A stretch of 64,000 bases of DNA from Kangiella shandongensis (GTDB taxonomy: Bacteria; Pseudomonadota; Gammaproteobacteria; Enterobacterales; Kangiellaceae), in contig NZ_JACNML010000003.1 in NCBI RefSeq assembly GCF_020005365.1, forward strand, positions 124,001 to 188,000, read 5' to 3'. How positions within the stretch are numbered: the first letter of the stretch is position 1; every line of letters begins with the position of its first letter. Under the pieces are notes generated by a model that saw nothing but the letters and a program-made list of their open reading frames with translations, searched no databases and was not told where the DNA came from. Shown one piece after another: positions 1-64,000 of this stretch. A program made the position numbers and the translations under genes.

Positions 1-140
1 ATACCCCCTACCTTACCGAAACCACTTCCGGCATTACCTTCGTCGTGGATCGGTTCAAGAACTGGGATCATTCAGGACACATTACACTCAAACGCGGTGA
101 ACGCTCGAGACTGGCCGATTACGCCACTGAGCTACTTTAA
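1..140 (+). CDS. C-terminal end of an unidentified protein (5' partial)
   Basis: An open frame enters from the left edge (first full codon at base 3) and stops with TAA at 138-140, giving 45 residues that end in RLADYATELL. The stop is followed within 10 bases by a strong hairpin with a T run, which supports a real gene end. The fragment is charged and soluble-looking, with no motif I can assign to a family, so no function is proposed. The neighbouring perM converges on it from the other strand. Confidence 0.5.
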   Translation, partial: TPYLTETTSGITFVVDRFKNWDHSGHITLKRGERSRLADYATELL

Positions 141-146
141 TAACGT

Positions 147-187
147 CCCCTTGGCCTAAAAAGCAGATCTCTGTGCCAAGGGGTTTT
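147..187. terminator. Intrinsic terminator, probably bidirectional
   Basis: CCCCTTGGC (147-155) pairs with GCCAAGGGG (175-183) and is followed by TTTT on the + strand. It lies between the convergent partial gene and perM and could serve both. Confidence 0.7.
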
Positions 188-192
188 CAGTT

Positions 193-1287
193 TTACTCAA
201 CCTCAGCTTGCTGCTCCAGAGCGAGACTCTCCTCTTCAGCTTTATGTTCTTTCACAGCATCCAGCGTTGCGTTGACAAGAACGGCTAATGGAATGGCGAA
301 AAATACGCCCCAGAAGCCCCACAAGCCACCAAACAGGAGAATGGCGCCAATAATGGCAACCGGGTGCAAATTGACCGCCTCGGAGAAAATTAGTGGTACC
401 AGTACATTACCATCGAGAATTTGAATAATGAGGTACACACTCAACAAAATATAAAAATCCGAGGTTAGGCCCCATTGGAAAAATGCAATCAACGCCACAG
501 GAATGGTTACCAGAGCAGCGCCGACATAAGGTATTAGTACGGACAAACCGACACAAACACCCAGCAATAAAGCGTAATTAAGCCCCATTAAAACAAAAGT
601 AATATAGGATACGACACCAACAATAATAATCTCGACAACTTTACCCCGAATATAGTTGCCAATCTGTCGGTTCACTTCGCTCCAGACTCGCTCTGCAAGG
701 TGACGCTCCTGAGGCAACCACTGGCTACACCAGCCAAAGATTTTCTGTCGATCTTTAAGAAAGAAAAAGACTAGCAGTGGGACCAGCACAATATAGACCA
801 ATAAGCTGGCGATACTAATAAGAGAACTGAAAGAAGCGCTCAATATGGCTTCACCAATGTTACCTAGTTCAGAATTTAAACTGTTAATAAAACCATCAAC
901 CTGCTCTGCTGATACAAAGTTTGGGTACTTGGTCGGCAGCTCTAATACCTGCTCTTTCAACTTCAACATAATGCTGGGTAACTCAGCGATCAATTTTGAA
1001 CCCTGCTTCCAAATTAATGGCACCAGCCCCAAGAAGATAACAATCGACAAACCGACAAATGCAACAAAAACAATAAGCACAGAAACGAACCGTCCAAGCC
1101 CCCGTTTTTGTAGTGCCGTAACTCCCCATTCTAATAAATAAGCAATGACCAAAGCCCATAAGATCGGCGCTAAAATATCACCCACTGTCAGGATGATAAA
1201 AAAGCCCACAATAATCAGCATCGTTAGTACGATAGTTGCAGGGCTGGAAAAGTTACGCTGAAACCAGCGAGTAAAGATAGAATTCAT
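193..1287 (-). CDS. perM: AI-2E family transporter / PerM-like permease
   Basis: This is a polytopic inner-membrane protein of about 364 residues with hydrophobic segments in the N-terminal third and across the C-terminal half, the layout of the AI-2E/PerM family. Family members have been linked to autoinducer-2 export or to ion and solute transport, so the exact substrate here is unknown. The central soluble stretch (KLIAELPSIMLKLKEQ and onward) and the C-terminal glycine-rich membrane region (GGLWGFWGVFFAIPLAV) fit the family. An in-frame ATG at 1317 would add 10 charged residues; I prefer 1287 because it aligns with usual family N-termini, though neither start has a clear ribosome binding site. 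It is divergent from bepA, the same pairing as in Escherichia coli. Confidence 0.85.
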   Translation of the reverse strand: MNSIFTRWFQRNFSSPATIVLTMLIIVGFFIILTVGDILAPILWALVIAYLLEWGVTALQKRGLGRFVSVLIVFVAFVGLSIVIFLGLVPLIWKQGSKLIAELPSIMLKLKEQVLELPTKYPNFVSAEQVDGFINSLNSELGNIGEAILSASFSSLISIASLLVYIVLVPLLVFFFLKDRQKIFGWCSQWLPQERHLAERVWSEVNRQIGNYIRGKVVEIIIVGVVSYITFVLMGLNYALLLGVCVGLSVLIPYVGAALVTIPVALIAFFQWGLTSDFYILLSVYLIIQILDGNVLVPLIFSEAVNLHPVAIIGAILLFGGLWGFWGVFFAIPLAVLVNATLDAVKEHKAEEESLALEQQAEVE

Positions 1288-1431
1288 TGTTTTACACTTT
1301 TTTCTGTCACGAGCCATATTATTGACTCAGCGGAAGATTATTTAAACTAAGAGGTATATCGGTACCTGATGATTGAACTTTTACCACACAAGCCCCATCA
1401 TATACAGTAACTTCACTGCTATTTTATCAGA

Positions 1432-2910
1432 ATGAGTAATATATTCCTGCATTCAAAAGCCTCCAAAGCCTTACGTGTACTGAGCTTAAGCTCTACGCTA
1501 CTCGCTCATTCTGCAGCAGGTGCGGCAAGCCTTGATCTACCTAAGATAGGGGAAACCGCAGGCTCAACCTTATCCGTTGCTAAAGAGCAGCAAATCGGTG
1601 ATCAAATTATGCGTCAAATTAGACGCAGTGAATATTTGATGAAAGATCCTATCGTCACAGACTATATCCAGCAACTGGGCTATCGTTTAGTTGCGGCAAA
1701 TCCTGACGCCCTGGGCAGACAATTCCAGTTTTTCGTTATTCAAGAGAACTCCATTAACGCATTTGCCCTGCCTGGTGGTTATATAGGTCTTCACTCAGGT
1801 CTTATTACGGCATCCCAAAGTGAGAGCGAGCTCGCGTCCGTTGTCGGTCATGAGGTTGCCCACGTCACCCAGAGACATTTAGCACGACGCCTGGAAGCCC
1901 AGAACGAATTATCAATCCCCAGTATTCTGGGGTTGATCGGTTCGGTTCTCGCTGCAACACAAGATCCAGAGGCAGGCATGGCGGGAATAGCAGCAACTCA
2001 GGCAGCAGGAAAACAAAGCATTATTAATCATACCCGAGACAACGAAAAAGAAGCCGATCGCATTGGCATTACGATGCTCTCCAGTGCCGGCTTTGATGTC
2101 CGCGCGGCAGCCGATTTTTTTGAAACACTGCAAAATGCCAGCCGATATACTTTTAAACCACCAGAAATTTTACTGACCCACCCTTTGTCACGAAATCGTA
2201 TCGCAGCAGCGCGTGAACGTGCCGAGCTCTACCCTGAAGTCGAACATCAGGACTCTGTAGACTACCGACTGGTCAAATCAAGGATAGAGAGCAAAACGCT
2301 GATTAATGACAAGGAAAAATTTCGACAATTGACCGCCAAGGCACAAAGCGACAAACTGTCGGATCTGGGTGAGCGTTATTTATACGCTGAGTTACTCAAA
2401 AGTAAAGGCCGCTTCAATCCGGCAATAAAAGTACTGACCAGCTTATACAAAAACAATGAAGGCAATCAATTGTTACTGTTTAGCTTGGCGGAAGCTCATT
2501 TGGCGCAAGACAGCGGTGCAGAAATGCTGCCGTTACTGGAAACTCAACTTATCAAGCATCCTGACTCTACCAAGTTGATATTAGCTACCTCAGAAATCTA
2601 CTTAAAAACAGACAAAGTCGACAAAGCTGAAAAGTTATTGCTGCGCTACGTTGATGTGAACCGCAATAACCCAAACTACCTGAAACTACTTGCCGAGGCA
2701 CAGGCTGAAGCCGGACACACCCCTGAAATGTATGAAACAACCGGACAGTACTTATTGTTGCTAGGAGACTTAAGGACAGCCAAGCAACATTTTGAGTTAG
2801 CGCTGCATGCAACCTCTGAAGATCCTTATGCTCAAACCCGCATCCAGGCTCGACTTGAAGAAGTGAAACAAAAGATGCGAGCTCAACTCGAAGCCAAGAC
2901 CAGGCGCTAG
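1432..2910 (+). CDS. bepA: M48 metalloprotease with TPR region, BepA-like outer-membrane assembly protease
   Basis: This is a periplasmic zinc protease of the BepA/YfgC type, which in E. coli helps LptD and BAM substrates mature and degrades stalled ones. An N-terminal signal sequence ends near residue 32 (AAGAAS). The zinc motif HEVAH is at residues 140-144, and the third ligand is E205 in NEKEADRIG. The C-terminal half (about 290-490) consists of TPR-like helix pairs, and total length (492) matches BepA. The gene is divergent from perM and converges on the thioredoxin-like gene, the two stop regions sharing 4 bases. I have not checked whether the substrate set is the same as in E. coli. Confidence 0.9.
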   Translation: MSNIFLHSKASKALRVLSLSSTLLAHSAAGAASLDLPKIGETAGSTLSVAKEQQIGDQIMRQIRRSEYLMKDPIVTDYIQQLGYRLVAANPDALGRQFQFFVIQENSINAFALPGGYIGLHSGLITASQSESELASVVGHEVAHVTQRHLARRLEAQNELSIPSILGLIGSVLAATQDPEAGMAGIAATQAAGKQSIINHTRDNEKEADRIGITMLSSAGFDVRAAADFFETLQNASRYTFKPPEILLTHPLSRNRIAAARERAELYPEVEHQDSVDYRLVKSRIESKTLINDKEKFRQLTAKAQSDKLSDLGERYLYAELLKSKGRFNPAIKVLTSLYKNNEGNQLLLFSLAEAHLAQDSGAEMLPLLETQLIKHPDSTKLILATSEIYLKTDKVDKAEKLLLRYVDVNRNNPNYLKLLAEAQAEAGHTPEMYETTGQYLLLLGDLRTAKQHFELALHATSEDPYAQTRIQARLEEVKQKMRAQLEAKTRR

Positions 2911-3380
2911 TCAGCCGCTTCCAGCCTGCCTTCTACTTTCTTAATGATTTTTAAAATCTTGGCTCTATCAACCTTACCTAGAATTGGCCCCATAGTCTGC
3001 CCACTGGGGCTAACCAGATAAGTACCAGGAAGACTTTGTGGTTTTGCAACAGGCAGATACGGCATAGGTTCGGTGGCAACGATGGGATAACTAATTTCAA
3101 GCTTATCCACCAAAGACTTTAACTCATTATTGGTTAACTTATCGTAGCTTACTCCTAAAATGGCAATATCCGGATTTTCCTCTGCCAACAAACCAAGCTC
3201 CGGAATTTCTTCCAGACAAGGCGGACACCATTCAGCCCAGAAATTAATGACCAACCACTGCCCTTCATAATCGTTCATACTTTTTTTTTCACCAGACAGC
3301 AGATGAAAAGAGTTTTCGTTGGAACATGCTGTAAGCAGCATAGCTACCGCCACAGCGAGACTAAATAACATTTTTTTCAT
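2907..3380 (-). CDS. TlpA-like thioredoxin-fold lipoprotein
   Basis: This is a 157-residue predicted lipoprotein: the N-terminus has a hydrophobic signal and a lipobox LTAC with the acylated cysteine near residue 19. The thioredoxin-fold active site is WCPPC in FWAEWCPPCLEEIPEL, and a later VSPSGQ...GPILG segment fits the fold. TlpA/ResA relatives reduce or shuffle disulfides of periplasmic proteins, for example during cytochrome maturation; no cytochrome gene lies nearby, so the client is unknown. The stop overlaps that of bepA by 4 bases on the opposite strand. No downstream partner on the same strand is visible. Confidence 0.85.
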   Translation of the reverse strand: MKKMLFSLAVAVAMLLTACSNENSFHLLSGEKKSMNDYEGQWLVINFWAEWCPPCLEEIPELGLLAEENPDIAILGVSYDKLTNNELKSLVDKLEISYPIVATEPMPYLPVAKPQSLPGTYLVSPSGQTMGPILGKVDRAKILKIIKKVEGRLEAAD

Positions 3381-3525
3381 GGACTACCAACACAAAATCA
3401 ATAACTTAAATTAAACGCAAACAACGAAAAGTGGACTCTGTCACACTTTTGTGCATATTATACAGATAAAAACAATAAAGCCTAAAGCAATTTAATTACT
3501 GGATAAAGCTATAAAGGGAGCGCTT

Positions 3526-5082
3526 ATGGAGTCTATACAACTCACGTATCCATCGACTCAGGAAGGCCAAGAGTTCATGATGGATAACAAACCAACGGTC
3601 GTAAAACAATGGTTAGAGGATTTAACCTTTACCGACATAACACTCTCTTTAACCCATCTGCTGCAAGCAGCTAAAACATTTAATCGCAGCGAGTGTAAAC
3701 TCGCTCACCGAGAAGAGAACCTGGCGACTCTGGATCGGGGCTATTTGCAGATGAGCCGTCACTTCCGACAGCACCATGACCAAAGAGTGGCCACGCCGGA
3801 TACTGAACAGTTTCAGCTATTCAGTCAATTAACGGCCGAAATGGCTTACGGTTATAAGCGAGTCATTCATGAGTTAGCCGAGCAAAAGATGGCTCTCAAA
3901 AAACCGTCCCGTCTCGCTTTTGCCATCAATCAAACCCAGCACTACTTGGGGCTGCATCTCATTGAGCACTATCAGCAGTATGCACCGGTACCAAGCTATA
4001 TCTGGCACGAGCTACATAAACTTTACCACTTTGCTGAGCAGGAAGGGCTGCATCAGAGACAGCAAAAAGCTACAGGGGAGACTTTACAGGCATTAGACAC
4101 TATCGAAAACACTTATAAGCGCAACTGCTTAATGTCGGTCATTAATCCTTACCATATTGAAGGTAATCTTCACTGGCACCTTTTTAAATACTTTGGTTAC
4201 TGGGGAAAAACAACTTACTTGTCGGCTGACTTGTCGCACTATACCGACAGCGAGTGTTTTATTATTAACCTTCTCGGTAGCCATCCCCCTGAATATGCTG
4301 CTACTGATATTGAGTATGAAGAACACAATCTCTATCGATTACTGATAACGACGGAGTTGCTAAAAGAGTTAAAAAAACAATTAATTTATTACGAACAACA
4401 CCATAAGTTGCCCCAGTATGGTTTTTATCCATCCATTGATAACACTTCGGGGCATAAACTTTTACAACAAATCTATGCCTACTGCGATCATCATATTGAG
4501 CGGAAAAATATTCGCTACCCAAGCCACAGCAATGTCAAAGTCACCATTGGACTAGGTCCAGTTTTTAAAACTCTTGAGGACACTGGGTCACCACTACAGG
4601 CTGATAGCTCGCAAAAGGATTACCCTCACCTGGTCCAGTGGCAAGCAACGAATTACAGTAAGGGTGGTTTATGTCTGAAGCAGCCCCAGGCTGACGTCAC
4701 CAACCTGAACGTTGGCAATATCGTTTTTATCCGCAAAGAATCCAGTCAATCACAAGGGCTCGTTGGTATCATCAGATGGCTTACTGGTAACTGCTCTACA
4801 GGCGCAACCATGGGCATTGAGTATTTGAAAGGAAAACCTAAACCCTGCCATTACCTTACTAAAAATAAGTATGGTGAAACGATCCAACATAACGTTTTAC
4901 TGATTCACTATGAGACGGACAATCAAACGCTTCTGGTAACCCCTAAAAACCTTATCGGTAACAAACGCTCATTAGGCATTAAAACTGAAAATAACACTGC
5001 TGAATATCATATTATTTCAACTGAGGACAGCAACTCACTGGTTACTGTCTTTGCTGTCGTCCCCAAGAATGGAAACATCTAG
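3526..5082 (+). CDS. PilZ-domain-like protein with long alpha-helical N-terminal region
   Basis: This 518-residue soluble protein has no signal peptide. About 330 N-terminal residues are rich in His, Gln and Leu and look all-helical. A C-terminal beta-rich stretch carries NYSKGG at about residues 376-381, matching the D/NxSxxG half of the cyclic-di-GMP binding PilZ signature, followed by strands ending in GATMGIEYL that also look PilZ-like. The upstream arginine motif (RxxxR) is not obvious, so nucleotide binding is uncertain. A clear ribosome binding site (AAGGGAG) precedes the start. The last 48 bases overlap the convergent yihY-like gene. I infer a role in cyclic-di-GMP signalling with moderate confidence. 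Confidence 0.6.
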   Translation: MESIQLTYPSTQEGQEFMMDNKPTVVKQWLEDLTFTDITLSLTHLLQAAKTFNRSECKLAHREENLATLDRGYLQMSRHFRQHHDQRVATPDTEQFQLFSQLTAEMAYGYKRVIHELAEQKMALKKPSRLAFAINQTQHYLGLHLIEHYQQYAPVPSYIWHELHKLYHFAEQEGLHQRQQKATGETLQALDTIENTYKRNCLMSVINPYHIEGNLHWHLFKYFGYWGKTTYLSADLSHYTDSECFIINLLGSHPPEYAATDIEYEEHNLYRLLITTELLKELKKQLIYYEQHHKLPQYGFYPSIDNTSGHKLLQQIYAYCDHHIERKNIRYPSHSNVKVTIGLGPVFKTLEDTGSPLQADSSQKDYPHLVQWQATNYSKGGLCLKQPQADVTNLNVGNIVFIRKESSQSQGLVGIIRWLTGNCSTGATMGIEYLKGKPKPCHYLTKNKYGETIQHNVLLIHYETDNQTLLVTPKNLIGNKRSLGIKTENNTAEYHIISTEDSNSLVTVFAVVPKNGNI

Positions 5083-6237
5083 GCTCTCGTTTATGGCCTG
5101 ATTGGCCGACTCAACATGCCGGGAGAAAAAAGATTGCTCTTCGGCATCCAGTGTTTGATTGTTGTTGGGTAAACGCCATGGTCCGTGCCGATATATACGC
5201 CCAATCGTTAAATCACTGGCGTTGAGCTTTAAACAATATTGTCCATTCTCCAGTTTAGCCAGATAGTTAAGGTTTAGTAACTGCTCAACCAAATGTCTCA
5301 GCGTTTGCCCATGAAGGTATGAAAACTTGCTCTTTAGCTGCTCGATAGTGACGCTGGACTCATTGGATTGCGCCTGAGCAAAAAAATGCATGATTTTCAG
5401 TATGGAGATAAAATCATGTTCAGACTTCTCCCGCTTCATCTCAAAACGATGCAAGGCAAAACAAATCACCACCCCAAACATCAAGATTAACCAGGATAAG
5501 AAAACCCATAAGAAAAACAGTGGGATCGCTGTAATCGCACCATAAATTACCTCGTAGGTGGAAAACTTCGTCACAAAGATGGCAAAGCCATACTTGGCTA
5601 ACTCAAACAATATCGCAGTAATGGTCGCCGCTAATACTGCGAAACGAAACTTTACATGACTGAAAGGGGCGACCATGTAGAGTGCCGTAAAGGCCAGAAC
5701 AATTAAGAGAAAAGGCAAGCCAAAGGTTAAAATACCGCTAATTTTTGAAACCAGTGGAAGTGCCGCAAAATAGGAAGAAGCGGCCAGACTCGCCGCAATC
5801 AGTATCGGTGCCATGGTTAACATCGCCCAATACGACAGCCACTTCTGAACACCACGACGACGGTTGCGAGTCTCCCAAACGGTATTAATGGCACGATCAA
5901 TCGCCCGTATTAGCATCAGCGATGTAATAATCAGGAAAGCGAAGCCTACGGCTGAAAGATTTTTTGATTTGGCGACATATTCATTCAGGTGCTCCTGAAC
6001 AGCCAACCCTGTTTCCGGCAGAAAGTTCTTAAAGATTAAATCCTGAACCTGAACATTCAAATTATCAAACGCAGGGAAAATAGCCATCAGACTGACCGCA
6101 ACGGTCATTAATGGAACTAAAGCTAGCATGTTGTTCAGCGTCAGCTCGGCCGCCATCGAGCTGGCATTCTTTTTCGCAAACTCACTAAAAACAAATTTGG
6201 AGAAGGCTTTTAGCCATTTAATCCTTTTTTCTAACAT
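5035..6237 (-). CDS. YihY/virulence factor BrkB family membrane protein
   Basis: This is an inner-membrane protein of 400 residues with about six hydrophobic helices in the first 275 residues and a soluble C-terminal region. Signature-like segments include AAELTLNNMLALVPL near the N-terminus, then WVFLSWLILMFG. The family (UPF0761; formerly RNase BN by misassignment) has no settled biochemical role. The ATG at 6237 has AGG 8 bases upstream and is preferred over the TTG one codon before it. The C-terminal portion contains a winged-helix-like segment (SNESSVTIEQLKSKF...LRHLVEQLLNL) common in gammaproteobacterial members. It converges on the PilZ-like gene and overlaps it by 48 bases. Confidence 0.85.
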   Translation of the reverse strand: MLEKRIKWLKAFSKFVFSEFAKKNASSMAAELTLNNMLALVPLMTVAVSLMAIFPAFDNLNVQVQDLIFKNFLPETGLAVQEHLNEYVAKSKNLSAVGFAFLIITSLMLIRAIDRAINTVWETRNRRRGVQKWLSYWAMLTMAPILIAASLAASSYFAALPLVSKISGILTFGLPFLLIVLAFTALYMVAPFSHVKFRFAVLAATITAILFELAKYGFAIFVTKFSTYEVIYGAITAIPLFFLWVFLSWLILMFGVVICFALHRFEMKREKSEHDFISILKIMHFFAQAQSNESSVTIEQLKSKFSYLHGQTLRHLVEQLLNLNYLAKLENGQYCLKLNASDLTIGRIYRHGPWRLPNNNQTLDAEEQSFFSRHVESANQAINESLDVSILGDDSKDSNQ

Positions 6238-6284
6238 CAAATATGCCTAGAATAGTCGCATCAATAATTAAACTTTAAACTATT

Positions 6285-7646
<1,362 letters not shown>

Positions 7647-7665
7647 GCTCTGCTATGGAACCTAT

Positions 7666-7694
7666 AAAAAAGGCTGGAGTTTCCAGCCTTTTTT
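7666..7694. terminator. Bidirectional terminator between DUF2069 gene and aroC
   Basis: AGGCTGGA (7671-7678) and TCCAGCCT (7682-7689) form a perfect 8-bp stem with a 3-base loop, flanked by an A run on the left and a T run on the right. It can terminate both the + strand arsC-wrbA-DUF2069 string and the minus-strand aro-trp operon. Confidence 0.9.
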
Positions 7695-7701
7695 ATTTTC
7701 T

Positions 7702-8790
7702 CTAAAACAAATTCTTATAAGCTCTGAAACGTAGGTAGTGATCACACAACACCAAAGCAGCCATGGCTTCAACAATCGGTACCGCCCTTGGCAGGACACA
7801 GGGGTCATGGCGGCCACGACCATGAAACACCACATCTTTTCCTTCCAGGTTTACTGTTTCCTGTTCACGAATAATCGTCGGCGTTGGCTTAAAAGCAACT
7901 CGAAATACAATCGGCATACCGTTGGAGATACCACCTAGCACACCACCTGAGTTATTGGTTTTCGTTCGGATTTCGCCATTATCATCAAAGAATATATCGT
8001 TATGCGTCGATCCTTGTTCTAAAGTGCCGGCAAAGCCCGAACCAATCTCAAAACCTTTACTGGCATTGATCGACAACATCGCTTTAGCCAGATCAGCTTC
8101 TAACTTATCAAACACCGGTTCGCCCAAACCTGCCGGAACGGATCGTAGCTGGCACTCAACGACCCCACCGAGCGAATCACCTGCCTTTCGAGCCTTTTCT
8201 ATCTTACTCACCATCTGTTCAGCTAAAGTTTCATCTGGGCAACGCACCAAGTTAGTATCAATGAGCTCTGGCTGAATATCTTCCGGGCTAACGTTAAGCT
8301 CCAGATCTTGAACACTTTTGACATATCCAAAGATATCGACGCCAAGCGATTGTTGTAACACCTTGCGAGCAATCGCACCGGCTGCCACATGACCCGCCGT
8401 AATTCGCGCCGAACTGCGCCCACCGCCAGCAACGTCACGTATCCCGTATTTCTTTTGGTAGCTGTAGTCCGCATGGCTGGGGCGAAACAGCTGTGCCATT
8501 TCAGAGTAATCTTTGCTTTTCTGATCTTTATTACGGATAAATAAATTAATTGGCGTTCCCGTGGTTATGCCATCGACCATGCCCGATAGGATTTCGACTG
8601 TATCAGACTCATCGCGCCGCGTCGTAATGGAGCTTTGTCCCGGACGGCGTTTGTCTAAAAATGGCTGAATATCATCTTCCGATAACGGCAAACCCGCAGG
8701 ACATCCCTCAAGCACAGCACCAATGCCTTTACCATGAGACTCACCGTAATTGGTTACTTTAAATAACTTGCCGAAACTATCACCGGCCAT
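7702..8790 (-). CDS. aroC: Chorismate synthase
   Basis: This enzyme converts 5-enolpyruvylshikimate 3-phosphate to chorismate using reduced FMN, the last step of the shared shikimate pathway. The 362-residue protein begins [20 protein letters not shown], the family hallmark, and contains DxxRPGQSxxxT-like [12 protein letters not shown], the RSSAR segment of [10 protein letters not shown], and [18 protein letters not shown] near the C-terminus. The ATG at 8790 has GGAG at proper spacing; a TTG four codons upstream lies within that binding site and is not used in my model. It is the last gene of the minus-strand operon, 23 bases after aroA. Confidence 0.97.
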
Positions 8791-8813
8791 AATGAACTCC
8801 AATTAATATAACT

Positions 8814-10091
8814 TTAATCAATATCAACAACCTCTACACCAATCTGCTCCAGATACTGCCAATACAGTGGAAAAGATTTCTCGACAGCCTGGGCGTCTTC
8901 AATAACTACTCCCGGTAGCCGTAAACCAATCAATGCAAAGCTCATGGCCAGGCGGTGATCATGGCAGCTGGATAACCTCGCTACCGTTAAAGGTTGCTGG
9001 CCAGTCACAGTGATACTATCATCATCATACTCAACAACAGCACCTAATTTCTTCAGCTGTTCACACAAATCAACGATACGGTTTGATTCCTTAAAAGCCA
9101 GGTGAGCAATATTAGTTATATGCGTCTGACCTGATGCAAACAATGCAGTCACCACTAAGGTCGGCACCGCATCCGGCATATCTCCCATATCAACATCAAC
9201 ACCCTGCAACGGTTGCTCATAAGCAATTCGTAAGTCGTTACCTCGTGTCTCTATCTCTGCGCCCATAGCCTCAAGTACTCGATAGAATCCAGACTCACCT
9301 TGTGGAGAGTTGAAAGCATAACCCTGCAATGTCACCGATGTTTTAGCCAACAAAGCCGCCGCCATAAAATAGCTGCTGCTGACGACATCTCCCGCCACCT
9401 GAATGTCTGTGGCAACAATATCCTGATTGGCAGGAATTAGTAACTCCTTGTCGGATAAGGCTTCAATCTGACCACCAAACCGTGCGATGGCATCTTTAGT
9501 CAGCTGAATATAACTGGAAGATACTGTTTTACCCTCCAGACGGATCCTGGTATCTGTTTTTGCCTTCAAGCAAGCAATTAACAAACCACTGAGATACTGA
9601 CTGCTACGACTGGTATCTAATGTAATCTGTCCACCCTGGAGCGGCCCTTTAAGCTCAATAGGCAATTTGTCGCCTTGAACGCTCACACCGAGGCTTCTTA
9701 AACTTGCGGTCACTTCTTCCATTGGCCTTTGTCGCATTTGCGCACTGGCACCAATAATGGCCGTCGAGCTTAAGTTACTGGCTAATGCCGTAACAAAACG
9801 ACTCAGAGTACCACTATCTCGACAGTCAATATGAATGCTCTCAGGCTGCTCAAAGCGTTCAATTCCGGTAATACTTACCTCATGCTCAGATAACTGAGTC
9901 ACCTTAGCTCCCAAGCGCTGAACAGCTTCCAACGCCGCTTCAATATCATCATTAACCGGCATGTTACGCAGAACTGTAGCGCCATTAGCAAGCGCAGCGA
10001 TGGCGACATAGCGGTTCGCCAGATACTTACTGCCCGGCACCGTAACAACCGGGTTGTTAATATGATGTGAGATGATCTTTTTAACTGTCAT
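8814..10091 (-). CDS. aroA: 3-phosphoshikimate 1-carboxyvinyltransferase (EPSP synthase), atypical active-site motifs
   Basis: This enzyme joins phosphoenolpyruvate to shikimate 3-phosphate. At 425 residues it matches the family length and keeps K22 and R27 (PGSKYLANR), an arginine in MRQRPM, the SSQYL segment, D in DMPDA, K and E in AFKESNRI, HDHRLAM, and a C-terminal lysine in EKSFP. It departs from the common bacterial enzymes in two places. PGSKYLANR has Tyr where E. coli has Ser23. The loop CRDSGTLSRF (90-99) has Asp-Ser for Asn-Ala and Phe for the proline at E. coli position 101, beside the glyphosate-contacting glycine. It lies between the small unknown gene and aroC in one operon. Confidence 0.93.
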   Translation of the reverse strand: MTVKKIISHHINNPVVTVPGSKYLANRYVAIAALANGATVLRNMPVNDDIEAALEAVQRLGAKVTQLSEHEVSITGIERFEQPESIHIDCRDSGTLSRFVTALASNLSSTAIIGASAQMRQRPMEEVTASLRSLGVSVQGDKLPIELKGPLQGGQITLDTSRSSQYLSGLLIACLKAKTDTRIRLEGKTVSSSYIQLTKDAIARFGGQIEALSDKELLIPANQDIVATDIQVAGDVVSSSYFMAAALLAKTSVTLQGYAFNSPQGESGFYRVLEAMGAEIETRGNDLRIAYEQPLQGVDVDMGDMPDAVPTLVVTALFASGQTHITNIAHLAFKESNRIVDLCEQLKKLGAVVEYDDDSITVTGQQPLTVARLSSCHDHRLAMSFALIGLRLPGVVIEDAQAVEKSFPLYWQYLEQIGVEVVDID

Positions 10092-10111
10092 ACTTATGTC
10101 TTTTTATTAAG

Positions 10112-10131
10112 GGAGTTACGGCTGTAACTCC
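10112..10131 (-). other. Intercistronic hairpin before aroA
   Basis: GGAGTTAC and GTAACTCC form a perfect 8-bp stem with a 4-base loop, overlapping the stop codon of the small upstream gene and lying about 20 bases before the aroA start. There is no T run after it on either strand, so it looks like an mRNA processing or stability stem rather than a terminator. Confidence 0.45.
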
Positions 10132-10358
10132 TCTATTAGCTCTGCAAGTAACTCAATGTCACGATCACTCAAACCATCCGAGTCAACCGCATCTTCGACA
10201 AATAATGCAAACTCGGCAAACCACTGTTCATCAGTCAGGTCATCCGCAGGAATGAGATCCACCATTGGGATCAAATATCCCACTAAAAATAACTTCTCTT
10301 CTTCAACTTCCTGCTCAAGTTGTAATAACCTTTGCTTTATATCATCAGCAATCGACAT
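10116..10358 (-). CDS. Small acidic protein of unknown function between trpA and aroA
   Basis: This is an 80-residue, strongly acidic protein (MSIADDIKQRLL at the start, LLAELIEELQP at the end) that looks all-helical, with no signal peptide, cysteine pair or membrane segment. I do not recognise the family. The ATG at 10358 is preceded by GAGAGAG; a GTG two codons earlier is possible. It sits inside the tryptophan operon, 35 bases after trpA and 24 before aroA, so it is co-transcribed with aromatic biosynthesis genes. Whether it regulates or binds any of them is not visible. Confidence 0.65.
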   Translation of the reverse strand: MSIADDIKQRLLQLEQEVEEEKLFLVGYLIPMVDLIPADDLTDEQWFAEFALFVEDAVDSDGLSDRDIELLAELIEELQP

Positions 10359-10393
10359 AGCCACTCTCTCTTGTCTCTTTATTCACGCCTGCG

Positions 10394-11215
10394 CTAAGCA
10401 CTTTGGGCATGATTGGTGTGTGCCGCCTGAGCTATTGTTCGGACATAATCCCCAATATGCTCCAGCATAATCTGGGGGGTATTATAATGTCGATTGATCA
10501 AGTTAACTATGGCTGAGCCTGTAATAATTCCATCCACGCCGGCTTTAGCCGCATCAAATACATGTTGTGGCTTAGAAATACCAAAACCCTGTACTAATGG
10601 AGGACTGCCAAAGTTTCTCAGCTTACCGAGAAACTCAGTACTGGCTTTGCTGGCAGCTACTTCGGTTCCAGTAATACCTTTACGGCTTAACACATAGGTA
10701 TACCCTTTACTCGTATTGGCAATTTGCTGTAATGTCTCATCGTTTGCATCGGGCGGAGCAATAAAGACCAGATCAATACCGCTCTCCTCTGCTGCACCAG
10801 CAAATAGTTTAGATTCTTTAACCGGACAGTCCGCAATCAAGATTGAGTCAATTCCAGCATTACAGCACTGATTAAAAAAGCTTTTGATGCCCTGTGCAAA
10901 GACTAAATTGGCATATATCAATAACCCTATAGGTAGCTGCGGATATTTCTCCCGCACTTTAGCAACTAGCCTCAAGCCAGAGCTCACTGAAAACTGATTG
11001 GCTAATGGTCTTAAAATCGACTGCTGTATCACCGGCCCATCGGCCACCGGATCAGAAAAGGCCAAGCCAAGTTCCAGTCCGTCAGCACCATTGGTAACCA
11101 GTTGATCGATAATCTCAAGACTCAATTCCTCATTCGGATCACCAATCACCACAAAAGGAATATACGCCAGGTGACCTTCGTTACGAACCTGTTGAAACAT
11201 CTTACTATAGCGCAT
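10394..11215 (-). CDS. trpA: Tryptophan synthase alpha subunit
   Basis: This subunit cleaves indole-3-glycerol phosphate to indole and glyceraldehyde 3-phosphate. The 273-residue TIM-barrel protein contains the signature [15 protein letters not shown] with the catalytic Glu and Asp. Later it has the phosphate-binding strands [12 protein letters not shown] and [10 protein letters not shown]. The ATG at 11215 has a good AAGGAGAG site; upstream in-frame starts at 11242 lie within trpB and are not needed. The start overlaps the end of trpB by 11 bases, so the two subunits are likely translationally coupled. The order trpB-trpA is the usual one. Confidence 0.97.
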
Positions 11216-12440
11216 TGGAACTCTCCTTCTGGTTTGACTCAAGAATGGACATCACATGCGACAGATCTTTATCGCCTCTCCCCGACAGGTTCACCAACAG
11301 TACCGTTTCTTCGGTCACCTGTTGACTTAGCTTTTTAGCGTAGGCCAGTGCATGTGACGATTCCAGTGCTGGAATAATGCCTTCGGCATGTGACAGCTCC
11401 TGAAAAGCCTGCAGAGCTTCATCATCAGTAATACCAACATATTCAGCACGTCCGGAAGTCATTAGATGCACATGTTCAGGACCAACAGCTGGATAATCGA
11501 GACCCGCGGATACCGAATGCGACTCTATAATTTGCCCTTCTTCTGTCTGTAAAGTATGGGTCCTGGCACCATGAATAATTCCCTCTGTGCCACGTAATAA
11601 GGTCGCTCCATGGGCATCCGAATCGAGGCCGTGTCCCGCTGGCTCAACACCAATCAGGCGAACATCTTCGTCAGGAATAAAATCTGTGAAAATACCAATG
11701 GCATTCGAGCCGCCACCGACACAGGCAATAACGGCATCCGGTAACTGCCCGGTCTGCTGCAAAACCTGCTGCTTGGCTTCTTCACCAATCACCTGCTGAA
11801 AACGTTTAACCATCTTGGGGAACGGATGCGGCCCAGCCGCTGTTCCCAGCAGATAATGGGTATCATCGTAGTTGGCCGCCCAGTCTCGCAAGGCTTCGTT
11901 AATGGCATCTTTAAGGCTGGCACTGCCGTTATCCACCGGAATGACTTCCGCTCCCATCAAACGCATTCGAAAGACATTAGGTGATTGACGATCGCAATCC
12001 TTCTTGCCCATATAAATGGTTGCCTTAAGTCCTAATAAGGCACAGGCCAAAGCCGTTGCCACACCATGTTGCCCAGCTCCAGTTTCAGCGATGATTCGCC
12101 CTTTACCCATACGCTTTGCCAGTAACGCCTGAGCCAACACCTGATTAGTCTTGTGAGCACCACCATGCAATAAATCTTCGCGCTTTAAAAAGATTCGGCA
12201 ATTCTCATTACGTCCAAAAGTCTGACACTCTGTCAGTGGTGTTGGTCGACCGGCATAATCATTAAGCAACTTATTGAGTTCGTCCAGAAACCCCCGGTCA
12301 TCGATAGCCTGTTCAAATGCCTGCTCTAACTGTTCAAGCGCAGGTACCAATATTTGTGGCACAAACTGACCGCCATACTGACCTATATAAGCTCCATCAT
12401 ACTCAAACTTTGAATGCGTTTGTTCTTCAATTATCGTCAT
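11205..12440 (-). CDS. trpB: Tryptophan synthase beta subunit
   Basis: This PLP enzyme condenses indole with serine to form tryptophan. The 411-residue protein begins with the conserved YGGQFVPQ region and carries the PLP lysine in GGAHKTNQ. It also has the ammonia-lyase-like AETGAGQHG loop and the phosphate-binding GGGSNAIG. A site AGAGG precedes the ATG. It follows trpCF by 2 bases and overlaps trpA by 11 bases. All expected catalytic motifs are present and the length is normal. Confidence 0.98.
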
Positions 12441-12442
12441 AA

Positions 12443-13816
12443 TTACCTCTTAACCTCTCTTCCTGACATTGCACGAGCATTAGCAAAAAGAGACTCAATT
12501 TTTTCGATTGATTTCACTCCAGGCTCCCGTTCTGTTCCGCCACAAACATCAATAGCGCTAACCCCCTGCTGTTTGAGCTGAGCAATATTATCAGCGCTCA
12601 CACCGCCAGCCACTCTGATCTGATAATTTGGGTATCGCTGTTTAAACTGCTCAACTAGAGCCCAATCAAAGGTCTTTCCCGTGCCGCCTTTCGTTGCACC
12701 AACCTGAGTATCCAGTAACACTTCGTCAACCGGGTAATCAGCCACTTGAGGTAACGCCTCCCCATCTTTGATAGAAATCACTTTGGATAGCATGCAACCA
12801 TCGGGGAGCGCTTTACGCAGTGACAGCACAAAGTCAACCGACTCATCACCATGTAACTGAACACCTTGCAGATGATATTTCCCAACCGCAGCAAGGACAT
12901 CGTCAAATGGATGGTTTTGGAACACACCAATCACTTTTTTATTGCTGTCAAAACCTTCTGCGTCAACTCGGCGAGGTGAACTATCTACAAATATCATGCC
13001 CACAGAAGCTGCCGGTGTTTTGCTGACTAAATCGGCACTCTGCTGATTCTTAACGCCACACACTTTAATATCGCCATACACCAACTGGCTTGCAGCAGCC
13101 TCCAGGTCGTCCTGAGCCATCAGGCTACTGCCGACCAAGCAGGCATCAGCCATAGGTGATAGCGATAAAACATCATCATGAGTTGCGATGCCAGACTCAG
13201 TTACCACGATTACATCATCAGGAATCAGCTCGATCAGTCGCTCGGTATGTGATAAATCGGTACTTAAATCTTTAAGGTTGCGGTTATTAATGCCAATAAT
13301 CTTCGCATTAAGCTCCAAGGCACGTTGTAGCTCCTGTTCATTGTGCACTTCTGTCAGTATATCTAAACCCAGCTTTTCAGCCTGCGACTGACAGGCTTTA
13401 TACTCCTGATCATTAAGTACGGACAGCATCAACAAAATCGCATCGGCGCCATAAAACCTTGCTTGTCTCACCTGCTTTGGCTCCAGGATAAAGTCTTTGC
13501 ACAACACTGGTTTATCAGTATGTTCACTGACATATTTAAGGTTGGCGTAACTGCCTCGAAAAAATCGTTCTTCCGTTAATACCGAAATCGCATCGGCGTA
13601 TCGATTATAGACCGGGACAATTTCCCCAAGATCAAAGTTAGCTCTGATCAATCCCTTTGAAGGAGACGCCATTTTGCACTCCATAATGAAGCCGAAATGA
13701 GGCTGCTTTAAGGCATCATAAAAACTTCTGGTGCTGCTTGACACTTCATCAACGTCCGAACTATTGGCCAGGGTTTCTCTACGGTGTTCAACAATTGCCT
13801 GTAAAACATTAACCAT
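12443..13816 (-). CDS. trpC: Bifunctional indole-3-glycerol phosphate synthase / phosphoribosylanthranilate isomerase
   Basis: This is a fused TrpC-TrpF protein of 457 residues made of two TIM barrels. The N-terminal half (about 1-255) is indole-3-glycerol phosphate synthase, with [32 protein letters not shown] and VTESGI. The C-terminal half (about 256-457) is the isomerase, with KVCGV, VQLHGDE and [10 protein letters not shown]. The fusion is the enterobacterial and common gammaproteobacterial form. The start, preceded by AAGGAG, overlaps the trpD stop by 8 bases, and the stop lies 2 bases before trpB. Confidence 0.96.
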
Positions 13817-14816
13817 GTGACATCTCCTTAATTTTATTCAGGTGCTCTAAAGCACGTCCTCTTTGGATAATATCCCTGGATAACTGATAACCCTGCTTAT
13901 AATCGTTAGCGACACCGTTAAGCACCAACAATGCTGAACAATTTACCGCAACCATATCAACATGCGCCTCAGGTGCATCTCCACTTAGCAAAGCAATTGC
14001 TGCCGTTTTATTATCTACTCCCTCCGTGACCTGAATCGCCGATAAGTCATGTTGCTTCGCTGAAAAGTGTTGTGGTGAAAGCTCTAACGACTCTATGACA
14101 CCGCTGTTCAAGCTGACGGCTTTAGTTGTGCCGTGAACGGCGATTTCGTCAAGCCCTGAACCATGAACAACCAAAGCTCTTTTTGTTCCAAGCAAATCCA
14201 GGATTTTGGCAAAGGGCAGTAGATACTGTGCGTCATAAACGCCAAGCAGTTGCACATCGGGTAAAGCCGGGTTAGCAAGTGGTCCAATTAAATTAAAAAT
14301 GGTTCTCGTCTTTAACGACTGCCTCACAGGCATAATATGTTTTACCCCTTGATGATAGTCAGGAGCAAATAAAAAACAGAAATTAGTGCTATCCAGTAAC
14401 TGCTTACTCTTCTCGGCTGATAAATTAATGTTAACTCCAAGTTGCTCCATCAAGTCAGCAGAACCACATTTGGAAGAAACGGAACGATTACCGTGTTTGA
14501 CTATTTTCACTCCAGCACAGGCGGCGACTATCGCCACTAAAGTAGAAACATTTATCGTGTTGAGACCATCGCCGCCGGTACCACAGCAGTCACTTATCGA
14601 ATAGTGGGATGATGGAAAATATTGGGCTTCTTGCCGTAAAGCTGCTGCCGCCCCAGCAATTTCTTCCACCGTTTCACCTTTAGTTTTTAGTGCTGCTAAC
14701 ATAGCTGCAACCACTGGCACGTCAATATCACCTTGTAGTACTTCACGGAAAGAGGAACTCGCCTGCTCAAAGTTCAGATGCTGCCCCTGATAGACATTCT
14801 CAAGCAAACTCAGCAT
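13809..14816 (-). CDS. trpD: Anthranilate phosphoribosyltransferase
   Basis: This enzyme transfers phosphoribose from PRPP to anthranilate. The protein of about 335 residues has the glycine-rich PRPP site CGTGGDGLNTINVST, the following KHGNRSVSSKCGSADLMEQLG segment (split here only for description) and GPLANPALP further on. The ATG at 14816 is preceded by GGAGGGCAAGG and gives a normal N-terminus (MLSLLENVYQG); an upstream in-frame ATG at 14867 would place 17 extra residues inside trpG. It overlaps trpG by 17 bases and trpCF by 8. Confidence 0.95.
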   Translation of the reverse strand: MLSLLENVYQGQHLNFEQASSSFREVLQGDIDVPVVAAMLAALKTKGETVEEIAGAAAALRQEAQYFPSSHYSISDCCGTGGDGLNTINVSTLVAIVAACAGVKIVKHGNRSVSSKCGSADLMEQLGVNINLSAEKSKQLLDSTNFCFLFAPDYHQGVKHIMPVRQSLKTRTIFNLIGPLANPALPDVQLLGVYDAQYLLPFAKILDLLGTKRALVVHGSGLDEIAVHGTTKAVSLNSGVIESLELSPQHFSAKQHDLSAIQVTEGVDNKTAAIALLSGDAPEAHVDMVAVNCSALLVLNGVANDYKQGYQLSRDIIQRGRALEHLNKIKEMSHG

Positions 14817-15420
14817 AAGCCTTGCCCTCCGTCTTGACGTGTGGATGGTTGCTTTGCGATAACTCAATAAAGTTAGCCAGTATTTTAGAGCCGTTACGGG
14901 TCATAATACTTTCAGGGTGAAACTGTAAGCCGTAGATCGGATACTCAATATGGGAAACCGCCATGACTTCCTGATCAGCACTTTCAGCGTCAACCCTCAA
15001 AGCTTGTGGTAAATTGATTGCCGCTAGAGAGTGGTAACGCGCCACTCTTACGGTCTTACCAAGCCCTGCCAGCACACCACGATTTTCTGAACGCAGAGTC
15101 TCAGTTTTGCCGTGTACTATTGCTTTAGCAGAGCCAACTTTACCACCAAATGCCTCTACAATGACCTGATGCCCAAGACAAACGCCAAGAAAAGGTTTAT
15201 GTCCGACAAGTTCTTTAACTAAACTTAAACAATGACCCGCGTCTGCCGGTGCTCCTGGCCCTGGGGATATAACAATAACATCAGATAAACGCGCCTGACG
15301 AATTAAAGTTTCGTAGCTAATATCGTTACGGCAGACGACAACTGTATGGCCCATGGACTCCAATTCATAAGTCAGGTTATAAATAAAAGAGTCATAGTTA
15401 TCGATAACTAGTATGTTCAT
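14800..15420 (-). CDS. trpG: Anthranilate synthase glutamine amidotransferase component
   Basis: This class I glutamine amidotransferase supplies ammonia to TrpE. The 206-residue protein starts MNILVIDNYDSFIYNL, has the oxyanion region ISPGPGAP and the catalytic cysteine in LGVCLGHQ, and has the His-Glu pair in YGLQFHPESI. PabA, which serves folate synthesis, is very similar and the gene may also fill that role, since no pabA is visible here. Its start overlaps the trpE stop by 4 bases (ATGA). It is not fused to TrpD, unlike in enteric bacteria. Confidence 0.95.
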   Translation of the reverse strand: MNILVIDNYDSFIYNLTYELESMGHTVVVCRNDISYETLIRQARLSDVIVISPGPGAPADAGHCLSLVKELVGHKPFLGVCLGHQVIVEAFGGKVGSAKAIVHGKTETLRSENRGVLAGLGKTVRVARYHSLAAINLPQALRVDAESADQEVMAVSHIEYPIYGLQFHPESIMTRNGSKILANFIELSQSNHPHVKTEGKAYAEFA

Positions 15421-16988
15421 GCCAGCACCTCCGACTGGGGTAGCTGCTGACGACAGGCATCAATAACAGCTTTCGCTTTATTCACAGTTTCAAGAGCTTC
15501 TGCCTTTGGCTCAGAATCATGAACAATACCCGCACCTGCAGAAATCATCGCCTGGCCATCAGAAACGACCGCAGAACGAATAATAATAGCGCTATCAAAC
15601 TCATCATTGGCATTCATCATACAAATCGCTCCGCCGTAAAAACCACGAGCCAATTTCTCTTGCTGGCGAATAATTTCCATCGCTTTAATTTTTGGAGCAC
15701 CAGTTAAGGTGCCCATGTTGGCACATGCCCGGTAAGCTACTAGTGAATCAATTTCAGGCTTTAACACTCCCTTTATTTCAGAAACCATATGCTGGACATG
15801 AGAGTATTTGATCACTTTTTTCAGCTGAATAATTTCACGCGTCCCCGACTGGACAACTTTAGCCAGATCATTCCGTGCCAGATCAACCAGCATCATATGC
15901 TCGGCATTTTCCTTGGCATCTTCTACTAACTCGAACTCGACTCTGGAATCATGCTCATGATTGATTTGGCCAGTATTTTTATCAATCGCCCGTTTGCGCG
16001 TGCCAGCAATCGGATATAAAAATACTTCGCGTTGTTTATTAACTTTTAACGCACTTTCGGGGCTCGCTCCAAACAGCTGCTTATCACCAAAGTTAACAAA
16101 ATACATATAGGGTGAAGGGTTACTTTGACGAAGCTTACCGTACGCCTGAAAAGGATTAGGACAGGAAATGCCGAATTTTCTGGATAAAACGACCTGGAAG
16201 ATATCACCCTGTTTTATCCTTTCCTTAGCTGCTTCAACAAATCCATAATAATCTTTATCAGACAAATTCAGCGACAATTCGGCATTTTCCTGTTGTGGAG
16301 AAAAGTCTAAAACTTCGGAGACCGAAGCTTCTTTCAATGTGCTATAAGTTGCTTCCAGCTCCACACCTAACCTGACCGTATTCTCGGCATTCTCACCAAA
16401 GCCCTTCACTACGATTTTAGCGTTCTGCCCATCCTGGTTTTGAACAATTATTTGATCAGCAACATAAAAGCAGTAATCTTCCTGGAACTTTTCAACGTCG
16501 GGCAAATCTTCGAATTGCTCTACCAGCTCGTAACTGAAGGCTCCTATCAATAATGATGTTTCGTCATCTGACACCTGACCAACTTTTAGCAAATCTCTGA
16601 TTAACTGCAGAGCACTAATAGTGGTTACTTCAAATAAACGCTCTTGCTCATTATTGACTTCAACAGCTTCCGGACAAATCAAGTGAACGAGGTCACCACC
16701 TTCATATCTTAATTCAAATTGGTTAGCGATCTCTTCACTGGATTTGATCGATGCCAGTATTTCATGACCATTGTGATTAAGTGCTTTTAGTGTGACTTTT
16801 TGATCAAGCGCTCGGATCTGCAAAGCTGCAGATAACATGGTAACGCTTCTGCGGTGCTCGTGTGTTCCGGCCTCAGCAGTCTCTAATAACGCGGTATGCT
16901 CTACACGACCTTTGTCAGTTAATGCTGCGTAAACCTGATATGGGTTCAAGCTCAGAGGAAGCTTTCTACTTATGGTATTAACTTGCAT
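15417..16988 (-). CDS. trpE: Anthranilate synthase component I
   Basis: This chorismate-utilising enzyme forms anthranilate. The 523-residue protein contains the conserved C-terminal motifs LSRKFGI, GTRKRAID, HMMLVDLARNDL, GTLTGAPKIKAME and YGGAICMMN. Near the N-terminus HTALLETAEAG resembles the LLES feedback site where tryptophan binds in TrpE, so allosteric inhibition is likely. The start is taken as the ATG at 16988, which has AAGGAG at 7 bases; an upstream ATG at 17102 would lie deep inside aroF. The start overlaps the aroF stop by 11 bases and the stop overlaps trpG by 4. Confidence 0.96.
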   Translation of the reverse strand: MQVNTISRKLPLSLNPYQVYAALTDKGRVEHTALLETAEAGTHEHRRSVTMLSAALQIRALDQKVTLKALNHNGHEILASIKSSEEIANQFELRYEGGDLVHLICPEAVEVNNEQERLFEVTTISALQLIRDLLKVGQVSDDETSLLIGAFSYELVEQFEDLPDVEKFQEDYCFYVADQIIVQNQDGQNAKIVVKGFGENAENTVRLGVELEATYSTLKEASVSEVLDFSPQQENAELSLNLSDKDYYGFVEAAKERIKQGDIFQVVLSRKFGISCPNPFQAYGKLRQSNPSPYMYFVNFGDKQLFGASPESALKVNKQREVFLYPIAGTRKRAIDKNTGQINHEHDSRVEFELVEDAKENAEHMMLVDLARNDLAKVVQSGTREIIQLKKVIKYSHVQHMVSEIKGVLKPEIDSLVAYRACANMGTLTGAPKIKAMEIIRQQEKLARGFYGGAICMMNANDEFDSAIIIRSAVVSDGQAMISAGAGIVHDSEPKAEALETVNKAKAVIDACRQQLPQSEVLA

Positions 16989-18012
16989 GATTAAACTCCT
17001 TATAGGTACGACCGCTTGCCTTAATAAATGGCAATAGCTGTTGCATAAGCTCTGAAAAGTCATCAGCAGATAAAGCCTGAGCCGCATCTGAAACAGATTC
17101 ACGAGGATTTCTATGTGACTCGATAATCAGGCCATCTGCGCCGCAGGCAACTCCAGCCTTGGCCATTGGGCTGACTAAAGTACGGACGCCGGTACCGTGG
17201 GATGGATCGACAATCACAGGTAAATGACTTTTCTCTTTAATGTAAGCAACCGCGTTTAAATCAAGCGTATTACGGGTAGCCGTTTCAAAAGTACGGATCC
17301 CACGTTCACAAATCATAACGTTCGGGTTACCCGTTGCCACGATGTACTCAGCCGCCAATAATAATTCTTCAATCGTGGCTGAAAGACCACGCTTTAATAG
17401 TACCGGGTGCTTTGTCTCCCCCACGGCCTTTAGTAGAGTGTAATTCTGCATATTTCTGGCGCCAATCTGGAAAGCCGAGATATGAGTAGCAATGTCATCG
17501 AGATCTTTGATATCCATGATTTCGGTGATGGTATCCATGCCGACCTCCTTACCGACCTGTTGCATAATCTTGAGACCCTCCAAGCCCAGCCCCTGAAATG
17601 AATAAGGGCTGGTTCTTGGCTTAAAAGCGCCACCTCGAAGGACAGTTGCGCCACTGGCTTTAACTTGCTTGGCTGTTTCCAGCAACTGGTCGTAACTTTC
17701 AATGGCACAGGGGCCCGCCATAATGGCAAATTGATCGCCGCCGACAGGCGTGTTTCCCACTGAGATCACTGTGTCATGGGGATAAATTTCGCGGCTGACG
17801 AGCTTGTATTTGCTTAGAACCGGCTTTACATGTTCAACCTGTGGATGGTTGTCTAAATGTAAAGACTGCAGAATACGTTCGTCGCCAAGCGCCCCTATAA
17901 CCGTACGTTCTACTCCCGGCATATGCAGTGGCTTTAAACCAGACTGCTCAATCTGGTTTAAAATTTCTTTAGAATCGGCTTCTGTAGCCGTTGGTTTTAA
18001 AATAATAATCAT
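16978..18012 (-). CDS. aroF: DAHP synthase, class I-beta with N-terminal regulatory domain
   Basis: This enzyme condenses phosphoenolpyruvate with erythrose 4-phosphate, the entry step to the shikimate pathway. At 344 residues it has an N-terminal ferredoxin/ACT-like domain of about 70 residues ([13 protein letters not shown]...). The barrel follows, with [39 protein letters not shown] and VDPSHGTG. This is the I-beta type with an attached regulatory domain, as in Thermotoga. The ATG at 18012 has AGGA at 7 bases; the GTG just upstream is less likely. As the first structural gene behind the tandem trp attenuator, its expression should track tryptophan supply. Confidence 0.95.
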
Positions 18013-18048
18013 CACTGGTTCCTATAAAGTTAAAAATTCATCAGGTAT

Positions 18049-18076
18049 AAAAAAAGCCCGCACAATGGCGGGCTTT
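18049..18076 (-). terminator. trp attenuator 2 (intrinsic terminator before aroF)
   Basis: On the minus strand AAAGCCCGC and GCGGGCTTT form a 9-bp stem around a 6-base loop, followed by seven Ts. It sits after leader peptide 2 and 37 bases before aroF. GGTGGGTT, just after the leader stop codon, can pair with the 5' arm (two G-U pairs), giving a possible antiterminator. Confidence 0.85.
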
Positions 18077-18104
18077 TGTCGATTTCAACAGACAATAACC
18101 CACC

Positions 18105-18164
18105 CTAGTGAATCCACCACCATGCAAATGTAGTTACACTGAAAAGGGTTGTTACTGTCATCAT
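18105..18164 (-). CDS. trpL: trp operon leader peptide 2
   Basis: This is a 19-residue leader peptide, MMTVTTLFSVTTFAWWWIH, with AAGGA five bases before the first ATG. Three consecutive TGG codons lie near the end, and the stop falls just before GGTGGGTT, which is complementary to the attenuator arm. In classical trp attenuation a ribosome stalled at Trp codons for lack of charged tRNA-Trp favours the antiterminator and lets transcription enter the operon. Nothing else in a peptide this short would explain a Trp triplet. Position directly before an intrinsic terminator and aroF-trpE supports the call. Confidence 0.88.
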   Translation of the reverse strand: MMTVTTLFSVTTFAWWWIH

Positions 18165-18202
18165 TAATTCCTTACTAACTGCCTTTGATTTCGTTCAGAC
18201 AT

Positions 18203-18229
18203 AAAAAAAGCCCGCACAATGCGGGCTTT
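18203..18229 (-). terminator. trp attenuator 1 (intrinsic terminator between the two leader peptides)
   Basis: The stem arms AAAGCCCGC and GCGGGCTTT are identical to those of attenuator 2, with a 5-base loop and seven Ts on the minus strand. A GCGGGC at 18259-18264 (minus strand), just after leader peptide 1, can pair with the 5' arm to form an antiterminator. It may also stop read-through from the ParA-like gene. Confidence 0.8.
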
Positions 18230-18267
18230 AGGTATTCATTTCGTATATACGCAAAGGTGCCCGCTAC

Positions 18268-18315
18268 CTATGTAACGTGCCACCACCAGATGCTTTTAAC
18301 GTATAAACTTTCCAT
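18268..18315 (-). CDS. trpL: trp operon leader peptide 1
   Basis: This is a 15-residue leader peptide, MESLYVKSIWWWHVT, with three consecutive TGG codons, unrelated in sequence to leader 2 apart from the Trp triplet. It is followed by an antiterminator-capable GCGGGC and by attenuator 1. No ribosome binding site is visible; the predicted -10 box ends only 7 bases before the ATG, so the message may be leaderless, as reported for trpL of some alphaproteobacteria. The Trp codon run GGTG can pair with CACC in the next strand, as expected for the 1:2 structure. Confidence 0.78.
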   Translation of the reverse strand: MESLYVKSIWWWHVT

Positions 18316-18322
18316 AGTTCGT

Positions 18323-18351
18323 AAGCTAATCGAAATTCCTGAAGAGGTCAA
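18323..18351 (-). promoter_or_regulatory. Candidate sigma-70 promoter for the trp leader
   Basis: On the minus strand TTGACC (18351-18346) and TAGCTT (18328-18323) are 17 bases apart. The -35 matches consensus at five of six positions, the -10 at three. It lies immediately after the ParA-like gene and just before leader peptide 1. Confidence 0.5.
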
Positions 18352-18356
18352 GGCTT

Positions 18357-19067
18357 TTATTTACCTTTCACAAATTTTTCAACCTGGGCTTCTGTTTTAA
18401 GTCGTGTGTTCCCCTGCTTTGCTAATAACCGCTCAATGCTCGACGTTAATGCCCATATTTCCAGTTTGGCTGCGGCATCATGCCATTCGGCTACGGTTAA
18501 CCCCTCAGCAAAAGAATCGAGATAGGCCACACGGTTTCCCAGCTTGGTAGAAAACTCTTCTAGATCAAGTTCTTTCTTGGCACTGGCAACCACGTCATCC
18601 GCAGAGCTGGTTCGGACACGATAACGATTCCAGCAAATTCGAGCTTCCAGCTTATTGTTCACCTGCTTTGCTTCTTCAACGATTTCAGCCAGATGCTTGG
18701 TTGACCAGACTTCGACCTGGGATGGAGCCATAGGGATTAACACCATATCGGATAAGAGAATAACGGCGCGGGTGAGATTGGTAATTCGAGGATGACCATC
18801 TATCAAGATATAATCGTAGTCATTGATTTTATCACGTACAATAGACTGCAGGTGCTTTAAGTTTTTAGCGACTAAAACATCAAGATTTTCAATGATATAT
18901 TGTTCATTGCGTATATCAAACCAGGTCTTCAGGGAGCTCTGCGGGACGTCTGTATCAATCATCAAGACATTACCCGATTCAGATAAGGTTGATGCAATAT
19001 TCGAGCACAGGGTGGTTTTCCCGGCCCCTCCTTTCATTTGAACAAAGCTCAATACTTTCGCACGCAC
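18357..19067 (-). CDS. Orphan ParA/Soj-type P-loop ATPase
   Basis: This 236-residue ATPase of the MinD/ParA superfamily begins with a deviant Walker A motif, MKGGAGKTTL at about residues 11-20, and has IDTDVPQSSLKTWF and DYILIDGHPRI (Walker B) as expected. Such proteins position cargo such as plasmids, chemoreceptor arrays or pilus machinery. No ParB partner is adjacent. The neighbours are pilus genes on one side and the trp leader on the other, both on the same strand. The GTG start has GGGAG six bases upstream. Its cargo is unknown; a pilus link is only a positional guess. Confidence 0.85.
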   Translation of the reverse strand: MRAKVLSFVQMKGGAGKTTLCSNIASTLSESGNVLMIDTDVPQSSLKTWFDIRNEQYIIENLDVLVAKNLKHLQSIVRDKINDYDYILIDGHPRITNLTRAVILLSDMVLIPMAPSQVEVWSTKHLAEIVEEAKQVNNKLEARICWNRYRVRTSSADDVVASAKKELDLEEFSTKLGNRVAYLDSFAEGLTVAEWHDAAAKLEIWALTSSIERLLAKQGNTRLKTEAQVEKFVKGK

Positions 19068-19124
19068 AATGTACTCCCTATATCTTGTTTTGAGATAATT
19101 TTACATGACATAAGGCATTACGCA

Positions 19125-19147
19125 AGAGCCCCCAAACTGGGGGCTCT
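19125..19147 (-). terminator. Hairpin after pilY1 copy 2
   Basis: AGAGCCCCC (19125-19133) pairs with GGGGGCTCT (19139-19147) over a 5-base loop. It lies 11 bases beyond the pilY1 stop. The T run is weak, so it may be an inefficient terminator or an mRNA end-stabilising stem. Confidence 0.6.
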
Positions 19148-19158
19148 GACGGGGTTCT

Positions 19159-22119
19159 TTATTTATTGCGTAGTTCGTTTAACTTCTTTCCTGTCAATTC
19201 TCTCCATTTAACCGTGGTTAACTGGTCAAGGAAATCACAGTCTTTGCCAGCACAAATCTTTTCCAGGCCAACATAACCAGCGCCTTCTGAGCTATCTCCA
19301 CTTTCATTCAGAGGAAAGAACACCGAAAAAGGAGGTGCAATGCCGCCTGATTCTAACTCAATATCCCTCTCAAGATCCCCCAGGGTGCCATCCGGTAAAG
19401 TTTCTCTGAAGAATGCAGGTTTTCCATCCAGCACACTCACTGCATAAAGCCTGTTTTTACCTGTTGCAGCCTGACATACTTTACCGTCGTCCCCCTTTTC
19501 AGGTGAGAAGCTGGTAAAAAATAGACGATAATTAATCGTCGTGGAGTCCGATAATATTTTCTCCCCGGACGATAACTGCAAGTACCAACCGTTATTTTTA
19601 GAGTCTTCCGCTAAGATATCAAAAATACTGACAAACCGCTCCCTGGTTTTACCGGTATCCGGATCGGTTTCACGGATCTTGTTGGTAACATCGAATAGCG
19701 TAGATTCAGTAATGACATCATCCTCAAACTCTCTATCCATGACCTTCTTGTCATAAAATAAATAAAATCTGTCGGTAATGTCTTCATTCAGCGGATGGGC
19801 CCGATAGCCAGAGCCTAAAGCCACCATTCCGATGGTCTGCCCCTGAAGTTTGATGAATGAAATATCCGGCTTGGTAAAGAAACGGCGGTTACCGGCCACA
19901 CCGGAACCTTGAATGTCAGCGACTTTCGCTCCCTGAATTTTAACTGCATCCGACTTTTTCTTCTGAATAACATCAAAACGAAATAACTGCCCACCAGTAT
20001 CCGAAGCATAAAAGTGCTCAATAGTCCCCGAGCCTCGTAAATCACCGGCGGCAATATCAGAAGGAATGCTGTTAGTCATACTGTCAGCTAAGCTACCAGA
20101 GCGTTTATGGATAGCGTCGGTTCTAGCATTCCATAACATTTTTCCACTAACCGCATCAGCAATAAATATATTATTACCAACAGAGTCTGGACTTCCCGCT
20201 ACTAATGTTTCATCGTCTTGATTGGCCGAGTCATAACCGCCACCAAATATCATGACAAGTTTCTTACCACCTCGCCATTTCATATGGCCGATATAAGGCT
20301 TGGACCAAGTCTCAGCGAGCCCTTCATAATAATGAACGTTATCCCAGCTTAAACCTGCCGTGATTTCATCAGAGGTCGCCTTATCACCGGTTATGGTAAA
20401 CATCACCTGCGGCTTATCAGGCCTTGTGATATCAATAGCGTAATAATTCTTACCGCCTCGGCGCATGCCCACATAGAGATAAGCTTTGTCACCGCGATTG
20501 ACAATACCATCATTATTTTTATCTTGATGGTAGACAGAAATATCACCATCTAGCCCGTACTCTCGCTCTTCCACCGTCCCCAACGGTTCATCTTTATAAA
20601 ACGCCGCCGTATTTTTCAGCAACTGTCGAGGAATAAATGCCCACTCTTCCTTACCACTCGCATCTGCGCCATTAATAGCATGAAGATAACCATCATTGTC
20701 ACCGACAAAAAGCAGGCTCTTACCGTCATACTGAACCGCAACAGGCTGGGAGTGCAGTAAATCGCCAAAACGATTAACCTTCCTCTCATCACCACTTTTT
20801 GGCTTATAATCTATCTGGTGGTTATAGAGCCAAGTTATATGATCTTCAAACTCTGTCTCACTTACTGTAGGTGTTAACCCTAAATGTGAGCGGTTAATTT
20901 TATTATTACCAACCTCAACACGGTTTTTCTTAGTCCATAAGTTCTTCTCTAGAATGTTAGAGTAAACCTTACGTGGCATAGCCATATTTTGAGCAACACC
21001 GCCTAAGGTGACGTCATTGCCGTCTTGTACACTCCATGCACTGGAGGCGGTATCAAAAAACTGCTGCTCATCGTTAATTGCGAGATTTTTGTTCTTATCG
21101 ACAATATTACCGTCTTTAAAATAATATTTCTTAAGGTTACCGGGCCAAGATTGAGTTTGTTGTGGCTGAAACAACGACAAGAATAATTCGTCGCTAGTGC
21201 TTAAGCGGTTGCTTCGACTTAATGGCACGCTTGGTGTTACCAACATGCTTCGCTCAATATCAGCCTGAATCGAAGCCTTAAAGGCTTCTATCAGTTTTTC
21301 CTGGCTATCAGCCTCACTGTAGACCCCATTACCATGATCCTCCGATGCAAGGTTTTTCAGGAATGTTTTTGGGCCCTCTTCTTTTGAAAAGGCGATGGTA
21401 TGAGTTTTAACGATTGAGTCTTCAACAGAAGAGATTTGATCGTTTCTTGACATAAAAGCAGCCAGCTTATTCATGCAATCAATACCATCTTTTTTGTATT
21501 TACAACTCGTCTTATCCCCACCTTCGTCTAAAATATCATTAACTCCATGATAACGACTTTTCCTAAATTGATTAGGCTCACCATCGCTTAAGAAAACAAT
21601 ATTGCTTGCACTACCACATTTAGAGTCAACCTCGATTGGCGATTTATAACCTCCGTATTCTCCCCGAAAGTATCTGGCTGCTTCATAAACGGCATCTGCT
21701 GCCGCAGTACCTCCGTCGGCACTTAAACCAGCAACACTACTTAATAAATCGCTTTTATGACTACCTTCGTCCAAAGATTTAACTTCATGTAACAGGTCAA
21801 TATCACTCGATCTGGAGTAAGTTAATATCCCAATTTTTGCATTGCTGGGTAGATCATTAATGAAAGCAAAAAGCGCCCCTTTCATAACTTCTAAGCGTGA
21901 CTTCTCACTACCTTTTGGATAGCAACCGCTATAAGGATATCCTTCATTACACGCATCCATCGTCCAGGCCATAGAACCCGAGACATCCAACACCAGCAAA
22001 ACATTTACCGGGGCTGGCTCTCCGAAGTAAATTTCAATATCATCCGTTTTTGCAGTATTGACCATACTCCCCAGCAAAAACGCTCCAAATGTACTTAATA
22101 AAACTTTTCTAAACATCAT
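19159..22119 (-). CDS. pilY1: PilY1-family type IV pilus tip adhesin/assembly protein, copy 2
   Basis: This is a 986-residue exported protein with a signal sequence (about 1-25). The N-terminal von Willebrand A domain has a complete MIDAS motif DVSGSM near residue 45 and later FLSDGEPNQF. The C-terminal part is a quinoprotein-like beta-propeller, with LLFVGDNDGYLHAING, the calcium-loop-like DKNNDGIVNRGD near residue 530, YLYVGMRRGGKNYYAID, and FGGGYDSANQD. PilY1 proteins prime the minor-pilin tip complex and contribute to adhesion and surface sensing. AAAGGAAG precedes the ATG. It is the last gene of the downstream pilV-W-X-Y1 set, 12 bases after pilX. Confidence 0.92.
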   Translation of the reverse strand: MMFRKVLLSTFGAFLLGSMVNTAKTDDIEIYFGEPAPVNVLLVLDVSGSMAWTMDACNEGYPYSGCYPKGSEKSRLEVMKGALFAFINDLPSNAKIGILTYSRSSDIDLLHEVKSLDEGSHKSDLLSSVAGLSADGGTAAADAVYEAARYFRGEYGGYKSPIEVDSKCGSASNIVFLSDGEPNQFRKSRYHGVNDILDEGGDKTSCKYKKDGIDCMNKLAAFMSRNDQISSVEDSIVKTHTIAFSKEEGPKTFLKNLASEDHGNGVYSEADSQEKLIEAFKASIQADIERSMLVTPSVPLSRSNRLSTSDELFLSLFQPQQTQSWPGNLKKYYFKDGNIVDKNKNLAINDEQQFFDTASSAWSVQDGNDVTLGGVAQNMAMPRKVYSNILEKNLWTKKNRVEVGNNKINRSHLGLTPTVSETEFEDHITWLYNHQIDYKPKSGDERKVNRFGDLLHSQPVAVQYDGKSLLFVGDNDGYLHAINGADASGKEEWAFIPRQLLKNTAAFYKDEPLGTVEEREYGLDGDISVYHQDKNNDGIVNRGDKAYLYVGMRRGGKNYYAIDITRPDKPQVMFTITGDKATSDEITAGLSWDNVHYYEGLAETWSKPYIGHMKWRGGKKLVMIFGGGYDSANQDDETLVAGSPDSVGNNIFIADAVSGKMLWNARTDAIHKRSGSLADSMTNSIPSDIAAGDLRGSGTIEHFYASDTGGQLFRFDVIQKKKSDAVKIQGAKVADIQGSGVAGNRRFFTKPDISFIKLQGQTIGMVALGSGYRAHPLNEDITDRFYLFYDKKVMDREFEDDVITESTLFDVTNKIRETDPDTGKTRERFVSIFDILAEDSKNNGWYLQLSSGEKILSDSTTINYRLFFTSFSPEKGDDGKVCQAATGKNRLYAVSVLDGKPAFFRETLPDGTLGDLERDIELESGGIAPPFSVFFPLNESGDSSEGAGYVGLEKICAGKDCDFLDQLTTVKWRELTGKKLNELRNK

Positions 22120-22131
22120 GGTGCACTTCCT

Positions 22132-22686
22132 TTAAAGCGATTTATTGCAGCTACGGACTATTCGAACCCACTCTTCGACATGAGTTCGGGCCTCTTTTGT
22201 ATCAGCCACATCATCTTTGCTGATATCCAAATGCCCTTCTCCAATCATTTGAAAAGAGTGACAGCCTAACCCTTTGTCATCCCAGGAGTTTCCCAGACAC
22301 TTCAAGGCAGCCGTCTCACAGTTGTGATAAAACGCTTCTACTTTTGATTTCACTAACTGATCGGACTCAACTCGTGGTTTCGTCCCACAGTCAACTAAAC
22401 GCCCTTTGTCATCAACGCAACGGGTGTAACCAAACTTGGGCGCTGCCAAATCGTCCCAGTAAGCATCTTCAGCTGTTTTAAATATATGCTCAGTTCCATA
22501 GTGATAACTGCTTTTATATGAGCCATTGGCTGTTTCTGCAGCATGGAAAGCGACCGCATCCTGCTCTTTAACCGAAGCCGTTTTTTGAGACGTAACGCCT
22601 GAGGACATTAACGTCACACCAAGTACAGCTAAGATAGCAAGTAGTATCAACGCAACGACTAACGTAAACCCTTTTTGATTATTCAT
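22132..22686 (-). CDS. pilX: Minor pilin PilX, copy 2
   Basis: This 184-residue protein has a short prepilin leader MNNQKG followed by FTLVVALILLAILAVLGV, the hydrophobic helix of PilX/PilX_N proteins, which lack the usual Glu5. The rest is a soluble domain with several cysteines. PilX is a minor pilin of the tip complex that primes type IV pilus assembly with PilV, PilW and PilY1. It lies 3 bases downstream of pilW and 12 bases upstream of pilY1 in the second copy of the module. Confidence 0.85.
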   Translation of the reverse strand: MNNQKGFTLVVALILLAILAVLGVTLMSSGVTSQKTASVKEQDAVAFHAAETANGSYKSSYHYGTEHIFKTAEDAYWDDLAAPKFGYTRCVDDKGRLVDCGTKPRVESDQLVKSKVEAFYHNCETAALKCLGNSWDDKGLGCHSFQMIGEGHLDISKDDVADTKEARTHVEEWVRIVRSCNKSL

Positions 22687-22689
22687 GCC

Positions 22690-23427
22690 TTACTCCGAAA
22701 CCAATAGCTCGTCAGGTGGTAGTGAACCGGAATTATTAATTAAAATAGTATTGGAAAAGACCTGGCGATAACGGCCGTCACTAAAACTATACGGGCCCTC
22801 ATCTAAAACGTTCTTGACTGACACCGTCTTCTCACTCATGACATTTTTTTGTCTGGAAGCAACAGTTAGTCCAACCTGAACAGACTTAATAATAGATTGA
22901 GGTGTGATTGAGTCAGCACTCACATAGCTCACCCCATGTTGCGATAAAACCCCATAACGAAGCTGAAAAGATTCGACATTGCTTAATAACGTGACACCGT
23001 TACATTGAAGTTCAGATAAATCATCACCCGGGACTAGCTGATATGTATTTTCCACGATACCACTGGCAGGAACATCACCTTTGCAATTTTTGTCGCCATA
23101 ATAACGAACAGTGATCGCATCAGAGCTTTCACCGCCAGCAACCGATTGGTTATTTTTAAAGTTGGTTAAGGGTTGAGTCAAACTAAAGCCCTCACTCGGC
23201 GTAACATCCGTGTCTATCCACCCTGCTCGTCGAATATCTTTAACCAAGTAGTTAATGGCGAAGCGGCCATTTTCATGAACGTTAACCATGCCGGAACCAA
23301 GATTAAATGTTTTCTTGCTTGATAGATAAACGACAAACACTCCAGCGAGGATAATTAGCCCAATAACCATGGCCACCATCATTTCAATCAGGGTAAAACC
23401 CTTGGCTTGCTTTTTAAGCATTTTCAT
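22690..23427 (-). CDS. pilW: Minor pilin PilW, copy 2
   Basis: This 245-residue minor pilin has the prepilin peptidase site QAKG/FTLIEMMVAM followed by a hydrophobic helix (VIGLIILAGVFVVYL). PilW proteins have a longer globular domain than major pilins and join the tip complex. The ATG at 23427 is preceded by GGAG and overlaps the pilV stop by 4 bases (ATGA); the upstream in-frame ATG at 23487 would add 20 arginine-rich residues within pilV and is rejected. Unlike the copy 1 PilW, the residue before the cleavage site is glycine. Confidence 0.87.
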   Translation of the reverse strand: MKMLKKQAKGFTLIEMMVAMVIGLIILAGVFVVYLSSKKTFNLGSGMVNVHENGRFAINYLVKDIRRAGWIDTDVTPSEGFSLTQPLTNFKNNQSVAGGESSDAITVRYYGDKNCKGDVPASGIVENTYQLVPGDDLSELQCNGVTLLSNVESFQLRYGVLSQHGVSYVSADSITPQSIIKSVQVGLTVASRQKNVMSEKTVSVKNVLDEGPYSFSDGRYRQVFSNTILINNSGSLPPDELLVSE

Positions 23428-24029
23428 GGCACTAGCTCCAATTGCACGCAGGCGTAATCGGAAGCAAGGCCAATTTCTTTTTGACAACGTGTATTCTGAG
23501 CGTATTCAGATTTACCGCTGACATCTTCACGTTCGAGCCCACGCCATGCCATATATAAAGACATGCGTGAGCCATAACTGCAGTTGTCACCGTCGGAAGT
23601 ATCGCGATCAAAGCAAGCAGCTCCCATTTGGGCTTCTGGGAATTTGGTATCAGCTAAAGTAGTGCAAACTTCATGAATATCTTGCTTAGCGCGGTTGGAT
23701 AGAATGCAAGAGTTGTCCGACTTACAAGCCGCTTCAGGTATGCTCCCGGTACTGGTGTCACACCAGGTTGAGTATGTTTCTGAAGCAGAGTCACTAACGT
23801 AGGCATTAGGCACAACTACTTCATCAACACTCTTCTTCAAATACTGCGTATTGCCACTAATCCTAGAAGCAGTATTCTCCAGTATAATGGTGGCCTGTGA
23901 ACGTGAGAACGAATCTACAGAGCTATTTAAAGCACCCATCTGCAGTGCTGCGTACCCCAATAAACCAATACTAATAACAACCACTGTTATCATCGCTTCT
24001 AGCAAAGAGAAGCCAGATACTTTTTTCAT
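23424..24029 (-). CDS. pilV: Minor pilin PilV, copy 2
   Basis: This 201-residue prepilin-like protein has a leader MKKVSG/FSLLEAMITVVVISIG, with Glu at position +5, and a globular domain with several paired cysteines (for example WCDTSTGS, CILSNR, CSYGSR, CQKEI). PilV is a minor pilin needed to start pilus assembly. It is the first gene of the second pilV-W-X-Y1 set. A 226-base gap separates it from pilE upstream, so the set may have its own promoter even though it lies on the same strand. Confidence 0.85.
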   Translation of the reverse strand: MKKVSGFSLLEAMITVVVISIGLLGYAALQMGALNSSVDSFSRSQATIILENTASRISGNTQYLKKSVDEVVVPNAYVSDSASETYSTWCDTSTGSIPEAACKSDNSCILSNRAKQDIHEVCTTLADTKFPEAQMGAACFDRDTSDGDNCSYGSRMSLYMAWRGLEREDVSGKSEYAQNTRCQKEIGLASDYACVQLELVP

Positions 24030-24208
24030 CCTTTAAACTACCCCTAGTTCAAAATAAGAGATAGATTCTAACAAGATTTTTTAAAGATAACAGAACTTAC
24101 TAGCAGACAAATTGGCATTGTTACATTTTTGTAACACACGGATACAAACAGATACAGTCAAGATAAAATCTAATATTCTATTGCTGCTGAACAATTGACC
24201 GAGGCATC

Positions 24209-24234
24209 AAAAAAGGAGCCGCAGCTCCTTTTTT
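24209..24234. terminator. Intrinsic terminator after pilE
   Basis: GGAGC (24215-24219) and GCTCC (24224-24228) form a short stem flanked by six As and six Ts, so it works on either strand. It lies 22 bases beyond the pilE stop and separates the two pilus gene sets. Confidence 0.85.
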
Positions 24235-24255
24235 GATATATGTACTGAAAAATAT

Positions 24256-24654
24256 TTAATCAGGCCATCCCGTAGAACCTTTATAGGTTTTCTGACCAGC
24301 ATTGTTTATAGTTAGGTTACCATCTCCAGTCATTCCACCTGTTGCCGTAGCTGTAATAGTATATGTTGTTGCATCAGCCGCAATACTCAGCGTGTAATAC
24401 GGCGTCCCACCATCTACTGGCACCTGAGTATTGAACACACTGCCTAAATTACCGTCTAATCCTGCATACGAAAAATTAGCTGCCTTATATCTCTCAGCAG
24501 CTTCTGACGCAGCCAATAAAGCCTGCATCGCATCGTTCCGCTTGGCTTTTCTTACAAAGTGTTGATAGCTCGGAATCGCAATCGCCGCCAATATTGCAAC
24601 GATGGCAACTACGATCATTAGCTCCATCAAAGTAAATGCTTTAGTTTTACGCAT
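24256..24654 (-). CDS. pilE: PilE-type type IV pilin
   Basis: This 132-residue pilin has the prepilin peptidase site [28 protein letters not shown] with Glu at +5, and a compact beta-rich domain ending in KGSTGWPD. It resembles PilE-type minor pilins found at the end of fimT-pilVWXY1-pilE clusters and has no cysteine pair. The residue before the cleavage point is Ala rather than Gly. The ATG at 24654 has AAGG eight bases upstream and is preferred over 24672. It is 11 bases after fimT and is followed by a strong terminator. Confidence 0.88.
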
Positions 24655-24665
24655 ATTATTAACCT

Positions 24666-25166
24666 TCAACATTCCCCTACCTTATGTTTTTCTACGGATA
24701 CGACGCCAGCGCCTTCCACATTAATACTGCGGCCTGCGCTTCTGTCATCACATACTTTTAAGGTGCCCCAGCCACCAAGGTCCTTCATAGTGCCTTTTGA
24801 GTTAAACACTAAGTTGTCCCCTGGAGAAGCGCTTTCACTTAAAGAACTTGGATAGGCCTCTACAGTTTTAACTAACTCTTCCCCAGCCGTAAAAGTACCA
24901 TTAGAATCAGAATCAATAAACACTTGCCAACCACCGGTCCAGTCACCACCGTTAGGCTCAATAACAACTTGCTGGCGGGTTGAAATAGCTTCATTTCTTG
25001 CGGCAGAAACTGAACTGATTATATCATTTGAAAAACCTGCTAAACGGTTATTCAAAATCATATTCCTTAAAGACGGCGTTGCAATCGCAGCCATAATAGC
25101 CACGATTGCAATAGTTGTCATTAACTCAATAAGCGTAAAAGCTTTCTGCTTTGTCTTAATTATCAT
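24666..25166 (-). CDS. fimT: FimT/GspH-type pseudopilin
   Basis: This 166-residue prepilin-like protein has the cleavage region [27 protein letters not shown] and a GspH/FimT domain with [19 protein letters not shown] and a C-terminal cysteine. FimT proteins are minor pilins, and some bind DNA during natural transformation. The ATG at 25166 is taken rather than 25205, since the latter lies inside the coding end of pilY1. It overlaps the pilY1 stop by 11 bases. Ala replaces Gly before the cleavage point. A DNA-uptake role cannot be judged from the sequence alone. Confidence 0.83.
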
Positions 25167-28100
25167 CTGGTTTTTTCCGCCAATTAACACGTATAACCCC
25201 ATCATACCCTTTGGTTAGTGCCTCGGTAAAGGCATCAGATATGACCTCGTTACCAACTAAGCCAATAAAATCTGCTTCTGAGCCATCAGAGCTAGCTCCT
25301 GTAGTGAATAACAGCTGGAAAATAGGTGGTATACCATCACTGATCAAACTGATTGAGCGGGTATCGTCTGAAAAGAATGAGCTACCATCATCAACATTCA
25401 CACCATAAATCTTACCACTACCAATTACAGGTGCACACTGAAGCTTAGTTAAATCAACGGTCGGTACATACGATGTAAAGACGATTTTACCAAACAGAAT
25501 TCTTGCTTCAGCGATAACTTTCTCACCATCATAAGCTGTGGTTGTTTGTGTGCCATCATCATTCACAACGGTTAACTCACTATTTAGTTTAATGTACCAA
25601 CCATCTTTCTCTGGAGGGACAGAAGCCGAGCCACTTACATTACTAGTCACATCGACTAAAGGTCCGTCTGCAACACCAGGGGTAAAGGTCACATCCTTAA
25701 AGGTCTTCGGTGTCTGTAATATCCCTTTATCTTTTAACATGAAGAAATAGTCCTGCACCTTAGTATCTAAAGGGTGTGCTCGATAACCGCTACCTAGCGC
25801 TACAGCCATATAAGACTGCCCACTTGGCTGTGGAATATAAGCAACCGATGGAGCATAGTAGAAGCGGCGGTTCTCTGCTTCCGTTGAACTACTGACCTCA
25901 AGGATACGCCCACCTTTAACCTCAATGCCAGTGTCAGTATTATAAAGATCAAAACGGAATACCTGACCAGCGGTATCAGTGACGTAAAGGTGCTCAACAG
26001 TCGAGTTATTATCCAAAGAAATCGCTCGAACATTAGCCGGTACACTATTAATCTGTCCTTTTACTTCCGTTAAACCAGAATCCTGCAAACTCCACAGAAC
26101 TGTCTGGCTTTTCAAGTCATAGATAAAGACATCATTACCTTCAGTATCTTTACTAAAGCTACTGTCCTGATTATCATCATAACCACCACCAAAAATAGCG
26201 ACAGTTCGAGTATCACCCCCATAGGTAATATTGGTTACCGTTGCAGTTGACCAGGTATCCGCCAAATTAGACAGGCCATCATCAGAAGGGTCAATATCAA
26301 ACTTAAACTCTGGAACAGAGCTATTACTAATATCTAGCACATAATATTTATCGCCACCTCGACGCATTCCGACTAATAACAGAGCGATTTCTCCATCGTC
26401 AACTTTCAGGTTACCGTTTGTATCACCATGCGCAATATGAATTTCGCCATCCAAACCGTAGTTATGAAGCGTCGGATCGCCACCGATTTCTTCATCTTTC
26501 ATATAGGTTTGCATTTTTGTTAATAAGTCGTTTGGGATATACCCCCACTCTTCAACACCTGTACTTAGATCAACCGCATGCAGGTAGCCCAAGTTTGTTC
26601 CAACGAACACTAACGACTTGCCATTACCGTATTGAACAACTTTAGGTACACTATGCAGCGGGTCGCCCATCAGACGGGCAGACGAAGCGACATTAGAGAT
26701 CGTCTCCTCATCTCCATTATCATGCGTTATCGTTACATCGCGGCGCTTAAAGCCTAGAGTTCGATCTTTAACCCAGTAAAATTCGTCATCTGTCGCCCCC
26801 CCCATTGCAAAGTCTGCTTTACCAGCATTAATAACCTTATACATCGAGCCTGAACTATCAGAGAATAAAGGGCGACCATATGCATTATACTCATTAAGAA
26901 CGTTATGAACTGAGCCGTCACCTGCCGTAACTTCTGTTACTGCCTCATCTAAATAATTACTGACATGTTCTAAAGCGCCACCAAGCTCTACTTGGTTTCC
27001 GTCGTGGAGAATAATATTGCCAGCCTCATCTTTTTTAGGCCAAAAGCTCGTACTTCTGGTAATAAAGCCATTCGCATCTCTTTCCTCTAAAAACAGTCCA
27101 GTATTAGGATCCACTGCAGACTTGTTTTCAACATCAAGAATTTCGCCGCCGCTGATTTTATACTTCTTCAGATTCCCTGGCCAACGGGCAATGTCCTCCG
27201 CCTGAAACTGGGCAAAATAAAGGTGATTATCATGGTTTAGCCGGTTTTGTTGACTTACAGTTACACCTGCTTGCACAAAACTTGTTCCCTGACTCGCCAC
27301 TTCCTGAAAAATGTCCTTCAGGATTGCACACAAACCTACCGGATTACCATCTGCATCAGTTGCAAAACACTCGGCCGTATCATTCCACTCAAAAGCTTGC
27401 TCTGTTCCACCAGCATCTGCCCAAGCATCTAAGTTCGCCTTGTTATTACCAGAAGAGCCGGGGCTAATTGTGTAAGTTTCAACACTGTGGTTCCCTTTCA
27501 TGTAAGAGACCATTTCAATATCTGTGCTATCGCGACCAACGATAGAGCTAGCAGCATTGCGCCACTCTTTACCGTTGATCTGACCGTGAGCTAACACAAT
27601 TAGCGCCTTTGCTGCACAACCTGATGTATCGTTAAAGTCATATCTACCCTCTGAAACCGCATCTGGGTGAGTTTTTCCTGACGTCGCAAACTCGTCATCC
27701 CAATAATACGGTTCTCTTGATAGAAAATAACGATATGCTTCTGACATACCTTCTACCGTAGGTGTTGCACCTTTATCTGGACTTGCGTTAGCTAAACGAT
27801 CAACAACCGAGTCATATGTTGGACTACTAGGTGTCGTATTATTCGTAGCTATCGGGAATTGAACCGTTCCTTCGGCTTTACCAGGCCCAGAGTTCTCTTT
27901 ATTGAATACGGCTATACCAAAGTCCGCTGAAGCGGTAACCTCATCATCTTTAGCCAAGAGCTTAAGGGCTTCTTGGATTTTAGCCATTCGCCCACCACCA
28001 TTCATGGCGGATGATGACTCAAGCAACAGCATAACTTTAGATTTCCCCGACTCTATTTTATCGCCATCGAAAAAATAGACTTCGGTATCATCAGCATGAG

Positions 28101-28182
28101 CTGTAGTACTTGTCATTAAGGGGATTGTCAGATAAAGCCCTAGCAGAACCCCTTTCATCAATGAGCTAAATATATTTTTCAT
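25156..28182 (-). CDS. pilY1: PilY1-family protein, copy 1, with degenerate MIDAS
   Basis: This 1008-residue exported protein (signal sequence to about residue 30) has the PilY1 layout, with an N-terminal VWA-like region and a C-terminal propeller with LVFVGTNLGYLHAVD, LLLVGMRRGGDKYYVLD and FGGGYDDNQD. A calcium-loop-like DTNGNLKVDDGE lies near residue 585. The VWA metal site reads ESSSAM where DxSxS is expected, so the first Asp is Glu and the last Ser is Ala, unlike copy 2, which keeps DVSGS. The ATG at 28182 has AAGGTG upstream. It follows pilX by 12 bases and overlaps fimT. Its divergence from copy 2 suggests a distinct adhesin role. Confidence 0.9.
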   Translation of the reverse strand: MKNIFSSLMKGVLLGLYLTIPLMTSTTAHADDTEVYFFDGDKIESGKSKVMLLLESSSAMNGGGRMAKIQEALKLLAKDDEVTASADFGIAVFNKENSGPGKAEGTVQFPIATNNTTPSSPTYDSVVDRLANASPDKGATPTVEGMSEAYRYFLSREPYYWDDEFATSGKTHPDAVSEGRYDFNDTSGCAAKALIVLAHGQINGKEWRNAASSIVGRDSTDIEMVSYMKGNHSVETYTISPGSSGNNKANLDAWADAGGTEQAFEWNDTAECFATDADGNPVGLCAILKDIFQEVASQGTSFVQAGVTVSQQNRLNHDNHLYFAQFQAEDIARWPGNLKKYKISGGEILDVENKSAVDPNTGLFLEERDANGFITRSTSFWPKKDEAGNIILHDGNQVELGGALEHVSNYLDEAVTEVTAGDGSVHNVLNEYNAYGRPLFSDSSGSMYKVINAGKADFAMGGATDDEFYWVKDRTLGFKRRDVTITHDNGDEETISNVASSARLMGDPLHSVPKVVQYGNGKSLVFVGTNLGYLHAVDLSTGVEEWGYIPNDLLTKMQTYMKDEEIGGDPTLHNYGLDGEIHIAHGDTNGNLKVDDGEIALLLVGMRRGGDKYYVLDISNSSVPEFKFDIDPSDDGLSNLADTWSTATVTNITYGGDTRTVAIFGGGYDDNQDSSFSKDTEGNDVFIYDLKSQTVLWSLQDSGLTEVKGQINSVPANVRAISLDNNSTVEHLYVTDTAGQVFRFDLYNTDTGIEVKGGRILEVSSSTEAENRRFYYAPSVAYIPQPSGQSYMAVALGSGYRAHPLDTKVQDYFFMLKDKGILQTPKTFKDVTFTPGVADGPLVDVTSNVSGSASVPPEKDGWYIKLNSELTVVNDDGTQTTTAYDGEKVIAEARILFGKIVFTSYVPTVDLTKLQCAPVIGSGKIYGVNVDDGSSFFSDDTRSISLISDGIPPIFQLLFTTGASSDGSEADFIGLVGNEVISDAFTEALTKGYDGVIRVNWRKKPDDN

Positions 28183-28194
28183 AACAATCACCTT

Positions 28195-28740
28195 TTATAA
28201 AATTAGTTCTGAACCTTTACCAGACGAGAAGCAGCCACCAACTTTGGTTACCCAGCTTTGCACTGCTGCGTTGGTTTTCTCAGCAACAGTACTATCACCT
28301 GTAATTTTCCAGGCATTACACCCAATACTGGGTGAAACCCCCATCTCAAAGTTTGGACAGGTACCGCAACCTAAGTACTCAACACGAGCATAAGCAATAA
28401 CATTAGCATGGTCCTCAAAGGCTACAGCACAATTTTCACCGTCCTCAATTTCAGTTAGCTCGCCGTTGTTACCAACACAATAATCCTGACCAACTTTAGT
28501 TTCAGAGGTGTCTGTTCCGTAAAGCGCGTTACCGGCTATTTCGTCCCAGTGTATCGCTGCACTAACAGCACTATCTGCTGTATGAAAGGCTTCATTTTCA
28601 AGATAGATATTAGTAGAAGACTTCTGCTGAATAATCGAGTCCGACATACTGGCAACACCCAAGACAGTTAGTATTAGTAAAAAAACCAATACCAATGCTA
28701 AGGTTGCACCGTCATTTTTTGGGAATGGCTTAATAATCAT
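28195..28740 (-). CDS. pilX: Minor pilin PilX, copy 1
   Basis: This 181-residue protein begins MIIKPFPKNDGATLALVLVF and continues into a hydrophobic helix with LTVLGV, the PilX_N pattern. The globular part contains several cysteines (YCVGNN, NCAVAF, CGTCPNFEMG). It is one of the four minor tip-complex proteins of the first module. A ribosome binding site GGATGGAG precedes the start. It is 13 bases after pilW and 12 before pilY1. Similarity to copy 2 is in architecture rather than in close sequence, which points to an old duplication or separate acquisition. Confidence 0.83.
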   Translation of the reverse strand: MIIKPFPKNDGATLALVLVFLLILTVLGVASMSDSIIQQKSSTNIYLENEAFHTADSAVSAAIHWDEIAGNALYGTDTSETKVGQDYCVGNNGELTEIEDGENCAVAFEDHANVIAYARVEYLGCGTCPNFEMGVSPSIGCNAWKITGDSTVAEKTNAAVQSWVTKVGGCFSSGKGSELIL

Positions 28741-28753
28741 AATACTCCATCCT

Positions 28754-29491
28754 TTAAGGTGAAATTACAAATGCGGGTTTATTTGGGATTACCACTGTTG
28801 TGGTAAAAATCTTACGAGCTTTTCTATCCGATATTTCGTAGGTTCCTTCGTTAGCAATCGTATAACTTTGTGCAGAAGGAGACTGCCTTACAGGACCATC
28901 AGAAGAAAGTAAGAGAATAATTTTTACAGCAGCAATGGACTCCTGCTCAGAAGGGTCGATATCACTCGCTTTTAGAAACTTATTCGGTGCACTGTCACCA
29001 TCAGTATCTACACCGTAAAAGAAATGGGCTAAATTTATATTACTAATTAACGCAGCCGTACCACCACTGTTGCCTGAACACACTAATTGCCCATCCTTTA
29101 CGTAGTAATTGTTCTCAACGATGCCTCCGCTAGCTCCTCCAACACAGTCTGTGTCCGCTTCATAGCGAACAGTAATCGAGTCACTTACATCAGCGGCACC
29201 ACCATCAGCGGTCTCTCCAGCTCCGAATAAAAACGCAGGGCTTGTATAAACGCCATACCCACTTTCCTCAACATCAGCCCAGCCCGCATTCTGTATATCA
29301 TCACTCAAGAAATACAGTGCAAACCGACCACTTTCCTGCAAGTTCGAAATTGCTGATTGCGTATCGGTAGAGCGTTTCATTCCTAAAAACAGGTACGTAA
29401 TACCTGCTAGCAAAATAAGACCAATGGTTATGGCAACCATATACTCAATCAGCGTAAAAGCTTTTTGTTTACTCTTAGTAATCATTTTCAT
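28754..29491 (-). CDS. pilW: Minor pilin PilW, copy 1
   Basis: This 245-residue prepilin-like protein has the site [24 protein letters not shown], Glu at +5, and a large globular domain with C-VGGASGGIVENNYYV and ISNIN segments resembling copy 2 PilW (both contain GIVEN...). The residue before cleavage is Ala here and Gly in copy 2. It overlaps the pilV stop by 4 bases and lies 13 bases upstream of pilX, so it belongs to the same operon. It is presumed to be part of a pilus tip priming complex. Confidence 0.86.
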   Translation of the reverse strand: MKMITKSKQKAFTLIEYMVAITIGLILLAGITYLFLGMKRSTDTQSAISNLQESGRFALYFLSDDIQNAGWADVEESGYGVYTSPAFLFGAGETADGGAADVSDSITVRYEADTDCVGGASGGIVENNYYVKDGQLVCSGNSGGTAALISNINLAHFFYGVDTDGDSAPNKFLKASDIDPSEQESIAAVKIILLLSSDGPVRQSPSAQSYTIANEGTYEISDRKARKIFTTTVVIPNKPAFVISP

Positions 29492-30096
29492 GGCATAACA
29501 TCCAAAACAATACAGTCAAATGAAGCATCTTTTGCTAAAGCATCGCACCGAGCATTCCGTATTAAACCTTTTTGGCCCGTATCTTCGCGTGTTTGGCTCG
29601 CTTGCCAATAAGCAAAGATACTTAACGTAGACCCTGGGGAACAAACGTCGGCATCTCCCGTATCACGATCATCACAGCTAACATCAATATATCCTTCGGT
29701 GATTAGGTCCGACTCTTTTGATGTCGTGTCAAAACCCTGTATTGACTGACATGCCTGGTAGACGTCGTACTGTGCTTGCTCTTCAGGAGTACATCCCGCA
29801 CTACAGTCAACAGGCGCCGCATCACAACTAGTATAATCACCTGCTAGATAAAGGTTACCGAGACTTGCCGTGTCACTGCTATTTACGTAAGCGCGATTAG
29901 CGCGAATCGCGGATGCCAAATCTTGAGCAATAAGGTTGGCCTGCGAACGTGCCATCCCTTCCTGATTTGAGTTAATAGAGGCTAACTGTAATGAAAGGTA
30001 CCCCAATAACCCTACTGCAATCACCAGCATGGCGATGAGGACTTCCATCAAAGAAAAACCTGAATGTTTAGATTTCACCATTTGATCCCACTTCAT
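29488..30096 (-). CDS. pilV: Minor pilin PilV, copy 1
   Basis: This prepilin-like protein of 202 residues has the cleavage region KHSG/FSLMEVLIAMLVIAVGLLGYLSLQ, Glu at +5, and many cysteines in the globular domain (CDAAPVDCSAGC, CQSIQGF, CDDRDTGDADVC). It is the first gene of the copy 1 set, running pilV-W-X-Y1-fimT-pilE. Two start codons are possible, 30096 and 30081, and neither has an ideal ribosome binding site. The order of the whole set is that of the type IV pilus minor pilin operons of Pseudomonas and Legionella. Confidence 0.84.
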   Translation of the reverse strand: MKWDQMVKSKHSGFSLMEVLIAMLVIAVGLLGYLSLQLASINSNQEGMARSQANLIAQDLASAIRANRAYVNSSDTASLGNLYLAGDYTSCDAAPVDCSAGCTPEEQAQYDVYQACQSIQGFDTTSKESDLITEGYIDVSCDDRDTGDADVCSPGSTLSIFAYWQASQTREDTGQKGLIRNARCDALAKDASFDCIVLDVMP

Positions 30097-30162
30097 ACTT
30101 ATAAGTACTACTGTTATAAGGTTTTAACAGTCAAAGATCAGCTGGTATCGGATAAACGGTAT

Positions 30163-30194
30163 AAAAAAACCGATAAGCGGTAACTTATCGGCTT
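30163..30194 (-). terminator. Intrinsic terminator downstream of ispH
   Basis: CCGATAAG and CTTATCGG form an 8-bp stem (30070s region: 30170-30177 and 30184-30191) with a 6-base loop, followed on the minus strand by seven Ts. It ends the ribF-ileS-lspA-fkpB-ispH string before the pilV gene. Confidence 0.85.
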
Positions 30195-30232
30195 TAAGTG
30201 GTTATTTTTTAAGAAATTAATGCAGAACTGAC

Positions 30233-31195
30233 TTAGTTTGGACGCAGTTCGCTGGGCAGGACAAATACAATACTTTCTTCGACACCTTCCGACTCATGCG
30301 GGTTAACGCCACCCTGAGATTCAAGGTATTTGATGACATCTTTGACCAGAACTTCCGGAGCAGAAGCGCCGGCAGTAACGCCAACTTTATCAATGCCTTG
30401 CAACCATACAGGGTTAATTTCACTGGCATTGTTAATTAAGTAGGAGCGCGTTCCTTTATTTTCAGCTAATTCCTGCAAACGGCTGGAGTTAGAACTATTT
30501 TGTGCGCCAACCACTAGAATCAAGTCACATTCTGCCGCCAGCTGCTTCACCGCATCCTGGCGATTCTGCGTAGCATAGCAGATGTCATCCTTTTTAGGGC
30601 CCTGAATCTGTGGGAACTTTTCCTTTAGAGCCTTAACCAGACGCTGCGTATCATCCACTGACAAAGTGGTTTGCGTGACGTAATAAAGCTGCTCAGGATT
30701 TTTCACCTCCAGCTTGGCCACATCCTCTTCATCCTCAACCAGATAAATGCCTGACGTCGAGTTATCGTATTGCCCCATGGTACCTTCGACCTCCGGGTGA
30801 CCTTTATGACCGATTAAGATACACTCTTCACCACGACGGCTATGACGAGCAACCTCCATATGCACTTTAGTGACCAAAGGACATGTGGCATCAAATACTT
30901 TTAGATTACGTGCTTCGGCGTCTTTACGAACCTGTTGCGACACGCCGTGAGCACTAAAGATTAAGGTTGAATCTCGGGGTACATCGTTTAAATCTTCAAT
31001 GAAAACAGCCCCTTTATCGCGCAGGCCATCCACCACAAACTTGTTATGAACCACTTCGTGTTTAACGTAGATTGGCGCACCAAAAAGCTCTAAAGCACGA
31101 TTGACGATTTCAATCGCGCGGTCTACACCGGCGCAGAAGCCGCGGGGATTTGCTAATACTATTTCCAAAGGACTACCTATCAACTCTTTCATCAT
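30233..31195 (-). CDS. ispH: 4-hydroxy-3-methylbut-2-enyl diphosphate reductase
   Basis: This iron-sulfur enzyme makes isopentenyl and dimethylallyl diphosphate in the last step of the MEP isoprenoid pathway. The 320-residue protein has the cluster cysteines in [20 protein letters not shown] and [10 protein letters not shown], plus HEVVHNKFV and AHGVS. The annotated ATG (31195, or 31192) lies inside a dispersed dyad repeat, giving nine extra residues. Homologues usually begin right before the [10 protein letters not shown] segment, and a TTG at 31168 with AGG upstream is a plausible original start. It is the last gene of the ribF-ileS-lspA-fkpB-ispH string. Confidence 0.95.
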
Positions 31196-31262
31196 TTCCG
31201 CGAAGGCGGGAATCTTTAATAACCATATTCCTAACAGAGATTCCCGCCTTCGCGGGAATGAC
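31193..31262. repeat. Inverted pair of dyad repeats at the ispH start
   Basis: There are two copies of the dispersed repeat (core ATTCCCGCGAAGGCGGGAAT) in opposite orientation, at 31193-31214 (one mismatch in the core) and 31239-31262, separated by 24 bases. Each copy is itself a hairpin, and the pair can also fold on itself. The left copy contains the ispH ATG. Confidence 0.9.
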
Positions 31263-31279
31263 GAGGTATGGTATACGTA

Positions 31280-31723
31280 CTATTGTCTCACTTCGACAAT
31301 TTCAATTTCAAGGACTATATCCTGATCCGCCAGCGGATGATTAAAGTCCACCTTGACCGAATGACCTTTCACTTCGCGAATCATACCGGGGACCGTTCCG
31401 CCCATCATGTCTTCAAATGCAATAATCGAGCCTTCCTCCAACTTCACATCGGCAGAAAACTGGCTAATATCCATAAAGTGAATATCGTCAGGATTTGCTG
31501 GGCCAAAAAACTCGGAACCATGAATTTCAAGGCGCTTTTCATCACCGGCTTTTAAACCAATCAATGACTTCTCGATAACATCGGTCAAACTACCATCGCC
31601 AAAAATAAACCATACCGGCTTACCATTCACTCGGGTACTGTCCGCGGCGGAACCATCTTTAAGTAGCACATTAAAATGCACCAAGGCGCGCGAATCTGCT
31701 TTAATTATATTCTCAGTTGTCAT
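31280..31723 (-). CDS. fkpB: FKBP-type peptidyl-prolyl isomerase, SlpA-like
   Basis: This 147-residue FKBP has an inserted chaperone flap, as in E. coli SlpA/FkpB. The N-terminal strand ALVHFNVLLKDG, then GDGSLTDVIEKSLIGLKAGD and the flap from HGSEFFGPANPDD to GTVPGMIREV match this family, and DFNHPLAD is the conserved C-terminal segment. Family members are prolyl isomerases and holdases. The position between lspA and ispH is the conserved one in gammaproteobacteria. It lies 22 bases after lspA; a repeat pair separates it from ispH. Confidence 0.92.
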   Translation of the reverse strand: MTTENIIKADSRALVHFNVLLKDGSAADSTRVNGKPVWFIFGDGSLTDVIEKSLIGLKAGDEKRLEIHGSEFFGPANPDDIHFMDISQFSADVKLEEGSIIAFEDMMGGTVPGMIREVKGHSVKVDFNHPLADQDIVLEIEIVEVRQ

Positions 31724-31745
31724 ACATCACTTCTATACGAGAGCA

Positions 31746-32267
31746 CTAAGAGGACGTTTCATCCTTCTTAGATTTCTCTGGATTTTTAAAACTATCAATT
31801 ATGAGCAAGCCAACACCGATTAAAATGACACTGTCAGCAATATTAAACGTTGGCCAGTGATAGCCATCTTTCGACACATACCAGTCAATAAAATCAATGA
31901 CGTAGCCATAAGCCATACGATCATATAAATTGCCAATGGCACCGCTCAATATTAACGCCATACCGATATTCGGTAGCTTGTGTGATTTTGGTGTTTTATA
32001 CATCCACACCAAGAGCGCAACGCTGATTCCAATAGCTATGATGGTAAACAACCAACGCTGCCAGCCACCGGCATCGCCAAGAAAGCTGAAAGCAGCACCA
32101 TAGTTATAAGCCAGGTTCAGATCAAAATGTGGCATCACTTCGATAATTCGCCCGCCATAAACGGGAGCCAAAGCACTGTCTGCCCATATCTTGGTGGCCT
32201 GATCGATAATGAGTAGGATCACCGTGATCCATAACCACACCCAGCCTGTTTGTTTTAGTTTTTTCAA
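31746..32267 (-). CDS. lspA: Lipoprotein signal peptidase (signal peptidase II)
   Basis: This aspartic membrane protease cleaves prolipoproteins after diacylation. The 173-residue protein has four hydrophobic helices and the catalytic motifs GAIGNLYDR and YVIDFIDW with the two active-site aspartates, plus NLAYNYGAAFSF earlier. The start is a TTG at 32267 with a weak GAG upstream. At least two lipoproteins in this window (near 3.3 kb and 36.4 kb) would be substrates. It lies between ileS and fkpB, the standard order, with a repeat pair inserted between ileS and lspA. Confidence 0.95.
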   Translation of the reverse strand: MKKLKQTGWVWLWITVILLIIDQATKIWADSALAPVYGGRIIEVMPHFDLNLAYNYGAAFSFLGDAGGWQRWLFTIIAIGISVALLVWMYKTPKSHKLPNIGMALILSGAIGNLYDRMAYGYVIDFIDWYVSKDGYHWPTFNIADSVILIGVGLLIIDSFKNPEKSKKDETSS

Positions 32268-32290
32268 AATATTTACTCTATTTTTGATGC

Positions 32291-32357
32291 GTCATTCCCG
32301 CGAAGGCGGGAATCTGGTAACTATACAGATGGCGCTCCCCGCCTCCGCGGGGATGAC
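32291..32357. repeat. Inverted pair of dyad repeats between ileS and lspA
   Basis: A perfect copy of the repeat lies at 32291-32314 and an inverted, slightly changed copy (CCCCGCCTCCGCGGGG core) at 32334-32357, with 19 bases between. The pair occupies most of the gap between the ileS stop and the lspA start inside one gene string. Confidence 0.9.
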
Positions 32358-32367
32358 GGACTGAATG

Positions 32368-35175
32368 TTAAGCGTAATGACGCACTTCGCCATCACCGAC
32401 GACATTTTCCACGCAGCGGCTACAAATAGTCGGATGCTCAGCGTTAGAACCTACGTCCTCGCGATAATGCCAACAACGCTCACACTTTTCAGCATCAGAA
32501 GCTTCAACGGTAAGTTTCAACCCTTCGATATCAGTGTCTTCACCTGCCGCGTCATTAACCAAACGTGCTTGAGACGTGATAAACACGAAGCGCAACTCAT
32601 CTTCAAGCTTGCTCAACACAGCATACAACTCATCATTGACATGAATCGTCACTTCGGCCTGCAAAGAGCCACCAATAACGCCTTCTTTACGTTTTGCTTC
32701 AAGCGCCTTATTGATAGCGGCTTTTACTTCAGAAATCGTGTTCCAGTCATCTGCTGTAATATCGGCATTTTCCATCGCAAACAAACCGTCATACCACTCA
32801 GAAATGAAAACGTTGTTCTCACGCTCACCTGAAGCTGGCTTTGGCAACAGAGGCCAGATTTCATTGGCTGTAAAACTTAGGATTGGTGCCATCCAGCGCA
32901 CCAAGGCTTCCACAATATGATACAAGGCCGTTTGACAGGAGCGCTGCGCTTGCGAACCACGCTTGGCCGTATATTGGCGATCCTTAATGATATCGAGGTA
33001 GAAACTGCCCATATCAATCGAACAGAAATGATGGATTTTTTGCGCCACTACCCAGAAATTATAATCATCATAAGCGTCAACAATTGCCTTCTGCGCCTGG
33101 TAAGCACAGTCCACAGCCCAACGATCGAGTGGCAGTAATTCTTCTTTCGCAATTAAATCAGTTTCTGGGTTAAAGCCTTCCAGGTTCGCTAATAAGAAGC
33201 GCGACGTATTTCTTAAACGGCGGTAAGTATCACCCGTGCGTTTTAGAATTTCGTCAGAAACTGCCATTTCACCACGATAGTCCGCCGAGGCAACCCATAA
33301 GCGAAGCACATCCGCGCCCAGCTTATTGATCACATCATTTGGCGCCATGACGTTGCCTTTCGACTTCGACATTTTTTCGCCTTTGCCATCGACGACGAAA
33401 CCATGTGTTAAACAATGTTTATAAGGCGCATGTCCGTGGATACCAACTGAAGTTAGTAGCGACGACTGAAACCAACCTCGATGCTGATCCGAGCCTTCCA
33501 GATATAAATCTGCTGGCTGGCGCAAATAGTCGCGCGCACTTAATACACAATAATGCGTTACGCCCGAATCAAACCAGACGTCCAGCGTGTCGTCGATCTT
33601 TTCGTATTTATCCGCATCGACAAAATCTGCGGCATCCAAGTCATACCACGCTTGAATACCCTTTTCTTCAATCAATTGAGCCACTTTTTCCATCAATTCG
33701 GCAGCATCCGGATGTGGCTGACCATCTTTTTTGTCAATAAACAAGCATAACGGCACGCCCCAGGTTCGTTGGCGAGAAATACACCAGTCCGGACGGTTTT
33801 CGACCATCGACTCGATACGCGCCTCGCCCCATTCGGGCACCCATTTCACCTTTTTGATTTCCTCCATCGCTTGAGGCTGCAAACCATTCTGCGTCATGGA
33901 GATAAACCACTGCGGCGTCGCACGGTAGATCAGAGGCGTTTTGGTACGCCAGCAATGCGGATAGCTGTGGCGAATTTTATCTTGATGCAACAAGCGACCC
34001 GTTGCGACCAGATGATCGACAATCGGTTGATCGACTTTGTAGACATGCTGTCCGGCAAACAGCGGCGTATCCTCAGAGAAGACACCGTTTGCCATAACGT
34101 AATTCAACAAACCGATACCGTATTTCTTTACCACCTGGAAATCGTCTGGACCATGATCCGGCGCGGTATGCACCAGACCTGTACCGGCATCCGTCGTCAC
34201 ATGCTCACCGATGATCACCGGCAATGTTTTATCATAAAACGGATGCTGCACATGCAGATTTTCCAACTGCGCACCTGTGGTCGTCGCCAGAATTTTGTAC
34301 TCTTCAATCTCGGACTCTTCCATCACCTGCTTAAACAGATCTTCAGCTAAAATAAACTGCTCTGTGCCTGCAGCTGTTTTTGCCTCAAGCAGCACATAAG
34401 TAAAGTCCGCATGAACCGTCACCGCCTGGCTCGAAGGTAAGGTCCAGGGCGTTGTGGTCCAGATAACAACTGAAGTGTTGGCGCATGACTGACCACCAAA
34501 GGCTTTCTCAAATCCTTCTACATCAGCTAATGGGTAGCGCACATAAACAGAAAAAGATGTTTTATCTTGATATTCAACTTCAGCTTCAGCCAAAGACGAA
34601 CCGCCAACAACGCTCCAGTACACCGGCTTTTCACCTTTGAACATGTGACCGTTTTTAACCAGCTTTGACAGGGCTCGAACAATGTTCGCTTCAAAACCAA
34701 AGTTCATTGTCTTGTAAGGATTATCCCACTCGCCCAGAACACCAAGACGGATAAAATCTTTCATCTGGCCCTGAACTTGCTTTTCCGCGTAATCGCGACA
34801 TTTCTGACGGAACTCGGCGTGAGTCACTTTTTGCCCTGCTTTACCGACCTTCTTCTCAACGTTGTTCTCAATCGGCAAACCATGACAGTCCCAGCCCGGC
34901 ACATAAGGGCTGTCGTAACCGCTGATAGTTTTGCTCTTAACCACGATATCTTTCAGAATTTTATTGACTGAGTGACCAATATGAATATTACCGTTGGCGT
35001 ACGGAGGGCCATCGTGCAAAATAAATTGCTCACGGCCAGCACGTGCTTTACGAATTTCACCATACAAATCGTTTTTTCCCCATTGTGCCAACATCTTTGG
35101 CTCACGATTTGGTAGGTTACCGCGCATTTCAAACTTAGTTTTCGGTAAGTTTAAGGTACTTTTATAGTCACTCAT
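32368..35175 (-). CDS. ileS: Isoleucyl-tRNA synthetase
   Basis: This is a class I aminoacyl-tRNA synthetase of 935 residues that charges tRNA-Ile. It has the HIGH motif in [17 protein letters not shown], the KMSKS loop in [10 protein letters not shown], an editing domain in the middle ([16 protein letters not shown]), and a C-terminal zinc site CERCWHY...CSRCVENV. Length and order are those of the eubacterial type that is sensitive to mupirocin in general, though sensitivity was not judged. It overlaps the end of ribF by 8 bases. Several long open frames on the opposite strand here are shadows. Confidence 0.98.
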
Positions 35176-36154
35176 CGAAATGATTACTCTGTTTTAGTTT
35201 CTGATTAAAAATATATTTTGCAGCTTCAATGTCTGCTGCAATTTGTGTTTTTAGCTCATCGACAGAATTGAACTTCTGTTCTCCGCGCAATTTATCAATA
35301 GGCTCAATGCGAATACGTTGCCCATAAATATCGCCTGAGAAATTCAACAGATGAACCTCTAACCGCTCGGGACTTTGCTTTAGCGTCGGCTTGTTACCAA
35401 CATTCGCAACAGCTGGCCAGCGGCCCTCCTGCAGCGAACTAGCACTTATACCATACACCCAAACCGCATACACCCCTTTTAAAGGACTTTTACGGCGTTT
35501 TAACGGAATGTTAGCGGTTGAAAAGCCAATTTCACGGCCTTGTTTATCGCCATGAACCACTTTCCCTTCCACTCGATAAGGTCGCCCCAGATAACGTTCG
35601 GCTAAATCGAACTGATTATTAGCTATGGCTTCACGTACTAAGCTACTGCTAATACGCTTATGTTCATTATCCACCTCAAGCGTCACCGAATGATTGGCTT
35701 CAACGGTAAAGAGCCCTTCCCCGAGCTCTTTCAGCATGTCAAAATCACCTTGGCGCTGATAGCCGAACTTGAAATCATCACCAATAAACAGGTGCAGTAC
35801 ATTCAAGCGTTCTACCAACACCCGTCGAATAAATTCCTCAGCTCGCAGCTCCGCAAACTCCTGGTTAAAGCGGAAACAGAGCACATAATCTACGCCAAGC
35901 TGACGTAGTGCCTGAACTTTATCGGTCAACTTAAATAGACGTGCAGGTATGTTGTCTGGGCGAAAATATTCTTGTGGATGAGGCTCAAAGAGCACCACCA
36001 CGCTAGGCAGATTGTAATGATCAGCCTTATCCGTTAAACGCTCAATAATCGCTTGATGGCCTAGATGGACCCCATCGAAATTACCAATAGTCGCCACACA
36101 TCCCTGCTTGAACAGTTCAGGTGGACAATTATATAGGCCTCGTAATAAGCGCAT
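35168..36154 (-). CDS. ribF: Bifunctional riboflavin kinase / FAD synthetase
   Basis: This enzyme phosphorylates riboflavin to FMN and adenylates FMN to FAD. The 328-residue protein has an N-terminal nucleotidyltransferase domain with [16 protein letters not shown] and [14 protein letters not shown]. The C-terminal kinase domain has [26 protein letters not shown]-type signatures and LRGEQKF. FMN made here would serve chorismate synthase and the WrbA-like protein, but that is a general link. It is the first gene of the ribF-ileS-lspA-fkpB-ispH string and overlaps ileS by 8 bases. Confidence 0.96.
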
Positions 36155-36348
36155 GTCGGTCAGTAAATTTCTCTACAGGCATCTGCCAAAGGCGGCAATT
36201 ATAGCGGACTATGGGCTAAGAATTAACCATAAATCCCTGATTCATGGATTGAAAACGATATTTTTAATAAAAATAATGAGTTAACCGCTTGCTTCAATCC
36301 CCAAAATCAGTAACTATTCGTACATAAACAAGCAGTTATGGCGCAATA

Positions 36349-36936
36349 ATGAAGCATTATTTAAAACTTGGCATGACACTCATTCTGTCAGCACTAATTA
36401 CCGCATGCGCCTGTAGTAGCTGCGCCCCGGCACCAAACCTTGAGGAAATGATGTCAAAACCTCAAGCAGACTTCTTCAGCAGGATAAAATCGCTTTGTGG
36501 TAAAACATTTATTGGTACCACGGTCTACCCAGACGATCCAAACCATAACTTCGCTGGTAAAAAACTCGTTGCTACTATTGAGCAGTGCAATGATCGGGTT
36601 ATTCGCATTCCATTCAGCGTTGGGGAAGACAAATCCAGAACTTGGGTACTAGTTGCCACACACCAGGGCCTATTGTTTAAACATGACCATCGCCACGAAG
36701 ACGGTACGCCAGATCGAATCACTAACTACGGTGGCCACGCAGCTGAATACAAGGGACAGCCAGTGACTGCGACCAAGCAGTTTTTCCATGCAGACGAATT
36801 TACTTCAAATCTAATACCAGACGCTAAAACCAACGTCTGGATGCTGGAATATAAGCCAGAAACCAAAGAGTTGATTTATTATTTAGAAAGGCATGCAGAG
36901 CCGAGGTATAAAGCGGTGCTAAAGATGGTTAATTAG
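36349..36936 (+). CDS. Predicted lipoprotein of unknown function
   Basis: This 195-residue protein has a type II signal sequence, ILSALITACACSS, with the lipobox LITAC, so it should be anchored in a membrane facing the periplasm. The mature part has CGKTFIGTTVYPDD, FKHDHRHEDGTPD and NYGGHAAEY segments that suggest a small beta-rich domain. I do not recognise the family. It is divergent from ribF and alone on the + strand. Two dyad repeats lie directly downstream. Confidence 0.75.
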   Translation: MKHYLKLGMTLILSALITACACSSCAPAPNLEEMMSKPQADFFSRIKSLCGKTFIGTTVYPDDPNHNFAGKKLVATIEQCNDRVIRIPFSVGEDKSRTWVLVATHQGLLFKHDHRHEDGTPDRITNYGGHAAEYKGQPVTATKQFFHADEFTSNLIPDAKTNVWMLEYKPETKELIYYLERHAEPRYKAVLKMVN

Positions 36937-36956
36937 AAGTAATACCAACCTCAACA

Positions 36957-36980
36957 GATTCCCGCCTTCGCGGGAATGAC
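36957..36980. repeat. Dispersed dyad repeat
   Basis: This is a perfect copy of the repeat in the orientation GATTCCCGCC...GGGAATGAC. It begins 21 bases beyond the lipoprotein stop and could act as a weak 3'-end hairpin for that gene. Confidence 0.9.
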
Positions 36981-37067
36981 AGTTGTACATGAGTGCTTCC
37001 CCACCACAAGGTAGTTAGAGAGCTGTAAGAGCCCACCTCTACAGCGCCTTCAAGTTAATCTATCCTC

Positions 37068-37091
37068 GTCATTCCCGCGAAGGCGGGAATC
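37068..37091. repeat. Dispersed dyad repeat, next to the GIY-YIG gene end
   Basis: This is a perfect copy in the opposite orientation to the one at 36957, so the two form an inverted pair 87 bases apart. It ends 10 bases before the stop codon of the GIY-YIG gene. Confidence 0.9.
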
Positions 37092-37101
37092 TCTTAAAAA
37101 C

Positions 37102-37395
37102 CTAATCAAGCAAATCTAGGTACAGATCTTTCCAGTGCTGGTTTTGCTTTTCTATCAACCTAACTTTCCAGTTTCGGTTCCACTTTTTTAGTCTCTTTTC
37201 TCTAAAAATAGCGCTCTCTATTGAGTCACATGCTTCATAATAAACTAGCTGCTTAACATTATACTTATTAGTGAAACCTTCTGCTTCCCCCTGCTTGTGC
37301 TCCCAAATTCTTTTCACTAAGTTAGAAGTAACACCTATGTATAGAACCCCATTTGGCTTTAAAGCTAATATATAAACATATCCCTGTTTTTCCAT
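37102..37395 (-). CDS. GIY-YIG endonuclease-domain protein
   Basis: This 97-residue protein is essentially one GIY-YIG (URI) nuclease domain: VYIL at the start and LYIGVT correspond to the GIY and YIG strands, followed by the conserved Arg in KRIWEHKQG, a Tyr-rich strand (QLVYYEA) and the Glu of FREKRLKKW. Small stand-alone proteins of this type (UPF0213/YhbQ-like) are widespread and of unclear role, possibly cutting branched DNA. It is bracketed on both sides by inverted pairs of the same dyad repeat. The neighbours ribF/lipoprotein and murJ appear unrelated. A start at 37395 is the only in-frame ATG that gives the full domain. Confidence 0.88.
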   Translation of the reverse strand: MEKQGYVYILALKPNGVLYIGVTSNLVKRIWEHKQGEAEGFTNKYNVKQLVYYEACDSIESAIFREKRLKKWNRNWKVRLIEKQNQHWKDLYLDLLD

Positions 37396-37466
37396 AATAT
37401 TTTTACTCCTTGTAATTATTTAGATGACTCCCAAGCTTGAAAACAGAGCTCCATAAACCTGTTTGA

Positions 37467-37490
37467 GATCCCCGCCTTCGCGGGGATGAC
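37467..37490. repeat. Dispersed dyad repeat, upstream of the GIY-YIG gene
   Basis: This copy has the variant core CCCCGCCTTCGCGGGG (both arms changed together, so pairing is kept). It lies 71 bases upstream of the GIY-YIG start codon. Confidence 0.88.
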
Positions 37491-37591
37491 GTGGTTTGTG
37501 GTTAGGTTATCTGACAAAAGCTTCGACATTCCCTCCTACGTACCGTCCTCCCGCAAAAACAGAATCTTTAACAATACTTCCCCCTAGCACC

Positions 37592-37615
37592 GTCATTCCC
37601 ACGAAGGTGGGAATC
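37592..37615. repeat. Dispersed dyad repeat, near the murJ end
   Basis: This copy has ATTCCCACGAAGGTGGGAAT as its core, another compensatory change that keeps the stem. It is inverted relative to the copy at 37467 and ends 24 bases before the murJ stop codon. Confidence 0.88.
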
Positions 37616-37639
37616 TCGTATAAACAAACTCCACACAAG

Positions 37640-39175
37640 CTATCTCAGAATCCTAAAATCCTTCAGTCTTAGTCCAAATAAAAACAGCAGTACAGTATAA
37701 GCCACCACGGTCGAGGCGATAATGGCGCAAATCATGCCGATCGCTTCAAAACGGCTCCATGACTGCCATTGTTCGACGCTGAAGTCGGTATACCAGAGTC
37801 CTAGTAACAGCAACCCACTGGCAATGATCAGTTTAAGGATCCACAACTTGCTTTCGCGAGACAACTGCAAGTGCTGCTCTTTATGTAAGTAGCGGTATAG
37901 GAAAATAGCATTAATAAAAGCTGATACACTGGTCGCGATAGCAAGGCCGACGTGTCCAAAGGGTTTGAATAGCGCAAGGTTCAAAACAATGTTACTGACT
38001 ACCGCAAACAAGGCGATCTTTACGGGAGTTTTGGTATCCTGCCTTGAATAAAAACCGGTCAGAAAAACTTTGACCATCATAAAACCAATCAAACCAATGG
38101 AGTAAGCCTGCAAACTCTGCCCTGCTTTATACGAATCCTCAGGAGTAAAAGCACCATGTTGAAAGACGCTAATCATGATGGGCTCAGCCAGCCAGAATAA
38201 GCCAATCCCCGCTGGTATTCCAATCATCAGCACCATTCTCAGCCCCCAATCCAGTGTACCCGAGAAATGCTGCATGTCCTTTTTTGAAAAGAATTTAGAG
38301 AGCGTAGGTAAAAGTACAGTGGCAATCGCAATTCCGAAAATTCCTAAAGGAAACTCCATCATACGGTCTGAGTAATACAACCAGGAAATACTGCCCTCTT
38401 GAAGAAAAGAGGCAATTTGTGTGTCAATCAAAAGATTGATCTGGCTGGCTGACGCACCAAAAATTACGGGCAGCATTAATTTAATAATGCGCTGGACAGC
38501 TGAGTCCTTCCAAGCCCACTGAGGTTTGGGTAAATAACCCGCTTTCCATAAGAAAGGGAAGTGCAGGAATAGCTGCAGTGCACCCGCAATAAAAATCGCC
38601 CAGGCCAGTGCTACCGTTGGCTGCTCCATATGAGGAGCCCAGATTATAGCCGCGGCAATGATAGATAAGTTTAATAAAATAGGCGCGAACGCGGGTATGG
38701 CAAACTTATCCAGAGTGTTTAGAACGGAACTGTACATCGCAACCAGCGAGATAAAGAAGATATAAGGGAAAGTGATTTTTAGTAAGTCACTCCCCAGTTG
38801 AAATTTTTCCGGATCGGCTATAAAGCCTGCACCAAATAATGCAATAACTCCTTGTGAACCCAGCACACCAATAATGGTAATAACAGCTAAAATGCCACCT
38901 AAGGTTCCTGAGACTTTACTAAGCAGCGACACCGTCTCAGCTTTAGTACGATTCGAGTAATATTCAGAGAATACCGGCACAAAGGCAGTGGCAAAAGCGC
39001 CCTCACCAAAAAGACGCCTAAGAAAATTAGGAATCTTTTGAGCCACCAGAAAAACATCGGCCTGACCACTGGCACCCAGCAAGTTGGCTAAAACAACGTC
39101 TCGCGCAAGTCCCATGAAACGGGAAATCATGGTCCAAAAACTGACAATGGTACTGGAGCGTAATAGGCTAGCCAT
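37640..39175 (-). CDS. murJ: Lipid II flippase MurJ
   Basis: This is an inner-membrane protein of 511 residues with about 14 hydrophobic segments, in the MOP superfamily. It moves lipid II across the membrane for peptidoglycan synthesis. The N-terminal signature SFWTMISRFMGLARDVVLANLLG, with FLRRLFGEGAFATAFVPVFSEY following, and ASQINLLIDTQIASFL are typical. It is divergent from rpsT, an arrangement shared with other gammaproteobacteria, where ribF follows; here the lipoprotein, repeats and GIY-YIG gene have been inserted between murJ and ribF. Confidence 0.95.
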   Translation of the reverse strand: MASLLRSSTIVSFWTMISRFMGLARDVVLANLLGASGQADVFLVAQKIPNFLRRLFGEGAFATAFVPVFSEYYSNRTKAETVSLLSKVSGTLGGILAVITIIGVLGSQGVIALFGAGFIADPEKFQLGSDLLKITFPYIFFISLVAMYSSVLNTLDKFAIPAFAPILLNLSIIAAAIIWAPHMEQPTVALAWAIFIAGALQLFLHFPFLWKAGYLPKPQWAWKDSAVQRIIKLMLPVIFGASASQINLLIDTQIASFLQEGSISWLYYSDRMMEFPLGIFGIAIATVLLPTLSKFFSKKDMQHFSGTLDWGLRMVLMIGIPAGIGLFWLAEPIMISVFQHGAFTPEDSYKAGQSLQAYSIGLIGFMMVKVFLTGFYSRQDTKTPVKIALFAVVSNIVLNLALFKPFGHVGLAIATSVSAFINAIFLYRYLHKEQHLQLSRESKLWILKLIIASGLLLLGLWYTDFSVEQWQSWSRFEAIGMICAIIASTVVAYTVLLFLFGLRLKDFRILR

Positions 39176-39303
39176 GGTTCCTGAATGTGTTAAAATATTG
39201 TTTTATTTGAGCGCAAGTTTAAGCGATAAAGGCTTTAACAACCATAGCGAAGGCTTAAAAGCCTTAAAAATGACAGAATTATACGGTTTTTCGCTGTTTT
39301 TAC

Positions 39304-39332
39304 TTGATACCTAAGCTTAAAACAGGTATATT
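39304..39332 (+). promoter_or_regulatory. Candidate sigma-70 promoter of rpsT
   Basis: TTGATA (39304-39309) and TATATT (39327-39332) are separated by 17 bases, a near-consensus promoter ending about 50 bases before the rpsT start. Confidence 0.7.
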
Positions 39333-39384
39333 TCGCGACCTTAAATTTGTGATTTATTTATTCAACAGTTGTTAGGAGTTCACC

Positions 39385-39645
39385 TTGGCTAACATTAAAT
39401 CTGCCAAAAAACGTGCTCGTCAAGCTGAAGCTCGTCGCAAGCACAACGCTAGCCGCCGCTCAATGCTGCGTAGTTACATGAAGAAAGTTATTTACGCTAT
39501 TGATGCTGGTAACAAGAAGGATGCAGAAGCTGCGTTCCAACGTGCTGTGTCTGTGATTGATAAAGCTGCAAACAAAGGCCTTATCCACAAAAACAAAGCT
39601 GCACGTCATAAGAGCCGTTTAAACGCTCGCATTCAAGCGCTTTAA
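39385..39645 (+). CDS. rpsT: 30S ribosomal protein S20
   Basis: This is an 86-residue, strongly basic helical protein starting (M)[26 protein letters not shown], typical of S20, which binds 16S rRNA in the small subunit. The start codon is TTG with TTAGGAG upstream; E. coli rpsT also uses UUG, where S20 represses its own translation, so the same control is likely. It is divergent from murJ and is followed by a strong terminator. Confidence 0.97.
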
Positions 39646-39671
39646 TCAGTTAGCTTGAAACAAGATTTTAG

Positions 39672-39695
39672 AAGCCGCTCATTGAGCGGCTTTTT
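39672..39695 (+). terminator. rpsT terminator
   Basis: AAGCCGCTC and GAGCGGCTT form a 9-bp stem around ATT, followed by a T run. Confidence 0.9.
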
Positions 39696-39735
39696 CTTTA
39701 CCCGTTGTATTATAAGTCAATTGTAACCGACTGAT

Positions 39736-40158
39736 TTATAATGTTCTTTTCACCAACAAACCTGCTCCAAGACCTATAGCCCGTAGCTCCTCATCACTAT
39801 GCCCCTTTACTAATTCAGCTATCAGTTTTTTCTGCTTACTGCGGATAGACTCGATAATTTGCTGGCTTTTCCTTGTTGGCGCAACATAAACCACTCGCTG
39901 ATCGGTTTTCGAACGCGATTTAATCACATATCCCTGCTTTTCAAGCGCCTTAACCGTTCGCGTTATTGCCGGGGCACTAACTTTCTCGCCCTCTGCGAGT
40001 TGATTAATGGTTTTTGGCCCTTGTATTACTAAGAGCATTAAAATCTGCAAACGCTCTTGGGTTAATCCCGCGCTTTTCTCAAGCTCTTTTGATTTCATAT
40101 GGTAGGAATTCAGAATCTGGAATAACTGCTGCTCTGTATTTTGCTGATAAGTCTTCAC
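39736..40158 (-). CDS. MarR-family transcriptional regulator
   Basis: This 140-residue winged-helix protein has LTQERLQILMLLVIQGPKTINQLAE leading to the recognition helix VSAPAITRTVKALEKQGYV and the wing KSRSKTDQRVVYVAPT, a standard MarR fold. MarR proteins sense small molecules and repress their own and neighbouring genes. It is divergent from the DUF1329 gene with a perfect palindrome in between, which suggests both are targets. The ligand is unknown. Most of the N-terminal Gln-rich stretch is dimerisation helix. Confidence 0.9.
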   Translation of the reverse strand: MKTYQQNTEQQLFQILNSYHMKSKELEKSAGLTQERLQILMLLVIQGPKTINQLAEGEKVSAPAITRTVKALEKQGYVIKSRSKTDQRVVYVAPTRKSQQIIESIRSKQKKLIAELVKGHSDEELRAIGLGAGLLVKRTL

Positions 40159-40208
40159 TTTTTACCTTTATTTTCAGTTTTAATATAGCCTCACCATAAA
40201 TTAACATT

Positions 40209-40223
40209 AGTTAATTATTAACT
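40209..40223. promoter_or_regulatory. Palindromic candidate MarR operator
   Basis: AGTTAATTATTAACT is a perfect 15-base palindrome located 51 bases upstream of the marR-like start and between it and the DUF1329 gene. AT-rich palindromes of this size are typical MarR sites. Confidence 0.55.
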
Positions 40224-40355
40224 TAGCTAAGATAACACAGTTACAACGTGAACCTCCAATTGTAATATCTTACCTCAAGCTGTGGTTGTACCAGTTGACA
40301 CCTTTGGGTGTATATGTAGAATGCCCGCCACCATTAGATATGCAAGATCTATACC

Positions 40356-41696
40356 ATGAAAAAATTGGTTTTATTATCCATCATGACAACCGCCGTCATG
40401 ACTCCTTTGGCGGAGTCAAAGGTTATGACAAGCGAAGCTAAAAAGTTACAACGAACACTGACACCAATGGGTGCTGAGCGAGCGGGTAATAAGGAAGGAA
40501 CTATCCCGGCATGGACAGGCGGTATTAGACAAATACCACAGGATTACACGCCCGGCGAGCATCACGCTGATCCCTTTGCTTCTGATGAACCAATACTGAC
40601 GATCACTCAGGAGAATTATCAAGATTATACGGCTCACTTAACTGCCGGACAAATTGCACTGATCAGGCAATACCCGGACTACAAAATTACGGTGTATCCA
40701 ACTCACCGAAGTGCATCATTTCCGCAGAAGATTTACGACTTCAGCATCAAAAATGCGACAACAGCCATCTTAACCCAGGATGGCGCGGGTTTAAGTAATG
40801 CTGCTGTCGGTGTCCCCTTCCCAATCCCTAAAAATGGTCTGGAAGCCATATGGAATCACCTGACACGCTTTCGTGGCGAGGCCATTAAACGAGAGTACAT
40901 TCAGGTCTCACCAACCGAAGATGGTAGCTTTAACCCTGTAAAGTTTGAGCAGGAATCACTGCAATACTATGCGCAGGAGCACCCAGAAAAAGAAAATTTC
41001 CTGTTTTTGTATAAACAGCGCATCACTTCTCCTGCCGCATTAGCCGGTGAAGTTTTGCTAGTGCACGAGACCTCTAATCAGGTCGTCGACCCTCGTCGTG
41101 CCTGGCGCTATGATCCCGGCCGTCGCAGAGCGTTCCGCACACCCACCGTCGCTTACGATGCCCCTGCATTAGCATCGGACGGCTTAGCTACAATTGATAA
41201 CTTTGACATGTTTAGCGGCTCTCCTGATCGTTACAACTGGGAACTCAAAGGTAAGAAAGAAATTTTTGTTCCTTATAACGCTTATCAGTTACACAGCGAC
41301 CAACTGGATTACGAAGATATTATTCGCCCAGGCCATATTAATCAGGACTTAGCCCGTTACGAATTACACCGTGTATGGGTGGTCGAAGCGACGCTTAAAG
41401 AACTGAAAGAGAATATCTATAGTCGTCGGACTTTTTACCTTGATGAAGACAGTTGGCAAGCCTTATTGGTCGATCATTATGATGACGATGGTGAGCTATG
41501 GCGAGTGGCTGAAGCTCATGCTTTGAACTACTACGAAGTACCAGTGCTCTGGTCAACCCTCGATGTCATTCATGACCTGAAAGCCCGCCGTTACATTGCC
41601 TACGGTCTGGATAATCAGGAAGACATGTATGACTTCTCTAAGAAGATGAATTATAGACAGTTTACGTCCTCGGCATTACGTCGTGAGGGACGATGA
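40356..41696 (+). CDS. DUF1329 family exported protein
   Basis: This 446-residue protein with an N-terminal signal (MKKLVLLSIMTTAVMTPLAES) belongs to DUF1329, recognisable from LTPMGAERAGNKEGTIPAWTGGI and the WRYDPGRRRAFRTPTVAYDAP and FSGSPDRYNWELKGKKEIFVPYNAY-type segments. DUF1329 proteins have a LolA-like fold and are usually paired with a DUF1302 outer-membrane protein and an RND-type lipid exporter; no such partner is adjacent here. Divergence from the MarR gene hints at control by that regulator. The role is likely at the outer membrane. Confidence 0.85.
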   Translation: MKKLVLLSIMTTAVMTPLAESKVMTSEAKKLQRTLTPMGAERAGNKEGTIPAWTGGIRQIPQDYTPGEHHADPFASDEPILTITQENYQDYTAHLTAGQIALIRQYPDYKITVYPTHRSASFPQKIYDFSIKNATTAILTQDGAGLSNAAVGVPFPIPKNGLEAIWNHLTRFRGEAIKREYIQVSPTEDGSFNPVKFEQESLQYYAQEHPEKENFLFLYKQRITSPAALAGEVLLVHETSNQVVDPRRAWRYDPGRRRAFRTPTVAYDAPALASDGLATIDNFDMFSGSPDRYNWELKGKKEIFVPYNAYQLHSDQLDYEDIIRPGHINQDLARYELHRVWVVEATLKELKENIYSRRTFYLDEDSWQALLVDHYDDDGELWRVAEAHALNYYEVPVLWSTLDVIHDLKARRYIAYGLDNQEDMYDFSKKMNYRQFTSSALRREGR

Positions 41697-41725
41697 ATAC
41701 ACAGACTCCTCTGTGTTATTTTTTG

Positions 41726-41751
41726 GCCACTCTGACGAGTGGCTTTTTTTT
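41726..41751 (+). terminator. Terminator of the DUF1329 gene
   Basis: GCCACTC and GAGTGGC form a 7-bp stem with a TGAC loop, followed by eight Ts. Confidence 0.9.
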
Positions 41752-41805
41752 ACCTGCTGTTTGTGCGGAAAAAGCCAGATCGTAACCCACTCTTCTACCT
41801 CCGGA

Positions 41806-41832
41806 TATAAAAAAGCCGCTCAAGGCGGCTTT
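41806..41832 (-). terminator. Terminator of obgE
   Basis: On the minus strand AAAGCCGC and GCGGCTTT pair across a 5-base loop and are followed by a T run. It is 6 bases beyond the obgE stop. Confidence 0.88.
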
Positions 41833-41837
41833 CTCTG

Positions 41838-43040
<1,203 letters not shown>

Positions 43041-43095
43041 TTATATCGCGCCAGATCCGTGAAATCATATTTATCTACCTTCCAGACCGGCATAC

Positions 43096-43127
43096 AAAAA
43101 AGCCCCAGCGAGAGCTGAGGCTTTTTC
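43096..43127 (-). terminator. Terminator of rplU-rpmA
   Basis: Minus strand AAAGCC-CAGC and GCTG-GGCTTT arms (one C/A mismatch) are followed by a T run, 18 bases beyond the rpmA stop. Read-through would be needed for obgE co-transcription. Confidence 0.8.
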
Positions 43128-43144
43128 TAAAACTAAAAGCTTGA

Positions 43145-43399
43145 TTAAGCTTCGATAGAAACAAACTTACGCTTGTCTTTACCTTTAGTTTCAAACTTAA
43201 CTTTGCCATCAACTTTCGCAAAGATAGTGTGGTCACGACCTAGACCAACACCGTTACCAGCGTGGAAACGAGTACCACGTTGACGAACAATGATGCTGCC
43301 TGCGCTTACTTCTTCACCACCAAAGCGTTTAACACCAAGGCGTTTACTTTCGGAATCGCGGCCGTTACGAGTACTACCACCAGCTTTCTTATGAGCCAT
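43145..43399 (-). CDS. rpmA: 50S ribosomal protein L27
   Basis: This 84-residue L27 starts [24 protein letters not shown] and contains [13 protein letters not shown], both hallmark segments; its N-terminal tail reaches the peptidyl transferase centre. It follows rplU by 3 bases and is the second gene of the rplU-rpmA pair, the universal bacterial arrangement. Confidence 0.98.
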
Positions 43400-43402
43400 C
43401 GT

Positions 43403-43975
43403 TTACTCTCCTTTCGTCAATTCTTTAGCTTGATCGATCCAGTTTTCACGCTCGATACGACCTTTAAAGCTAAGTTCTTCATCCAAGCGAGCTACGTCTT
43501 CAGCAGTCCACTCAGCAATTTGCTTAAATGTAGTAACACCAGCTTCGTTCAATTTCTTAACGATTACCGGACCTACACCTGATAGTTGTGTTAAATCATC
43601 ACCGTCTGTTTTCTTAGCTGCTGCTTTTTTAGCAGGAGCTTTCTTCGCAGGCTTTTTAGCGCCATCAAGAGCAATACCACTGATTTTCACTTCTGTGAAC
43701 CACTGACGGTGACCTTGACGTTTCATGTGATGTTTACGACGCTTGAACTTGATGATGTTCACTTTTTTAGCGCGACCATGGTCAACGACTTCAGCTGAAA
43801 CCACAGCACCATCAACTAGCGGAGTACCAATAGTAACATTGTCACCATCAGCAACCATTAAAACGTCTTCAAAATTAATTGTAGCACCAGTTTCTGCCTC
43901 GATCTTCTCAAGACGTACAACCTGGCCTTCTTTTACGCGGTGTTGCTTACCACCACTTTTAATTACTGCGTACAT
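43403..43975 (-). CDS. rplU: 50S ribosomal protein L21 with C-terminal helix-hairpin-helix-like extension
   Basis: This protein of 190 residues is far longer than the usual ~103 of L21. Residues 1-103 are a normal L21 ([33 protein letters not shown]). A Lys/Ala/Pro-rich linker (about 104-125) is followed by a domain at 126-190 with [20 protein letters not shown] and [14 protein letters not shown], which resembles the helix-hairpin-helix-like extension seen in some alphaproteobacterial L21 and NuoE proteins. The extension would project from the ribosome surface; its role is unknown. Confidence 0.95.
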
Positions 43976-44065
43976 ATTTATTCTCCAGTTTACGACCCTC
44001 TCATATATCTCAATAAGAAGGTTAATATGTATTGCTCATTGGCTTTCTCTAATTTGAGGGCGCGA

Positions 44066-44094
44066 ATTTTAAGCCAAAACCCCGCCTAAAGCAA
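44066..44094 (-). promoter_or_regulatory. Candidate sigma-70 promoter of rplU-rpmA
   Basis: On the minus strand TTGCTT (44094-44089) and TAAAAT (44071-44066) are 17 bases apart, leaving a leader of roughly 85 bases before rplU. It lies in the 346-base gap between rplU and ispB. An autoregulatory L21 leader is possible but not evident. Confidence 0.65.
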
Positions 44095-44195
44095 GGTTTT
44101 ATCCAATATAAAGCCAATAAAACAAGTGTTTTTTACTAAATCAGCCAGAAAGATACCAAAACGCTATCAAGATATTGAATATTCACTATAAAAGC

Positions 44196-44224
44196 TTGAC
44201 CCCAAGGCCGAGCCTCACTAGGAT
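44196..44224 (+). promoter_or_regulatory. Candidate sigma-70 promoter of ispB
   Basis: TTGACC (44196-44201) and TAGGAT (44219-44224) are 17 bases apart, about 100 bases before the ispB start. Together with the divergent rplU promoter it accounts for the 346-base intergenic gap; I see nothing else there. Confidence 0.6.
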
Positions 44225-44321
44225 TGCCAAGCGATTATCCAATTTAGTGTGACTGACTTAGACAAACTGTCAATCTTTACAGTATTTAACATCAGTCTAT
44301 AGATAATATGAAAGGTAAACA

Positions 44322-45290
44322 ATGAACCTGGCAGACATCCGTGCTTTGGTAGAAAGCGATTTCCAAGCAACAAACCAAATGATTCTTGACCGTCTTCAGT
44401 CCGATGTGGCTTTAGTGGATCAGGTCGGTCACTACATTGTTGCGGCTGGCGGTAAACGCCTGCGACCAATGTTGGTACTGCTAGCAGCAAAATCAACGGG
44501 TTACGAAGGAAATGATCACGCCAAGTTGGCCGCCGTCATCGAGTTAATCCATACCTCTACCCTATTGCACGATGATGTGGTGGATGAGTCCAGCATGCGC
44601 CGTGGTCGTGAAACAGCGAATGAACTCTTTGGTAATCAGGCTTCAGTATTAGTGGGTGACTTTCTTTACAGCCGCTCTTTCCAGATGATGGTTGAAGTCG
44701 ACAATATGAAAGTGTTGAACGTTCTGGCTGACACCACGAACCAGGTCGCTGCCGGCGAAGTGCTACAGCTGATGAATATCAATGATCCGGACGTATCAGA
44801 AGAAGGCTACTATCAGGTCATTGAGCGTAAGACAGCGATCCTTTTTGCCGCCGCAACTCAGCTTGGCGCCCTACTAACAGGTGCCTCAGATCAGATAGAA
44901 AAAGGGCTACGTACCTATGGCTTACAGCTTGGCACTGCCTTTCAGTTAGTGGATGATGCGCTTGATTATGCAGCCGATGCTGACGAAATGGGCAAAAACG
45001 TAGGTGACGACCTGGCAGAAGGCAAACCCACTCTACCACTTATTTACGCCCTGACTCAGTCCAGCCCGGAGAATCAGGCTTTAATCCGTAAAGCTATCGA
45101 GCAAGGCGGTCTGGACGATCTAGAACGTATATTAGCTATCGTAAAGTCCAGCAATGCCATCGAATACACCTATCAGGCAGCAGAAAAAGCCGTAAAAAAA
45201 GCCATAGATGCTTTGACGCCGTTACCGGATACAGCGTTTAAAACGGCTTTAATCGAATTAGCTAAATTGTCTTTAAACCGTAATAGCTAA
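44322..45290 (+). CDS. ispB: Octaprenyl diphosphate synthase
   Basis: This trans-prenyltransferase of 322 residues makes the side chain of ubiquinone. It carries the two aspartate-rich motifs LLHDDVVDE (first) and QLVDDALDY (second), plus GGKRLRPMLVLL and NQVAAGEVLQL. The gene is divergent from rplU-rpmA-obgE, the same arrangement as in E. coli. Chain length (C40) is inferred from the usual gammaproteobacterial enzyme, not from a residue I can see. AAAGG precedes the ATG. Confidence 0.93.
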   Translation: MNLADIRALVESDFQATNQMILDRLQSDVALVDQVGHYIVAAGGKRLRPMLVLLAAKSTGYEGNDHAKLAAVIELIHTSTLLHDDVVDESSMRRGRETANELFGNQASVLVGDFLYSRSFQMMVEVDNMKVLNVLADTTNQVAAGEVLQLMNINDPDVSEEGYYQVIERKTAILFAAATQLGALLTGASDQIEKGLRTYGLQLGTAFQLVDDALDYAADADEMGKNVGDDLAEGKPTLPLIYALTQSSPENQALIRKAIEQGGLDDLERILAIVKSSNAIEYTYQAAEKAVKKAIDALTPLPDTAFKTALIELAKLSLNRNS

Positions 45291-45501
45291 CTTCCTTAAG
45301 AGCCTGGATACGCTAATTCAGGCTAAATTTTAAGCGTTTAACCTGTCCTCGCTTTAAATTAATAAAAATATTGCAAATAAGTTTCATTAAGCCTCGCCAG
45401 CTAAAAAGTTTTTTGGCATAATTACGTGCAATTTTCAAATAGCAAACTGTTATTTAAACTATTGCACTGCAAAGCTAAGCTTTGTCCACGAGGAGTAACC
45501 C

Positions 45502-47103
45502 ATGTCCCGCGATGTAGACCTGAGCCAATACGGCATCCACTCAGTCCACGAAATCGTTTACAACCCATCTTACGAAACACTATTTGAAGAAGAAACTAAA
45601 GAAGATACAACCGGCTATGAGCGAGGTGTTGTTACCAACAAAGGCGCTGTAGCAGTAGATACAGGGATTTTTACTGGCCGCTCTCCAAAAGATAAATACA
45701 TCGTTGAAGATGACATCACTCGTGATACAGTGTGGTGGTCTAAAAATGGCGTAAATGATAACAAGCCTATTTCGCCGGCCGTTTGGAGCGACTTAAAAGA
45801 AACTGTTACAGAACAGCTTTCCGGTAGTCGCTTGTTCGTGGTCGATACCTTCTGCGGCGCTAATGAAGACACGCGCCTGAAAGTTCGCTTCATCACACAG
45901 GTTGCCTGGCAGGCGCATTTCGTTAAAAACATGTTCATCCGTCCGACGGAAGAAGAGCTTAAAGACTTTGAGCCGGACTTTGTGGTCATGAACGGCTCCA
46001 AAGCGGTCAACGACAAATGGCAGGAACACGGCCTTAATTCTGAAAACTTCGTGGCGTTTAATTTAACTGAGAAAATTCAGTTAATTGGCGGTACCTGGTA
46101 TGGCGGTGAAATGAAGAAAGGGATGTTCTCAATGATGAACTACCTATTGCCTCTTAAGGGCATCGCCTCAATGCACTGTTCTGCTAACGTCGGTAAAGAT
46201 GGTGATGTAGCTATTTTCTTCGGCCTTTCCGGTACTGGTAAAACGACGTTATCTACCGATCCAAAACGTGCATTAATTGGTGATGATGAGCATGGCTGGG
46301 ATGACAATGGCGTCTTCAACTTCGAAGGTGGCTGTTATGCCAAAACCATTAACCTGTCGGAAGAAAATGAGCCGGATATTTATCGTGCTATTCGTCGTGA
46401 TGCCTTGCTAGAAAACGTTGTTGTTGACGATAAGGGCAATATCGACTTCGACGATAACAGCAAAACAGAAAATACTCGTGTGTCTTACCCAATTTATCAT
46501 ATTGATAACATTGTTAAGCCGGTATCCAAAGCGGGACACGCGCAAAAAGTCATTTTCTTAAGTGCCGATGCCTTCGGTGTTTTACCTCCGGTTGCGAGGT
46601 TGACGCCAGAGCAGACACAGTACTACTTCTTATCAGGCTTTACGGCCAAGCTTGCCGGTACCGAGCGCGGTGTGACAGAGCCAACGCCAACCTTCTCCTC
46701 TTGCTTTGGTGAAGCTTTCTTAAGCTTACACCCTACGCAATACGCAGAAGTTCTTGAAAAGCGCATACAAGACGCTGGCGCAGAGGTTTATCTGGTGAAT
46801 ACCGGCTGGAACGGTACGGGTAAACGTATTTCGATTAAAGATACTCGCGGTATTATTGATGCCATCATGGATGGTTCCATTGAGAATACCGAGTTCACTA
46901 ACTTGCCATACTTTAACCTGGCGATTCCAACCGAGCTAAACGGCGTTGATACGGCTATTCTGAATCCGCAGGACACGTATAAAGATCCAGCCGAGTGGGA
47001 AACAAGAGCTAAAGAATTAGCAGGCATGTTTATCGATAACTTTAATCGCTTTGCCGATAACGACAAGGCACAGGAACTTATCAAAGCAGGCCCCAAAGTT
47101 TAG
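45502..47103 (+). CDS. pckA: Phosphoenolpyruvate carboxykinase (ATP)
   Basis: This gluconeogenic enzyme of 533 residues decarboxylates and phosphorylates oxaloacetate to phosphoenolpyruvate with ATP. It has the P-loop [12 protein letters not shown], the kinase-2 DDEHGW segment, [10 protein letters not shown] near the N-terminus and [14 protein letters not shown] near the C-terminus. It would supply phosphoenolpyruvate used by AroF and AroA, although the genes are separate. CACGAGGAG lies before the ATG. A strong terminator follows. Confidence 0.97.
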
Positions 47104-47120
47104 TAACCGTTCCTACATCA

Positions 47121-47148
47121 AAAAGCCGCTGATATCAGCGGCTTTTTT
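47121..47148 (+). terminator. Terminator of pckA (palindromic)
   Basis: AAAAGCCGCTGAT and ATCAGCGGCTTTT form a perfect palindrome of 13-base arms followed by extra Ts. Confidence 0.9.
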
Positions 47149-47173
47149 GTAAGTAATATAAATGAAAGCATTG

Positions 47174-48061
47174 CTAAGGACGGCTATAAACGAGAGCTAA
47201 CTTAGTTTTATCTGGACTAATAGCCAGCCGGGTAATTCCCTGAACACCCAACGAGTTGAGATCAGCAATCAACCTCTCACCCTTCTCATCTAACACCATT
47301 AACTTTGAGTCCTTGCCCACGAGAATATGCTCTGCGTCAAGCCAGGCATAATCCTGTACGCCTTGCGGTAACTGAATACCTGTTGACGTGATATCTCCTT
47401 TACTAGAAACCGTCTGCAAGTGGTGAATACCATCCTTCTCTATGGTAAAACTGACTTTATCGGCATCTATTGTCTCAAAGCAGCGCCCAATGTTTTCAGC
47501 TAACACCTCTGGAGTTTCACTGGATTGAGTATCCAGTATTTGTAATGTCATCACCTCACCCAGCACAAAGACCGCAGCCTGCTCTGGGTTTAACCAGGCA
47601 TGATAGCCAACAGGTTCGATGTCTTTGCGCCACGCACTTTGCTCAGCAGTACTCAGCTCCACTTTTCGCAGATACTGTTTCCCCTCTGGATTAACCCCGA
47701 TAATTGAAATCGAACTTTCAGTGTAAGGTGTCGCCGAATACTCACTGTGTTCTTCAGTCTGAGTAACATTGATAAGCTGCTTATTCTCAAAGACAAACTG
47801 ATAAATATCCGTCTGCTGCTCAGTGGCATTTTTAACCGACTGCATCCGAGTAAAAAATATCGCATCGCCACTTTGGCTGAACTTCGGCTGATTATCATAG
47901 CCACCCCGATAAGTCAGATGAAACGGTTTAAGTTCAACTTGATAATAACCACTCTGATCGGTTGATAGCGGTAATAACATGATGTCCTGCGACTCAGCTA
48001 AAGCTGAACCGGCAAAACTGATACAGGATACGCTAAAAAGCGTTACTAGCAGTCGCTTCAT
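47174..48061 (-). CDS. Exported TolB-like beta-propeller protein of unknown function
   Basis: This 295-residue protein has a signal peptide (MKRLLVTLFSVSCISFAGSALA) and repeated segments of the TolB/PD40 propeller type, such as GGYDNQPKFSQSGDAIFFTR, NPEGKQYLRKVEL and LAISPDKTKLALVYS. It is probably a periplasmic or secreted small propeller. No TolB partner genes are close, and I cannot assign a specific role. It starts 2 bases after the stop of the pentapeptide/cyclase gene, so the two are likely co-transcribed. Confidence 0.6.
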   Translation of the reverse strand: MKRLLVTLFSVSCISFAGSALAESQDIMLLPLSTDQSGYYQVELKPFHLTYRGGYDNQPKFSQSGDAIFFTRMQSVKNATEQQTDIYQFVFENKQLINVTQTEEHSEYSATPYTESSISIIGVNPEGKQYLRKVELSTAEQSAWRKDIEPVGYHAWLNPEQAAVFVLGEVMTLQILDTQSSETPEVLAENIGRCFETIDADKVSFTIEKDGIHHLQTVSSKGDITSTGIQLPQGVQDYAWLDAEHILVGKDSKLMVLDEKGERLIADLNSLGVQGITRLAISPDKTKLALVYSRP

Positions 48062-48063
48062 GC

Positions 48064-49791
48064 TTAAGACTCCGATTCCAGCAATGAGCTATAGCAAACA
48101 ATGGTATCACCTGCCTGCTTCTCTCCTACGGCTTTTTTCAGTGCCAGGCGATGTTCGGTGAAATTGAATGGTGCATCCGACTGAATCGCATAATGACGCA
48201 CATTCTCTGATACAAGCACCTGACCAGGATCGGCCATCGACTCCAGGCGAGCAGCGAAATTAATGGCATCACCCTCAATGTCCAGCTGTTCGGTAATTTC
48301 ATTATGAGTTATTTTGACTTCACCAATATCCAAGCCAATGCGCAGAGAGAAGCCAGCACCGGCTAATACCCGTTGCATCATAGCTGCACACTGCAAAGAA
48401 TGCTCAACGGACTGGAAAGTCGCACGTAACGAGTCGCCTTCCATATTCGGGTAGCTGGCGTGCCACTTTTTTAACACGGGTTTTAATAAACCTCGGAACA
48501 GCGATAACTTGTCGGTACGCTCGTCTTCGTTCCAGTTTGAAAAACCTTTTAAGTCAGTAAATAAAACCGCCAGGCGACGCGTTTTAGCATCACTGTCAAT
48601 TTCCGACAGCTCAAGCAGTTTCGGCCAGTACTTATCTTTTATCGCCTGTAATGACTCTCGGATTGCAAACTGTAATTTTCGCTCAGACTGTAAACTAATC
48701 TGGATTGATTGCAGCTTGTCAGCTTCTTGCTGCAAACTGGTTTCCAGTACTGATGGATTTAACCCTCCGGTATCTTCAACCACCAAAATAGCACGAGTAT
48801 CGCCAGGCTCATTGCGAATATCTCGAATACGCAACTTACAGCCCCAATAGCTTGCTTCCAGGTGTTCGATAAAGAAAGGCAGCGTTGCCAAATCCTGGTA
48901 GGACAGCATACGCTGATAGCGTAAAGTAAAGGTTACTTTGTCAGAGAAGAGTTTTTCAAACTGATGTGGTGAGTAATGAGTAAAATCTCGCCCTCTCTGA
49001 TCCCAGCTGGCATGTGAACATTCAATATTACGTATCGACCAGCCTTTAGTTTGAACCTGCCATAACTTGCTGGAGCTCAGCTTCGCCCCATCCAACTTAG
49101 CCTTACACAAATTTGCACTGCGTAGGTCTGCCCCTTGTAAATTAACTTTAGATAAATTAAATCCAGCCAGGTTTTGTGAAGCAAGATTAACATTACTGAG
49201 GTTCGATTTTTTTAATAAGACACCATCAATATTACAGTTCGATAAATCGACGTCTGATAAATTTGCAGCAGTCAGATTGGTATCTCGCAGGTTGACGCGC
49301 TCCATCTTGGCACCAATCAGTTTTGCACCCTGCATATCCAACCCTTCCAGATTTTGCCCACGCAGATCGGCGCCACTTAAGTTTGCTTCACGTAAATCCT
49401 GTCCACGTAAGTCGTGGTCACGCAAATCCACATTCGACAAATCGGTCCGATAACAGATCGCCGTCAACAAATTAGCATGCAATAGGTTGGCATGACTTAA
49501 ATTGGCCTGCTTTAGGTTGGCAGCAATTAACTTAGCATTGGATAAATTACAATAACACAGGTTGGCGTTGGTTAAATTACTGGCGATTAATACCGCATTT
49601 TTTAAATCCGCATAAGCGATATTGGTACCGACAAAGCTCGCCTCTGATAAATCACAGTCAGATAAATCCAAGCCACGCAGATCCAGACCATCAAAAACAA
49701 CATCTTCTTTTGAGTTTTCTTTGCGCCAGCGGTTCCACGCGTCAGCACCTTGTACTAATATTTTATAGAGTTTACTATTCGCTTCACTCAT
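48064..49791 (-). CDS. Pentapeptide-repeat protein fused to a class III nucleotidyl cyclase domain
   Basis: This 575-residue protein has about 40 tandem pentapeptides of A(D/N)LxX type (about 33-245: ADLRGQNLEGLD, ANLSGADLRG and so on), which fold into a right-handed beta-helix. A linker follows, then a class III cyclase homology domain (about 405-575) with VLFTDLKGFS, MEGDSLRATF, GLDIGEVKI and GDAINFAARLESM, the pattern of metal-binding Asp residues, transition-state Asn and Arg. The usual substrate-defining Lys is not at its place, so the substrate (ATP or GTP) and activity are uncertain. No signal peptide or membrane helix. The TolB-like gene follows closely downstream. Confidence 0.82.
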   Translation of the reverse strand: MSEANSKLYKILVQGADAWNRWRKENSKEDVVFDGLDLRGLDLSDCDLSEASFVGTNIAYADLKNAVLIASNLTNANLCYCNLSNAKLIAANLKQANLSHANLLHANLLTAICYRTDLSNVDLRDHDLRGQDLREANLSGADLRGQNLEGLDMQGAKLIGAKMERVNLRDTNLTAANLSDVDLSNCNIDGVLLKKSNLSNVNLASQNLAGFNLSKVNLQGADLRSANLCKAKLDGAKLSSSKLWQVQTKGWSIRNIECSHASWDQRGRDFTHYSPHQFEKLFSDKVTFTLRYQRMLSYQDLATLPFFIEHLEASYWGCKLRIRDIRNEPGDTRAILVVEDTGGLNPSVLETSLQQEADKLQSIQISLQSERKLQFAIRESLQAIKDKYWPKLLELSEIDSDAKTRRLAVLFTDLKGFSNWNEDERTDKLSLFRGLLKPVLKKWHASYPNMEGDSLRATFQSVEHSLQCAAMMQRVLAGAGFSLRIGLDIGEVKITHNEITEQLDIEGDAINFAARLESMADPGQVLVSENVRHYAIQSDAPFNFTEHRLALKKAVGEKQAGDTIVCYSSLLESES

Positions 49792-49931
49792 TGAGCAACA
49801 TTCCTCACAGCTCCCCAGACCACTTCCCTTTATACCACAGATATGTATCTTAAAACAGCATGAGAGCTGCTTTTACTTGTGCTTATAAATCAGGTTTGTA
49901 CAATGACTTTTTTACATTTTGGATTATGATT

Positions 49932-50309
49932 ATGGCAGACCAATTTGAGCACCCTTTTGAACAATTCAGAGCAGAACGCGAGGCGGGAAATGAGAAAGCG
50001 CTGGATACCGACAGCTTATTGATTAAACGCTTTTTTGGCTTGGATAAAACCGCATATGGAGAGGGCCAACTGGACAGCGCCACCAAAGAACTACTTGGCT
50101 TAGTCGCATCAATGGTTTTGCGTTGCAATGACTGCATTGACTATCACCTCGAACAATCCGTCAAACAGGGCTGGTCAAAGGAGCAACTGGACGAAGCCAT
50201 GGGTGTTGCGATGCTGGTCGGAGGCTCCATCGTTATTCCTCATCTGCGACACGCAAAAAGCAGTTTAGAGTTCCTGTTTGAAGAGCAGGAGCAATCTAAC
50301 CAGAGCTAA
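49932..50309 (+). CDS. AhpD/carboxymuconolactone decarboxylase-like protein
   Basis: This 125-residue all-helical protein has the CxxC motif in LRCNDCIDYHLEQ followed by the conserved His, as in AhpD-like alkylhydroperoxidases and carboxymuconolactone decarboxylases. The ATG at 49932 is used; earlier in-frame starts would add hydrophobic residues with no binding site. It likely serves peroxide defence or acts as a thiol-disulfide protein, but the substrate is not visible. It is divergent from the pentapeptide/cyclase gene and converges on hda, with only 3 bases between stop codons. Confidence 0.85.
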   Translation: MADQFEHPFEQFRAEREAGNEKALDTDSLLIKRFFGLDKTAYGEGQLDSATKELLGLVASMVLRCNDCIDYHLEQSVKQGWSKEQLDEAMGVAMLVGGSIVIPHLRHAKSSLEFLFEEQEQSNQS

Positions 50310-50312
50310 CAA

Positions 50313-51011
50313 TTATAAATCCAGTACCTGCTTAACGAACGGAATCGTTAGGCGACGCTTAGCCTGCAATGATGCGTGATCGAGCTTTTCCAGCATGTCC
50401 AGAAGGTATGGAAGATCGCGCTGTTGCCGCGATAAAAGAAAGTTTGCCACCTCTTCCGTTAACTCAAGCCCTCTTTCTTCGGCTTTCTTCTGTAGCAGTA
50501 CACGCTTGTCGTCATCCGGTAAAGGCTGAATCGCATGGATCAGCATCGCGCTGAGTCGCGACTTTAAGTCCTGTAAACTGACGTCGAGTTGTTGCGGTGG
50601 CAAGCGTCCGGCTATGATGAGTGTTTTATCGTGCTCTTTCAGCTGATTGTAGAGATTAAAGAAAGCCGTTTCCCAGGCTTTGTCCCCTAAGCAATGCTCA
50701 ATGCCATCGAGACAGATAGCGTCAAAGCTGGCCAGACCGTCAACCATCGCCGGTACTAACTGGATATTATCCAAGGGTAAGTAAGCCACCAGACGCTGTG
50801 GAAATAACTCCGAATAGCGATGAGTAAAAGCTTGTAATAAATGAGTACGGCCTGTGCCAGGCTCACCATAGAGGTAAACAAACTCATTATTACCCGACGC
50901 CACCGTTTCTAGCAATGAGATTAACTGTTGATTAGGCTCACCTGCTCCGGCTACAAAGTTTCCAAACGTAGCATCTGCTTTAATTTCTATATCGAGAGGT
51001 AACTGCTGCAT
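50313..51011 (-). CDS. hda: DnaA regulatory inactivator Hda
   Basis: This 232-residue AAA+ protein is homologous to the DnaA ATPase domain. It begins MQQLPLDIEIKADATFGNF (including the clamp-binding QQLPLDI, typical of Hda) and has YLYGEPGTGRTHLLQAF. The sensor-2 region (QKKAEERGLELTEEVANFL) closes the domain. Hda with the beta clamp stimulates ATP hydrolysis on DnaA to prevent re-initiation. It is the last gene of the DUF2066-phosphatidyltransferase-hda string, a conserved neighbourhood of purM/purN in Pseudomonas. Confidence 0.94.
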   Translation of the reverse strand: MQQLPLDIEIKADATFGNFVAGAGEPNQQLISLLETVASGNNEFVYLYGEPGTGRTHLLQAFTHRYSELFPQRLVAYLPLDNIQLVPAMVDGLASFDAICLDGIEHCLGDKAWETAFFNLYNQLKEHDKTLIIAGRLPPQQLDVSLQDLKSRLSAMLIHAIQPLPDDDKRVLLQKKAEERGLELTEEVANFLLSRQQRDLPYLLDMLEKLDHASLQAKRRLTIPFVKQVLDL

Positions 51012-51036
51012 AATGATTATTCTGACGGCTTATTGC

Positions 51037-51648
51037 TCAGCTTTTCTCGATGGCCTGTTTTTTACTCTGATTATCGGTTTTATATCCTTTTGCAGAGCCT
51101 TCAGCGTTTCGGTTTCGGTAGTGAGAAAAACCCAGCCATAAATAATGTACGCCACTGACTACACAGGTGACAATTACTGCAACTTCCAAGCCACTTAGCA
51201 ACATCTCAGGCAGCCCAAACCACCCCAAATGAACCAGCTCCAGAAGCACCAGTAGGATAAGTAAGGCTGTATTCCACTTTGAAATAATACTTGGCCTCAT
51301 TTCGTAAGGCCCAACCAAATAATGATAGCTCGTAGCTCCGCCAACGATCAGGATGTCCCGGCCAGTAGAAATCCAAAATAATGTCCAGGAAATGTGGCCT
51401 TTCATGACCAGCAGTAGTAGAGCGACAAACAACAATATCTTGTCCGCCAGAGGATCAGTAATAGAGCCAAAGCGACTTTGCCAATTAAAACGCTTGGCCA
51501 GCAAACCGTCCAAACCGTCAGAAACACCAGCAATAAGGAAAATTATTACTGCTGCAGTATAGTCCTGGTGCCAAGTAAAATAGGCAAATGGTATAATCAA
51601 TACCACTCGCAATAGTGTAATAATGTTTGGAAGTAAGTTTAAACCCAT
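51037..51648 (-). CDS. CDP-alcohol phosphatidyltransferase family protein
   Basis: This membrane enzyme of 203 residues carries the family signature DGLDGLLAKRFNWQSRFGSITDPLAD in which the spaced Asp and Gly residues are intact (DG..A.....G...D...D). It has about five hydrophobic helices and resembles PgsA (phosphatidylglycerophosphate synthase), though other alcohol acceptors are possible and an Arg of the consensus is Lys here. It lies between DUF2066 and hda on the same strand with 23-26 base gaps, suggesting one transcript. Confidence 0.88.
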   Translation of the reverse strand: MGLNLLPNIITLLRVVLIIPFAYFTWHQDYTAAVIIFLIAGVSDGLDGLLAKRFNWQSRFGSITDPLADKILLFVALLLLVMKGHISWTLFWISTGRDILIVGGATSYHYLVGPYEMRPSIISKWNTALLILLVLLELVHLGWFGLPEMLLSGLEVAVIVTCVVSGVHYLWLGFSHYRNRNAEGSAKGYKTDNQSKKQAIEKS

Positions 51649-51671
51649 GTTTTTGTTAACTTATTTTTATT

Positions 51672-52748
51672 TTAAGGCATTCCCCAAATAAAATGGAAGT
51701 CACCTCTTAAACTGTCAGTTGACTCAAAGCCGAAATCCGGACGTTGTAAATTATTTCCTAATGTTATCGCTTCGATCAAGTTTTGTGGAGCAGTTAGTGA
51801 TTCTACTTTAAACAGGACCGTGTCGCCAGCAACTTCCACTGCACTGGCGGATTTAACCATGGCTAAGGAGTTAAGAAACTTCTGCAAACCGGCAAAAGAC
51901 TCAAAATCTCTCAGATTCTCCACCGATATCAACACTTCCTGAGCATGTTCAGATAATACGACAGCGAGCTTTGAGGATAGAGTATCAGCCACACGATTTA
52001 CAGCAGCATTCATTGCTTCATAAGACGTCATTCCAACCGTTGAGAAGCGCTCGCTGCGCCCCTGAATACTGATCAGCCAACTGCCCTGCCACTGCCCATT
52101 ACTTTTCGATAACTGCCCGGCGACCCAGTAATCACGCGCATAACGCTCACTTGCCGATTCGATAGGCTCTTCAAAGCGTCCCCAAACATCGGTGACTTCC
52201 AAAGCGGCTTGATCATCAATGTCCATCAAAGGCAAGGAAACAGGTAACCCTCGACTGTCAGCCGCTATTTCCAGCCCCGCACTGATAAAAGCCGTTTCCT
52301 CGCTGGCAATACGTCTTTGTCCATTACTTTCATAAGCAACCCAAAAAATACCAGATGGACGCTCTTCCCCCCAAATTGGCTGTGATGCCTGTTTTAGAGC
52401 TCTCAATATCGCCGCTTTATCAAACGTTCCCTTCAATAAAAGCGGCTTTTCATAAATCATCTGTTCTGCCGCGGATAATTTCTGGTAAGAGTATCGACGA
52501 AGGTATTGCTCCGCATTCGCCACAACATTTTTGATCGATGGAGAGCGTAACACCTCTCGACTGCCACTCACTCGGATTAGAGCTTGCTCAAAACTCTTTT
52601 TTATCGCCTGCGCGCGAATGGCCGATGACTGGCTCTCAACAGGCCAGACCGCAGTGTATAAACCGTAAACTTTCTCGGCTTGACTTGTCTGGTTAAATAA
52701 AGCAAAAGCAAGCAATGCAACGAGAACGAGCTTTAAGGGTTGAGCCAT
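51672..52748 (-). CDS. DUF2066 family exported protein
   Basis: This 358-residue protein has a signal peptide (MAQPLKLVLVALLAFALFNQTSQA) and the DUF2066 N-terminal region VYGLYTAVWPVESQSS. LIRVSGSREVL follows, matching the family. DUF2066 proteins are of unknown function and are commonly encoded beside purM, a phosphatidyltransferase and hda, exactly as here. It is first in the three-gene string. A 283-base gap to the hpt gene holds no clear element that I can name. Confidence 0.82.
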   Translation of the reverse strand: MAQPLKLVLVALLAFALFNQTSQAEKVYGLYTAVWPVESQSSAIRAQAIKKSFEQALIRVSGSREVLRSPSIKNVVANAEQYLRRYSYQKLSAAEQMIYEKPLLLKGTFDKAAILRALKQASQPIWGEERPSGIFWVAYESNGQRRIASEETAFISAGLEIAADSRGLPVSLPLMDIDDQAALEVTDVWGRFEEPIESASERYARDYWVAGQLSKSNGQWQGSWLISIQGRSERFSTVGMTSYEAMNAAVNRVADTLSSKLAVVLSEHAQEVLISVENLRDFESFAGLQKFLNSLAMVKSASAVEVAGDTVLFKVESLTAPQNLIEAITLGNNLQRPDFGFESTDSLRGDFHFIWGMP

Positions 52749-53031
52749 ATCCTTTCAATCCTGAGTATTTCAATTATCGTGAGTTTATTTGCTGATATGA
52801 AACGTATCCTATATCCAGCTGTAGTTCTGTGCTTACTATTTCAAAAACACAATAAACTCATGATTTATGAATGAGTTGTCAGTATTTTATCAGCTTTTTT
52901 AATTGACGCTAGAAATAGTGGCAAATATTAAAGTTTATTACGCTTGTGTCTATATTTTCAGAAATGGCTCGAAGCTTCCTGCCAAGTTATTTATACTATA
53001 GCCTCAGTTAAACGGTTATGCAGAAGCATAC

Positions 53032-53619
53032 ATGAACCAACCAGAACAACAACCTGACACTTTATCAAGCACCAGTATTCTCACCGATGCTGAAGTTGTT
53101 ATCGGTGAAGCCACCATTGAAAGAGCAATCCTTCAGTTAGCTGACGCCCTTAATCACCGTTACAGCAGCGCCCCCTATCAAAATAGTGTCATAACCGTCT
53201 TCTGCATCATGAACGGCGGCTTATATTTCTCAGGACAGCTCTTAAAGCACCTCACTTTCCCACTGAAAGTTGATTATCTGCATGCCACTCGCTACGGCGA
53301 TAAAACCCGAGGCTCAACGCTAAACTGGTTTAAAACACCAACAGAAAAAGATACCAAAGGTCAGCATGTCTTGCTGTTAGACGATATTTTCGATGAAGGT
53401 CTGACCCTCGAAGCGATAGATACAGAATGTCGCCATTTAGGAGCCCTTTCGGTTAATTCAGCAGTACTCACCGACAAGCAGCATAAGCGCAAACCAGTCA
53501 GCGGCTTTAAGCCGGACTTTATTGGTCTTGATGTTGAAGATCGCTACATTTTTGGCTGTGGAATGGACTATAAGGGCCTATGGAGAAACTTGCCGGCAAT
53601 TTACGCTCTTAAGTCCTAA
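53032..53619 (+). CDS. hpt: Hypoxanthine-guanine phosphoribosyltransferase-like protein
   Basis: This purine salvage enzyme of 195 residues has the PRPP-binding motif VLLLDDIFDEGLTL, the base-binding IMNGGLYFSG loop and the C-terminal PDFIGLDVED segment typical of HGPRTs in gammaproteobacteria. It converts hypoxanthine and guanine with PRPP to IMP and GMP. The N-terminal extension MNQPEQQPDTLSSTS is probably disordered. It is close to purM-purN, so purine salvage and de novo genes share this locus, though on separate transcripts. Confidence 0.88.
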   Translation: MNQPEQQPDTLSSTSILTDAEVVIGEATIERAILQLADALNHRYSSAPYQNSVITVFCIMNGGLYFSGQLLKHLTFPLKVDYLHATRYGDKTRGSTLNWFKTPTEKDTKGQHVLLLDDIFDEGLTLEAIDTECRHLGALSVNSAVLTDKQHKRKPVSGFKPDFIGLDVEDRYIFGCGMDYKGLWRNLPAIYALKS

Positions 53620-53786
53620 CACCTTGAAATTGTGTAAATTCTGTTAGCTTTTTGAGGCTTACGTCACATAAAACTCTTACAATCTAAGCAATAGTGAATT
53701 GCAGTTGCTAATATTAAATTCAGTTTTGATTCACTTAACCTGTTTATACTGAATCTACATTTTGGGGAAACACGAGGATATTACAA

Positions 53787-54452
53787 ATGAGACAGTTTAC
53801 CTCTATCAAAAAAAGTTTAACCGTTGCGACTTTAGCTGCTCTTGTAGCTTCAGGTTGTACCGTTCTCGATCCGTACACTGGTGAAGAAAAGACCAGTAAA
53901 GCAGTAAAATATGGTGCTGCTGGCGCTGTTGTTTGTGGCTTGATTGGTGCGACAAAAAACAGTAAATATGCTCGAAATGCTGCTTTAGGCTGTGGTGCGA
54001 TTGGTGCTGGTGTTGGTGCCTACATGGACCATCAGGAAGCAGAACTGCGCGAAGAACTTGCAGGTACTGGCGTTGGTATCCAACGAGACGGCGATAGAAT
54101 TCAGCTAATTATGCCGGGTGATATCACCTTTGATACCGATCGTCACGATGTTAGTGCTGACTTTTACCCGGTCTTAGACTCTGTTGCAAAAGTACTTTAT
54201 AAGTACGTTGATACAGACCTGGAAGTCGCCGGTTTCACAGATTCTGTGGGTGCTGATGCGTACAACCAGGAACTTTCAGAGAAACGTGCATCTAGCGTTG
54301 CCAGCTACCTGCGTCAACGTGAAATTCAGGCTGGTCGCCTGCACGTTAAAGGTTTTGGTGAGCGCTACCCTATCGCGCCAAACGAAACCGCCCAAGGTCG
54401 GGCACAGAACCGCCGAGTGGAGCTAACCATTATTCCACAGGAACCACGTTAA
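53787..54452 (+). CDS. OmpA-family lipoprotein, YiaD-like
   Basis: This 221-residue lipoprotein has a type II signal with lipobox VASGC (acylated Cys near residue 24), a glycine-zipper region (KYGAAGAVVCGLIGAT, GCGAIGAGVGAYMDHQ) and a C-terminal OmpA peptidoglycan-binding domain with ITFDTDRHDVSADFYPVLD, VAGFTDSVGADAYNQELSEKRA and NRRVEL. It should link the outer membrane to peptidoglycan. The length and layout resemble E. coli YiaD. A UUCG-loop terminator follows. Confidence 0.9.
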   Translation: MRQFTSIKKSLTVATLAALVASGCTVLDPYTGEEKTSKAVKYGAAGAVVCGLIGATKNSKYARNAALGCGAIGAGVGAYMDHQEAELREELAGTGVGIQRDGDRIQLIMPGDITFDTDRHDVSADFYPVLDSVAKVLYKYVDTDLEVAGFTDSVGADAYNQELSEKRASSVASYLRQREIQAGRLHVKGFGERYPIAPNETAQGRAQNRRVELTIIPQEPR

Positions 54453-54473
54453 AAGCTTTTCCCTTTTAGCAAG

Positions 54474-54497
54474 AAAAGCGGCTTCGGCCGCTTTTTT
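54474..54497 (+). terminator. Terminator with UUCG tetraloop
   Basis: AAAAGCGGC and GCCGCTTTT form a 9-bp stem closed by TTCG and followed by Ts, between the OmpA-family gene and purM. Confidence 0.92.
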
Positions 54498-54577
54498 ATC
54501 GCTTGTTGCTTTCTATCAACGCCCGCTTCTAGTAAAATTGCTCCTTTAATTTCAAGCCATCAGTTTTAGGATTTTCA

Positions 54578-55615
54578 ATGAGCGACAAAAAGTCACTAAG
54601 TTATAAAGACGCCGGTGTGGATATTGATGCTGGAAATGCATTGGTCGACCGTATCAAAGACGTATGTAAAAAGACCCATCGTCCAGAAGTACTGGGTAAT
54701 ATTGGCGGCTTCGGTGCTCTGTTTGATCTTCCTCGCGGCTACGAAGAGCCTGCATTGGTTGCTGGTACTGATGGCGTTGGTACGAAATTACGTTTAGCGC
54801 TCGACTTAAACAAACACGACACGGTCGGCATCGACCTCGTAGCTATGTGTGTTAATGACCTGATCGTACAAGGGGCTGAGCCGTTATTCTTCCTCGACTA
54901 TTACGCTACCGGCAAACTGGATGTCGACGTTGCTTCTGACGTAGTCACCGGTATTGCAGAAGGCTGTCAGCAGTCGGGCTGCTCTCTGATTGGCGGTGAA
55001 ACGGCTGAAATGCCAGGCATGTACGAAGGTGATGATTATGACCTTGCTGGCTTCTGTGTTGGTATCGTTGATAAAAAGAAAATTATTGATGGCGGTAAAG
55101 TAAAGTCTGGCGATGTGTTGCTAGGTCTGGCTTCAAGCGGTCCTCACTCTAACGGTTATTCATTGATCCGTAAAATTCTTGAAGTCAGTGAGACTGATAT
55201 TAATGCAGAATTTGAAGATGGGAAAACGCTGGGCGAAACCCTTCTTGAGCCAACCCGCATTTATGTAAAGCCACTGCTACGCCTGTTCAAAGAAGTCGAA
55301 GTCAAAGCACTATCTCATATTACTGGCGGTGGTTTACAGGAAAACCTGCCTCGTGTACTCCCAAAGAAGAGTAAAGCGGTTATCAATACCAATGCCTGGA
55401 GTATGCCGAAGGTATTCCAATGGTTACAGCAAGAAGGCAACGTTGACCGTTTGGAAATGTACCGCACATTTAACTGTGGTATCGGTATGGTGCTGGTTGT
55501 TGGCAAAGACGACGCCGAACGTGCTAAAGATATGCTGCAGATGATGGGTGAGAAAGTATACACCATAGGTCGCGTGGAAGCTCGTTCTGAAGACGAAGAA
55601 GCCGTTGTTCTTTAA
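54578..55615 (+). CDS. purM: Phosphoribosylformylglycinamidine cyclo-ligase
   Basis: This enzyme forms AIR from FGAM in purine synthesis. The 345-residue protein has the PurM-type ATP-grasp-like fold, with [12 protein letters not shown] at the N-terminus, [41 protein letters not shown] and [13 protein letters not shown]. All are conserved motifs. It is followed 17 bases later by purN, as in most gammaproteobacteria. The length is typical. Confidence 0.97.
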
Positions 55616-55632
55616 GCTAAATAGGCAAAGCT

Positions 55633-56277
55633 TTGATACAATCAACATCCGTAGAGTCTAACTCTGCACGTATCGTTGTCCTTATTTCAGGAAGTGGCTC
55701 CAACTTACAGGCACTGATCGATGCCGTCGATATGGGCGCCATCAATGGTGAAATTGCAGCGGTTATCAGCAATAAACCTGGCGTTTATGGTCTGGACAGG
55801 GCAAAGAAAGCAGAGATACCTGCCGTTGTCATCGACCATCGTGACTACGATGGTCGCGCAGCATTCGAAGCTGAGCTTAGTAAAACTATTAATAGCTTTT
55901 CCCCCGATCTAATTGTTCTTGCCGGCTTTATGCGTATTTTGAATTCAGAGTTCGTTCAGCCATACGAAGGTAAGATGCTGAATATCCATCCATCCTTATT
56001 ACCGAAGTATAAAGGCTTGCATACTCATAGGCGGGCATTGGAAAATGGTGACAAGGAACACGGAGTGAGCGTGCATTTTGTGACTGCCGAGCTTGATGGA
56101 GGCCCAGTCATCGCACAACGTAAAGTTAAGGTGGAAAACAGTGATACAGAGCAAAGTTTACAAGAAAAAGTTCGCCAGCAGGAACATCAGCTCTACCCGG
56201 AAGTGGTCGCCTGGTTCTGCAGCAAACGCCTTGAGTATAAGAACGGGCAAGCCTTCTTTGACGGTGAAGCGCTTTAG
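55633..56277 (+). CDS. purN: Phosphoribosylglycinamide formyltransferase
   Basis: This folate-dependent enzyme of 214 residues transfers a formyl group to GAR in purine synthesis. It has VVLISGSGSNLQALIDA, the catalytic Asn and His in MLNIHPSLLPKYKG, and the Asp in VTAELDGGPVIAQ. The start codon is TTG with AGG upstream. It follows purM and overlaps the DUF3108 start by 14 bases. The purM-purN-DUF3108 order occurs in Pseudomonas. Confidence 0.95.
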   Translation: MIQSTSVESNSARIVVLISGSGSNLQALIDAVDMGAINGEIAAVISNKPGVYGLDRAKKAEIPAVVIDHRDYDGRAAFEAELSKTINSFSPDLIVLAGFMRILNSEFVQPYEGKMLNIHPSLLPKYKGLHTHRRALENGDKEHGVSVHFVTAELDGGPVIAQRKVKVENSDTEQSLQEKVRQQEHQLYPEVVAWFCSKRLEYKNGQAFFDGEAL

Positions 56278-56983
56278 TCTACTGTCATTTATTGCTGTCA
56301 TTGCAGCAACTCTAATTACAGCTCCAGCCAAAGCCGCAGAAACCTCACTAACGGCTCTAAAACCCTACTCTATTCAATATAAAGTTGTGCACGATGGCGA
56401 CGAAGTCGGTACCGCCTCCCGCAAGTTAACCGAACTGACTAACGGGCAATGGCAAATAGCTATGGAGTCAGACATCAGCTACTACTTTTTGTCTGACGAA
56501 CGCAAAGAAAGTAGTCGCTTTGAAGTTCAGGATGGTCAGGTTTTTCCTATCGTCTACCAACGTCTGGCGGAAACCAGCTTGCGTTCTGACAGGAATATTG
56601 TGCAAAACTTTGACTGGGACAACATGATTGAGCAAGGCTCATATCAGGGTGACCAGTGGACTCAGCCGTTGAAGCCGGGCTACCTGGATCAGCTCACTCA
56701 GATGCTATTAATCCGTGAACACCTCTTAACGCAGAAACCGATCCCAGCGATAGATATCAGCTACCGTGGCAGCATCCGCCACCACGAATTCAAAGTTCTG
56801 GGGCAGGAGACTATTCAAACGGATAAAGGCCCCGTCGAAACCGCAAAGGTTCAGCTCAACGAAACCAAGCGCGAACGTCAAACCAACTTCTGGTTCGCTC
56901 TGGAGCACGATATGCTGCCAATGCAGGTACAACGTATCAAAGAAGGTGAAGAGCAAGCTAAACTGATTGCCGTGGACTGGTGA
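56264..56983 (+). CDS. DUF3108 family exported protein
   Basis: Read from the GTG at 56264, this 239-residue protein has a signal peptide (KRFSLLSFIAVIAATLITAPAKAAE) followed by YSIQYKVVHDGDEVGTA, the DUF3108 hallmark, and beta-rich repeats such as FWFALEHDMLPMQVQRI. Function is unknown; it is presumed periplasmic. An upstream ATG (56093) would put 57 extra residues inside purN and destroy the signal peptide, so it is rejected. The overlap with purN suggests translational coupling. Confidence 0.82.
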   Translation: MKRFSLLSFIAVIAATLITAPAKAAETSLTALKPYSIQYKVVHDGDEVGTASRKLTELTNGQWQIAMESDISYYFLSDERKESSRFEVQDGQVFPIVYQRLAETSLRSDRNIVQNFDWDNMIEQGSYQGDQWTQPLKPGYLDQLTQMLLIREHLLTQKPIPAIDISYRGSIRHHEFKVLGQETIQTDKGPVETAKVQLNETKRERQTNFWFALEHDMLPMQVQRIKEGEEQAKLIAVDW

Positions 56984-57011
56984 TTAATTGAAACAATCAA
57001 AAGGAGCTTTT

Positions 57012-57419
57012 ATGAATAAGATACTTACCATCATAATGGCAATGGCTGTTACCGGTGCAGCTTACGCAGGTAGTTACGACAGAGACGCCCTCACGGTGGA
57101 TAAAACTGTCGAGCAGGATCTCGAGTTTCAATTCCCCAATGATGACAGTATCCAACCAGAAATAAGTGACTTTGCAGTACTGAACTACGTCACTATGAGC
57201 AATGAGTACGGCGAACGTAAAGTCGTCATCACCTTACAAAACACCTCAACAGGCAACCGAATTTTCACTAACGACCAAGTCATGGCGTTATATGCCAATG
57301 GCTCTCGCCGTGTAGCACATGAAGAACGAATTAGCTTTAAAGGAAAAGAGACTCAAACATTGACGTTAAGTTTTGCTGCCAGCAAATACCCTATACTGAA
57401 AGTTTATACACGCCATTAG
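57012..57419 (+). CDS. Small exported protein of unknown function
   Basis: This 135-residue protein starts with a clear signal peptide (MNKILTIIMAMAVTGAAYAGS) and has no cysteines or motifs I recognise. The body is beta-rich (VLNYVTMSNEYGERKVVITLQN, MALYANGSRRVAHEERISF), suggesting an immunoglobulin-like fold. AAGGAG five bases upstream supports the ATG. It lies 28 bases after the DUF3108 gene on the same strand and is possibly in the purM-purN transcript. No function can be assigned. Confidence 0.65.
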   Translation: MNKILTIIMAMAVTGAAYAGSYDRDALTVDKTVEQDLEFQFPNDDSIQPEISDFAVLNYVTMSNEYGERKVVITLQNTSTGNRIFTNDQVMALYANGSRRVAHEERISFKGKETQTLTLSFAASKYPILKVYTRH

Positions 57420-57463
57420 GAGTATGGGAAGCTGGACGGGCTCCAGCTTCTTGTCAGAACACC

Positions 57464-58030
57464 TTAAGTCTTCGGTAATGTAACTCCGCGCTGGCCCTGG
57501 TATTTACCGCCGCGATCTTTGTAGGAGGTTTCGCACACTTCGTCTGATTCGTAGAATAACATTTGCGCCACGCCTTCATTGGCGTAGATTTTTGCAGGTA
57601 GCGGCGTGGTATTTGAGAACTCAAGCGTGACGTGCCCTTCCCACTCAGGCTCTAACGGCGTGACGTTAACGATAATACCGCATCGGGCATAAGTCGACTT
57701 CCCAAGACACACTGTCAATACGCTGCGTGGAATACGGAAATACTCAACGGTGCTCGCCAGAGCAAAAGAGTTCGGCGGAATAATGCAGACATCACTCTTA
57801 ACATCGACAAAACTGTTCTCATCGAAACTCTTTGGATCGACGACGCTGGAGTGAACGTTGGTAAAGATTTTAAAGTGATCGGAACAACGCACATCGTAGC
57901 CGTAACTTGATGTTCCGTAAGACACAATCTTTTGATCGTTGACATGACGAACCTGGCCCGGCTCGTATGGCTCAATCATCCCCTCATTTTCCGCCATACG
58001 ACGGATCCACTTATCTGATTTTATGCTCAT
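57464..58030 (-). CDS. dcd: dCTP deaminase
   Basis: This 188-residue enzyme deaminates dCTP to dUTP for thymidylate synthesis. It begins [21 protein letters not shown] and contains [28 protein letters not shown] and [21 protein letters not shown], all standard in bacterial dCTP deaminases. It is downstream of mrp on the same strand, with a 168-base gap holding no clear promoter that I can name. Length is normal. Confidence 0.95.
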
Positions 58031-58198
58031 AGTGTATTTACTCTATTTTTAATTTTATCTTTCTACAATGTCTTGCATCAAAATGTGAATTTTTGCTCTA
58101 GAATATGAAAGCGACGCACGGAGAGCAGGAATATATACTAAATACGACTGCTCGAGTACGCAAAGCTGACAAAACTATAGCGCAAAAAGGCCATTTTG

Positions 58199-59287
58199 TT
58201 AGGTATTTTCAATACTTATTGATGGAAAGCTCGCCTTATAATCCTTCGATTCTAACGACAGTTTCGCTGTCATGCGTTGCGCAATATCAAGATAACGTTG
58301 AGTTACCTCCGACTCTGGCTCTTTCACCACTGTCGGCTCTCCTGCGTCCGTCTGTTCACGAATATTCAGCGACAGAGGTAAACTACCCAAGAGCTCAACA
58401 CCAATCTCTTTAGCTAAGGCATCGCCACCACCATGACCGAAAATATGTTCCTCATGACCACAGTTAGAGCAGGTATGCGTTGCCATATTTTCTACCACAC
58501 CCAGCACCGGAACGGAGACTTTATTAAACATGGTCACGGCTTTACGCGCATCCGACAGGGCGATATCTTGCGGTGTTGTCACCACCACTGCTGCTGTCAC
58601 GGGAATCTTCTGCGCCATAGTCAGCTGAATATCGCCGGTTCCTGGCGGTAAATCAATAATTAAGTAATCCAAATCGTTCCATTGGGTATCGTTAATGAGC
58701 TGCTGCAGGGCGCCGCTCGCCATCGGGCCACGCCATACCATGGCCTGCTCTGGCTTCACCAGATAACCAATTGACATCGACTGTAGGCCATGACTTTCAA
58801 TCGGCATTATTGTCTTCTTATCCAGTGTTTCCGGATTCTTACCCTGGGTTCCCAACATAATTGGCATGCTTGGACCGTAAATATCCGCATCTAACACACC
58901 AACATTGGCTCCCAGAGCCCTTAAAGCCAGCGCGAGATTAACGGAAGTGGTCGATTTGCCGACACCGCCTTTACCCGATGCAACTGCAATAATATTCTTA
59001 ACGTTGGGCATTGCCTGGACTTTAGCCGGATGAACGTGGGCATCCACGCGCCAACTGATATTCAGTTCATAAGTCACTGAATCATCCTGTTGCTTTAAGT
59101 AATCAGCCAGGTCACGTTCTAACTGCTGCTGGTATTGACCCAGTGGAAAGCCCAACTTAATGGAAACCCGTGCTGTGTTATCAGAGAGTTCTATATTTTT
59201 CAAGGCCTTAGACTCAACTAAGTCTTCGTTTAATAACGGGTCCCGGTATTGAGAAAGGTATTCGCGGATTTGCTGTTCAGTAGCCAT
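58199..59287 (-). CDS. mrp: Mrp/ApbC-type iron-sulfur cluster carrier ATPase
   Basis: This 362-residue P-loop protein has an N-terminal DUF59-like domain (about 1-85) and the ATPase domain with deviant Walker A GKGGVGKST at about 105-113, Walker B DYLIIDLPPGTGD, and the cluster-binding CSNC motif in THTCSNCGHEEH. Mrp/ApbC proteins assemble and deliver Fe-S clusters, and IspH in this window would be a typical Fe-S client. It is divergent from metG, the arrangement of E. coli mrp-metG. Confidence 0.94.
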   Translation of the reverse strand: MATEQQIREYLSQYRDPLLNEDLVESKALKNIELSDNTARVSIKLGFPLGQYQQQLERDLADYLKQQDDSVTYELNISWRVDAHVHPAKVQAMPNVKNIIAVASGKGGVGKSTTSVNLALALRALGANVGVLDADIYGPSMPIMLGTQGKNPETLDKKTIMPIESHGLQSMSIGYLVKPEQAMVWRGPMASGALQQLINDTQWNDLDYLIIDLPPGTGDIQLTMAQKIPVTAAVVVTTPQDIALSDARKAVTMFNKVSVPVLGVVENMATHTCSNCGHEEHIFGHGGGDALAKEIGVELLGSLPLSLNIREQTDAGEPTVVKEPESEVTQRYLDIAQRMTAKLSLESKDYKASFPSISIENT

Positions 59288-59554
59288 AAATTCCGGTAGT
59301 CGATAAATTTCTTAAGTGTCCCAAAGTCTAAGTCTTTTACGGGATAAAACCAAGGCCACAGAGCTTATTTGTTGTTGTTTTTCACTTTTGTTCGATAAAT
59401 GGGGCCGGTTAGTGGCTTCATTCAAAAATGTTGATGTCAGGTACACCGTTTTGGTTAAGATTCTAACCAATTAATTAATGAAAAATCAGCCTAAAACCAG
59501 TAAGATTCACCGCTACAACTGTAATTAATGATTTGAATCGACGAAGAACCGTTC

Positions 59555-61612
59555 ATGACTGCTGAAAACCAAAACGAGCAACGTAAAATCTTAGTCACCA
59601 GTGCACTACCATATGCCAATGGTGATATTCACATTGGCCACCTCCTGGAGTATGTGCAAACCGATATCTGGGTACGCTTTCAGAAATCGCGTGGTCATCA
59701 ATGTATTTATGTCTGTGCCGACGACACTCATGGTACACCAGTCATGCTGCGAGCACAGAAAGAAGGCAAAACTCCCGAAGAGTTCATTCAGGAAAGTCAC
59801 GCTGCTCATGACAAAGACTTTGCGGACGCTTTGATTGGTTTCGATAATTTCTACAGCACGCACAGCGACGAGTCGAAGGAATTAACTCAGGGTATTTACC
59901 TGAAACTGAAAGAGAATGGTCATATCAGCTCGAAAACGATTAATCAGCTGTATGATCCAGAAAAGAATATGTTCCTGCCGGATCGCTTTGTTAAAGGTAC
60001 CTGCCCGAAGTGCGGCTCAGAAGATCAGTACGGCGACAACTGCGATAACTGTGGTGCAACATATACCCCAGCAGAGCTTAAAAACCCAAAGTCTGCAGTA
60101 TCCGGCGCTACCCCTATCACTAAAGAATCAGAACACTTTTTCTTTGACTTAAAAGAATTCGAAGGGTTCTTACGCGACTGGTTAAGCTCAGGAACGCGAG
60201 AAAGCGTTTCTCATGTGCAACCTGAAGTTCAAAATAAAATGAACGAATGGCTGGGCGATTTACGTCAGTGGGACATTTCACGCGACGCACCCTACTTTGG
60301 CTGGGAAATTCCCGGTGAAGAAGGTAAATACTTCTATGTATGGCTCGACGCGCCGATTGGCTATATGGCCAGTTTCAAAAACCTTTGCGACAAGCGCGAT
60401 GATCTAAACTTTGAGGATTTCTGGGGTAAGGATAGTGATGCCGAGGTTTATCACTTTATTGGTAAAGACATTATCTATTTCCATACCCTGTTCTGGCCAT
60501 CGGTGCTGAGTGGCGCAGGTTACCGTACTCCTAGCGCGGTATGGGCACACGGCTTTGTTACCGTCAACGGCAACAAAATGTCAAAGTCCAAAGGCACCTT
60601 CATCAAGGCTAGAACTTACCTTGAGCACTTCCGTCCAGAATTCCTGCGTTATTATTATGCTGCGAAATTATCAAGCCGCATTGATGACTTCGATTTAAAT
60701 CTGGAAGACTTTGTTCAGCGTGTGAATTCCGACTTAGTGGGTAAACTGGTTAATATAGCCAGCCGCTGCTCAGGCTTTATTACCAAGCAATTTGATAGCA
60801 AGCTGAGTGACTCCGTCATTGAGCCTGAGTTAATGAACGAATTTACCAATGCTTCTGCAGAACTGGCTCAGCATTATGAAAACCGTGAGTTTGGTCGTGC
60901 TGTAAAGCAGATCATGGCACTGGCCGATAAAGCCAACGCCTATATTGCCAATGAAGAGCCCTGGAAGCTGGTTAAAAATGACGATACCAGAGAGCGGGCA
61001 CATCAGGTGTGTAGTCTCGGTATTAACATGTTTAAGGTGCTCACCGCTTATTTAGCACCGATCCTGCCGCAATTAGCAGGCAAGGTTCAGGACTTCCTGA
61101 AACTGGATAACCTAAACTGGGCCAGCTCGCAAGCAGTACTCACAGGCCATGAAATCAATAAATTCAAACCGCTGATGCAGCGCATCGACATGAAACAGGT
61201 TGAAGCCATGATTGAAGACTCTAAAGAAGATTTGCAGGAAGAGGCTAAACTGGACGAGCCACAGCTGGACGAGCCAATTAAAGACGAAATTCAGTTCGGC
61301 GACTTCGACAAGATTGATTTGCGAATCGCTAAGATCGCAAAGGCTGAGCACGTTGAAGGAGCTGATAAGCTGTTAAAACTTCAGTTGGACTTAGGCCAGG
61401 GCGTAACCAAGCAGGTTTTTGCTGGTATTAAATCTGCCTATAACCCAGAAGATCTGGAAGGCAAGCTAACCGTGATGGTAGCGAACCTGGCTCCACGCAA
61501 AATGCGCTTCGGCCTTTCCGAAGGCATGGTGCTGGCAGCAGGCCCTGGCGGCAAGGATCTATGGATTATGAATCCAGATGAAGGCGCACAACCCGGCATG
61601 CGTGTAAAATAA
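59555..61612 (+). CDS. metG: Methionyl-tRNA synthetase
   Basis: This class I aminoacyl-tRNA synthetase of 685 residues has HIGH in [14 protein letters not shown], a knuckle with four cysteines ([18 protein letters not shown]), KMSKS in [12 protein letters not shown] and the tRNA-contacting DFDLNLEDF region. The C-terminal tRNA-binding domain, joined by an acidic/Lys-rich linker, starts near [15 protein letters not shown]. It is the long dimeric form seen in E. coli. It is divergent from mrp. Confidence 0.97.
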
Positions 61613-61698
61613 GTTCAACTACACAAAAGACAGAGTATCGCTTAAGATACTCTGTCTAACCATAAGACCTATAACATTAATACAAGAGCTGCGAAACC

Positions 61699-62235
61699 AT
61701 GATTAATGACTCCACAGAACCGATGAAGCTTGAGGCTGAAACCGTCATTACCACCTTTGAGAACTATGGTGAGGCGTGGGGCTTGTATATTGGCTTAACG
61801 CTTTTGTTGGCAGGTCTGGTATGGTTGAGTTTCCGTAAGCAACACTTCCTGCTGAAGTGGCTTTTAACCTCGATTGTGCTGGCTGGAGCCCTGTGTTTCG
61901 GTCATCCCGCCGAGAACGTCGAGACCTACTCCCCACTGATTCTTAATACCATGGTCGAGCTGTTCGATGGTAATAAAGCCCAGTTCTTCAGTGACATTAA
62001 ATTTATTGCCATGATCTGGGGTATCCTATTTTTATTTGGCACATCAATATGGCTACTGATTCGTTACTTGCGTAAAAATAACGGTAATGGAGAGAAGCCT
62101 CATAATAATTCAGAAAAGCCAGACAAAAGTTCAAAAGAAGAAAAATTGATGGCGACCGAAGGGAGTCCCCACAAGGAGGGAGGCCCTGCCCGTGGTGCTA
62201 CACCTGTTGAGCCAACCATTGGCGATGATGTATAG
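61699..62235 (+). CDS. Small membrane protein of unknown function
   Basis: This 178-residue protein has three hydrophobic helices (YIGLTLLLAGLVWLSF, LLTSIVLAGALCFGH, IAMIWGILFLFGTSIWLLI) and a hydrophilic C-terminal tail rich in Lys, Asn, Ser and Pro. I do not recognise a family. It lies 86 bases downstream of metG on the same strand. It converges on the gamma-glutamyltransferase gene, with a 285-base gap in which I see no gene, terminator or repeat. Confidence 0.6.
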   Translation: MINDSTEPMKLEAETVITTFENYGEAWGLYIGLTLLLAGLVWLSFRKQHFLLKWLLTSIVLAGALCFGHPAENVETYSPLILNTMVELFDGNKAQFFSDIKFIAMIWGILFLFGTSIWLLIRYLRKNNGNGEKPHNNSEKPDKSSKEEKLMATEGSPHKEGGPARGATPVEPTIGDDV

Positions 62236-62520
62236 GTCAACTCCTCACTATAGATCGTGCTTCTACTGGGCGTGTCAAAACTCTAACCCATTGGTTAGCG
62301 CCAACTGTCCCCTTAGATTGAGCTAATCTGATCCAACAATACATAGTCAAAGTTGTGACCATCGGTCCCTTCCGGAAGACGCGCTGTAAACTCTGGTGTG
62401 GAATATATTTTAGGACTGGCTTAGACGTAACCTCAATATCGGGCTCGATTCTCTTTGGTTCCTTTCCCTTGCACAAATAAAAGAAAGGAACTCGATGAAT
62501 GTCGAAACGATACTGGGAAG

Positions 62521-64000
62521 CTAGTAGCCCGCAGCCTTTGCATTGGGCCGTCTTGGGTCAGAGCTACCATAAATATAGTCTTCTATCTGGATCGATTGAG
62601 TGCTACCCATGGTTCTCGAATCATACAACTCATAACCTCTTTCTTCGAGCAATTCCCGAGTATCCTGGTTAATCGCAGGTTCGACGAAAATACGATCCGG
62701 TAACCACTGGTGATGGAACCTGGGGGTATGGGTTGCTTCGGCCACGTTCATGCCATGGTCAACAAAGTTAACCACCATTTGCAATACGGTCGTGATAATA
62801 CGGCTACCGCCCGGGCTTCCGGTTACCAGCTTTAAATCACCCTCCTTAAACACCATGGTTGGAGTCATCGAGCTTAACGGGCGCTTTCCAGGTTCAATAG
62901 CATTCGCTTCACCACCGATCAAACCATAGGCGTTTGGCGTGCCAGGTTTCGCAGAAAAGTCATCCATTTCATTATTCAATAAAATACCAGTACCTTCAGC
63001 AACAATGCCAGAACCATACGAAAAGTTCAGGGTATAGGTATTGGAAACCGCATTCCCCCAATGATCGACTACTGAGAAGTGGGTCGTATCGGGGCTTTCA
63101 TATTTTGGAGCTGTTCCTGCATTGATTTCACTTGAGGCTGTTACTTGCCCAACACTGATTTTCTCAGCGATTTTTTTAGCATAGCTTTTACTCGTCAGCC
63201 AATCAATCGGGACATCATAAAAGTTAGTGTCACCCAGGTGCTTGCTTCTATCTGCGTAAGCATATTTCATTGCCTCAGACATAAGGTTGATACTATCTGC
63301 GGTGGCAACACCGAAATCTGATAATGGGAAGTGTTCCAACACATTTAACATCTGGAGCAGGTGAACTCCGCCAGAGCTGGCAGGAGGCATGGTTACGACA
63401 GTGTGATCGCGATATTCTCCGCTCAGAGGTTGACGAATAACTGGCTTATAGTTAGCCAAGTCCTCAGCGGTTATAATTCCGCCATTCTTTTCCATATCCG
63501 CGACTATTTTTTTTGCAATCTCACCCTGATAAAAAGCCTTAGCGCCTTCTTTTTGAAGTAGTTTCAATGACCATGCTAAATCGTTTTGTTTTAACACGTC
63601 ACCAGCTTGATAATGATCACCACCCTCTTTATAAAAGATTTTGCTGGTCGCAGGGATCTTTCCCATATAAGTGCTGCGGCGACTCAGCTGGTTCGCCAAG
63701 TCCCAATTCACAACAAAGCCTTCCTCCGCCAGACGAATCGCAGGCTCAATAACTTCAGACCACTCCATCGTGCCATACTGTTGTTGCGCTAGATATAAAC
63801 CAGCAACCGTGCCGGGAACGCCTGCCGATAGTCGGCTAAAGCGCGCTTTTTGTTTATCAACGGTACCGTCGCTACCCAAAAACAACTCTCGATGCGCCGC
63901 CTGCGGTGCAACTTCGCGGTAATCAATTGCGACGGTTTTATTTTCTTCTGCCAGATGGACCAACATAAAGCCACCACCACCGAGATTCCCGGCTCGCGGA
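62521..64000 (-). CDS. ggt: Gamma-glutamyltransferase (partial, N-terminal part beyond the window)
   Basis: The open frame continues through the right edge with PRAGNLGGGGFM, the family motif just before the first ATG in view. This Ntn-hydrolase cleaves glutathione and other gamma-glutamyl compounds in the periplasm after autoprocessing at a threonine, here the first Thr of TTHFSVVDHWGNAVS. Also visible are SGIVAEGTGILLNNEMDDFS, PGKRPLSSMTPTMV and GSPGGSRIITTVLQ. The stop is at 62521. The signal peptide and start lie outside, so only about 490 residues are seen. Confidence 0.94.
   Translation of the reverse strand, partial: PRAGNLGGGGFMLVHLAEENKTVAIDYREVAPQAAHRELFLGSDGTVDKQKARFSRLSAGVPGTVAGLYLAQQQYGTMEWSEVIEPAIRLAEEGFVVNWDLANQLSRRSTYMGKIPATSKIFYKEGGDHYQAGDVLKQNDLAWSLKLLQKEGAKAFYQGEIAKKIVADMEKNGGIITAEDLANYKPVIRQPLSGEYRDHTVVTMPPASSGGVHLLQMLNVLEHFPLSDFGVATADSINLMSEAMKYAYADRSKHLGDTNFYDVPIDWLTSKSYAKKIAEKISVGQVTASSEINAGTAPKYESPDTTHFSVVDHWGNAVSNTYTLNFSYGSGIVAEGTGILLNNEMDDFSAKPGTPNAYGLIGGEANAIEPGKRPLSSMTPTMVFKEGDLKLVTGSPGGSRIITTVLQMVVNFVDHGMNVAEATHTPRFHHQWLPDRIFVEPAINQDTRELLEERGYELYDSRTMGSTQSIQIEDYIYGSSDPRRPNAKAAGY

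Follow-up and report, generated by a model that had tools for sequence, protein, structure and literature searches.

Two tandem putative tryptophan attenuators precede the aroF-trp operon of Kangiella shandongensis

RESULTS

Organization of the aroF-trp leader region

The window analyzed here, a stretch of 64,000 nucleotides (nt) from Kangiella shandongensis, carries an operon for tryptophan biosynthesis on its minus strand. The first gene, aroF (16978-18012, ATG at 18012), encodes a B. subtilis-type 3-deoxy-7-phosphoheptulonate (DAHP) synthase (NF006421, 474 bits against a cut-off of 335). It is followed by trpE, trpG, trpD, trpC/F, trpB, and trpA (10394-17102), which were assigned by NCBIfam matches, with the trpE start lying inside the listed open reading frame (ORF). 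Beyond trpA lie an 80-amino-acid ORF (10116-10358, minus strand) that gave no NCBIfam match, then aroA and a putative aroC, the last assigned by reading the ORF.

Two units, each composed of a short leader ORF with three consecutive Trp codons and a terminator, are located ahead of these biosynthesis genes on the same strand. The first unit is preceded by a promoter motif, P1 (18351-18323), made up of TTGACC (18351-18346), a 17-nt spacer, and TAGCTT (18328-18323), with 7 nt separating it from the ATG of leader 1. Leader ORF 1 (18315-18268) encodes the 15-residue peptide MESLYVKSIWWWHVT and is followed by terminator 1 with its T tract (18229-18203), the stem of which (18229-18207) has 10 pairs, a folding energy of -15.5 kcal/mol, and a z score of -5.0. 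Leader ORF 2 (18164-18105), which has AAGGA ahead of it, encodes the 19-residue peptide MMTVTTLFSVTTFAWWWIH, and terminator 2 with its T tract (18076-18049) has a 9-pair stem (18076-18053; -14.7 kcal/mol, z score of -4.1). The two terminators share the same arms, AAAGCCCGC and GCGGGCTTT. Rereading of the sequence bore out the positions that an earlier note on this DNA had given for both leaders and both terminators, together with its statement that the stem arms of the second terminator are identical to those of the first.

Chance occurrence and searches for known RNA families

A strict detector was used that calls a unit where an ORF with WW is followed within 110 nt by a terminator with a perfect stem; because both WW and a perfect stem are demanded, a result of no unit does not equate to absence of an attenuator. 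The detector recovers a leader that we take to be of the E. coli type. Applied to both strands of the window, it returned these two units and nothing more. Dinucleotide shuffling of the upstream region (700 nt) produced at least one unit in 2 of 2,000 shuffles and two units in 0 of 2,000. The shuffles and the empty remainder of the window rule out a chance origin of the two units. A default consensus scan listed terminator 1 and listed neither terminator 2 nor any promoter.

At the gathering score, no Rfam family, T-box included, was called in the 64-kb window, which sets aside a T-box or another known RNA family as the identity of the region. The Trp_leader model RF00513 aligned over its full length to both units, at 31.7 bits (18202-18291) and 27.6 bits (18048-18128); both scores fall below the gathering score of 41 bits, so the units are not filed under RF00513. 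In a permissive Rfam search of positions 17950 to 18450, T-box was absent among the matches listed, and other leader families also scored on unit 2, with Thr_leader (32.7 bits) above Trp_leader. These permissive scores therefore speak for an attenuator-like shape and not for Trp identity.

Competing pairings in both units

Folding of unit 1 gave a 1:2 hairpin (18262-18277, minus strand) in which CGTTAC pairs with GTAGCG and the stop codon lies in the loop. Region 2, GCGGGC (18259-18264), pairs with the GCCCGC of region 3 (18226-18221) in the 2:3 form, and the same GCCCGC pairs with the GCGGGC of region 4 in the 3:4 form. In unit 2, the 1:2 pairing joins GATTCAC with GTGGGTT around the stop codon, the 2:3 pairing joins GGTGGGTT (18097-18104), located immediately past the leader 2 stop codon, with AGCCCGCC and carries a 5-bp extension, and the 3:4 pairing is the terminator. 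The 2:3 folds reach -13.7 kcal/mol in unit 1 and -18.9 kcal/mol in unit 2 when region 4 has yet to be made, which agrees with the suggestion that GCGGGC after leader 1 is capable of antitermination. When all regions are present, the terminator forms win in both units. The classical competing layout of 1:2, 2:3, and 3:4 pairings is present twice at this locus, and the anatomy, the folds, and the shuffles together confirm the observation of two complete tandem Trp leader units, each with a WWW peptide.

The 2:3 helix, which joins the stretch after the Trp codons to the 5' arm of the terminator, was compared with shuffles that keep single-base composition only. The P values were 0.005 and 0.015 for the two units of the window against these mononucleotide shuffles. 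Across all families, with lone units counted as first units and unit 1 of locus L024 scored as a miss after a spurious longer ORF had been taken, the helix was significant (P < 0.05) in 78 of 96 units, namely, 48/57 first and 30/39 second units, and not significant in 9/57 and 9/39, respectively.

Alignments of the Kangiella genomes added pairing evidence. For the 1:2 and 3:4 helices of unit 1, 96.9% of alignment cells were paired (slid versions, at most 50.6%), with two pairs showing double-sided changes; for 1:2 alone, every cell was paired in 20 genomes, with one double-sided change. The unit 1 2:3 helix was paired in 92.1% of cells and its core is invariant, hence the lack of covariation. 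In unit 2, the 2:3 helix was paired in 88.8% of cells with three double-sided-change pairs, a number of pairs reached by 137 of 500 shuffles and a number of cells reached by 20 of 500, and the 3:4 helix was paired in 100% of cells with one such pair. Among the units of all families, regions 2, 3, and 4 of unit 1 are jointly changed to ACGGG, CCCGT, and ACGGG in five genomes (G036, G033, G027, G034, and G032), and unit 2 retains CCCGC in all five. Overall, the pairing evidence offers supportive but modest backing for the predicted attenuator folds.

Conservation in Kangiella and its family

The two strict units are present in all 20 Kangiella genomes (genus g1). Both leaders keep at least WW in every one of these genomes, which answers the concern that relatives might lack the Trp triplets; WWW is found in leader 1 of 15 and in leader 2 of 17. 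The first Trp codon of leader 1 always lies 9 codons past the ATG (20/20).

The family sample comprised 40 genomes, of which G031 and G062 were left out because aroF lies at a contig edge, and two strict units were found in 31 of the 38 readable genomes: 20/20 in g1, 0/1 in g2, 4/5 in g3, 1/6 in g4, 5/5 in g5, and 1/1 in g6. The departures take several forms. The second unit of G026 carries WRW, both terminators are present in G020 and G022 but the second leader there contains a single Trp, and G029 (L126, g4) keeps one terminator and has a leader with an in-frame TGA stop ahead of RWW(Q), these leader details being read by eye; G025, G035, and G063 have one unit each. The seven genomes of 38 without two strict units indicate that the second unit is dispensable in places and can be lost.

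Short repeats around CCAGGGATGGACTG were seen between the last attenuator and aroF at three loci of g4 (L119, L120, and L121). At these same loci, the second unit is missing (L119 and L121) or pushed far upstream (L120).

A promoter motif upstream of leader 1 only

The pattern TTGACN-17-YAnnnT, separated from the in-frame ATG of leader 1 by 6 nt in 8 genomes and by 7 nt in 12, was found in 20/20 Kangiella genomes, the motif having been derived from these same sequences. A looser version of the pattern, allowing 5 to 9 nt and any frame, occurred in 7 of 4,000 shuffled upstream regions. A generic promoter score ranked another site first in 2 of the 20 (L003 and L008), in which the P1 motif is present too.

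One way to account for the locus would be two parallel promoters, with a second start between the hairpins producing a transcript that meets attenuator 2 only. The generic consensus score does report weak sites between the units (5 to 9 of 12 matches), and promoters of other types are possible by sequence. However, these weak sites lie at scattered positions, most of them overlapping leader 2, and none of the 20 genomes has a TTGAC-type motif in the stretch from terminator 1 through leader 2. A second promoter between the units is therefore not supported, the promoter motif being found upstream of leader 1 only, and we consider parallel promoters quite improbable. The P1 motif upstream and the lack of a TTGAC-type motif between the units suggest that the two units most likely lie in series on one transcript.

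The P1 motif also bears on the proposal that unit 2 alone controls the operon, hairpin 1 being the terminator of a ParA-like gene and leader 1 incidental. A ParA-like ORF is indeed located upstream on the same strand, and hairpin 1 follows it by approximately 130 nt. Against this proposal, all 20 Kangiella genomes retain leader 1, the 1:2 and 2:3 pairings of unit 1, and the preceding promoter motif, and Trp-rich first leaders were found in other families also. A role for hairpin 1 as a ParA terminator only is not supported by the P1 motif or by the conservation of leader 1, and we regard it as extremely improbable.

Typical sigma-70 spacing would place the start of transcription on the ATG of leader 1 or roughly one base ahead of it. 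From the 6 to 7 nt between the -10-like element and the ATG, the leader 1 mRNA would probably be leaderless. In this respect it would resemble trpL of S. meliloti, the RNA of which starts at the trpL ATG and where, according to the available text of that report, trpE is attenuated without transcriptional repression (PMC7298713). The S. meliloti system, rnTrpL, has a single attenuator, unlike the two described here, and has documented trans functions (PMC7298713). By analogy with rnTrpL and peTrpL, unit 1 might act mainly in trans, through a terminated RNA of approximately 110 nt or through its peptide, and leave control in cis mostly to unit 2. Besides the leaderless appearance of leader 1, the greater conservation of unit 1 within the genus (mean column identity of 71% versus 57% for unit 2) would fit such a role. 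However, the conserved parts are those that attenuation in cis needs, and roles in cis and in trans are compatible; a mainly trans-acting unit 1 is accordingly judged very improbable.

A strict Shine-Dalgarno-like motif precedes leader 2 in 4 of the 20 Kangiella genomes, the window being among those with AAGGA, and the general statement that leader 2 has a Shine-Dalgarno sequence was dropped. This count also lowered our estimate for a two-input gate, as opposed to a duplicate switch, in which a leaderless leader 1 and a leader 2 started internally past terminator 1 would make full expression depend on both Trp scarcity and a suitable initiation state, the pair standing in for TrpR as a second control layer and the terminated RNAs possibly acting in trans. 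We consider such a gate rather unlikely.

Proposed model of serial attenuation

The reading that we favor, with a probability of roughly 85%, is that two ribosome-mediated Trp attenuators act in series on one transcript. It is favored by an architecture that is kept in 20/20 Kangiella genomes and beyond the genus, by the helix that each unit can form with its terminator 5' arm shortly past the Trp codons, and by the promoter motif found upstream only. On this model, polymerase would initiate from P1, either on the leader 1 AUG itself or roughly one base ahead of it. With an ample supply of charged tRNA-Trp, the ribosome would travel as far as the stop codon of leader 1, region 2 would be unavailable, the 3:4 hairpin would form, and transcription would end at about 18203. 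When charged tRNA-Trp is scarce, the ribosome would stall on WWW and mask region 1, 2:3 would pair, and polymerase would continue. It would then meet a second, separately initiated leader that obeys the same logic, such that a second escape would be needed at about 18049. Since both attenuators would read the same tRNA, we infer that read-through into aroF-trp would approximate the product of the two units. Such multiplicative behavior would allow less leakage in the presence of Trp and give a larger or steeper response to the charging of tRNA-Trp, as has been proposed for tandem T-boxes (PMC12452182), in genomes where no TrpR was detected.

Kangiella is described, in the available text of one report, as having high potential to degrade proteins extracellularly (PMC6000758). 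An external supply of Trp may therefore be frequent, and a tight shut-off would fit such a supply.

Comparison with known systems

Attenuation of trp genes is a textbook mechanism and is taught as a single switch; in the E. coli-type arrangement, one attenuator unit is combined with TrpR at the promoter. The units described here share with the E. coli-type trpL (RF00513) a short ORF in which Trp codons are consecutive, the competition among 1:2, 2:3, and 3:4 pairings, and an intrinsic terminator before trp genes. They differ in that there are two of them, aroF comes first, no TrpR was detected, and their scores lie below the RF00513 gathering score.

Serial elements are known from other kinds of leaders, which are compared here as far as the available text of each report goes. 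Tandem and even triple T-boxes occur on trp operons of Firmicutes as serial elements sensing the same tRNA, for which the authors anticipate a digital, pseudo-cooperative response (PMC12452182); double T-boxes are also described elsewhere (PMC9413887). The Kangiella units share with these the serial order, the sensing of the same tRNA, and the position before trp genes. Unlike T-boxes, in which the RNA binds tRNA directly with no leader peptide and no ribosome stalling, they have leader peptides. In the Salmonella mgtCBR leader, the nearest ribosome-based case, two short ORFs each control transcription of the coding region in response to two signals, ATP and proline, a case that its authors call a "singular example" and set against a leader with two terminator sites (PMC3641672). 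In contrast to mgtCBR, the codons read here are Trp codons in both units, and there is one terminator per unit. The rimP leader of some Gammaproteobacteria has two tandem terminators, of which the upstream terminator may have an antiterminator, and the signal is thought to involve NusA (PMC2965389); no Trp leader peptide is described in the available text on rimP, whereas Trp leaders are present here.

In the open-access literature searched, as far as its available text extends, we found no report of tandem ribosome-mediated trp attenuators responding to the same signal. The assertion in the earlier note that the trp operons known so far rely on one attenuator consequently holds for the ribosome-mediated type within that literature but not for trp operons at large, tandem and triple T-boxes having been published (PMC12452182).

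Since close relatives keep the double arrangement, it appears to be a genuine variant of the classic gene control mechanism. With a conserved series of two switches, one could test directly whether attenuators placed in series multiply a response, sharpen it, or just insure it, and how trp genes are controlled in bacteria in which no TrpR is detected. The double leader occurs in Kangiella, a genus with culturable type strains.

Distribution outside the family

Outside the family, 22 sampled genomes of the order have this aroF, and 21 were read, G048 being left out because of a contig edge. Two strict units were found in 5/5 genomes of family f15 and 3/3 of f14, so that comparison of the locus in related genomes supports the tandem arrangement from the genus (20/20) through the family (31/38) to these two families (8/8). 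By eye, the single f13 genome shows two WWW stretches along with a pair of terminators, and the single f4 genome has two leaders with an imperfect second hairpin. All genomes of f7 (5/5) and f25 (2/2) have two Trp peptides with a terminator after the first only, those of f6 (3/3) have one unit, and the single f23 genome has no strict unit. One unit each was also found at 10 of 10 named loci (L034 to L043) from Photobacterium, Enterovibrio, Salinivibrio, and Veronia.

At the five aroF loci of f7 (L113, L114, L116, L131, and L139), the second Trp peptide is MLTTKVKSWFIWWLQPIYAG or a close variant, has no terminator, and ends 27 to 33 nt before aroF. This peptide may be what is left of a second attenuator, or it may exert translational control of aroF.

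A census of other trpE upstream regions in the order covered 53 regions, hand-picked for spread among the best-scoring matches listed and hence drawn only from families with matches there; 18 had no strict unit, 34 had one, and 1 had two. In this hand-picked set, the tandem arrangement is thus rare outside the families with the double leader. The sole tandem among the 53, in G266 (L210, f7), consists of two WWW leaders and two terminators directly before trpE and is possibly of independent origin. Four of four f11 loci (L198 to L201) have one attenuator (SWWHSFS) and a second short ORF that ends in WRWQ and has no terminator.

Every aroF locus tested has trpE next after aroF except that of G058, the test leaving out L119 to L127 (nine family genomes with too little DNA) and the named loci L044 to L111. 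In G058 (L140 and L158; f23), where no trpE follows aroF, the leader peptide has a high content of Phe and Tyr (MNLSHQYFYFFGWFCSHS...) and not of Trp, and is followed by one terminator. This locus provides a naturally occurring control for the association of Trp leaders with trp genes.

TrpR and further DAHP synthases

A search for TrpR (TIGR01321, E ≤ 0.001) gave no match in the genomes of f1, f4, f7, f13, f14, f15, f23, and f25 within a sample of 394 genomes, which is exclusive of family genomes G002, G003, G020, G035, and G063. All tandem cases in this sample are in genomes without a TrpR match, and TrpR is found together with one attenuator in the three aroF-trp genomes of f6. The association of tandem attenuators with the lack of TrpR is only a correlation and is confounded by descent. 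One-attenuator genomes without a TrpR match exist in f7 and f9, which weakens the idea that the tandem arrangement replaces TrpR as a strict rule.

We also looked for a TrpR operator, using as the query a 12-nt core (CTAGTTAACTAG). An operator at P1 was rejected, the best match to this core in the genus having 3 to 5 mismatches. For comparison, among the ten named loci L034 to L043, L034 matches the same core with 3 mismatches and the other nine match it with 0 to 1.

Two other DAHP synthases are encoded in the genome, an aroFGH-type enzyme beside a pheA-like ORF (read by eye) and a class II enzyme (PF01474). The aroF of the operon is thus not the sole DAHP synthase, as it would have to be for all aromatic synthesis to fall under Trp attenuation, and given the two further enzymes it is plausibly the Trp-branch isoform. 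The third PF00793 protein of the genome is a KDO8P synthase.
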